Shown here piece by piece: positions 1-33,700 of a stretch of DNA of 33,700 nt. Position 1 is the stretch's first letter. Each line of letters begins with the position of its first letter. The notes under the pieces are model-generated. The model made no database searches and was not told the DNA's origin. It saw nothing but the letters and a program-made list of their open reading frames with translations. Made by a program: the position numbers and the translations under genes. Origin of the DNA: Hyella patelloides LEGE 07179 (GTDB taxonomy: Bacteria; Cyanobacteriota; Cyanobacteriia; Cyanobacteriales; Xenococcaceae). The stretch spans positions 1 through 33,700 of the forward strand of contig NZ_LR213815.1 of NCBI RefSeq assembly GCF_900659865.1, read 5' to 3'.

Positions 1-66
1 ATTTATTAACAGTTTTTTGAGAGTTTCTGCCGATTCAGTTATCTCAATTTTTACTACTCCTGACAT
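1..66 (-). CDS. IS630-type transposase, N-terminal fragment (runs off the left edge)
   Basis: The minus strand opens with ATG at position 66 and reads MSGVVKIEITESAETLKKLL without a stop to the window edge. This resembles the first residues of the helix-turn-helix half of cyanobacterial IS630/Tc1-type transposases, which commonly begin with a similar V-KIEI-ES-E-L--LL pattern. Only 22 codons are visible, so neither the helix-turn-helix nor the DDE catalytic domain can be checked. The start lies about 60 bases inside the proposed end of the element, a normal distance for this family. A chance open frame is possible, but the match to the family start plus the fit of the flanking TA site make the call reasonable. 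Confidence 0.6.
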   Translation of the reverse strand, partial: MSGVVKIEITESAETLKKLLIN

Positions 67-124
67 AGTTCGCGATCGCTTTTATCCCTTTCTCTTTAAG
101 TGTAGTCTAAGTTTAGGAAATTGG
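1..124 (-). mobile_element. Terminal part of an IS630-family insertion sequence
   Basis: The element is inferred from the transposase start on the minus strand and from the sudden loss of coding sense in the gene to its right. IS630 elements insert at and duplicate a TA dinucleotide. A TA at 125-126 sits where the disrupted gene would read Asp-Ile (GAT ATA), so the end of the element is placed at 124. The terminal inverted repeat would then start, read inwards, with CCAATTTCCTAAACTTAGAC. The other end lies outside the window, so the repeat pair cannot be confirmed. Confidence 0.5.
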
Positions 125-125
125 T

Positions 126-398
126 ATAATTTTAAAAGCAGTTAACTATCAAATCACAGGGCGCAAACTCCCTCACCTCACCCTAGCAGAAGGAGAAGTA
201 ACAGGACATTCTCACCGTATTGATAATGGTCAAGCAGAATTATACGAAAAAAACGGTACTCTTTACTTGAGGGTACTATCGGAAACTGCTAGTTTAATTC
301 ACGAAGAACATCACGCAATTACTATTCCTCAAGGAAATTGGTTAGTACGTATACAGAGAGAGTATGAGCCAGAAGGATGGCGATACGTTGCTGATTAA
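126..398 (+). pseudogene. 5'-truncated short conserved protein, cut by the IS630 element
   Basis: An open frame reads IILKAVNYQITGRKLPHLTL, continues with AEGEVTGHSHRI, and ends VRIQREYEPEGWRYVAD before TAA at 396-398. It has no ATG, GTG or TTG near its left end; an in-frame TAG lies just upstream, inside the IS end. I recognise the pattern as a roughly 100-residue bacterial family of unknown function whose members usually start with an R-Q-G-D-(I/V)-L segment and share the EGEVTGH-H and IQREY-PEGWRYV-D motifs. Here the homology begins exactly at the Ile after the expected Asp, so only the first handful of codons are missing. The rest looks intact, implying a recent loss. Function of the family: not known to me. 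Confidence 0.7.
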
Positions 399-565
399 AA
401 TAATGCTCTTGCAATTTTATTGAAACCTCGTCCACATAGAAGAATGGTTGTTCGATCTTGAGACAGAATACTTTTAGTTTCTTTCCAGTCCATCGAACAA
501 AGAACCCTTAACGAGTTTGTTTGTAATTATTTGTCGCGAACACTCTTGTTTGGGTGAGTGAACGA

Positions 566-1024
566 TTACATCTTAACTTGCTCTTCCAGTAAAGAAACAG
601 AATCAACTGGCTGGTTGTTATGAAGCACCATTGTGGTTGTAGTGTTGGGTTGAAAACCAATACGCTGATAAAAACTTTTGTGGTTGGTAGTAGTCAGATA
701 AACCCTTTCTACTTTGTTAACTATGGGATGAGTTAGAACTGTTTCCACTAATTTGCAGCCTAAACCATAACCTCGATAATCAGGATGAATTACCACATCC
801 CAAATAGCAGCGCGATAGATACCATCAGAAGTCGCCCTCGCAAAGCCAATAAGTCGCTCATTATCCCATACTGTCACAACGGGGTTACTATTGGAGATCG
901 CAGTTGCCATGTCTTCTATTCGGCGATTTTTTGCCCAAAATGAGCTTAAAGTCAATAATTCTTGTAATTTATCTAGGTCTATTCTTGATTTATCGAGACA
1001 AAACTGAATATGACTACAATCCAT
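566..1024 (-). CDS. GNAT-family N-acetyltransferase, similar to cyanobacterial/plastid Ycf52-type enzymes
   Basis: This 152-residue protein has the GNAT fold signature. The strand WDVVIHPDYRGYGLGCKLVE (residues 75-94) contains the acetyl-CoA pyrophosphate-binding R-G-Y-G-L-G loop, and the C-terminal part has VYLTTTNHKSFYQRIGFQPN, where the Tyr is in the position usual for the general acid. The wording of these motifs is close to the Ycf52/NSI-like acetyltransferases of cyanobacteria and red-algal plastids. The substrate cannot be read from sequence; plastid relatives acetylate protein lysines or N-termini. The gene starts with ATG at 1024 and stands alone on the minus strand, facing the truncated gene at 126-398. 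The length is normal for a single GNAT domain. Confidence 0.85.
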   Translation of the reverse strand: MDCSHIQFCLDKSRIDLDKLQELLTLSSFWAKNRRIEDMATAISNSNPVVTVWDNERLIGFARATSDGIYRAAIWDVVIHPDYRGYGLGCKLVETVLTHPIVNKVERVYLTTTNHKSFYQRIGFQPNTTTTMVLHNNQPVDSVSLLEEQVKM

Positions 1025-1099
1025 AGTAAACCCCTATAGTTAAATAAAGATATCAATGTATTAAGATACTTCCCTATTTGTATTAATAGTTACAGAAAT

Positions 1100-1580
1100 A
1101 TTGCCCGTTTTCTAGTCCTTTTGTTTTTGTTCTCTGACATAAACCGCGTCCAGTTTGAAGGTAACAGATGCACTCGATCTCGCGACTCTTATGAGAAGTT
1201 GCGTTTTAAGGTGTCCATCTTTACCCTGTAAGCTTCGACTTTTTAAGGCGGAGTACCTTCGACTCATATCGCCTTGTTGAAACCCATAGTTTTTAAAGTA
1301 TAGCAATACGTAATTTGTATTAGGACACTTGCTACTACGACGCGATAGCGAGTCCTTTAGGGCTACTTACGAATATTTAACTAAACTTGTCCCAACAATC
1401 AACTTACTGCGATAACTATTCGAGGGATTTGCGACCCTGCGGAATTCGTACTCGCGCTCCCGCGAGCCTTTGACGACCTGCAAAGGAGCGTACACCGTTA
1501 GGGAATAGAGACTGAGAATATCAAATTGCTTCTAAAACAAAACGACCGTTCTCTATTGGAACACGGTATCAAATAACGAG
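1100..1580. repeat. Gene-free gap rich in GC-biased palindromes and dispersed repeats
   Basis: The gap between the acetyltransferase and the hydroxylase holds several short GC-rich repeats in otherwise AT-rich DNA. There is a direct repeat CTTCGACT (about 1226 and 1257), an imperfect palindrome between GGCG and CGCC at about 1247-1273, a hairpin with arms CTCGCG/CGCGAG near 1452-1467, and a second with arms CCTTTG/CAAAGG next to it. A copy of the AGTCCTTTAGGGC element is listed separately. A 64-codon open frame on the minus strand in this gap (1112-1306) is built from these repeats and is not called as a gene. Confidence 0.6.
1331..1367. repeat. Copy of the dispersed AGTCCTTTAGGG element
   Basis: The core AGTCCTTTAGGGC is at 1351-1363, preceded by CGACGCGATAGCG, closely matching the copy at 17302-17326. 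The hexamer GCTACT occurs on both sides (1331-1336 and 1362-1367), which could be a short target duplication or chance. Confidence 0.6.
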
Positions 1581-1583
1581 ATG

Positions 1584-2357
1584 TTACTGGTTAAAGAGTT
1601 TTTCTAATTTACTATCCCATTTTTTCTGATTGGCTTTAGCATCTTGCACAAAGGGAGAAATAGTAATTAATTGGAGTAAAAGATGATTTAACCATGAGAA
1701 AGGAAATCGCATCGGTCTGACAATATCAAGAAAAAGCACTACTCTGATATCATCTGTGTCGTTCCAAGCTTCATGAGGAAAAGAATCATCTAAAAACATG
1801 GCTTTCCCTTCTTCCCAATGGCGAGTTTCATTCGCGACACGAATGCCACATAATTCTTTTGGTTCGGGAATTTTCAAGCCCAAAAGACATCTTACTACCC
1901 CTTTGTAAGGACCACGATGTTCAGGAATGTGTTTTCCTGGTAGAAGAATCGAGAAAAAAGCGGTTTTCATCCCTGGAATATTTTCAATAAGACGAGTTGT
2001 TTCAGGACATCTTTGACAGTTTGACTCTTCTTTAAGTCCATAACCATAAAGAAAGTAAGTTTTCCAAAGGTTATCTTTAGTAGTGGAATAACTTTGATCG
2101 GGGGAAATATCCTGAAAATTAGGTAATTGTGTAGTGTATTCTAATATTTTGTCTAGTTCTTGGCGAATTAGATGCCAATTGCTTTCTAATTCAGTAGTCC
2201 AAGGAAATTGCTCTGCTTCAAAAAAAGGACTGTCTCCAATGTCAGAGTATTTGGAAATTAGCTGTTCGTATTTTTGAATCAGATTGAAGCCAACCTTGTA
2301 AATAATAAAGTTCCTGATGCTGGTAGGAATATTGATTGGTAATTCTTTGACAGACAT
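1584..2357 (-). CDS. Aspartyl/asparaginyl beta-hydroxylase family protein (Fe(II)/2-oxoglutarate dioxygenase)
   Basis: The 257-residue product has the core of the Asp/Asn beta-hydroxylase fold. LLPGKHIPEHRGPYKGVVRC (residues 138-157) supplies a metal-binding His (H147), FLDDSFPHEAWN (189-199) supplies the distal His (H195), and DIRVVLFLDIVRP (203-214) carries the Arg expected to hold 2-oxoglutarate. Many bacterial members modify lipid A acyl chains (LpxO) or are uncharacterised; the substrate here is unknown. ATG at 2357 is well placed. A hydrophobic stretch near the C-terminus (FSWLNHLLLQLITISPF) may touch the membrane. The gene is divergent from the Bax-inhibitor-like gene, with about 300 bases between them. 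Confidence 0.88.
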   Translation of the reverse strand: MSVKELPINIPTSIRNFIIYKVGFNLIQKYEQLISKYSDIGDSPFFEAEQFPWTTELESNWHLIRQELDKILEYTTQLPNFQDISPDQSYSTTKDNLWKTYFLYGYGLKEESNCQRCPETTRLIENIPGMKTAFFSILLPGKHIPEHRGPYKGVVRCLLGLKIPEPKELCGIRVANETRHWEEGKAMFLDDSFPHEAWNDTDDIRVVLFLDIVRPMRFPFSWLNHLLLQLITISPFVQDAKANQKKWDSKLEKLFNQ

Positions 2358-2657
2358 GTGTAACTTATCAACTATTAAGAAAGTGATTACTTTAAAAGTT
2401 TAGCAATGTGAAACTACTGACATCTGCAAAAAAAGATTTATTTTAAAATCTTTTCTTTATGCTTTTTCTCCTTGATGAATGCGGTTATCTTGGTTTGTGT
2501 TTCCCAACAATAGACTAGGTATGTCTTTCCCAATCAAGAATTGCTATGTGGTTTTCGGTAATCCCTATTCTCACCCAGATTGGTAATTACGCTACGATCT
2601 CAATAACAACAAAAAAGAAAGTAAGATACAAGACATACAGTATTTGATTACTAAGTT
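2358..2657. other. Divergent intergenic region without a recognisable gene
   Basis: About 300 AT-rich bases separate two divergently transcribed genes, so it must hold both promoters. I see no convincing operator, hairpin or small open frame in it, and no clear Shine-Dalgarno sequence ahead of the plus-strand gene. Confidence 0.5.
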
Positions 2658-3386
2658 ATGAGTAATACAAGCAATTTTAGACAGGCAATAAACAAAGCAA
2701 AGGGTCAAGCTCTTGTAGGGCCTAACGTTATTCCCAACGCTTTACCTTACCTCGGTGGTGGTTTAATCTTAACTGCTATCGGTACTTATGGTGGATTAGG
2801 TGTTATCAACTCTAATCCTGAAATATTTATGCCCACTTTTTGGGCAGCATTGATTGGTGAGTTTATTCTCTTTTTCATCGCCCGTGGCGTTGCAGAGAAA
2901 GGAAACAACGGCACTGCTTTACCTCTTTTAGCTTTATACAGTCTGCTCTCTGGTTACACTCTAAGCGGAATTGTGTTTATCGCTCTCAGTACCTCTGGAG
3001 TAGGTATTCAAGGAGTCGGTATTGCTGCTTTGGGCTGTGGTGTAACATTTATCGCGGGGCGCAATCTTGGCTCTAACCTAAGTGAAGAAGATGGTTTGGC
3101 TCTCACTCAAACTATCCGCATGGGAATTATGGCACTGTTAGTTGTTCTTGTCGGACAATTACTATTTTCTCTATTTGGAGTTTATACCCCCTCTTGGCTG
3201 GAAATCGCTATTTCAGGATTGGGAGTATTACTGTTTGCGGGTGCTGCGGTGGTAGACTTCTACATCTTACCTCGTACTTACAAAGATGAGCAGTATTTAC
3301 CTGCTGCTCTTTCTATGTACTTGACTTACATTAATTTATTTGTGTTTATCCTTCGTCTGCTAATAGCTATGAATGGTCGTGACTAG
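2658..3386 (+). CDS. Bax inhibitor-1/YccA-family integral membrane protein
   Basis: The 242-residue protein is almost entirely hydrophobic, with about seven membrane segments. It ends YLTYINLFVFILRLLIAMN, matching the characteristic last segment of the Bax inhibitor-1 (TMBIM) family, in which Y-L--(I/L)N-F-F-LR-L is conserved. The internal segment GAAVVDFYILPRTYKDEQYLP corresponds to the conserved acidic region before it. Bacterial members are proposed to be calcium-leak channels or to interact with membrane proteases. The N-terminal 25 residues are polar and cytoplasmic. Translation starts at ATG 2658, without a strong ribosome binding site. A clear terminator follows 45 bases after the stop, so it is probably a single-gene transcript. 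Confidence 0.8.
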   Translation: MSNTSNFRQAINKAKGQALVGPNVIPNALPYLGGGLILTAIGTYGGLGVINSNPEIFMPTFWAALIGEFILFFIARGVAEKGNNGTALPLLALYSLLSGYTLSGIVFIALSTSGVGIQGVGIAALGCGVTFIAGRNLGSNLSEEDGLALTQTIRMGIMALLVVLVGQLLFSLFGVYTPSWLEIAISGLGVLLFAGAAVVDFYILPRTYKDEQYLPAALSMYLTYINLFVFILRLLIAMNGRD

Positions 3387-3430
3387 ATACTAATTAAGTA
3401 ATTACAAATAATTACTTTAATTGAAATGAC

Positions 3431-3454
3431 AAGCGGGCAATACCCGCTTTTTTT
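3431..3454 (+). terminator. Rho-independent terminator after the Bax-inhibitor gene
   Basis: A 7-bp perfect stem (AAGCGGG at 3431-3437, CCCGCTT at 3443-3449) encloses a 5-base loop and runs into seven T residues (3448-3454). Confidence 0.85.
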
Positions 3455-3694
3455 GTTTGATAATTTTTTATAAATTCAAGTTAATATTAGAGTAAAGTAA
3501 AGTTTTGTAAAGTCACAGATTATCTCGATCTCGCTTGACGAGACTCCGCCACGTCCGTATAAGACGCAGACGCTTGCGTCCGACTTAAACTTCCCCTGGA
3601 AACCTCGCGCATTCGCGGACTTACAGAATGCTCGTTAAGACAAGACCGATAATGCACGTGACCGTTGTTAAATTACACAGGAGAAAGAAAGCTA
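3455..3694. repeat. Hlip upstream region with GC-rich palindromes
   Basis: The stretch between the terminator and the Hlip start contains a hairpin with arms GACGCA/TGCGTC at 3563-3580 and a second GC-rich patch around 3601-3625 that includes CGCGCATTCGCG. The palindromes resemble the dispersed repeats elsewhere in the window rather than an obvious operator. I did not find a clean match to the HLR1 high-light element, so regulation is not assigned. Confidence 0.5.
3679..3684 (+). promoter_or_regulatory. Ribosome binding site that sets the Hlip start
   Basis: AGGAGA lies about ten bases before ATG 3695. It supports that ATG over the in-frame TTG at 3665, which would add ten residues before the conserved MAKTEP start. 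Confidence 0.7.
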
Positions 3695-3865
3695 ATGGCA
3701 AAAACAGAACCCACTGTTACCCCCAAACTAGAAGATCCCAAGTTTGGCTTTAATAAGTACGCGGAACGTTTAAATGGTCGTGCTGCAATGATTGGTTTTA
3801 TTTTGGCTCTAGGAATTGAATATTTCACAGGACAAGGTGTAATGTCTTGGCTGGGTTTACAATAG
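3695..3865 (+). CDS. High-light-inducible (Hlip/SCP) one-helix chlorophyll-binding protein
   Basis: The 56-residue protein has a polar N-terminus (MAKTEPTVTPKLEDP) and then FGFNKYAERLNGRAAMIGFI, the chlorophyll a/b-binding motif in which E-x-x-N-x-R ligates pigment. One membrane helix follows (FILALGIEYFTGQGVMSWLG). Hlips sit in the thylakoid, bind chlorophyll and carotenoid, and protect newly made or damaged photosystem II subunits; they are usually induced by high light and stress. The start at 3695 is chosen from the AGGAGA site and from family length. Terminators lie on both sides, so it is its own transcription unit. Confidence 0.95.
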   Translation: MAKTEPTVTPKLEDPKFGFNKYAERLNGRAAMIGFILALGIEYFTGQGVMSWLGLQ

Positions 3866-3911
3866 ACCTCTCTTACTTAAGTATTAAAGGTCTCGGAAAA
3901 GTTATGTTTTT

Positions 3912-3950
3912 AACCCCTTGTGAAGATTTGTCTGATACAAGGGGTTTTTT
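3912..3950 (+). terminator. Rho-independent terminator after the Hlip gene
   Basis: A 10-bp stem (AACCCCTTGT at 3912-3921 with ACAAGGGGTT near 3937-3946) encloses a loop of about 15 bases and ends in a run of six T residues. Confidence 0.85.
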
Positions 3951-4228
3951 CTAGAGGAAAAGGTAAAGCTTACCATAAGCAAGAAGCAGAATTTAAGTAA
4001 ATCTTGGTAAAATCAAGCTAAGTAGTTTCAATCTATTACACCTTGAATAAAGCTTATGCCAAAAATAAAGATTCGCAAATTGAGAATCAAAAATTAAAAA
4101 GTTGTGTTTCTGGCTTTTTTAGGTTTAATTAGATTTATCTGCTTAAATTATGACGGTGGCGGATGGCGATAAAGCTTTGTCAGATGCAACTACCGTGTTG
4201 ATGGTTTAGTCTCTTCACAAAAGATTTT

Positions 4229-4516
4229 ATGAATCCTTTCTTTGCCAAATTTTTGAACTCAGTTTATCGTAAAGAGCCAATTTCTGGCTTTATTCTTATT
4301 TGGGGCGTAACCGATGCTTTAATTGGTGGAATTGGAGGACGCTGGAGTTTATTTTCTGCGGGATTTATGATTGCTCTATTCGGAATATTGATTCGCTCTT
4401 TACAGGAGAAAAAAATTAAGGCTGTCAGACAAGAGCGTCCAGTAAGATACCAACTTCCTTCTGCTGCGTCTAATCCTCCATTACCTCTTCTGATGAGTAA
4501 AAAACGCCGTCGATAA
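4229..4516 (+). CDS. Small conserved-looking membrane protein of unknown function
   Basis: A 95-residue protein. The N-terminal part is short and polar, then two hydrophobic segments, ISGFILIWGVTDALIGGIGG (about 18-37) and LFSAGFMIALFGILI (about 41-55), suggest a helical hairpin in the membrane. The C-terminal 40 residues are strongly basic (EKKIKAVRQERPVRYQ, ending SKKRRR) and would face the cytoplasm. I do not recognise a named family; proteins of this look are common in cyanobacteria. The preceding 280 bases, back to the Hlip terminator, show no other gene. Composition agrees with the neighbours, and the frame is intact. Confidence 0.65.
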   Translation: MNPFFAKFLNSVYRKEPISGFILIWGVTDALIGGIGGRWSLFSAGFMIALFGILIRSLQEKKIKAVRQERPVRYQLPSAASNPPLPLLMSKKRRR

Positions 4517-4912
4517 ATATTTTTATGTTGTAGACAAAGTTGAATTTAACAGATTATAAGAGAAATTCTCTTCCTCGCGGTAGTTATAAAATATTAGTTT
4601 AATACATTAAGCTACAGTAAGTCATCTATTAAAATATAGTAAACAAAACAACAAATTTAATAATTATATATCGTTTTTAAAAGCTATAGAGTAAGTCAAT
4701 TTAATGAACTCTAAAATCTTTAACTAAGGATATTATAATTGTTTTCTATAAACATTTAGCTTTTAATAAACTACAAGTACTAAATATTTTTATTCTTTAA
4801 ATTTCTCAGATTAATTGCTATTGCGGTCGCAACGCGCCTCGCCAACGGCGAGATCGCTTTTTCTGATATATTACTTTTAAAGCGATCGCTAAATTAGTTT
4901 TAAAGCTTTATT
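4517..4912. other. AT-rich gap between convergent genes, with a GC-rich hairpin and HIP1 site
   Basis: Nearly 400 bases with no supported gene. The first 300 are extremely AT-rich. A perfect hairpin with arms CTCGCC/GGCGAG lies at 4838-4852, and a HIP1 octamer follows near 4881. The hairpin has no T-tract on either strand that would make it a standard terminator. Confidence 0.6.
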
Positions 4913-6367
4913 TTATAAGGAAATATCCACTGTAGTAATTTCTTTATTTAAAGATTTTAAAGAAGGATTCATCGCACTATTATTACCAACTACTAAGGTA
5001 ATAACTTGTTCTGGTTTTAAATATTGTTGAGCAACTCGTTGAATATCTTGAACTGTAGTATTATTAACCCCTTCTTGATATTGAAAGATAAAATCTTCTG
5101 GATAGCCAAAATATTCATAACGCATTAAGCGCGATAAAACTTGACTGGGATTTTGAAAGTTAAAAACGAAAGAATTTAAAATAGACTCTTTAGCATTAGT
5201 CAATTCTTGTTCGCTAATAGGGTCAGTTTGTAACTTAGTAATTTCTGCCAATACAGACTGAATAAAAGGTACAGTACTTTCAGTTTGGGTTTGTCCCCCT
5301 GCGGTAAATTGACCAGGATAGTCATAGTTGGGATTCCACACCCCATAAACACTATAAGCTAAACCTTGACGAGATCGCACTTCGTTAAATAATCTTCCGC
5401 CAAGACCATTTAGCAAGCCATTCATCACACTCAAAATCGGATAATCGGGGTTATCTAAGGTATCTCCAATATGACCGATTAAAACATTGCTTTGGGTCAA
5501 ATCGGGACGATCTACGATGTAAATACCACTGCCATTTTCTTGGGTTGCAGCAGGAATTTCTAGAGAAGGTGGAGGTGTGGTAACTTGCCAATTGCCAAAG
5601 ACTTGCTCGATTTTGGCTTGCATTTCTTTGGTATCAAAATCTCCAACAATTCCTAGAATAGTATTTTCAGGGCGAATGTATTGCTGATAAAAAGTAATTA
5701 AATCTTCGCGCTCTATATTATCTAAAGTTTCATATTCTACAGTACGAGCATAGGGGCTAGTTGCACCATAGATTAGTTTGTCAAATTCTCGCCCTGCAAT
5801 ATCTTGAGGATCGTCATTGCGACGGGAAATCGCTCCTTTACGTTGATTTTTAGCTAATTCTAATCGTTTGGGGTTAAAAACAGGCTGTTGTATAACTTCT
5901 GCAAATAGATTTAAAACAGTATCTAAGTCTTCTGTCAGGGTGTTAAAGCTAGCACTACCAGAGGTTTTACTGATGTTGGTTTCAATAATAGCTGCATCTT
6001 GTTCTAAAATCAGGTTCAATTCTTCAGCAGTGTGATTTTTAGTTCCTCCACTACGCATTAAAGAACCTGTTAAGCGAGCCAAACCTACCTTCTCTGCTGG
6101 TTCAAAACGCGATCCTGTCCGCATAATTGCCGTACCACCAACTAAAGGTAAATCTCGATCTTCTACTAGATATACCACCATGCCATTATCTAATTGATAA
6201 CGTTCGTATTCTGGGAGGGTGACTTCTGGTAAAGGAGGAAATTCTAATTCTGTGTAGTGTTTTGGCGTATCGGCGATCGCTGGTATACTAATACTAAGAA
6301 AAATAATTACCGTGAGAACGCTTAAAGCAAGCTGGGGAAATATTGAGAAACGGAACTTTCTAATCAT
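4913..6367 (-). CDS. M16-family peptidase homologue lacking the zinc-binding motif (exported)
   Basis: The 484-residue protein starts with a signal peptide (MIRKF, then a hydrophobic run ending SIPAIADT, cleavage near residue 32). It shows both M16 domains: an N-terminal half from about 55 to 260 and a C-terminal half from about 280. The active-site helix, normally containing H-x-x-E-H, here reads VGLARLTGSLMRSGG (94-108), so all metal ligands are replaced. The C-terminal half keeps the substrate-positioning R/Y motif, SRQGLAYSVYG (332-342). This is the pattern of the non-catalytic subunit of two-subunit M16 enzymes, in which an active partner carries HxxEH. No such partner is encoded beside it, so one is expected elsewhere in the genome. 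Likely periplasmic. Confidence 0.88.
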   Translation of the reverse strand: MIRKFRFSIFPQLALSVLTVIIFLSISIPAIADTPKHYTELEFPPLPEVTLPEYERYQLDNGMVVYLVEDRDLPLVGGTAIMRTGSRFEPAEKVGLARLTGSLMRSGGTKNHTAEELNLILEQDAAIIETNISKTSGSASFNTLTEDLDTVLNLFAEVIQQPVFNPKRLELAKNQRKGAISRRNDDPQDIAGREFDKLIYGATSPYARTVEYETLDNIEREDLITFYQQYIRPENTILGIVGDFDTKEMQAKIEQVFGNWQVTTPPPSLEIPAATQENGSGIYIVDRPDLTQSNVLIGHIGDTLDNPDYPILSVMNGLLNGLGGRLFNEVRSRQGLAYSVYGVWNPNYDYPGQFTAGGQTQTESTVPFIQSVLAEITKLQTDPISEQELTNAKESILNSFVFNFQNPSQVLSRLMRYEYFGYPEDFIFQYQEGVNNTTVQDIQRVAQQYLKPEQVITLVVGNNSAMNPSLKSLNKEITTVDISL

Positions 6368-6436
6368 TATTTAGTTGAGTACAGTTAAACCCTTACCAAT
6401 TTCAGACATTCTTTTATTGGTAATGATTGTTACAGA

Positions 6437-6507
6437 GTAGGGTGGACGACCGAAGGAAGTCCTAAAGAATACCGCTACGCATATACTTTAGTGCATTGCC
6501 CACCCTA
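6437..6507. repeat. REP palindrome split by a 47-bp insertion
   Basis: The left arm GTAGGGTGG (6437-6445) and the right arm GCATTGCCCACCCTA (6493-6507) together rebuild the palindrome that flanks the RAYT gene at 20086 and 20682, apart from the last base. Between them lie about 47 foreign bases (6446-6492) including AGTCCTAAAG. The site is in the short gap between leuA and the M16 gene. Confidence 0.75.
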
Positions 6508-6522
6508 TATTTAAATTATTCC

Positions 6523-8130
6523 CTAACTAGATGCTACTGTTTTAGCTCGTTCTTCTTCTTGGCTAGCTTGCAGCGCAGAATACAAGCGATTTAATGCCTT
6601 AATATAGGCACGAGCCGAAGCGACAATAATATCTGTATTGGCTGCACGACCAGAATAAACTTTATCCTGATACCGTAGACGGATAGTAACTTCACCAATA
6701 GCATCAATTCCTGCGGTGACAGATTGCACAGAAAATTCAATTAAATCATTGGGAATATCCACAACACGGTTAATCGCTTTATAAATAGCATCAACAGGTC
6801 CTGTACCAATAGCAGCATCGGTCAATTCTTGACCTTCAGGATTGCGAATCGTTACTGTAGCAGTGGGACGAGAACCATCACCACAGGATACTTGTACTAA
6901 TTCTAGACGGAACAATTCAGGAGGTTGGCGAATTTCATCGTTAACGATTGCTTCTAAATCCCAATCAGTGATTTCTTTTTTCTTGTCGGCAACATCTTTA
7001 AAGCGCACAAAGGCTTTATTAAGCTCAGTATCAGAAAGTTCAAAGCCTAATTCTTTGAGGCGAGTACGGAAAGCATTACGTCCTGAAAGTTTACCCAACA
7101 CGATTTGATTATCGTTTAAACCAATGGATTGAGCATCCATGATTTCGTAAGTTATTCTATTTTTGAGTACCCCATCTTGGTGAATTCCCGACTCATGGGC
7201 AAAAGCGTTCGCCCCCACAATCGCTTTATTGGGTTGTACCATCATTCCTGTGAGGTTAGACACCAAACGGGAAGTTTTATAGATGTGTTGGGTATTGATT
7301 TGAGTGAGAGGCTCAGTAGATTCTGCTGGTCTACCAAGAAAAGGATTATAGTATTGACGGCGCACATGGAGAGCCATTACTAATTCTTCGAGGGCTGCAT
7401 TACCTGCTCTTTCACCGATACCATTGATAGTGCATTCTAACTGTCTGGCACCGTTTTTAACTGCTTCAAGGAAGTTAGCCACAGCTAAACCCAAATCATT
7501 GTGACCGTGAACGGAAATAATAGCCTGGTCAATATTAGGTACATTATCTTTAATGCCTTTGATTAATGCCCCAAATTCACTAGGAGTAGTATAGCCCACC
7601 GTATCAGGTATATTAACCGTAGTTGCCCCTGCTGCGATCGCTAATTCTAAAACTTGATACAAAAATTCAGGGTCGCTACGTCCAGCATCTTCAGGGGAAA
7701 ACTCCACATCTTCCACAAAAGATTTAGCATAAGCGACCATCTCTGGGACAATTGCCAATACTTCGGCTCTAGTTTTCTTGAGCTTGTATTCTAAGTGAAT
7801 ATCAGATGTCGCCAAAAAAGTATGAATTCTGCCTTTCGCTGCGGGTTTTAAAGCCTCTGCTGCGGTTTTAATGTCTTTTTGAGTCGCTCTAGCTAAACCA
7901 CAGATGGTAGGGCCATTCGGTGTTCCTATTTCTGCTGCTATTTTCTGGACTGCTTGAAAGTCTCCAGAGCTAGTAAAAGGAAAACCCGCTTCAATAACAT
8001 CTACTCCTAGTCTTGCTAGAGCGCGGGCTACCTTCAGTTTTTCTTCTATGTTCAGTGCTGCACCAGGAGATTGTTCTCCATCGCGAAGAGTGGTATCGAA
8101 GATAATAATGCGATCTTGTGATGTTTCCAT
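6523..8130 (-). CDS. leuA: 2-isopropylmalate synthase
   Basis: The 535-residue enzyme condenses acetyl-CoA with 2-oxoisovalerate, the first committed step of leucine synthesis. The TIM-barrel domain begins [18 protein letters not shown] (6-23), the catalytic and metal-binding start of the family. The metal-binding HGHND is at 208-212 and GIGERAGN at 237-244. The C-terminal regulatory domain (about 400 onward, with [12 protein letters not shown]) binds leucine for feedback inhibition. I chose ATG 8130 (METSQD). The frame opens upstream to a TTG at 8154, but that adds eight non-conserved residues and has no ribosome site; 535 residues is the usual cyanobacterial length. No other leu gene is nearby, as is typical for cyanobacteria. 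Confidence 0.97.
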
Positions 8131-8292
8131 AAGCCTATTTACGCGCTTTTGCAAAGGAGTATTGATTACTTAATTAAAAATTATAAGATATTGTCTTGAG
8201 GGATGAGGCATGAATTACTACGTCCTCGAAGGGGGATGAGGGATGAGGAAGAATCAATAATTTAGCAACCAGCAACCAGAAACCAACCACTG

Positions 8293-8318
8293 TAGAGACG
8301 TGATAGATCGCGTCTCTA
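8293..8318. repeat. Dispersed hairpin between leuA and the NYN gene
   Basis: TAGAGACG at 8293-8300 and CGTCTCTA at 8311-8318 form an 8-bp perfect stem with a 10-base loop containing GATCG. Hairpins of this wording are common interspersed repeats in cyanobacterial gaps. It lies 16 bases downstream of the NYN gene stop without a good T-tract, so terminator function is only possible. Upstream (8200-8255) are short direct repeats of the GGGATGAG type. Confidence 0.65.
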
Positions 8319-8333
8319 TCCATATTATCTAAA

Positions 8334-8864
8334 CTAAAAATCATTCTTTTCTATACTGGGACGAATATCATTGAGATCGATATATCTATCAGTAGCGTTT
8401 CTTAGTTCACGGGCAATCATGCCTTCGGTGGAAACTACAGTAATATGAGTATTCTTAGAGCGCAGTAGTTCAATGGCTCGTTCAAAGTCTCCATCCCCAC
8501 TAAACAAGATTACCTTGTCATATTGATCGACAGTATTAAACATATCGACTACAATTTCAATATCAAGATTCGCTTTTTGGGAATAACGACCTGAAACATC
8601 ATCATAATATTCTTTTAGTATTTTTGTTCTAACTGTATAACCAAGACTGATTAAAGCATCTCGAAATCCTCTTTGATCTTGGGCATCTTTTAGCCCCGTG
8701 TACCAGAAGGCATTGACTAAGGTAACAGTAGGGTCTTTTGTGAAATTTTCTAATACTTTTCTGGGATCGAAAAACCAACCATTTTTTTGTTGAGCATAAA
8801 ACATATTGTTACCGTCTACAAATATAGAGAGACGGTCTCTCAGGCAATTATTAGGACAATCCAT
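8334..8864 (-). CDS. LabA-like NYN-domain (PIN-like) protein
   Basis: The 176-residue protein is a single NYN domain. Acidic positions expected to bind metal are visible in IFVDGNNMFYAQQ (14-26, D17), KANLDIEIVVDMFN (97-110, D101) and LFSGDGDFERA (120-130, D124 and D126). The family includes bacterial LabA/DUF88 proteins; in Synechococcus, LabA works in negative feedback of the KaiC circadian output, while other members are RNases. I cannot tell from sequence whether this is LabA itself or a paralogue. ATG 8864 fits the domain start. A dispersed hairpin follows the gene, and over 600 bases of gap lie upstream. Confidence 0.88.
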   Translation of the reverse strand: MDCPNNCLRDRLSIFVDGNNMFYAQQKNGWFFDPRKVLENFTKDPTVTLVNAFWYTGLKDAQDQRGFRDALISLGYTVRTKILKEYYDDVSGRYSQKANLDIEIVVDMFNTVDQYDKVILFSGDGDFERAIELLRSKNTHITVVSTEGMIARELRNATDRYIDLNDIRPSIEKNDF

Positions 8865-8956
8865 ATAAGCTATACCTAAGTATTTCTAAAATATATAAAT
8901 AGTAAATTTATTAGCATAAACTCCCATCATATCAGCTTTTAGCAAGCGACTCCAAA

Positions 8957-9019
8957 GAGTTTGGCTCGCGATATTGGGAACGCCCTAAAGGACTCACCGA
9001 TGGTCGCGCGAGTTTGGCT
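8957..9019. repeat. Dispersed AGTCCTTTAGGGC element, minus orientation, between 10-bp direct repeats
   Basis: The reverse complement of AGTCCTTTAGGGC is at 8982-8994. The decamer GAGTTTGGCT occurs at 8957-8966 and 9010-9019 and brackets the core, as a target duplication might. Confidence 0.65.
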
Positions 9020-9178
9020 AATAAAAATTAGTTAAGTAGTCATTAGAAAATAGGTTGATAACTGTTATAGATATCAACCAGCCTCGCAAATCTCTTAATA
9101 ATAAGGTTATTTAGAATAGGGTTGCCCCCAAATAAAATTTAGGCATTTTCTATATATTTTTAGTTTAAAGCAAAATCG

Positions 9179-9313
9179 ATGGTTATAGCCACCAAACCTT
9201 TTATAAAAGTTGAATTTATCCTAGTTGAGTTAAGAGATAAGTTAAAAGTAACCGCGAAATTAGAATATGCTTTTGTCCGAGAAGCATTTCTGGCAAAAAG
9301 TCAAAAATCATGA
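9179..9313 (+). CDS. Doubtful 44-codon open frame
   Basis: ATG at 9179 opens a 44-residue frame starting MVIATKPFIKVEFILVEL and ending in TGA at 9311. The predicted peptide is mixed hydrophobic and charged, with alternating residues that could form strands. I recognise no family, and there is no clear ribosome binding site. It lies in a repeat-bearing gap where chance frames are expected. It is recorded only because nothing else explains this stretch. Confidence 0.2.
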   Translation: MVIATKPFIKVEFILVELRDKLKVTAKLEYAFVREAFLAKSQKS

Positions 9314-9410
9314 AGTTGAAGATGAACGATCGAGGATAAATGATAGAGAAAAATGTATGTTTACGAGAATTTTTTTTCTCTAGATTTTGATAAGTTATAT
9401 TTTACAATAA

Positions 9411-9444
9411 AAGCGATCGCATAGTAGAAGCGATCGCATAGTAA
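9411..9444. repeat. Tandem duplication of a 17-bp unit containing HIP1
   Basis: The unit AAGCGATCGCATAGTA plus one base is present twice in direct succession (9411-9427 and 9428-9444), each with one HIP1 octamer. It lies just downstream of the sqdB stop. Confidence 0.85.
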
Positions 9445-9497
9445 TTATCAATTTTTATCAAACATTAACACCGATCGTTGTTCCTTAATCAAGAGAA

Positions 9498-10691
9498 TTA
9501 CACCAAAGATTTTTCTGCTTCTTTATTTTTTTGAATCCACATAGAAGTACAAGGAATTTTTGTTTTATCACAACGATGAGCATATTTTTCAGCCACATCT
9601 GTAACCTCTTGTAGCAGCCCTTGACTGAGGGTAGTGGGTTCTAACCCTAAATCTAATAAACGCTCGTTTTTCACAAATAATTCGTTTTCTGATGCTTCGT
9701 TGCGAGGATTGTCTAGATAGGCAATTTGCACCCCTGTCATTTCTGAAACCATCTTAGCTAAATCTCTAACGCGGTGAGTTTCTGTCATCTGATTGAGAAT
9801 ACGTACTCTGTCACCTTTTGCTGGAGGATTTTCAATCGCTAGTTGGACACAACGCACTGTATCTTTAATATGAATAAAGGCTCTTGTTTGCCCTCCTGTA
9901 CCGTGAACAGTTAAAGGATACTGGATAGCTGCTTGCATCAAGAAACGGTTTAAGACTGTACCGTAGTCACCATCGTAATCAAAACGGTTAATTAAACGCT
10001 CATCCATAAGAGTTTCGGGAGTATTGGTTCCCCAAACAATACCTTGGTGTAAATCGGTTACTTTAACTCCATCGTTCTTGTTGTAGTAGAAGAAGAATAA
10101 CTGATCTTGAGTCTTGGTCATGTGGTAGATACTACCAGGATTTGCGGGGTAAAGAATTTCTTGCTGAATGCGATCTCCATTATCCGTAACTACCTCCACA
10201 TCCAGATAGCCTTCAGGGATTTTCATTCCTGCTGTACCGTAACCATAAACACCCATTGTACCCAGGTGAACGAGGTGAATATCTAAACCAGAAGCTACGA
10301 TAGCACAGAGAGTATTGTGGGTAGCATTGAGATTATTATTAACGGTATAACGCTTATGCTTATCTGTTTTCATCGAGTAGGGAGCAGCCCTTTGTTCGGC
10401 GAAGTGAACCACAGAATCGGGTTTTTCAGCTAGCAGTAAAGTAATGAAGCGATCGTAGTCTTGAGCGATATCAATATTATAAAATTTAATTTCTTTACCC
10501 GTTAATGCCGTCCAAGTACTTAGTCTTTGTCCAATAGGAGCGATTGGTGTTAAAGAACTGACTTCTAACTCATTATCAATGTTACGGCGAGAAAGATTAT
10601 CTACAATAATAATTTCATGACCGAGGTTAGATAAATGTAACGCGGTAGGCCAGCCACAAAAGCCGTCTCCTCCGAGAATGATAACTTTCAT
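9498..10691 (-). CDS. sqdB: UDP-sulfoquinovose synthase
   Basis: The 397-residue enzyme makes UDP-sulfoquinovose from UDP-glucose and sulfite, the head-group donor for the thylakoid lipid SQDG. It is an extended short-chain dehydrogenase. The NAD-binding loop is GGDGFCGWP (7-15), the catalytic Thr is in HLGTMGVYG (142-150), and the Tyr/Lys pair is in YHMTK (189-193). FAEQRAAPYSMK (97-108) and the WGT--PET segment are characteristic of SqdB/SQD1 and not of other epimerases. ATG 10691 is at the correct distance from the nucleotide-binding strand. The glycosyltransferase gene sqdX, adjacent in some cyanobacteria, is not in this window. No terminator is obvious downstream. Confidence 0.97.
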   Translation of the reverse strand: MKVIILGGDGFCGWPTALHLSNLGHEIIIVDNLSRRNIDNELEVSSLTPIAPIGQRLSTWTALTGKEIKFYNIDIAQDYDRFITLLLAEKPDSVVHFAEQRAAPYSMKTDKHKRYTVNNNLNATHNTLCAIVASGLDIHLVHLGTMGVYGYGTAGMKIPEGYLDVEVVTDNGDRIQQEILYPANPGSIYHMTKTQDQLFFFYYNKNDGVKVTDLHQGIVWGTNTPETLMDERLINRFDYDGDYGTVLNRFLMQAAIQYPLTVHGTGGQTRAFIHIKDTVRCVQLAIENPPAKGDRVRILNQMTETHRVRDLAKMVSEMTGVQIAYLDNPRNEASENELFVKNERLLDLGLEPTTLSQGLLQEVTDVAEKYAHRCDKTKIPCTSMWIQKNKEAEKSLV

Positions 10692-11255
10692 ATTTTACCT
10701 CTATTGATACTTATACTGAAACGATTCTATAATTTAGACCGTTAGTTATAACCTAGATCATTTAACCAGACTTTCGACTCTCCTTGGAAGTTTATCTGTA
10801 ATTTTTGATGATCGAGATTGTTTTACTTCTCATTAATTGTGTGCTTTTGAAAGTGTAAATCTCGATATAGCGATCTCTTATTAGTTAGTAACATTAGTCA
10901 CAAAGGCTTTTCAGAATGAAACTCCGTATCAGATCTGTTTCAAAAAGTGAGTTCCTCAAAAAACATATTGACATATCGCAACATAACGATATATTGTCTG
11001 GACTTTCGGAAAAAAGCGATCTAGAAAGACTACATTTCAGGCAGAGAAACCTTTTAACCTGTTTACCCCCCAATACTCTGCGGTATAACGTATAGCGTGA
11101 GCTTCTAAACCTGCCTCAATATCTAGAATGTGTAACTTCACCATCTTATGAAATTGCGATTTTAACCCTATAATTTATTCTAGCGATCTGCATATTAGCG
11201 ATCGCTAAAACTATGAAGCATAATGGTTTTGTTGACTCGATTAATAAACTAAAGA
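10692..11255. other. Intergenic region with one small open frame
   Basis: Some 560 bases between sqdB and the Vat-like gene. It contains a 35-codon frame listed separately, a HIP1 site at about 11198, and an AT-rich patch at 10967-10998 with ACATAT/ATATTG repeats. I see no RNA gene or terminator. The promoter for sqdB must lie at its left end. Confidence 0.5.
11037..11144 (-). CDS. Possible 35-residue protein or gene remnant
   Basis: ATG at 11144 opens a 35-codon frame beginning MVKLHILDIEAGLEAHAIRY and ending RLKGFSA before TGA. The amino-acid composition looks protein-like (a charged amphipathic middle, then Trp and aromatic residues) rather than the lysine/isoleucine-rich output of random AT-rich DNA. 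I recognise no family. It could be a small protein or a leftover of a longer gene. There is no good Shine-Dalgarno sequence. Confidence 0.3.
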   Translation of the reverse strand: MVKLHILDIEAGLEAHAIRYTAEYWGVNRLKGFSA

Positions 11256-11888
11256 TTAGATACAATCTTTTAAAGCTTTAATATCTGCACTGACAATTTT
11301 TTCTAAATTACGCGTAATTTTTTCAATTTCCCAATTCCACCAGGCAATCTCTAACAAAGCTTTAATAATCTCATCTGGAAAGCGTTGTCTTATAAATTTG
11401 GCGGGATTACCTCCTACAATTGTGTAGGGCTGAATATCTTTGGTAACTACAGATTTAGCAGCAATAATAGCTCCATCACCAATTTTTACTCCAGGCATTA
11501 TAACCGTTTCATATCCCATCCAGACATCATTGCCAATTATGGTATCACCCTTGAAAGGATATTCTGTAGGCTTTGGAGTGATACGTTTCCAGCTTTTACC
11601 AAAAATTTCAAAAGGATAGGTAGAAAACCCAGACATCTTGTGATTGGCACCATTCATAATAAACTTAATACCTCTTGAAAGGGCGCAGAATTTACCAATG
11701 ATTAATTTGTCACCAATAAACGGAAAGTGATAAAGTACGTTGCGTTCAAAGTTTTCGGAATCTTCTGGATCGTCGTAATATGTGTAATCTCCAATAATAA
11801 TATTTGGGTTGGAAACGGTATTTTTAATAAAACAAATTTGCGAAAATCCCTCCATTGGATGAGGATTATTAGAGTCGGGATATTCCAT
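11256..11888 (-). CDS. Vat-like xenobiotic acetyltransferase (left-handed beta-helix)
   Basis: The 210-residue protein belongs to the hexapeptide-repeat xenobiotic acetyltransferases. Near the N-terminus is NPNIIIGDYTYYDDPEDSENF (28-48, all but one residue quoted elsewhere in the family), followed by FIMNGANHKMSGFSTYPF with the expected catalytic His (H83). The beta-helix repeats include DTIIGNDVWMGYETVIMPGV (115-134) and the end VGGNPAKFIRQRF (158-170). The wording is close to Vat streptogramin A acetyltransferases, but environmental homologues often have other or unknown substrates, so resistance should not be assumed. ATG 11888 is preferred to a TTG six codons upstream because family members begin at this point. 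It lies last in a same-strand run after the 117-residue protein and the glycohydrolase. Confidence 0.87.
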   Translation of the reverse strand: MEYPDSNNPHPMEGFSQICFIKNTVSNPNIIIGDYTYYDDPEDSENFERNVLYHFPFIGDKLIIGKFCALSRGIKFIMNGANHKMSGFSTYPFEIFGKSWKRITPKPTEYPFKGDTIIGNDVWMGYETVIMPGVKIGDGAIIAAKSVVTKDIQPYTIVGGNPAKFIRQRFPDEIIKALLEIAWWNWEIEKITRNLEKIVSADIKALKDCI

Positions 11889-11950
11889 GAAAAATCTTTT
11901 GCACAATCAAATTTATAATATAGTATTTTCAAGAATAGCGATCGCCTTAA

Positions 11951-12304
11951 TTAAGTTTTCTCATACTTTTCTTTTAAATTTTCATAATATTTCCGTTGAG
12001 CTTTTTTTACCAAATCAGGGTCTTCTCTTCGTCTTTTTATGGGTTTTGTTGGTTCAGAAGTTTCAATCACGCGAATCGTAATTTCATCACCTAATGTTAC
12101 TTGGCGTTTAAGCCAATCTAGACGCTCATCATCGTATTCATCATGATGTAACAAACCTACAACGGAAAGATCGATGCTATCAACTAAGTCATCTTCCAAT
12201 GCTGAAGCTCTACGAAAACTAAGAACAAAACTAAGTACTGAAATATCGTCAATTCCAGCAATAATTTTGGTTTCGTTGTTAATTGTTATTTCAAATGCAA
12301 TCAC
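11951..12304 (-). CDS. Unrecognised 117-residue protein between the glycohydrolase and Vat-like genes
   Basis: The frame starts ATG at 12304, 44 bases after the glycohydrolase gene, and ends 62 bases before the Vat-like start, so the three could be cotranscribed. The first 85 residues look like a small mixed alpha/beta domain (MIAFEITINNETKIIAGIDD, later VTLGDEITIRVIETSEP). The last 30 are very basic with a predicted helix (RRREDPDLVKKAQRKYYENL). The middle has an acidic, His-containing stretch, HHDEYDDERLDWLKRQ. I recognise no named family; small proteins of this type, with a G-DEI-(I/V)-(I/V)-E segment, occur as hypotheticals in many bacteria. No signal peptide or membrane segment. Confidence 0.65.
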   Translation of the reverse strand: MIAFEITINNETKIIAGIDDISVLSFVLSFRRASALEDDLVDSIDLSVVGLLHHDEYDDERLDWLKRQVTLGDEITIRVIETSEPTKPIKRRREDPDLVKKAQRKYYENLKEKYEKT

Positions 12305-12348
12305 TAATTATTGTTTTCCATAGCTACTACATTATTAATATAAATAGA

Positions 12349-13173
12349 TTAAAATCTTTTTTGAAATGCTTTTAAAGTTTCCTTACTCTTACTAGGATCG
12401 TAAATGCCAAACACAACTCGCTCAAAACAGCCTTGAAATCTAGGTTCACTAAGCCATTGACCAAAAGCATCTGCTACCAGATTAGGATCGTTACGAAATA
12501 CTCCACAACCCCAAGCACCAAGCAATAGTGTACGATGTCCATGCTCTCTTGCTACTGTAAGCACATATCCCGCCCGACGACGCAATGTGTCCTCTATTTC
12601 TGCTCCTGCTGTAGCATCGCGACGCAATACTTGACCAGCATTGGGGGCTGGTGCTGTAATGATTGAAGCTAAGAAGAAATCATCTAAAAGTCCACGACTA
12701 CGAGTTCTAAACCAAGGTACTTGAGGCGAATAGATAATGCGATCGGTATACAATAAAGAGTCATAAGCGCGATTAGTCTCATAGTAATCAGGCTGTTTTA
12801 ATAAACAGGGATATAAACCCGAACAACGGGCTAAATCTTCTTCTTGGGCTTTTGCACCATTGATAAAGCCACCTCCAGGGTTGCGTGCAGAAGCATAGTT
12901 TAACAAAACCAAATCGGAACACCCTTCAACTGTTACTAATCGATGGGCTGCTACTTGTGTTGTCTCTTCAGTAACTTCAACAATCGGGTTTTGAATGTCT
13001 TTTGGTGCTGGTTTTTGTAGCAGTTCGCTAAGTTGTTCGGGAGTATATAGTAATGTAGCTGCTTCTGCTGCTTGTTGTTCCCTAGAAAAGTTAATTACCT
13101 TTCCAAAACTATTAATAAACTTTCCTTCTCGAACAATTTTTAAGGTTTCTTGAGCTACACCTTTGAGAGACAT
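12349..13173 (-). CDS. Bacterial-type poly(ADP-ribose) glycohydrolase (TIGR02452/DUF2263 macrodomain family)
   Basis: The 274-residue protein is recognised by the macrodomain segment LLNYASARNPGGGFINGAKA (90-109), followed at once by QEEDLAR. The G-G-G...Q-E-E signature is that of poly(ADP-ribose) glycohydrolases, where the second Glu is catalytic. LLLGAWGCGVFRNDP (216-230) is the second conserved macrodomain loop, contacting the ribose phosphates. Such enzymes cleave ADP-ribose polymers; in bacteria, targets may be ADP-ribosylated proteins or nucleic acids made by toxins or stress enzymes. The N-terminal 75 residues match the usual helical extension (SFGKVINFSREQQAA). No ADP-ribosyltransferase is visible nearby. 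The ATG at 13173 fits the family start. Confidence 0.9.
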   Translation of the reverse strand: MSLKGVAQETLKIVREGKFINSFGKVINFSREQQAAEAATLLYTPEQLSELLQKPAPKDIQNPIVEVTEETTQVAAHRLVTVEGCSDLVLLNYASARNPGGGFINGAKAQEEDLARCSGLYPCLLKQPDYYETNRAYDSLLYTDRIIYSPQVPWFRTRSRGLLDDFFLASIITAPAPNAGQVLRRDATAGAEIEDTLRRRAGYVLTVAREHGHRTLLLGAWGCGVFRNDPNLVADAFGQWLSEPRFQGCFERVVFGIYDPSKSKETLKAFQKRF

Positions 13174-13272
13174 ATCAATAATCCAATATTATGATGGGCA
13201 ATATCTCAGCAATTATCAATTCTAATTGAAGATACAATTGTAATTTTTAACCTGGAATTTTTTAACCTATAA

Positions 13273-13842
13273 ATGAACACCCCCAGCCATTACGTTATTA
13301 ACTTAGCTTTCCTCGGTCAAACCATTGCTCCCCAACAAAATATTGCGATTACCATTGGTGCAATATTACCCGATCTACCAATTTTTCTGTTTTATTTTAT
13401 GGCTAAGTACATCTACAAATTACCAGAGTCAAAAATTTGGTCAGAGGCTTATTACGAACCATTAAATCAAGATCTTGTTGCTCTGTTTCATTCTATACCT
13501 TTGGCTGTAATTTGTTTAGGTATTTGTTTTTATTTAGATTGGCAATTTGGCACAGTACTTTGTATTAGTATGATTTGTCATTCTTTGTTAGATTTACCAG
13601 TACATAATAGTGATGCTCATCGTCATTTTTTCCCTTTTAGTAATTATCGTTTTATCAGCCCTTTTTCTTATTGGGATATTAATCACTATGCCAAATATAT
13701 TGCAGGAATTGAAGTTTTATTAGTGCTAATTGCTAATCCTTTGATTCTCAATTTGTTAAAGTCTCATTTTAGTAAAGGATTAGTGATTTTGATCGATTTG
13801 CTTTATGTTTTTAGTTATGTGCGTTTTTATCTATTGCGTTGA
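13273..13842 (+). CDS. Membrane protein resembling YdjM-type metal-dependent hydrolases
   Basis: A 189-residue protein with four or five hydrophobic segments. Conserved-looking polar positions sit inside or beside them: GAILPDLP (29-36), FHSIP near 76, and SMICHSLLDLPVHNSDAHRH with the following PFSNYRFISPFSYWD. The P-D, H-S and H-x-x-x-D pattern resembles the YdjM/DUF457 family of membrane-bound putative metal-dependent hydrolases. Function is unknown. It starts ATG 13273, divergent from the glycohydrolase with 100 bases between, so the two may share a control region. The C-terminus is membrane-embedded (LVILIDLLYVFSYVRFYLLR). Confidence 0.6.
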   Translation: MNTPSHYVINLAFLGQTIAPQQNIAITIGAILPDLPIFLFYFMAKYIYKLPESKIWSEAYYEPLNQDLVALFHSIPLAVICLGICFYLDWQFGTVLCISMICHSLLDLPVHNSDAHRHFFPFSNYRFISPFSYWDINHYAKYIAGIEVLLVLIANPLILNLLKSHFSKGLVILIDLLYVFSYVRFYLLR

Positions 13843-14000
13843 AATTAAACTTTAAAAATTACTTTTAGGCTATTTATAAGAGTATTATTGTTTCTTTTGC
13901 GATCGCTAATTATTAATTTCTCTGATTGTTTTTTAATTACTCTGTTAACCTATATAAAAATGCTAAAATAGCCTTAAGTAAGTAATTATATAAATAAGTA

Positions 14001-14213
14001 ATGCTTAAAATAAACAAGAGTTACGTAGTTGATGAAAATCAAAATTTGATCGCGGTACAAATACCAATTGATGATTTTACTAAAATAGAAGAAATTATCG
14101 AAAATTTTGGATTAGCTAAATTAATGGAAGAAACAGATAGTGAGGAATTATTATCTGGCGAAGAGGCTTATAATTATTATCAACCACTAAAAAATAAAAG
14201 TGTAGAAAGTTAA
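14001..14213 (+). CDS. RelB/Phd-like antitoxin
   Basis: The 70-residue protein reads MLKINKSYVVDENQNLIAVQ, then a helical IPIDDFTKIEEIIENFG and an acidic tail with LLSGEEAYNYYQPLK. This is the usual look of small cyanobacterial antitoxins paired with RelE-type toxins: a short DNA-binding N-terminal part and an acidic C-terminal part that wraps the toxin. The gene is followed at once by a RelE-like frame in the next register, confirming the pairing. The antitoxin itself shows no defect. Such antitoxins usually repress their own promoter; the 150 AT-rich bases upstream would hold it. The exact antitoxin family is less certain than the pairing. Confidence 0.8.
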   Translation: MLKINKSYVVDENQNLIAVQIPIDDFTKIEEIIENFGLAKLMEETDSEELLSGEEAYNYYQPLKNKSVES

Positions 14214-14472
14214 ATATACGAAAAAGTTTCTCAAAGAATTAGTATCTTGTCCTAAAAATATTCAATCAAGAGTTGAACTAATTGTATTTAAAGATTTAGC
14301 TGGTGATAATCCTTTTGAGTTAGGTTGTGTAGAAAAAATGAAAGGATATGATGACAAGTATAAAATTAAAATTGGTAACTATAGGATTGGAATTACTATA
14401 GATAAAAAAGCTAAAGTTATTATTTGCCAAAGAATTGCTCATAGAAGAGAAATATATAGAGTTTTTCCTTAA
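14209..14472 (+). pseudogene. RelE-family toxin frame with no usable start codon
   Basis: Directly after the antitoxin, the +1 frame reads KYTKKFLKELVSCPKNIQSR and ends with IICQRIAHRREIYRVFP before TAA at 14470. Typical RelE features are present: the basic N-terminal helices, KMKGYDDKYKIKIGNYRIGI, and the C-terminal R-E-I-Y-R-V-F. Relatives begin Met-Lys-Tyr. Here the codon before Lys-Tyr is GTT (14209-14211), overlapping the antitoxin TAA, and an in-frame TAG lies two codons further up (14203-14205). No ATG, GTG or TTG is available until codon 44. Either the toxin start has been lost, or it is made by an unusual route such as +1 frameshifting from the antitoxin. The body of the frame is otherwise undamaged. 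Confidence 0.75.
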
Positions 14473-14533
14473 GATTTGAAGTAAAGGCGATCGCATATAA
14501 TAAATTTATCGAATTATTAAATATAGAAAACTA

Positions 14534-14737
14534 CTAAGCTTGATTTTTAGCAATTAATTCTCTAACAACAGGAACTAATTTATTAGGAATTTGCATCATT
14601 GTTTGTTGTTTACCTGTAATTATAGTTTCATCTTCTGCCACTGCTTCATCTTCAGTTTGATTTTCGTAGTGTTCGATAATGCTTTTAATTTTTGCTTCGT
14701 CAAATCCTGGGGGGAATTTATGATTATTAGTTGTCAT
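14534..14737 (-). CDS. Probable antitoxin partner of the BrnT-like protein
   Basis: A 67-residue acidic protein (MTTNNHKFPPGFDEAKIKSI, then many Glu/Asp, ending PNKLVPVVRELIAKNQA). Its ATG follows the stop of the upstream 92-residue gene immediately (TAAATG), so the two are translationally coupled. The position second in a toxin-first pair, the small size and the acidity suggest it is the antitoxin. I do not recognise a DNA-binding motif such as ribbon-helix-helix with confidence. It is probably conserved with its partner in cyanobacteria. Confidence 0.65.
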   Translation of the reverse strand: MTTNNHKFPPGFDEAKIKSIIEHYENQTEDEAVAEDETIITGKQQTMMQIPNKLVPVVRELIAKNQA

Positions 14738-15016
14738 TTACTTTTTTCTCCTTCTTTTTTTATAAGCTGCTAACGGTTTTCCAGTTAGATCGTATGCTGT
14801 AATTACAAAAATACTATTTGAGCCTGTATCATTAACATAAATTATTTTTAAATACCTCCCGCTATAAGTTTGACCAATTGCTACTCTAGAATTATCTCTA
14901 CCTTGGCGATCTTCTCCTGGGTTAAACAATACTTCTTCTACCTCTTGTTCTTGAACTTGATGGTTATATATATGAGGTAGTTCGGTTTCTGGGTCTATAT
15001 AAAATCTAATTTCCAT
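14738..15016 (-). CDS. BrnT/DUF4258-like toxin candidate
   Basis: The 92-residue protein starts MEIRFYIDPETELPHIYNHQ and has the small beta-rich layout of BrnT/DUF4258 proteins: an N-terminal strand, the helix VQEQEVEEVLFNPGEDRQGR, then a strand-turn-strand section RVAIGQTYSGRYLKIIYVND and FVITAYDLTGKPLAAYKKRR. The V-x-x-V-L-x-(N/P) helix and G-x-(T/S)-x-x-G-R-x-(L/I) strand are the visible family marks; BrnT toxins are RelE-fold ribonucleases. The tail is strongly basic, as expected for an RNA-binding toxin. Start and stop are intact, and it is coupled to the downstream acidic gene. Of the toxin modules in this region, only this one looks complete. Confidence 0.72.
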   Translation of the reverse strand: MEIRFYIDPETELPHIYNHQVQEQEVEEVLFNPGEDRQGRDNSRVAIGQTYSGRYLKIIYVNDTGSNSIFVITAYDLTGKPLAAYKKRRRKK

Positions 15017-15123
15017 CCTTTAATTATATTATAGTTCATGAAAAATGCGATCGCACCTTACAAGTTACTACGCAACACATTTCCTAAACTTTCCCAAAAT
15101 CCAATTTATTACGCTTCAAAAAC

Positions 15124-15342
15124 TTAAGCTGATATCTTAGCTTCAACATATTCAATATAACTATTTGGTAATGGTATTTGTTCGCCATCTTCTTGCAAAC
15201 TTTCTCAGTGAAATTCTATTGCTTCTTGAATTAAAGTTTTAACTTCTGCTGCTGTTTCTCCTACTGCTACACAACCAGGAAGATCGGGGACATAAGCACC
15301 ATAGCTATTATTTCCTTTTTCAATTATTACTGCATATTTCAC
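15124..15342 (-). pseudogene. HicB-type antitoxin remnant with an in-frame stop, no HicA beside it
   Basis: Reading from GTG at 15342, the frame gives MKYAVIIEKGNNSYGAYVPD, then LPGCVAVGETAAEVKTLIQE and AIEFH. It is stopped by TGA at codon 46 (15205-15207), then continues in the same frame with ESLQEDGEQIPLPNSYIEYV to a proper TAA at 15124. This is the HicB fold. Family members normally have Leu at the interrupted position (EFH-L-ESL), so a single base change TTA to TGA explains it. No HicA toxin is found on either side: upstream is an HNH gene ending three bases away, and downstream 107 bases of gap. The remnant is therefore both orphaned and broken, unless the stop is read through. Confidence 0.85.
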
Positions 15343-15345
15343 GAT

Positions 15346-15892
15346 TTAATCTCGATTACCACGAGCAAAATTACAATATCTATGAGTTAATCTTCCATTA
15401 GCTGGTTCTGTTTTTCCACCTAAAGAGTAAGGTATCTTATGATCTACAACACTATCATAAAGAGAAGTAATTTGTTGATTGCAGATTGAGCAAGTTGGAT
15501 TTGCGTCAAAAAGCTCTTTCTTAAAAGAATCCGAGAAACTTCTTAATTCATAATCAGATGTACCTATTATTTCAGATAAAGCATTAAACCAAATTAAAAA
15601 TATTTTTTGTACTTTTCCTTTATTACTTGTTCCTGTTGTAATAGCTTCTATAAATTCTTGATCGCTTGTCATCAAGCTATAAAGCTTATTTTTTATAGCA
15701 TCTGCTTTAGGAATAACATCTTTTTGCTGATATCTAGTAAATCCAACCATAACAATATCAAATAATGACATATTTAGTTTGTTATCAAATTTACCATCGG
15801 GATTATTATTATTTCCTTTCTGTATCTTCTTCAAGATTTTCCGTATCTTCTTCTATTTCAAATTCAAATTCCTGCTTATCTTCCTTTGCCAT
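15346..15892 (-). pseudogene. HNH endonuclease, C-terminal part of a DUF262-HNH type protein, with a frameshift
   Basis: From TTG at 15834 an open frame of 162 codons ends in an HNH module: CSICNQQITSLYDSVVDHKI (C-x-x-C, then D-H) followed by PYSLGGKTEPANGRLTHRYCNFARG, giving the zinc Cys residues, the catalytic His and the N-x-x-x-x-H tail. The part before it (SLFDIVMVGFTRYQQKDVIP and ITTGTSNKGKVQKIFLIWFN) resembles the region after the DUF262 nuclease domain in GmrS/DUF262-type proteins. The better start, ATG 15892 (MAKEDKQEFEFEIEEDTENL), is in another frame and stops at 15809, within a run of AAAGGAAATAATAATAAT. One indel there would join the two. The large DUF262 N-terminal domain is absent, so this is a frameshifted fragment. 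Confidence 0.7.
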
Positions 15893-16238
15893 AATATTTT
15901 ACGCTGCGAATTTGAGTCAGAATATGCCCATACTAAATATTTTTCCCAAAAGCAAAGATTTTGTAACATTTTCCCTGCTTTATCGTAAATATTCTCAGAA
16001 AAAAGAAAAACTCAGCAAAACCCCTCTCTCTTCCTCTTCTCCTTAAATTTTGCAACCAATCCTCAAACCCTTCGCGTCTTTGCGACTTTGCGTGATATAA
16101 AATAAACTTAAAACACCAACAAATAAATCTAAAAAACCGTCCACAGATAAACGCAGATAAACACAGATAGAGTTATCTGTTAGCAACATAATTCTATAGA
16201 TGAAAAAAGGGACGCTATTATAAAACGTCCCCACAGTA
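15893..16238. repeat. Gap with short tandem and dispersed repeats
   Basis: About 345 bases without a supported gene. A 10-bp unit CAGATAAAC(G/A) is repeated at 16144-16163 with a partial third copy to 16172. The phrase CTTCGCGTCTTTGCGACTTT lies at about 16069-16088, another widely dispersed non-coding phrase. A 63-codon minus-strand frame at 16043-16234 is made from these repeats and is not called. Confidence 0.6.
16203..16231 (-). terminator. Rho-independent terminator after the aminopeptidase gene
   Basis: Read on the minus strand, GGGACG (16231-16226) and CGTCCC (16214-16209) form a 6-bp stem with an 11-base loop, followed by six T residues (16208-16203). It lies eight bases beyond the stop codon of the aminopeptidase. 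Confidence 0.85.
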
Positions 16239-18890
16239 TTACTTACTCTTAGCCTCCAAACTTTCCAATCGACTCTTCAAATCTTGATTGTCTTTTTTCA
16301 ACTTATCCACTTCCTGACGTAACTCCTTCACTGCTTTATCGCTACCGATATTTTTCTGTACCTTTTCGATAGCTTCGTCGGCTCTTCTTTTGACTCTTCC
16401 ATCGGGAGTTTGTGCGGAAAGATTTTGCAGGATACCGATAGCTTTTGGTGTTTGCATTTGTCCTAAAGCACCAGTTACCGCTACTTGAGTGAGGAAGAAA
16501 CTTTCACCAGAGAGAGACTCTAATTGTTCTAAAATTGTCTCGATAGTTTCGGGAGTTTGACCAGAAGAAACTGCACCTAAAGCGCGAATAGAGGCTAGTC
16601 TTAAAGCTTGGGGTGTATCTGGTTTAGTATATTGAATAATGATATCTACCGCATCAGCAGATGTAGTCATTTTACTCAAACCACCTATTGCACCACTTCT
16701 TACCGTTTCATTCCAACCAGCGCGGGTATTAAGGATATCTTGTAACAAGGTAATGGTTGCTTCCTTTTTATCTTTGAGGTTTCCCGATACCATTCCTCCT
16801 AAACATCTAGCTGCGGATGCTTCTGCGTAATAACTAGCATCACCTTTTTCAAGACATTCTTTGATAGTTTCGTAAGAAGACTCGGTTTTAAAATTACTCA
16901 ACGCATCAATAACAGCGCGACGCACTCTTGCATCTTTATCCTGTAACCCTTTAATTAATGCATCTTCTGCTTGATTGAGTTTGATTTTACCCAAGGTTTT
17001 GGCGACTTCTACTCTTACTCCCCAGAAAGTATCTTCTAATAAGGATGCGGATAAAGCTTTAACAACTTCTAAACCGCCTTTTTTTCCTAATGCTTTGGTT
17101 GCGTAGATGCGAGATACAGCATCAGTATCGTATTTGAGTTGATTTTTTAATTGGGTAACGGGATACTCTAGCTTAACTGTCTTGAGAATATAGTTATTAA
17201 CATCAAAGCTAATGAAGTCGGGTTTCTTTTCTAGAGGGAAATAAAAGGTTTGTTTTTGTTGATGTATCCGTAAGGGCATCTCTTGGTGAGCATTCCCTTG
17301 CGCGACGCGGAGCGAGTCCTTTAGGGTCTGTCGCCGACGCGGGGTCTCACCGCTTTCGCGAAACGCCCCTACATCGTCTATATAACCAAATGCAATGGGA
17401 ATTGTGAGATCGAATAATTCACTATCACTACCAGTCTTATCGTCTTTAGCTTGAGTTTGAGTAATAGTTAACTTCGCTAACTTGCTCTTATTGTCCCAAG
17501 AATAAGCTACTTTATAGTCGGGATGTCCACCACGAAAGACATATTGATCGAACAAACCAGCTAAGTTGTAACCTGTAGCTTTATCGATCGCTCGTAATAA
17601 ATCTATCGTCTCTACTGTCTTATGGGCGTTGTCGTTTACAAAAGTATGAATTGCTTTATCAAACAGTTCATCACCGAGAATTCCCCTTATCATGTGATAA
17701 ACACAAGCACCCTTTTCATAGAGGTGACGGTCATACAGTTCGATCGCTTCTCGGTATATATTGGTAACAATGGGACGACGGTAACGAGAACTATCTTCGC
17801 TTAAGTAACTTCTTGCTTCATTGAGAAGATAATAGGCTGCATCTTCTTTACCATATTCTTCCTCTGTCCATAATACCTCCGCGTAAGAAGCCATCCCCTC
17901 TTTGATCCAAGCGTGTGACCAGTGCTTAATTACTACTAAATCACCGAACCATTGATGGGCTAGTTCGTGTAATACTAGACTCTCAGTACGCATATTATCT
18001 ATAGCAGCACGTTCGTCTAATAAACAACGGTCAGTTAATAGGGTAGTGGAAGTATTTTCCATTCCCCCAAATATGAAATCACCAACGCAAACTTGGGCAT
18101 ATTTAGGATAGGGATAGTCGTAACCGTATTTTGCTGATAAATACTCTACCATGCGGGGAGTTTTACCCATACTTATCTTGGCTTCGGTTTCTTTTCCCTT
18201 CTCTACATAATAGGTAACGGGGATATCTTTCCAAGTATCTTTTAATTCTGCAAAGTCTCCTACAGCAAGAGTCATTAAATAAGTAGGATGAACTTGCTTT
18301 TGATGCCAATGATATACCTTATCTTCCCCTACAGTCTCGGTGCTAACCAATTCCCCGTTGGACACCGCCATATATTTTCCTGGTACTCTTACTTTAATTT
18401 CTGATGTGGCTAATTGACCAGGATAATCGAAACAAGGAAACCAAAAGCGCGAGTCTTCATCTTCTCCCTGTGTCCATACTTGGGTTGGTTTATCGGGATA
18501 ATGTTCGTCTGGTTGAATGAAATAAATACCCCGTTGGGGATGATCTACACTATAAGTAATTGCAATATCTATCTTGGCTTCTGTGGTGGGTTGCAATAAA
18601 TCTATCTGTAACCTTTCTCCGTCGTAATCAAAAGGTTGACTCACTTCACTAATTAAAACCGATTCAATATTTAGATCGACTGCATCTAGATTAAGCTGTT
18701 CGATACCCTTGCGTACAGGAGTAATCGTAATCGTACAAGTACCTGTAAAACTTTGGTTGGGGATATCCAAGTTTAAATCTAATAGTATATGATTTACCTG
18801 CCCAGGGCGATCGGGATTGTAGTGGGGTTTTGCTCCTGGAAGTTCAAAGGATTTAGGTTTTTTCTCTTCGGAATCAAAGTATAAGGACAT
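16239..18890 (-). CDS. M1-family aminopeptidase with C-terminal HEAT repeats and a repeat-derived insertion
   Basis: The 883-residue zinc aminopeptidase removes N-terminal residues from peptides. The N-terminal beta domain leads to the substrate-binding GGMENTST (275-282), the zinc site HELAHQW (308-314) and the third ligand in WIKEGMASY (E331). After the catalytic part come HEAT-like helices from about 580 (KALGKKGGLEVVKALSASLL, GLQDKDARVRRAVIDALSNF) and a terminal coiled coil (LRQEVDKLKKDNQDLKSRLE). The start is ATG 18890 (MSLYFDSEEKKPKSF); a TTG 14 codons upstream is less likely. Residues about 507-541 come from a GC-rich dispersed repeat inserted in frame between FGYIDD and the strand LRIHQQKQTFYFPL. 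All catalytic residues lie before the insertion, so activity may persist. Own terminator downstream. Confidence 0.95.
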   Translation of the reverse strand: MSLYFDSEEKKPKSFELPGAKPHYNPDRPGQVNHILLDLNLDIPNQSFTGTCTITITPVRKGIEQLNLDAVDLNIESVLISEVSQPFDYDGERLQIDLLQPTTEAKIDIAITYSVDHPQRGIYFIQPDEHYPDKPTQVWTQGEDEDSRFWFPCFDYPGQLATSEIKVRVPGKYMAVSNGELVSTETVGEDKVYHWHQKQVHPTYLMTLAVGDFAELKDTWKDIPVTYYVEKGKETEAKISMGKTPRMVEYLSAKYGYDYPYPKYAQVCVGDFIFGGMENTSTTLLTDRCLLDERAAIDNMRTESLVLHELAHQWFGDLVVIKHWSHAWIKEGMASYAEVLWTEEEYGKEDAAYYLLNEARSYLSEDSSRYRRPIVTNIYREAIELYDRHLYEKGACVYHMIRGILGDELFDKAIHTFVNDNAHKTVETIDLLRAIDKATGYNLAGLFDQYVFRGGHPDYKVAYSWDNKSKLAKLTITQTQAKDDKTGSDSELFDLTIPIAFGYIDDVGAFRESGETPRRRQTLKDSLRVAQGNAHQEMPLRIHQQKQTFYFPLEKKPDFISFDVNNYILKTVKLEYPVTQLKNQLKYDTDAVSRIYATKALGKKGGLEVVKALSASLLEDTFWGVRVEVAKTLGKIKLNQAEDALIKGLQDKDARVRRAVIDALSNFKTESSYETIKECLEKGDASYYAEASAARCLGGMVSGNLKDKKEATITLLQDILNTRAGWNETVRSGAIGGLSKMTTSADAVDIIIQYTKPDTPQALRLASIRALGAVSSGQTPETIETILEQLESLSGESFFLTQVAVTGALGQMQTPKAIGILQNLSAQTPDGRVKRRADEAIEKVQKNIGSDKAVKELRQEVDKLKKDNQDLKSRLESLEAKSK
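17270..17372 (-). repeat. Dispersed GC-rich repeat embedded in the aminopeptidase coding sequence
   Basis: About 103 bases differ sharply from the AT-rich surroundings. On the minus strand the block begins GTAGGGGCGTTTCGCGAAAG and ends GATGCCCTTAC, so its outer arms GTAGGGGC and GTAAGGGC (the end read in reverse complement) are near-inverted repeats. Inside is the core AGTCCTTTAGGG (plus strand, 17315-17326), preceded by GCGACGCGGAGCG as in the copy near 1338. The reading frame stays open through the whole block. Confidence 0.8.
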
Positions 18891-19015
18891 AGGGAGTTGA
18901 GTAAAGTTACGGATAGATATTATCTTACTCAATTTGTCATCGTTACATCGTGAAGCTACACAATAACTAAAGTCCTTGGTTATGATATTGGATGCAACAA
19001 ATGATATGAATTTAT

Positions 19016-20017
19016 ATGCTGGTTTTCTTTATACATGGTGTCAATACTAAAGATGCTAATTATGCAGATATTTTAATCAGAAAAATAAGGAATATTAACA
19101 AAAAATCTGACTTTAGTAATACAAGTACAGAACGGAAAAAGGTTAATGCCAAATACAAAAGACACATGAGATATCCTTTAGTTAAAGCTAATCTTTATTC
19201 TGGCTTTTGGGGTAATTTATTCAATAATAAGAAGCAACAAGCGATTACTTGCATAAAAAAAGATTTTTCGAGAGCTTGTAGACAACATGAAGAATATCAT
19301 CTTTTACATAGAGATATGTATAGATATAAAAGTTATAGATATAAATTTATTAATGAATTTTTAGGCGATTTTTTGATTTATCAAAATCCTCGACGAGGTG
19401 CTGAGATAAGAAAAACTCTTTATCAACAATTGAATCAATTTATTGAAGATCATCCGAATGATAATGAAATACACTTTATCGCCCATTCGCTAGGCAGTGT
19501 AATTCTTTGGGATTTATTGTTTTCAGAGGATTTACCAAAAGACGATCCTGGATATCATTTCAGAAATATATTAGAAAAGCATAAAATATGTAGCATTACT
19601 ACGATGGGTTCTCCTCTATTATTTCTGAAACAAATGTTTGATTTAGACTTTTCTCTAATCAATAATTGTGTAATGAATCTTTCTACCACAAATACTAATC
19701 ATCTTCATAAAATTAGATGGGTTAACATTATCCACTCGTCTGACATGATTGCCTATCCTTTAAAAGCTGCTATTGAAGATGAAATTAATTCTGATATTTT
19801 ATTCTTCGATCAATATGTTTGGCAAGATGGTAATGGTAAAGAACGAGGCTTAAGAACAATTGGTAGTGTCGAATTAGCAATGGTTGTAGGAGCAAGCGAT
19901 GCACATTCTTCTTACTTTGCAGATAATATAGATGGTTCAATTACTGCAAGAATTATTGGGTATAATTTATTAGGTGAAACAGAGAAGCTTTTCAATAGAT
20001 GTGTAACCCCAAGGTAG
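19016..20017 (+). CDS. Alpha/beta hydrolase-fold protein of unknown substrate
   Basis: The 333-residue product begins with MLVFFIHGVN, the first strand and oxyanion H-G of the alpha/beta hydrolase fold. It has the nucleophile elbow IHFIAHSLGSVILWDLLF (152-169, Ser158 in A-H-S-L-G). Candidates for the acid and His are D in IIHSSDMIAYPL and H in GASDAHSSYF (about 307). Between residues 25 and 130 is a long, Lys/Arg/Tyr-rich insertion (FSRACRQHEEYHLLHRDMYR) that replaces the usual early strands and may cap the active site. It resembles large stand-alone serine esterase/lipase-like hydrolases. ATG 19016 starts right at the first strand. The gene is divergent from the aminopeptidase and is followed by the REP/RAYT unit. 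Confidence 0.75.
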   Translation: MLVFFIHGVNTKDANYADILIRKIRNINKKSDFSNTSTERKKVNAKYKRHMRYPLVKANLYSGFWGNLFNNKKQQAITCIKKDFSRACRQHEEYHLLHRDMYRYKSYRYKFINEFLGDFLIYQNPRRGAEIRKTLYQQLNQFIEDHPNDNEIHFIAHSLGSVILWDLLFSEDLPKDDPGYHFRNILEKHKICSITTMGSPLLFLKQMFDLDFSLINNCVMNLSTTNTNHLHKIRWVNIIHSSDMIAYPLKAAIEDEINSDILFFDQYVWQDGNGKERGLRTIGSVELAMVVGASDAHSSYFADNIDGSITARIIGYNLLGETEKLFNRCVTPR

Positions 20018-20085
20018 CAGAATGGGGCAATGTTCACCATACCATACCAGCCGATGAATAACAAAACTATGAATACCAGTTTGTA

Positions 20086-20110
20086 GTAGGGTGGGCAATG
20101 CCCACCCTAC
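20086..20110. repeat. Left REP palindrome of the RAYT unit
   Basis: A perfect palindrome with 12-bp arms (GTAGGGTGGGCA and its complement) around a central A. The tetramer GTAG, the sequence RAYT enzymes recognise next to REP stems in enterobacteria, also precedes it at 20083-20086. Confidence 0.92.
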
Positions 20111-20151
20111 CCATGAATTAATCATCAAAAGAAAAAAGAAAATTATATTAA

Positions 20152-20679
20152 ATGCCGAATTATCGTCGCTTATATGTTCCTGGTGGGACATATTTTTTTA
20201 CTATTGTTACCTATCAAAGACAGCCAATATTTAATAATCCAGATAATATATCTCTTTTACGAAAAGCTGTTGCTACAGTTAAATCAGAAATGCCTTTAAA
20301 AATTCTTGGTGCTGTGATTTTACCAGAGCATTTACATTTTATTTGGCAATTACCACCAGGGGATAGCGCGTATTCTAAAAGAATTGGCAAAATGAAAGTA
20401 TTGTTTACTCAATCTTTACCAGAAAAAGAAAAATCGCAACAAGAAAATTCTATTTCTCGTCTTAAACATCGCGAAAGTAATATTTGGCAACGGAGATTTT
20501 GGGAACATACTATTAGAGATGAAGAAGATTTAGAAAATTATTTGAATTATATTCATTACAATCCCGTGAAGCATAATTTAGTTTCTTGTCCTCATTTATG
20601 GCAATATTCTAGTTTTCATTCTTGGGTAAAAAATAAAAGATTAGATCGTAATTTGGGTTGTGTTTGTAATGAAAAATAA
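20152..20679 (+). CDS. REP-associated tyrosine transposase (RAYT, Y1/HUH family)
   Basis: The 175-residue protein has the family start MPNYRRLYVPGGTYFFTIVT (1-20), the HUH metal-binding pair in ILPEHLHFIWQLP (56-68, H60 and H62), and the C-terminal YLNYIHYNPVKHNLV (130-144), which holds the catalytic Tyr. RAYTs are single-strand nucleases of the TnpA-IS200 type that cut and rejoin beside REP hairpins and are thought to spread them. Here two copies of one 25-bp palindrome flank the gene, 42 bases before the start and three bases after the stop, in inverted orientation. The frame is complete, so the enzyme may be active. The start at ATG 20152 matches the family. Confidence 0.96.
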   Translation: MPNYRRLYVPGGTYFFTIVTYQRQPIFNNPDNISLLRKAVATVKSEMPLKILGAVILPEHLHFIWQLPPGDSAYSKRIGKMKVLFTQSLPEKEKSQQENSISRLKHRESNIWQRRFWEHTIRDEEDLENYLNYIHYNPVKHNLVSCPHLWQYSSFHSWVKNKRLDRNLGCVCNEK

Positions 20680-20681
20680 TG

Positions 20682-20706
20682 GTAGGGTGGGCATTGCCCA
20701 CCCTAC
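20682..20706. repeat. Right REP palindrome of the RAYT unit
   Basis: The same 12-bp arms as the left copy around a central T, so this copy is the exact reverse complement of the one at 20086-20110. It begins three bases after the transposase stop. Further on, at 20785-20797, a hairpin with arms CAGCC/GGCTG sits in the 180-base gap before coaE. Confidence 0.92.
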
Positions 20707-20884
20707 AAGAGAATGAATAATAATAAAAAATATGAATAAAACATGAGATATTAAAAAGATTACCACAGTTTTCCCAAGCGCGATCAGCCTACGGCTGGCG
20801 CATTCGCAACCGCCTTAATTTAAACTAAAAAGCGCAACTTCTAAAACTTACCTTGACGATTAAGGGTTTCTCGCAGATTTTAAT

Positions 20885-21478
20885 TTAACAAGATTTTAGT
20901 GGTTTATTCAGTATGGCATCACATTGTTGATAGAGGTGTTGTAGTGTAGAGTCATTCTCTAAAACAAAATCTGCTTGGGCTACTTTCTCTTTTAAAGGCA
21001 ATTGGCTCTTAATACGGTTTTGTGCTTGCTCTAGAGTCAAATTATTGCGTTTTTGTAGCCTGGCTAACTGATTTTCCCGATTGCAGCTTACTACCCAAAT
21101 TTCTGTAACTAAATGGGTTAGATTGGCTTCAAATAGTAAAGGAATTGCCAACACTACCATATTACTCTTAATATTAGCTAATTCTTGGGAAAAGCGATCG
21201 CGGACATAGGGATGGATTTTACTTTCTAACCATTGTTTTGCTTCTGAGTTACTGAATATCAGGTTCCCCAATGCCAAACGATTTAGAGTACCATCTTGTA
21301 GTCGGAGGTGGTTGCCAAAGTGAGTAAAAATCTCTTGTAGAATAGGAGAATCTTTAGCCACTGCTTCTTTGGCGTAAACATCAGCATCTAAAACTGGCAA
21401 GTTATATTTACTTGATAAGTAATCAGAAACCGTACTTTTTCCTGTGGCGATACCACCAGTCAAGCCAATAATTCTCAT
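20885..21478 (-). CDS. coaE: Dephospho-CoA kinase
   Basis: The 197-residue enzyme phosphorylates the 3'-hydroxyl of dephospho-CoA, the last step of coenzyme A synthesis. The P-loop GGIATGKS is at 8-15, directly after the starting strand MRIIGLT. LPVLDADVYAKEAV (26-39) supplies the Asp of the substrate site. The lid and sugar-binding parts include IPLLFEANLTHLVTEIWVVS and RLQKRNNLTLEQAQNRIKSQ. The length is normal and ATG 21478 is unambiguous. It is divergent from the metallophosphoesterase gene with 130 bases between; no terminator is obvious downstream. Confidence 0.97.
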   Translation of the reverse strand: MRIIGLTGGIATGKSTVSDYLSSKYNLPVLDADVYAKEAVAKDSPILQEIFTHFGNHLRLQDGTLNRLALGNLIFSNSEAKQWLESKIHPYVRDRFSQELANIKSNMVVLAIPLLFEANLTHLVTEIWVVSCNRENQLARLQKRNNLTLEQAQNRIKSQLPLKEKVAQADFVLENDSTLQHLYQQCDAILNKPLKSC

Positions 21479-21607
21479 AATTTTCGATTATTCAAACTAT
21501 ATATTGTAAAATTGGTCAACTTGCTACGAAATAAATCACACTGTTGTCCCTTGCCTTTTCCCTTCGCTCATAATACATAATAGAGATAAAAAAATTGTGT
21601 TTTCTCT

Positions 21608-22438
21608 ATGACTCCAATTATTACTGAGCCTCTTAAAGTCGAAAGAATTAATATTGCGATCTCCAATTTAGCTACTAATTTGATTGGGACAAAAATAGTT
21701 CAACTCAGCGATCTTCATTATGATGGAACTCATTTATCAGATGAAGTCTTTCAAGAGGCTATTGCTAAATGTAATCAAGAACAAGCAGAGCTAATTGCGA
21801 TTACAGGAGATTTTGTGACAGATAAACCCCAGCCAATTCCTGAATTAGCCAAGAGATTGCAGCAATTAGAAAGTAAATTTGGGGTCTATGGTTGTTTGGG
21901 AAATCATGATTCATCTACTCGTTGTGTGCCAGAACAACTGATGACGGCTTTAGAAAAAGTTGAGATCAAAATTCTTTTCAATGAAGTCGCGTATCCTTTG
22001 GGAAAAGAGATTGCACTTGTGGGATTAGCCGATTTTTGGTCACGAAAATTTAAGCCTAGTAAAGTTTTACCTCAGCTTGAGGAGAACTTACCCCGCATCG
22101 TTTTATCTCACAATCCTGATTCAGCAGCAATATTAGCTAAATATCGCGTGGATTTACAATTATCTGGTCATACTCATGGAGGACAAGTAATTATTCCTGG
22201 TTATGGCGCAGCACCAGAACTTTTACAAGAAATTAGAAAACAAACTCCTAAATTTATCAGTAAACATATCCCCTATCTGAGAAATTGTGTTTCTGTAGTT
22301 AAAAATTGGCAATGGTCAGAAGGATGGCATCAAATAGGAAACAATCAACTATATGTTAATCGTGGTTTGGGTACTTATTTCCCTGGTAGATTTCGCTGTC
22401 CTCCAGAAATTACGGTGATTACTTTGGAGAGAAAGTAG
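21608..22438 (+). CDS. Calcineurin-like metallophosphoesterase (YaeI/YkuE type)
   Basis: The 276-residue protein has all five metallophosphoesterase motifs in order: VQLSDLHYDGTH (31-42), ITGDFV (65-70), GCLGNHDSS (95-103), IVLSHNPDS and QLSGHTHGGQVIIPG. The spacing and the P-G-Y-G after the last motif fit the YaeI/YkuE branch, whose members hydrolyse phosphodiesters; some act on lipid A precursors or membrane phospholipids. No membrane anchor or signal peptide is seen, so it is probably cytoplasmic. The end, VNRGLGTYFPGRFRCPPEI, is typical. The substrate is not known. It starts at ATG 21608 and stands alone on the plus strand. Confidence 0.9.
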   Translation: MTPIITEPLKVERINIAISNLATNLIGTKIVQLSDLHYDGTHLSDEVFQEAIAKCNQEQAELIAITGDFVTDKPQPIPELAKRLQQLESKFGVYGCLGNHDSSTRCVPEQLMTALEKVEIKILFNEVAYPLGKEIALVGLADFWSRKFKPSKVLPQLEENLPRIVLSHNPDSAAILAKYRVDLQLSGHTHGGQVIIPGYGAAPELLQEIRKQTPKFISKHIPYLRNCVSVVKNWQWSEGWHQIGNNQLYVNRGLGTYFPGRFRCPPEITVITLERK

Positions 22439-22519
22439 CTTAAGCAAGTAGAAAGTCATCGAGCTATAAGAATGAGGTATTAAGACAAAAAGCCAATGAC
22501 TAACAACTAACAAATATTA

Positions 22520-23107
22520 CTAATTAACACGAGTCCAAAGAGCTAAACCACCGCCTCTTCCTCTAGCTGCGATCGCCATTTCTTGAATCTGAAAGTAAGT
22601 GAAAAATGCTTGTTTTTTGATTGAATCGCTATAAAAACTTGCTTCTTTAGCTTTTCCCGCTCTTATATAACCATTATAAATAGTAAGTCCTAATAATTTA
22701 ATTTGCATTTTGGTAAAGTCAAATGCCAAAATATTTTGTGGTGTTAAAAATTTTATTGGGCCTGTTAAGGATAGTTGGAAAAACTTAAGATCAACACAAT
22801 TTTCAACTCTACCTTGATTGGGTTCAGAATCTTCAATTGTTTTGTAGGTAATAGTTATTTTCAGAAATTGAGGTAAATATTTTCCTGCACCAAGAACAAT
22901 TCCTGCTCTTTTTCTGGTCTTTTTTGTCCCAGTGATAAAGCATAATCTCCAAGTGCCAATTAATTGCTCAAAAGAATAACTAAATTTTTGTTTTTTTGCT
23001 TCTTTTTCGGCTGCTAGTAAAGCTGTTACTACTTCATCTGGAGACTTTAAATTAGTTTTTTCTAGAGCAGAGAGAGCAGCTTCTTGTAGAACTTGTTGAC
23101 TTGTCAT
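22520..23107 (-). CDS. Fibrillin/PAP-like lipocalin-type protein of cyanobacteria
   Basis: The 195-residue protein has a helical N-terminal part (ALSALEKTNLKSPDEVVTAL) followed by what looks like a beta-barrel. FEQLIGTWRLCFITGTKKTR (47-66) resembles the G-x-W lipocalin entry strand, and later come VENCVDLKFFQLSLTGPIKF and ending ARGRGGGLALWTRV. This pattern recalls plastid lipid-associated proteins (fibrillins) and their cyanobacterial relatives, which associate with thylakoids and photoprotection. The assignment is from overall look and is moderate. Its ATG lies three bases after the stop of a 35-residue membrane protein, so the two are very likely translated together. Confidence 0.6.
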   Translation of the reverse strand: MTSQQVLQEAALSALEKTNLKSPDEVVTALLAAEKEAKKQKFSYSFEQLIGTWRLCFITGTKKTRKRAGIVLGAGKYLPQFLKITITYKTIEDSEPNQGRVENCVDLKFFQLSLTGPIKFLTPQNILAFDFTKMQIKLLGLTIYNGYIRAGKAKEASFYSDSIKKQAFFTYFQIQEMAIAARGRGGGLALWTRVN

Positions 23108-23110
23108 AAT

Positions 23111-23218
23111 CTATTTTTTCCAGGGTAATTTTGTTCCCATCTCAGTTAAAGCAGAAAACACTAAATAAAGAATTAAAAAAGCTACACCAGCCACAAAAGG
23201 TAATAAATCATTTTCCAT
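23111..23218 (-). CDS. 35-residue single-helix membrane protein, coupled to the fibrillin-like gene
   Basis: ATG at 23218 opens MENDLLPFVAGVAFLILYLV, continuing FSALTEMGTKLPWKK to TAG at 23111. It has a short acidic N-terminus, one hydrophobic helix of about 20 residues and a basic C-terminal tail ending PWKK, the layout of small thylakoid subunits such as Psb and Pet peptides. Only three bases separate its stop from the next start. The size is below usual gene-calling limits. I do not match it to a named subunit. The composition and coupling make a real gene likely; the 255 bases upstream, to the SpoIIM-like gene, are AT-rich and hold no other gene. Confidence 0.6.
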   Translation of the reverse strand: MENDLLPFVAGVAFLILYLVFSALTEMGTKLPWKK

Positions 23219-23473
23219 TTATCTTTTACCATTTATTATTTTTCATTAAATAATCAACTACTAACAGCTTAGGTTAGTCAAGGTATAATTTTCAATATAC
23301 TACTTTTTCATTGACAAACTTAAAATATTTGAAAGCTAATAACTAAAAGCTTGATTGCTTGATAGAAATAACTGAAAGGTAGAAATATTAATCATGTTTT
23401 CGATTAGATAATTAGTATAAAATAGGATAAATAAATAATAACAAAAGATATTTAACTATATAATTTTCACGAC

Positions 23474-24445
23474 TCAAATAGAATTACTATAGATGCGTTT
23501 TTTTCTACTTAAATATAAAATTAAAAACCCAAAAATTATAAATCCAGTAAGATATTTAAGCGCATTAGGTATTATGGGACTAGGGGAAAAAAAGCCCTCA
23601 ATAATGCCAGCAATAATTAACATAGGGACAATTCCAAAAACTAATTGAACTGCTTTTGTGCCATTTATTTTTAAAGCATCAATACGGCGATACTGTTCAG
23701 GAAAAACCATTGCCTTACCAATTAATAAGCCTGCACCTCCAGCCAAAAATATTGCAGGTAATTCTAATGAACCATGAGGGCAAACAAAAGCCCAGAAAGG
23801 GTATCCCAAATTATTTTGAGTTACCAAAGCACCAATAGTTCCAATATGTAAACCATTAAATGCCATAATATAAATTGTCAGAATACCCGCCGTTGCACCA
23901 CCTGAAACTGCTTTAAACGCTACACCCAAGTTATTAGTCATGATTCCGCTAGAGGCTAAGGGTTCGTTTCCCACAATAAAACCCATCCACAGTTCACCTC
24001 TGTCCCGTACTTTTTCAATTAATTCTTGCGGTACTGTTAAGTCTAAAAACACAGGATCGTGCCAAGCGTACCACCAGCCTATCAGAAAGAGTAGGAAAAA
24101 GATAGCTGTTGCGATCGCTGTATAGGTTGCAGTTTCTCGTACTATTTGAGGAAAACCCCAAGCATAAAATTCTTGGACATCTCGCCATTCTTGACGACGA
24201 GAGCCTTGGTATACTTGGTTATATCCGCGAGCAGTGAGAGCTTGTAAGTCTTGGGTTAAAGTGTTACCCAAATTGTTAGTTTTTGCTTTAGCAAAGTCCG
24301 CAGCAACGGAACGATATAAACTAGCTAATTGCTTAATTTCCGTAGCAGATAAAGATTTTAAACCTTTCTTTTCTGCCTGTTGTAAAAGTTTATCTAAAGT
24401 TTTCCAGTTGGTTTCTTTTCTGGCAATCCAACGGTTAGTATTCAT
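23474..24445 (-). CDS. SpoIIM-family (stage II sporulation protein M) integral membrane protein
   Basis: The 323-residue protein has a helical cytoplasmic N-terminal part (MNTNRWIARKETNWKTLDKL, with R-x-x-W typical of the family) and then about five membrane segments beginning near 110 (TAIATAIFFLLFLIGWWYAW). Conserved loops include MTNNLGVAFKAVSGGATAGI and FVCPHGSLELPAIFLAGGAG, in which H-G-x-x-E is the hallmark of SpoIIM/DUF95 proteins. In Bacillus the relative acts in engulfment; in non-sporulating bacteria these genes usually sit near RDD-domain, MoxR ATPase and DUF58 genes, and their role is unknown. Here the divergent neighbour is another multi-pass membrane protein. Confidence 0.93.
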   Translation of the reverse strand: MNTNRWIARKETNWKTLDKLLQQAEKKGLKSLSATEIKQLASLYRSVAADFAKAKTNNLGNTLTQDLQALTARGYNQVYQGSRRQEWRDVQEFYAWGFPQIVRETATYTAIATAIFFLLFLIGWWYAWHDPVFLDLTVPQELIEKVRDRGELWMGFIVGNEPLASSGIMTNNLGVAFKAVSGGATAGILTIYIMAFNGLHIGTIGALVTQNNLGYPFWAFVCPHGSLELPAIFLAGGAGLLIGKAMVFPEQYRRIDALKINGTKAVQLVFGIVPMLIIAGIIEGFFSPSPIIPNALKYLTGFIIFGFLILYLSRKKRIYSNSI

Positions 24446-24541
24446 ACATTGTTATCCGTTATTTTATTGATTATTCATCGTTTATCATTTATCATTTTAT
24501 AATTTTATAATTATAGTTATTTTATAGCAATCAATAAATTA

Positions 24542-25372
24542 ATGAAACCATTAAGCGTTGGAAATGTAGTTACTGCTGGCTTAAGGATATATCGAGATCA
24601 TTTTAAAGAGTATTTTGGTTTGGCTTTTATTGCTTATTTATGGGTTTTTATTCCTATTTATGGTTGGGCAAAATTTTCTGCAATCAATAGTTTAATTTCC
24701 CGTTTGGCTTATGGTGAAGCTACAAATAAACCCGAATTAATTAAAGATGCTCGTCGTCATATTAAATCTCGTATGTGGGGTTTCTTGATTGCTGGTATTT
24801 TAGTGGGTTTAGCAAGTTTAATGGGATTTATCTTTTTATTACTTATCTTTGGCGCAATTAGTATCCTAACTGCTTTTATTGGTGGAGAAGATATGATTGT
24901 CGGGATTATTATTGGTATCGTTTCCACTCTGACTGGACTATTTATCTTGTTTTTTGGCACTACATGGCTGATTTCTCGATTTTTAATCTTCGATTTGCCT
25001 TTAGCTATCGAAGAAAATATGACACCTCTGAAATCTATCAAGCGTGGTTGGATGTTAACAAAAGGTTCTGTATTGAGATTACAGTTAATAATATTTGTGT
25101 CCTTTTTAATTAGTTTACCTATCTCGATATTTACTAATATATTTACTAATATCTTGAGTTTTATTCTTACTCAAATTGCCTTCAGCGACACAGTAAGTTT
25201 AAATTCAAATTTATCAATCTTATTTGTCTTAGCACAAATATTAATTATCTTATCTAGTGCTGCTTTAGTAGTACCTTTTTGGCAATCGATTAAAGCTGTA
25301 ATTTATTATGATTTATTAGTGCGTAAAGAAGGCTTAGGATTAGACTTAGAAGATAATAGCAATTTCTCTTAA
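24542..25372 (+). CDS. Multi-pass membrane protein, DUF975/GlpQ-membrane-domain-like
   Basis: The 276-residue protein starts MKPLSVGNVVTAGLRIYRDH, followed by about six hydrophobic segments. The segment before the fourth helix pair, LPLAIEENMTPLKSIKRGWM, contains the A-(I/V)-x-E-x---x-x-A/S-I-K-R-G/S-W pattern shared by the membrane domains of GlpQ-like and DUF975-type proteins, where the amphipathic helix lies along the membrane. The end, FWQSIKAVIYYDLLVRKEGL, is also typical. Function is unknown; in cyanobacteria it often lies beside SpoIIM-like and RDD-domain genes, as here, which suggests a joint role in the membrane. ATG 24542 is divergent from the SpoIIM gene. Confidence 0.75.
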   Translation: MKPLSVGNVVTAGLRIYRDHFKEYFGLAFIAYLWVFIPIYGWAKFSAINSLISRLAYGEATNKPELIKDARRHIKSRMWGFLIAGILVGLASLMGFIFLLLIFGAISILTAFIGGEDMIVGIIIGIVSTLTGLFILFFGTTWLISRFLIFDLPLAIEENMTPLKSIKRGWMLTKGSVLRLQLIIFVSFLISLPISIFTNIFTNILSFILTQIAFSDTVSLNSNLSILFVLAQILIILSSAALVVPFWQSIKAVIYYDLLVRKEGLGLDLEDNSNFS

Positions 25373-25397
25373 GAGCAATTAAATGGGAATTACTGAA

Positions 25398-26291
25398 TTA
25401 ATCACTTTGATTCCAAGTGCGTAAATACCAATAAACAAAGATCAAAGTAACCACTAAAAGAATCGTAGCTGCTGCTGCTGCGTAACCAAACTCAAAACGA
25501 GCAAAAGCCTGTTCGTAAATATAATAAACCAGTAAATTAGTAGAGTTTAAAGGTCCTCCGCCAGTAATAACGTATACTTGCTCAAAACTGCGTAAAGTAA
25601 AAATTACCGTAGTAACTGTAGTAAAGACAATAGTGGGACGTAAACCTGGTAAAGTAATATACCAAAACTTTGCCCAATAATTTGCACCATCTAATTCTGC
25701 TGCTTCGTAGCGAGACTGGGGTATGGTTTGCAAACCCCCTAAAAATACCACTAAATTAAAGCCGATTTGTTTCCAACTACTGAGTAAAATTAAAACAGGC
25801 ATTGCCCAGATGGTACTACTCAGCCAGGGAATGGGATTTAAACCCATGGTAACTAACAAACCATTAACTGGACCTTGGGTTTGAAATAACCAGCGAAAAC
25901 CTAACCCGACAGCTACTAAAGAAGTAATCGAAGGTATAAAATAGGCAGCACGGAGCAATCCTCGTAATGCTAGGGATTTGTTGAGAATTACCGCCAAGCC
26001 TAAAGGAATTATAATAGCAGGAATCACAGTTGCGATCGCAAAATAAACTGTATTTCCGATAACTTGCCAAAAGTCGGCATCGGTAAATAGTCTCAGATAA
26101 TTACGTAATCCCACCCAGCGTATACCCTCGACGGTAAAGCTATCTGTGGTAAAGCTCAAATACAGCAAGTAAGCAATAGGGTAAAACAAAAAGATACCCA
26201 ATAGTAATAATGCTGGTGCGAGAAATATCCAAGCAGCCAGGGAGTCATTATCTAACCAATCAGCTAAACTTCGTGATTTGCTTCTTAACAT
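25398..26291 (-). CDS. Sugar ABC transporter permease, MalF/UgpA type
   Basis: The 297-residue inner-membrane protein has six membrane segments. The EAA loop, QSRYEAAELDGANYWAKFWY (192-211) followed by ITLPGLRP, docks the ATPase. The N-terminus reads AWIFLAPALLLLGIFLFYPI, the standard start of MalF/UgpA/LacF-type permeases. Such proteins work as a heterodimer with a MalG-type permease, a binding protein and an ATPase; none of these partners lies in the window, which is common for split sugar transporters in cyanobacteria. The substrate cannot be read. It converges with the preceding membrane-protein gene (26 bases) and is divergent from purN by about 50 bases. Confidence 0.93.
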   Translation of the reverse strand: MLRSKSRSLADWLDNDSLAAWIFLAPALLLLGIFLFYPIAYLLYLSFTTDSFTVEGIRWVGLRNYLRLFTDADFWQVIGNTVYFAIATVIPAIIIPLGLAVILNKSLALRGLLRAAYFIPSITSLVAVGLGFRWLFQTQGPVNGLLVTMGLNPIPWLSSTIWAMPVLILLSSWKQIGFNLVVFLGGLQTIPQSRYEAAELDGANYWAKFWYITLPGLRPTIVFTTVTTVIFTLRSFEQVYVITGGGPLNSTNLLVYYIYEQAFARFEFGYAAAAATILLVVTLIFVYWYLRTWNQSD

Positions 26292-26343
26292 AGTGTCATT
26301 AATATAGTTAAATTTAGGATGACAAAAATATTTATCTGCGGTG

Positions 26344-27027
26344 ATGAGTAAATCAATATCTAAGGATACCGTGAACTATTCCCAGCAAGCATTAGTTTCT
26401 CCCGATCTTGCTTCTATACCTATAAGCGATAACTCTACTCTACAATTGGGTGTGATGGCATCGGGTAGTGGGACTAATTTTGAAGCTGTGGCAAAAGCGA
26501 TCGCAGATGGTAAACTAAATGCAGAGATTAAAGTCTTAATTTATAACAATCCTGATGCTAAGGCAAAAACAAGAGCGGAGAAATATCAGATACCCGCAGT
26601 TTTCATTAATCATCGTCAATATAGTAGCAGAGAGGATTTAGATAGTAAGATTGTAGCGACTATGCAATCTTATGGCGTGGATTGGGTGATTATGGCTGGT
26701 TGGATGCGCGTTGTTACTCAGGTATTATTAGATGGTTTTCCTCACCGTGTAATTAATATTCATCCTAGTTTGTTACCCAGTTTTAAAGGTATCCGCGCTA
26801 TTGAACAAGCATTAAAAGCCAAAGTGAAGATTACTGGCTGTACCGTCCATTTTGTTAGTTTAGCTGTGGATAGTGGCGAGATTATTATGCAAGCTGCTGT
26901 ACCAATTTTGCCCGATGATACCCCAGAATCTTTACATCAAAGAATACAAGCACAAGAGCATTATATCTTACCTCAAGCAATTGCGATCGCTGCTAAAGTT
27001 AATCAGTCAGGGTATGGGATGTCATAA
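26344..27027 (+). CDS. purN: Phosphoribosylglycinamide formyltransferase (GAR transformylase)
   Basis: The 227-residue enzyme transfers a formyl group from 10-formyltetrahydrofolate to GAR in purine synthesis. The phosphate-binding start LGVMASGSGTNFEAV (35-49) is clear. The catalytic triad is visible as N138 and H140 in VINIHPSLLPSFKGIRA and D176 in LAVDSGEIIMQAA. Compared with E. coli PurN there is an N-terminal extension of about 33 polar residues, a feature of cyanobacterial forms. GTG 26341 directly precedes ATG 26344; I prefer the ATG. The promoter must lie in the 50-base divergent gap shared with the permease gene. Confidence 0.96.
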   Translation: MSKSISKDTVNYSQQALVSPDLASIPISDNSTLQLGVMASGSGTNFEAVAKAIADGKLNAEIKVLIYNNPDAKAKTRAEKYQIPAVFINHRQYSSREDLDSKIVATMQSYGVDWVIMAGWMRVVTQVLLDGFPHRVINIHPSLLPSFKGIRAIEQALKAKVKITGCTVHFVSLAVDSGEIIMQAAVPILPDDTPESLHQRIQAQEHYILPQAIAIAAKVNQSGYGMS

Positions 27028-27033
27028 ATACAA

Positions 27034-27210
27034 ATGTTTCTTAATAGCACTATTTTTAGCGTTGGTGCAACAAGAGCGATCTTTTCAATTTTAACTAGTG
27101 GTGCAGTATTAGCCATATCATACGAAATCCGATTTAAAAAAAACATGAACGCCCAAAATATTATTGTTACACAGAAGCTAAAAGCATATATCTTGAAAGC
27201 TTTTACTTAA
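27034..27210 (+). CDS. Doubtful 58-codon open frame after purN
   Basis: ATG at 27034, seven bases past the purN stop, opens a 58-residue frame beginning MFLNSTIFSVGATRAIFSIL with a possible membrane helix up to AVLAISY, then a basic stretch (EIRFKKNMNA) and ending KAYILKAFT. Position and spacing would suit an operon partner, but there is no ribosome binding site apart from coupling, and I recognise no family. Chance is a fair alternative in DNA this AT-rich. Confidence 0.3.
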   Translation: MFLNSTIFSVGATRAIFSILTSGAVLAISYEIRFKKNMNAQNIIVTQKLKAYILKAFT

Positions 27211-27258
27211 TTTTTTGAAAACTCTTGCTATTTGTGATGGTAGTTTTCGGAGATCGCA

Positions 27259-28251
27259 TTATTGAAGAGAAAAATTAGAAAGATCGGTAGTCAACAAACT
27301 AAGCAGATAATAAGACTCATTTGCATCTGCCCAACCTTCTGGAAAATGGCTCAGCAGCCATAAAGCTTCATCTATCCAGGCACACAACAGCAGATCGCTC
27401 CAAGTTTTTTGTTCCTCTACTGTTGGATGAATGTATTGCTTATATTCATCTAAAAAGATAACCCATTCGCCTGGTGTAAACATACTTTTAGGCGCAGAGG
27501 AAAGATCGCAATGAAATAGTAACAAAGCAGTAGCTAAATCATACATTCGAGGAATACGTCCCCCATGATCTGGATCGATTAAAATGGGAGAAGTATCGGT
27601 TTGATAGATTAAGTTTGCTGCTTTATAATCCCAGCTACAGTTAGTCAACGGTAAACTGATTTTGAGTAGTTTGGGTAATACCTCTTTTAAATAACGTTGG
27701 CAATAGAAAGTTAAAATTTCTTGAGTAATTTTCAGCTTTTCTGGAAAGTATTGCTCAATTTTTTGGATAACTACTTTGATATCTTCCTCAATCTCTTTTT
27801 CGTCTACAGCTACTACAGTCTTGTTAACTTTGAGCTTAAAATCTCTATCCATTCCTGTAGCATGAATTTCACCCAATAGTTTACCCGCAGAACGAATTTG
27901 AACTAGATCTCCCTTATAGGGAATTCCTCGAACAAAAGGATAAATAATCCAGTTTTCTTCTGTATCGTTTTTTCCGCTAAGAAAACATCTGGGGTTTTTA
28001 CCAAAATATTGAGTAGGAGCAACGCTTCCAATTCCCTGAGATACCAAATAACTTGTCCAATCAGCGATCGCATTTGCCGTACTACGCACCCCAGTACGTT
28101 TCAACACCCAATCTCGATCGGCTTCGCTGCCAGGCTCTGCCTGATCGTCATAGTTAAAACGGTATACAGGAGCATAAGCGTAAATACTTTCTAAACTTTG
28201 TTCCCCATCAATAGAAATATCAAAGGCACGTAAGATATCTATGTGTTCCAT
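27259..28251 (-). CDS. Aminoglycoside phosphotransferase-like kinase-fold protein
   Basis: The 330-residue protein has the small-molecule kinase C-lobe: LTNCSWDYKAANLIY (202-216), in which D208 and N213 match the catalytic loop (normally H-x-D-x-x-x-x-N), and ILIDPDHGGRIPRMYDLATA (223-242), with the metal-binding D226 and the D-L-A of APH-type kinases. The His usual before the catalytic Asp is replaced (C-S-W-D). The N-lobe is less clear; NWIIYPFVRGIPYKG (100-114) looks like the hinge. Substrates of such proteins in cyanobacteria are unknown. The gene lies 18 bases downstream of plsY on the same strand, so cotranscription is likely only in the order plsY then this gene. Confidence 0.78.
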   Translation of the reverse strand: MEHIDILRAFDISIDGEQSLESIYAYAPVYRFNYDDQAEPGSEADRDWVLKRTGVRSTANAIADWTSYLVSQGIGSVAPTQYFGKNPRCFLSGKNDTEENWIIYPFVRGIPYKGDLVQIRSAGKLLGEIHATGMDRDFKLKVNKTVVAVDEKEIEEDIKVVIQKIEQYFPEKLKITQEILTFYCQRYLKEVLPKLLKISLPLTNCSWDYKAANLIYQTDTSPILIDPDHGGRIPRMYDLATALLLFHCDLSSAPKSMFTPGEWVIFLDEYKQYIHPTVEEQKTWSDLLLCAWIDEALWLLSHFPEGWADANESYYLLSLLTTDLSNFSLQ

Positions 28252-28269
28252 GATTCAGTTACGCTTTAA

Positions 28270-28914
28270 CTAATTTTCTTGCAAACTTTGTCCCACTTTG
28301 GGTTCTTCTCCTGCTAAAATGCGCTGGATATTAGTACTATGACGAATTATTACATAGCCCCCTGCTAGAGAAGCAAAAATAATGTAGGGTATCGGTTGTT
28401 GAAGAATGATTGCTAAAACAATAACAGCGATCGCACCCGCAATAGAACTTAAAGAAACAATCCGAAAAATAGCTATGGTAACGCCAAAAGTTGCTAATGT
28501 ACCTAACGCTAGCCAAGGATTAACCAAAAACACGACACCAATACCCGTAGCCACAGATTTACCGCCAGTAAAATTCAACCATACAGACTTACTATGACCT
28601 AAAATGGCAGCTAAAGCAGTAATGATAATGAGCCAAGGTTTCCAGGTTTCAGGAAGTATTTCGGGATAATAAGCATAAAAGAATCTAACCAAAGATACAG
28701 CGATCGCACCTTTGCCAATATCAGACAGAAGTACCACAATAGCAGCTTTTTTGCCAATAGTTCTTAAAACATTAGTTGCACCAGTCGAACCAGAACCATG
28801 TTCGCGAATATCAATTCCTTGGAGATATTTCCCCATTAAATAACCTGTGGGAAAAGAACCAAAAAGGTAAGCAGCAATAACGAATAATGAGCTAATAATT
28901 AACTGTGCGATCAT
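28270..28914 (-). CDS. plsY: Glycerol-3-phosphate acyltransferase (acyl-phosphate dependent)
   Basis: The 214-residue membrane enzyme transfers the acyl group from acyl-phosphate to glycerol-3-phosphate, the first step of phospholipid synthesis. The three family motifs are visible: SFPTGYLMGKYLQGIDIREH followed by GSGSTGATNVLRTIG (40-54), then LGHSKSVWLNFTGGKSVATG (104-123), and the C-terminal IIRHSTNIQRILAGEEPKVG with R-H-x-x-N-I-x-R. Seven hydrophobic segments are present. The length is standard and ATG 28914 is clear. The kinase-like gene follows after 18 bases. Upstream, 28920-28972 has short GGAA-type direct repeats before the DUF3086 gene. Confidence 0.97.
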   Translation of the reverse strand: MIAQLIISSLFVIAAYLFGSFPTGYLMGKYLQGIDIREHGSGSTGATNVLRTIGKKAAIVVLLSDIGKGAIAVSLVRFFYAYYPEILPETWKPWLIIITALAAILGHSKSVWLNFTGGKSVATGIGVVFLVNPWLALGTLATFGVTIAIFRIVSLSSIAGAIAVIVLAIILQQPIPYIIFASLAGGYVIIRHSTNIQRILAGEEPKVGQSLQEN

Positions 28915-29000
28915 TTGCTTTCAAAGAACGAGGAACTAGCAATAAGGAATGAGGAACAAGGAACAAAAAAAGACGATTGCTGATTGTTCATCGTTAATGC

Positions 29001-30776
29001 TTAATAAAGATATCCTGATGTTTTGGGTTGGGATTTTTCGACAAAAGCTAACCACAGAGGGAATTTTAAAAGACCTAAATTAACTAACTCTTCTGTTTCA
29101 TCAATAATTATCAGAGGTAATAACTTGTCTTCTAATAGACGATCTGCTCTTTGTACCAAAACATCAGCCGATTCAAATAAAACCACACCGCGATTAGAGC
29201 CAAAATCATTACGAGAAATTCCCAAACAATCTTGTAAACCTCTGCGCCATTCCCCTAGCTTTTCGGGGGTATCTACTAAAACAAGAATCCGACAGCGATC
29301 GCGATAAAGCCGATACAGAACTGAAATAACCGCCGAAGCTACTAAAATATTCTGTAAACGAGAGCCCATCCCTTTTATTGCACCTCGTCCGCCTTGACTA
29401 AAGAACCATTCTTGAACTCTTTCTGCGTGAACTGGCTCAAAAGTGCGTCTTAATTGCCAAGGAGAGCCATAATAATCTGGTCTAGTACGATATTGTTCTA
29501 AAAGCTGACGAATACGTCTTGTTTGTTCCGCAAATGCTTGTTCTGTAAATTGGGGTTGAGAACTAGCTTCTGGTGGTCTATTGCGGGGTTTTCTGTCTTC
29601 TCTGGTCGCTCTAGTTTCCCTTTGGGGGGGTCTTCTTCTCTCTTCTGGTTTAGGTAATTCCAGACTTTCTGCTGCGGTAGCTAAGTCTTGTAAGCTACCC
29701 ACTAGATATTCTTTAAAGCCTTGAATTCTCACGGCTAAATCTTGAGAAGCTCCTGCAAAGTTAGTTCGCATTTCTTGACGAATTCTCTCTCTACGTCGTT
29801 CCAGTTTCTCAATATCAATTAAAAGGTTATTTTTGCGTTCTTTAAGTTCTCGCGTACCTTCTTGTACCATACGCCCCAAACTATCCCCAATTGCTTGAGT
29901 TTGTTGAGCGATCGCTATTTCTTTTTGAGCTTGAAGATTACTAATTTCTTCTAACAAAGTTGCTTTTTGCTGTTTTAGTTCTGCTATCTGAGAGGATAAG
30001 TCTTGATGATGTTTATTTTGTTCAATTGACGCAGAAGAAAGCTTTTCTGATTCCTCTAACCAACTATCAGCAATTAGTTCAGGCTCTGAAGTTGATTTTT
30101 CTGTTATAGATTCTTCATCTGGAGTTTTAGTAATCTCAGGCTCTTTGATTTCAGTTTCTGGGAAGTTGAATTCTAATTCTGTTTCTAAAGTGTGTTTTTG
30201 TACTTCCTCAGTTGATTCTGTTTCTAAATTATCTAGCACTTGTTCTGTTTGTGAGTTGCTAGATTCTATCTCTTTGTTATCTACTGTTGGCTCTATTTCT
30301 TTGGTATTTACTTTTAAATTATCCAGTACTTGTTCTGTTTGTGAGTCAGTAGATTCTGTTTTAATAGTATCTACTATTGGTTTGATTTCAGTTGCTTCAA
30401 CTTTTGAATTATCTAAGATGTTTTCTATTGCTGAATCATCAGATTTAGCTGTTGAATTATCCAGTGAGGTTTCTTGCTCTACTTTAGTAGACTCTGACTC
30501 TAAGCTATCTGTTTCTGATGTCCAAGATGCTGTTTTAGGATCGTCTGAATCTGTTTGTTGTGGTATGTCTATAACTTCTAGATCGTCATCCAGCCAAATA
30601 TCGGATAGTGGCTCTGAAGTATTATTCACAGAAGATGCTGCTTTTTTAACCTCCTGTTTGATTTTTTGCTGTTCCTCTGGGGTTATTTCTTCGTAAGCGA
30701 CATCAATTTCCATTTCATCACTATCAAAAGCTTCAGGAAAGTCTGATTTTGGGTTTTGAGGTCTTTCGGAATTCAT
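29001..30776 (-). CDS. DUF3086 protein with a long acidic repeat region
   Basis: The 591-residue protein is cyanobacterial in type. The first 255 residues are acidic and probably disordered, with two and a half copies of a 30-residue tandem repeat (120-190). A coiled coil follows at about 260-335 (SSQIAELKQQKATLLEEISN to RRRERIRQEMRTNFA). The C-terminal part, from about 415 (RIRQLLEQYRTRPDYYGSPW) through WFFSQGGRGAIKGMGSRLQN to the end, matches the DUF3086 domain as I know it. Function is unknown. Its usual neighbour, a DUF3119 gene, lies directly upstream on the same strand after 67 bases, supporting the call. Predicted soluble, perhaps a scaffolding protein. Confidence 0.85.
   Translation of the reverse strand: MNSERPQNPKSDFPEAFDSDEMEIDVAYEEITPEEQQKIKQEVKKAASSVNNTSEPLSDIWLDDDLEVIDIPQQTDSDDPKTASWTSETDSLESESTKVEQETSLDNSTAKSDDSAIENILDNSKVEATEIKPIVDTIKTESTDSQTEQVLDNLKVNTKEIEPTVDNKEIESSNSQTEQVLDNLETESTEEVQKHTLETELEFNFPETEIKEPEITKTPDEESITEKSTSEPELIADSWLEESEKLSSASIEQNKHHQDLSSQIAELKQQKATLLEEISNLQAQKEIAIAQQTQAIGDSLGRMVQEGTRELKERKNNLLIDIEKLERRRERIRQEMRTNFAGASQDLAVRIQGFKEYLVGSLQDLATAAESLELPKPEERRRPPQRETRATREDRKPRNRPPEASSQPQFTEQAFAEQTRRIRQLLEQYRTRPDYYGSPWQLRRTFEPVHAERVQEWFFSQGGRGAIKGMGSRLQNILVASAVISVLYRLYRDRCRILVLVDTPEKLGEWRRGLQDCLGISRNDFGSNRGVVLFESADVLVQRADRLLEDKLLPLIIIDETEELVNLGLLKFPLWLAFVEKSQPKTSGYLY
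30207..30419 (-). repeat. In-frame 90-bp tandem repeat inside the DUF3086 gene
   Basis: Residues 120-149 and 150-179 are two copies of a 30-residue unit beginning (I/V)LDN and ending SQTEQ; a partial third begins VLDNLETEST at 180. The DNA shows the same 90-bp period (30330-30419, 30240-30329). Copy number may vary between strains. Confidence 0.85.
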
Positions 30777-30843
30777 TAATTAATAGTAGTAACTTAAATA
30801 ATTAAAAATTATACAAATATGTCGTTTGTTAAGCAGAGCTTGA

Positions 30844-31239
30844 TTAAACTTTTGGACAATATTTTTCTAAGCAACTAACCAAAGTTTTAGGATCGAAAAG
30901 AACTGGTAAAAAGTGAATGCTGTTTACTTCACGAAAATAAAACAAGATAGGTACTGGTTGCCAAAAAATACGCCAGTTAGACCACTCATTATAAGGAAAA
31001 TGACGAATTATTGTACCTGAATTGTAAAGGTCTAAAGCAGTGGAAGTAAATTGTAACCTAATATTTACAGTTTGAAACATTAAAAACAAACCTAATATCA
31101 AGACAACAATACCCACCACAATATTTAACAAGGCTAAGGGAATTGCTACTAAAATCAAGAAAATCGGAATTTTATAGCTTGGTGCTAGCTCGATAATCTG
31201 TTCACTACCAATGCCTGTTTGTTTTTCTGTAGTAGTCAT
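30844..31239 (-). CDS. DUF3119-family membrane protein
   Basis: The 131-residue protein has two hydrophobic helices close together (YKIPIFLILVAIPLALLNIV and GIVVLILGLFLMFQ), then a soluble beta-rich part: STALDLYNSGTIIRHFPYNE, WSNWRIFWQPVPILFYFREV and the end LVSCLEKYCP. The pairing with a DUF3086 gene just downstream and the W-x-x-W/RIFW motif point to DUF3119, a cyanobacterial and plastid-lineage family of unknown role with a PH-like tail. ATG 31239 is preferred to the TTG four codons upstream. Likely cotranscribed with DUF3086, perhaps also with the upstream 178-residue gene (46 bases away). Confidence 0.85.
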   Translation of the reverse strand: MTTTEKQTGIGSEQIIELAPSYKIPIFLILVAIPLALLNIVVGIVVLILGLFLMFQTVNIRLQFTSTALDLYNSGTIIRHFPYNEWSNWRIFWQPVPILFYFREVNSIHFLPVLFDPKTLVSCLEKYCPKV

Positions 31240-31285
31240 AGTAGATACCAACTTTTTGTTTTTATCCTATTTATTATTAAGCTAC

Positions 31286-31822
31286 TTATATATTAATTGA
31301 AGAGATGGCTTGCTTAATTTCTGCTTGTTGTTCTTCATCGTAGCCCCATCTTGTCAAAAATTCTTGATAATTTCCTTCACCTTTAACAATAGTAGATTTT
31401 AAGTCTTGGATTTCTTGCTCAATCTCTGTCATTTTAAGCTTTTGAATTAGCTTAACAGTGCGACGATTAACCCTTTGCGATCCTGCTGCTGCGGTTTCGT
31501 CATCGTTACGCAGATGAGTTAATCTCATAGCTGCTGACATCGCCACATTCTTAACTAACAAATCGCTAACTATTTCAGGAGATGACTGCAAACCTTCAAT
31601 GACTCCTTGAGTGGGATCATCTGCTAAAGAAAGATCGCCAGTGAGGTAAGCAACAAAAAATCCCCGCGCACCAGTTTGACTTTTAACTAAATTAGCGATC
31701 GCTTCTGGGATTGCTTCTTCACTTAATTGATTGTCTACCATTTGTTGCATTAACTCTTGGGTTTTAGCAATCGCTTCAGGAAAAGAGAAAGATGGGGTAG
31801 TTGATGGAGAAGATTGATTCAT
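31286..31822 (-). CDS. Conserved-looking cyanobacterial protein of unknown function
   Basis: The 178-residue soluble protein starts MNQSSPSTTPSFSFPEAIAK and is mostly helical. Segments such as QTGARGFFVAYLTGDLSLAD, MSAAMRLTHLRNDDETAAAG and SQRVNRRTVKLIQKLK look conserved rather than random. I do not recognise a named domain. ATG 31822 fits the start of the coherent sequence; a TTG seven codons upstream adds only hydrophobic, unlikely residues. It is the first gene of a same-strand run with DUF3119 and DUF3086, so it may serve the same process. No signal peptide or membrane helix. Confidence 0.75.
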   Translation of the reverse strand: MNQSSPSTTPSFSFPEAIAKTQELMQQMVDNQLSEEAIPEAIANLVKSQTGARGFFVAYLTGDLSLADDPTQGVIEGLQSSPEIVSDLLVKNVAMSAAMRLTHLRNDDETAAAGSQRVNRRTVKLIQKLKMTEIEQEIQDLKSTIVKGEGNYQEFLTRWGYDEEQQAEIKQAISSINI

Positions 31823-31923
31823 AATAAAAATTAAACTATTCAATAAGAAGAATGATAAACTGAGGATATAAAGAAAGTATTAAATACATCAATAAATTAA
31901 TAAACGTAACGCGGGCATTACAC

Positions 31924-31931
31924 GGAAGGAG
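31924..31931 (+). promoter_or_regulatory. Strong ribosome binding site for the TauE/SafE-like gene
   Basis: GGAAGGAG lies five bases before ATG 31937. Most genes in this window lack such a clear site, so it stands out and fixes the start. Confidence 0.8.
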
Positions 31932-31936
31932 ACAAG

Positions 31937-32296
31937 ATGGAAATAGGTCTGTATCTAATTTTAGGTTTAGTTACAGGAACTGTTAGCGGGCTTATAGGTA
32001 TTGGTGGCGGAGTATTATTAACTCCTGCTTTAGTATACTTATTTGGTTTTACTCAACATAGCGCACAAGGAACAACTCTCGCTTTATTAGTACCTCCTGT
32101 TAGTTTATTAGCTGCTTGGACTTATTATCAGCAAGGAGAGGTAGATATCAAAGTTGCCTGTTTAATTTTTTTAGGTTTTTTTATTGGTGGTTTAATTGGT
32201 GCTAAATTTGCAACTAACCTCCCTGAAATTTGGCTCAAACGCTCTTTTGGTGTTTCTATGCTAGCTCTGGGGATTAAAATGATGCTATCTCGGTAA
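31937..32296 (+). CDS. Half-length TauE/SafE (TSUP) family permease
   Basis: The 119-residue protein has four hydrophobic segments and the family start GLVTGTVSGLIGIGGGVLLT (10-29), in which G-x-x-x-G-x-x-G-I-G-G-G is the hallmark, followed by PALVYLFGFTQHSAQGTTLA. The second half holds VACLIFLGFFIGGLIGAKFA. Full-length members have two such repeats in about 250 residues and export sulfite or other anions; this one has only one. The frame is intact with a strong ribosome site and a natural end (LALGIKMMLSR), so it is likely a genuine single-repeat form that would work as a dimer, rather than a broken gene. No second half follows in the next 187 bases. Confidence 0.88.
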   Translation: MEIGLYLILGLVTGTVSGLIGIGGGVLLTPALVYLFGFTQHSAQGTTLALLVPPVSLLAAWTYYQQGEVDIKVACLIFLGFFIGGLIGAKFATNLPEIWLKRSFGVSMLALGIKMMLSR

Positions 32297-32483
32297 TTAA
32301 CACCTCAAGCAATACTCCAGATGGGAATAGTGCGATCGCAATTTTCAGGAAATCAGAAAATCTATTAACCAAAGATCGAGTATCTCGTATTTTGTCAGAT
32401 TACGAAAACAAAAGTAAAATCAGAATTCTTAATTTATTTAACCATAGCTTCAAGAAATTTAAAGCTTGAGAAAGCAGAATTCA

Positions 32484-33488
32484 CTAAGAGCGATCGTAGT
32501 CTGGCACAGTATCTTCTACATTTCGCAGTATGGGTAAAGTATAGCCGATGAGGGCAAGGGATAAACCACAGCAAGAGAAAAGAGTGTATGCCATTGCTAT
32601 TCCTGCACCTGTACCTGTACCAAATACACCGCCGAAGATTCCTGCTAAAGCTCCTTCCCGCATCATAGCAGGTTCAAAAAAGCGATCGGCTAATGGGCCA
32701 GCAATCACTGCACCTATAGGTGTAGTTATTTGAGCAATTAAGTAACGAGTAGCAAAGACTCGTCCTTGAATATCGGGTTTTACCTTAGAAAGCCAAATTG
32801 CTTGATTTGAACTACCTTTGAAGGGAGAAGCGAAAGCTGCTCCAAAAGCAGCAATACTCCAAATTAGATGCCCCCTTCCCAAACCTAGTAAAATTTGACC
32901 TATATTTTGCAATCCAACGCCTAACAATAATCCATTAATTCGACGATTGAAACCGCCCCAAATACTTAGTACTGTTGCTCCTACTAAACCACCAATACCC
33001 ATGGCAGATTGTACGCCAGCAAGAACAGTACCATCATTGCCACTGCGAGCCAAGATTGAGGTAGAAACAAGTGCCATACTAGCACTACCAAATAAATTAG
33101 AACTCAACAAAAAAATTAAAATCGCCATTAAACCAGGATATTTAAATAAGTAACGGCACCCCATAGTTAACCGTTGCCAGATATTTTCTCTGTTCTGACT
33201 TTCTACTTGGTTTTGTCTGGGTTGAGGGATTTTGACAATTAATAAAGAGCTAATAGCCAAGAGAAAAGTTATCAGATCGAGAATGAGAATTCTCTCAAAG
33301 CCAATCCGATAGTAAAGTACTCCAGCCAAAGCAGGGGCAAAAATATTGGCACTAAAAACTTGAATTGAACCCATAGCAGTTGCTCGCGCATAATGCTGCT
33401 TAGGCACGATCGCTGACATGGAACTAGAATAAGCTAAATTTTGCAAATAGCTAAAAAGGGCAGTAATCGAAATAGTCAGATAAAACTC
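32484..33488 (-). pseudogene. MFS transporter interrupted by a MITE (C-terminal two thirds)
   Basis: The frame encodes the C-terminal part of a major facilitator superfamily transporter with about eight membrane segments (for example FSANIFAPALAGVLYYRIGF, AGVQSAMGIGGLVGATVLSI, YLIAQITTPIGAVIAGPLAD). A TTG at 33446 could be read as a start, but coding sense continues upstream as FYLTISITALFSYLQNLAYS, matching the end of helix 4 in MFS relatives of this type (usually H-I-Y-L, then Y-L-Q--AYS). It breaks off exactly where the 206-bp inverted-repeat element begins at 33489. The first roughly 110 residues should lie beyond the right edge. Unless the element is spliced or bypassed, no full transporter can be made. 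The substrate is unknown. Confidence 0.8.
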
Positions 33489-33694
33489 ACATTCCGCAGA
33501 AAAATTTAATTTCTTCGTGATTTTTTGAGCAATTTAGTCTACACACTTTAAGAGATAGAGAATACAGCGATTTTAGAAACAGAATAAGAACTAATATATT
33601 ATTTGGTGTTTTTGAAGATTGGCGATTGCTATAAACGGCTATATTCAAGCAAATTCATTTAATTATTTCCTTGAGAAAATTATCTGCGGAATGT
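33489..33694. mobile_element. 206-bp MITE-like element inside the MFS gene
   Basis: The ends are inverted repeats: ACATTCCGCAGA at 33489-33500 and its reverse complement at 33683-33694, with similar AT-rich sequence inside. There is no open frame of note. The left flank ends CAGATAAAACTC (33477-33488), and the right flank starts CAGATA (33695-33700, where the window ends), as expected for a target duplication of up to 12 bp. That length and the end sequence suggest mobilisation by an IS4-like transposase encoded elsewhere. Confidence 0.8.
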
Positions 33695-33700
33695 CAGATA

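Follow-up and report, generated by a model that had tools for sequence, protein, structure and literature searches.

The window, that is, the whole 33,700-nt stretch of Hyella patelloides LEGE 07179 DNA that was analyzed, carries on its reverse strand a gene for an M1-family aminopeptidase with C-terminal HEAT repeats. The open reading frame extends over 16239-18932 (reverse strand) with a listed TTG start at 18932, and from the ATG at 18890 the product has 883 aa. The assignment is given by Pfam (Peptidase_M1 with 196.9 bits, plus Peptidase_M1_N and HEAT_2), by an HEXXH motif at residue 308, and by the Foldseek matches of the structural model, which are M1 aminopeptidases and TAF2 (7edx_B). 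The gene, the repeats within it and the other elements of the window considered here are the following:

16239-18890, reverse strand: M1-family aminopeptidase with C-terminal HEAT repeats (Pfam, HEXXH, Foldseek)
17270-17372, reverse strand: composite repeat, 103 nt, in frame; residues 506-539 correspond to bases 17274-17375
17354-17372, reverse strand: module A, left 19 nt of a 28-nt GTAG palindrome (GTAGGGGCGTTTCGCGAAA), intact at L143 in the same genome
17327-17353, reverse strand: module B, left 27 nt (19 copies by pattern, three without C)
17303-17326, reverse strand: module C, 24 nt (CCCTAAAGGACTCGCTCCGCGTCG), with 138 exact cores in the genome; absent from three B copies
17279-17302, reverse strand: module B, right 24 nt (same pattern search)
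17270-17278, reverse strand: module A, right 9 nt (TGCCCTTAC), with the same split in L007; the last 6 nt are common with the host
8983-9006, forward strand: further C copy (ACCGATGGT variant), intergenic (window search)
1338-1362, reverse strand: further C copy (25-nt GCTATCGC variant); the longest ORF through it has 84 aa
20152-20679, forward strand: REP-associated tyrosine transposase, 175 aa (NCBIfam NF047646, 192.7 bits against a cut-off of 80; PF01797)
20086-20110, unstranded: 25-nt GTAG palindrome left of the transposase gene (palindrome scan)
20682-20706, unstranded: 25-nt GTAG palindrome right of the transposase gene (palindrome scan)

The preliminary description had placed a GC-rich block of 103 bases with near-inverted ends inside the M1 gene, and its coordinates were exact. 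The GC content of the block is 0.631 against 0.395 in the remaining gene, and the M1 frame stays open through it. Two of the six reading frames are open across all 103 nt; the M1 gene uses one of them (VGAFRES...PL), which yields a peptide of 34 aa at residues 506-539, DVGAFRESGETPRRRQTLKDSLRVAQGNAHQEMP. The ends, GTAGGGGCG and TGCCCTTAC, are complementary at 7 of 9 bases. The last six bases of the block, CCTTAC, are host sequence too in the relative L061, which makes it uncertain where the outer palindrome ends on the right. Used as a query against the 8.06-Mb genome (an assembly of 675 contigs), the block had 49 matching places at E <=10, and 43 of these lay below 0.001. The second-best match, in an unrelated place, was 96% identical over 74 nt (E 4e-28). 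These matches, together with 138 exact copies of the core CCCTAAAGGACTC (on the opposite strand AGTCCTTTAGGG), where the reversed control has 2, identify the block as a repeat, as had been claimed; its mobility we infer. In addition, a search for the insert peptide, which had been suggested as a check, found the same or near versions in further ORFs and reading frames across the genome.

The block had been taken for one repeat inserted in a loop. Repeat and insertion stand, whereas the comparison of copies points to three nested repeats, C within B within A (28 + 51 + 24 = 103), and to an old loop that was partly replaced. Each module is also found alone elsewhere: A intact, B without C in 3 of its 19 copies, and C by itself. 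The intact A is a 28-nt palindrome, GTAGGGGCG|TTTCGCGAAACGCCCCTAC at L143, where the bar marks the position at which B sits in L007 and, on the other strand, in the M1 block. The left 19 nt of A gave, with up to two mismatches, 21 strand matches in the genome against 0 for the reversed control; since a palindrome matches both strands, these amount to about 15 places. Six copies of the palindrome with exact arms are dispersed in the genome.

In 15 of the 19 pattern-found copies of the 51-nt module B, the arms have at least six perfectly complementary bases beside a core, and in the remaining four they have 1 to 3. Six versions of the arms were observed (GGTGAG, GGTGCG, GGTCAG, GACGAG, GATGCG and TTCGAG); as they stay complementary, the arms change in step. 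The copies without C are one of the two in L003 and those in L022 and L241.

Module C was analyzed at 100 distinct sites of the 138. Its length could be parsed at 83 of them, being 24 nt in 55, 25 nt in 10, 26 nt in 17 and 31 nt in one, and 17 were not parsed. The bases that follow C in 82 parsed sites are CGC in 66 and CAG in 10. The exact 24-nt difference that C makes is seen in B and in metH. A conserved hairpin for C was considered and rejected, with energies from -0.2 to -4.7 and a basal GAC/GTC pairing that is broken in the copies ending in ATCG. The 25-nt variant (GCTATCGC) often lies within AAGTAG...CAGTAGCAAGTAG-like tracts (L163-L165, L169, L180, L201, L221, L226), as if these were its own target.

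With regard to distribution, the C core was found in 16 of 26 same-family relatives (1 to 31 copies, the single copy of G006 being equal to the control), in none of the 33 genomes outside the family, and not in the same-genus genome G001. Palindromes with GTAGGGGCG arms were present in 32 of 60 genomes, with up to 75 copies: 23 of 27 in the family, own genome included, and 9 of 33 outside it. The reversed control gave 0 in 59 genomes and 1 in G027. As to the candidate mover, the genome has eight Y1_Tnp loci, and the scan used found a GTAG palindrome at none of the seven others. The arms beside the window transposase, GTAGGGTGGGC, are different from those of A, and for this reason A is linked to the transposase by kind. 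The candidate in the window belongs to the kind of REP-associated tyrosine transposase that most likely moved A.

Homologues of the M1 protein were matched in 58 of the 60 genomes (own included) at E <=0.001, some of them weakly, and in many of them the alignment runs to about residue 520 and resumes at about 548. The gap predicted at the insert was thus recovered: the 34-aa segment is absent from all 29 aligned homologues and from all 69 pattern-readable loops among 80 named homologues (11 were not read), a set that overlaps the former. Furthermore, the case that the preliminary description had set against its own reading, namely the same residues without the repeat DNA, was not seen among the homologues examined. 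The nearest named homologues, from Xenococcaceae MAGs (L061-L064), have a plain turn at this position, e.g. SATQTYT. In a FastTree phylogeny of 26 proteins with the loop removed, the window protein groups with L062 (0.97), then with L064 (0.84), L061 (0.98) and L063 (1.00), all of them without the block. As these four neighbours are insert-free, the block would most simply have arisen on the branch of the window. Outside the group (0.93) stands L065, whose M1 turn contains another palindrome, and L035 (G002), farther off, has there a GTAG-type palindrome with something inside.

The net gain with respect to L061 is only 81 nt, and 103 is not a multiple of 3. Given this difference, about 22 nt of the old turn were lost or rewritten, and the insertion was not a clean one. 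In the comparison with L061 no target-site duplication was seen at the M1 site, and a clean insertion with target duplication was rejected on both counts. It should be noted that the block also falls outside the MITEs, which combine terminal inverted repeats with such a duplication.

The AlphaFold2 model of the M1 protein, run on an alignment of 38 sequences (mean pLDDT 79.7), places the insert in a beta-hairpin turn after the catalytic domain, between strands 495-503 and 534-542, and residues 507-532 have pLDDT below 50. This prediction agrees with the low-order surface loop that had been proposed behind the catalytic domain. The low values carry modest weight, since the insert shares them with stretches of the catalytic domain (277-287, 321-325 and 367-389), which also fall below 50. 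The insert is, then, probably a disordered surface loop of 34 residues at a beta-hairpin turn.

The M1 gene with its insert is under continued purifying selection. The dN/dS of the window gene was 0.097 versus L061, 0.087 versus L064 and 0.086 versus L063, and that of L061 versus L063 was 0.097; the value of 0.034 against the sister L062 cannot be relied on, as dS is 2.6 there and synonymous sites are saturated. The private codon changes were 39 synonymous and 12 not in the window gene versus 35 and 9 in L061 (Fisher p 0.81). No sign of decay was observed, and with dN/dS of about 0.09 a pseudogene was rejected.

Among the 100 distinct C sites, 14 lie in ORFs of at least 240 aa, two at the edge of such an ORF (L184, and L152 at 859, both excluded from the 14), and 84 in no ORF that reaches 125 aa. 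Family matches flank the site on both sides or span it in 11 of the 14: the M1 gene, four NRPS genes (L007, L025, L166, L182), MetH (L156), CobN (L178), SMC (L196), a STAND-WD40 protein (L209), a DUF1822 protein (L220) and a VapE-like protein (L029), the second family match of the latter being below the cut-off. As for the remaining three, the C copy is near one end in L005 (a porin) and in L203, and in L168 it probably precedes the true start of ModB, whose family match begins at residue 79 or 82. The copies within genes occur in both orientations. All 12 that could be parsed are 24 nt long, and of the 71 parsed copies at other sites 43 are (Fisher p 0.007); this bias is partly built in, because a frame-shifting copy would not turn up in an open ORF, and it was dropped as a proof of selection.

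The metH gene provides a direct comparison. In the orthologue of G015 the palindrome GTAGGGGCGTTTCACGAAACGCCCCTAC stands bare; here the palindrome has C in addition, with exactly 24 nt inserted. Some other members of the family have GTAG palindromes of other kinds in the metH loop (L246, L249) and also in the cobN loop (L263, L264). Short tandem-looking tracts are found in place of palindromes in the cobN loop of L260, L261, L262 and L266. The SMC insert lies in a linker that is variable among the 10 homologues covering it. In NRPS adenylation domains (L145, L166, L182), GTAG palindromes with differing cores occupy one and the same loop, directly ahead of LYKTGDL or QTGDL, and that of L166 has C inside.

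Palindromes without B or C were also found in genes. In this genome five of six are in long ORFs, in a sample that comes from stretches chosen around A and C hits and is not a random one; by the same rule, 5 of 31 are in long ORFs in the stretches of relatives. The five are in NRPS genes (L145, L182), in nifN (L152), in metH for a second time (L156), and in L154. The last one (1445-2230) encodes a pyruvate:ferredoxin oxidoreductase whose family match ends at position 935 of 1167; the ORF stops shortly past its GTAG-type palindrome, and no frame of the same strand encodes the rest of the protein in the sequence that follows directly. We rejected it as an ordinary in-gene palindrome, the gene being truncated. 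It is broken at that point, and such elements are not always tolerated in genes. Of the five long ORFs in relatives, two, L299 (1202-1903) and L303 (1256-1957), resemble REP-associated transposases below the family cut-off, and have an in-frame GTAG palindrome after the HUH motif.

The nifN gene of this genome (L152, 946-2349) contains a GTAG palindrome with neither B nor C. Eight relatives in the family have a nifN that covers the site (L312-L318 and L330; the partial L319 and L320 and paralogues of 32-36% were left out of the count), and all of them have a segment at the position of the palindrome, of the same length as here except in L315, where it is longer. The identity of the palindrome is 1.00 here, 0.86 in L312, L315 and L318 (0 of 500 shuffles as good) and 0.79 in L313 (4 of 500); in L314, L316, L317 and L330 it is weak or no better than chance (24, 36, 33 and 425 of 500 shuffles, respectively). 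Five homologues outside the family (L331-L335) showed no palindrome above chance. A GTAG palindrome has long belonged to the nifN of this family and has decayed to a varying degree in the relatives. Its arms are GTAGGGGCG here, while those of most relatives begin with GTAGAGAC; either the palindrome was replaced in place or both arms changed together.

Taken together, these results make it very probable that a GTAG REP palindrome entered the M1 gene, that B and C came to be nested in it, and that the resulting loop has been tolerated under purifying selection. On the branch leading to this genome, the GTAG-tagged palindrome A would have entered the gene at the beta-hairpin turn, replacing part of the old turn; B, a repeat with inverted arms, would then have been placed within A, and the 24-nt C within B. 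The composite keeps the frame open and yields a predicted surface loop of 34 residues, presumably a neutral addition that the enzyme tolerates.

Alternatively, A, B and C could have been assembled elsewhere and have come as one unit, by transposition or by gene conversion from an ABC copy. The NRPS gene at L007 has precisely such an arrangement, in which B likewise interrupts A after base 9. However, the B arms of the two copies differ (GGTGAG versus GGTCAG), L007 has a further insert, and each of the modules occurs without the others, so that we consider this course possible but doubtful. It is improbable that the loop has been exapted, the peptide or a DNA or RNA hairpin being selected for enzyme regulation or mRNA stability. 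Such a role would fit with the purifying selection on the M1 gene and with the recurrence of GTAG palindromes in the same loops across several lineages, but the nearest named homologues manage without the insert, its predicted order is low, and repeats of this kind are found in unrelated proteins. Assemblers fail at repeats, and an artefact of assembly or binning could be suspected in so fragmented an assembly; we regard it as very improbable, since both flanks encode one continuous aminopeptidase, and the 13 other C copies in long ORFs and the exact 24-nt difference of metH from its orthologue would not be expected from misjoins. Finally, loop length varies among the M1 homologues, but an old variable loop that resembles the repeat by chance is refuted by the 74-nt match to an unrelated place and can be practically dismissed.

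The recurrence of palindromes at the same positions allows a further, tentative reading next to the nested insertion in the M1 gene. Certain surface loops in this cyanobacterial family might serve as reusable slots: in nifN, cobN, metH and the M1 gene, one kind of GTAG palindrome after another would take up the same codons, each displacing its predecessor in place, and the 24-nt (8-codon) repeat would enter the palindromes with the frame kept. If this were true, selfish DNA would, throughout the history of the family, have supplied proteins with new peptide loops and renewed existing ones.

GTAG-tagged REP and REPIN palindromes with their RAYT transposases are the system to which A is best compared (PMC3733652, PMC6006769 and PMC3116915). 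Like these REPs, which are dispersed palindromes of 20-40 nt with a GTAG end, A is a dispersed 28-nt palindrome starting with GTAG, and the genome has a REP-associated transposase flanked by REPs. In contrast to them, the palindrome here encloses other repeats and the whole is in frame, certain loops in unrelated proteins have been occupied repeatedly within a cyanobacterial family, and the arms of A are not those beside the window transposase.

Module C is, in turn, similar to the small dispersed repeats (SDR) of Nostoc, reportedly described by Elhai in 2008. SDR are about 21-27 nt long, insert precisely at a short target and are found nested. C is mostly 24-26 nt long, appears precisely inserted before a short motif (mostly CGC), and occurs inside other repeats as well as inside repetitive AGTAGCA-like tracts; the comparison is one of description only. 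Unlike the Nostoc SDR, the C core was found in only one family among the 60 genomes searched. For SDR5, a precise insertion in HIP1 is described in PMC4390886.

The preliminary description drew a parallel with the palindromic elements of Rickettsia, which holds. According to PMC2229807, those elements are in 19 protein reading frames, including one active enzyme with its insert, and in the tmRNA and M1 RNA genes. In both cases dispersed palindromic repeats lie in frame in conserved proteins and occur in RNA genes as well, and here one repeat, C, is intergenic as well as in frame in unrelated conserved genes (14 of 100 sites in long ORFs). The elements of this study are modular, of three repeat kinds, and cyanobacterial; they are likened to those of Rickettsia by way of working, not by sequence. 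The added remark that the phenomenon is rarely noted in cyanobacteria needs care. PMC3733652 lists cyanobacterial GTAG families (GTAG-12, -15 and -16) and describes intragenic REPs in several bacteria, and PMC6006769 reports REP insertions in genes of tnpA-REP subclass 2.4, which cyanobacteria have in abundance. REPs inside genes and the coding palindromes of Rickettsia are thus known, while the nested cyanobacterial form is new: a literature search that covered few subscription journals turned up no description of cyanobacterial housekeeping proteins in which nested repeats are read in frame.

These observations extend the protein-coding palindromic repeats to large-genome cyanobacteria and provide a layered case in which the order of nesting may be read. 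In aligned genes, nifN above all, a repeat-derived loop can apparently be traced from a perfect palindrome to decayed host sequence. As such genes show the loop from one state to the other, together with the layered nesting, the old question of selfish repeats as raw material for proteins becomes testable by comparison.

Two minor observations concern other repeats of this genome. Two cobalamin riboswitches (RF00174; L015 1398-1612 and L023 1444-1661, with 55.7 and 62.0 bits, respectively) have a B+C-like repeat in a peripheral stem, so that repeats of this kind are present in structured RNA too. In the window, positions 30222-30401 consist of two adjoining 90-nt direct repeats, 73% alike, which lie in overlapping ORFs of opposite strands.
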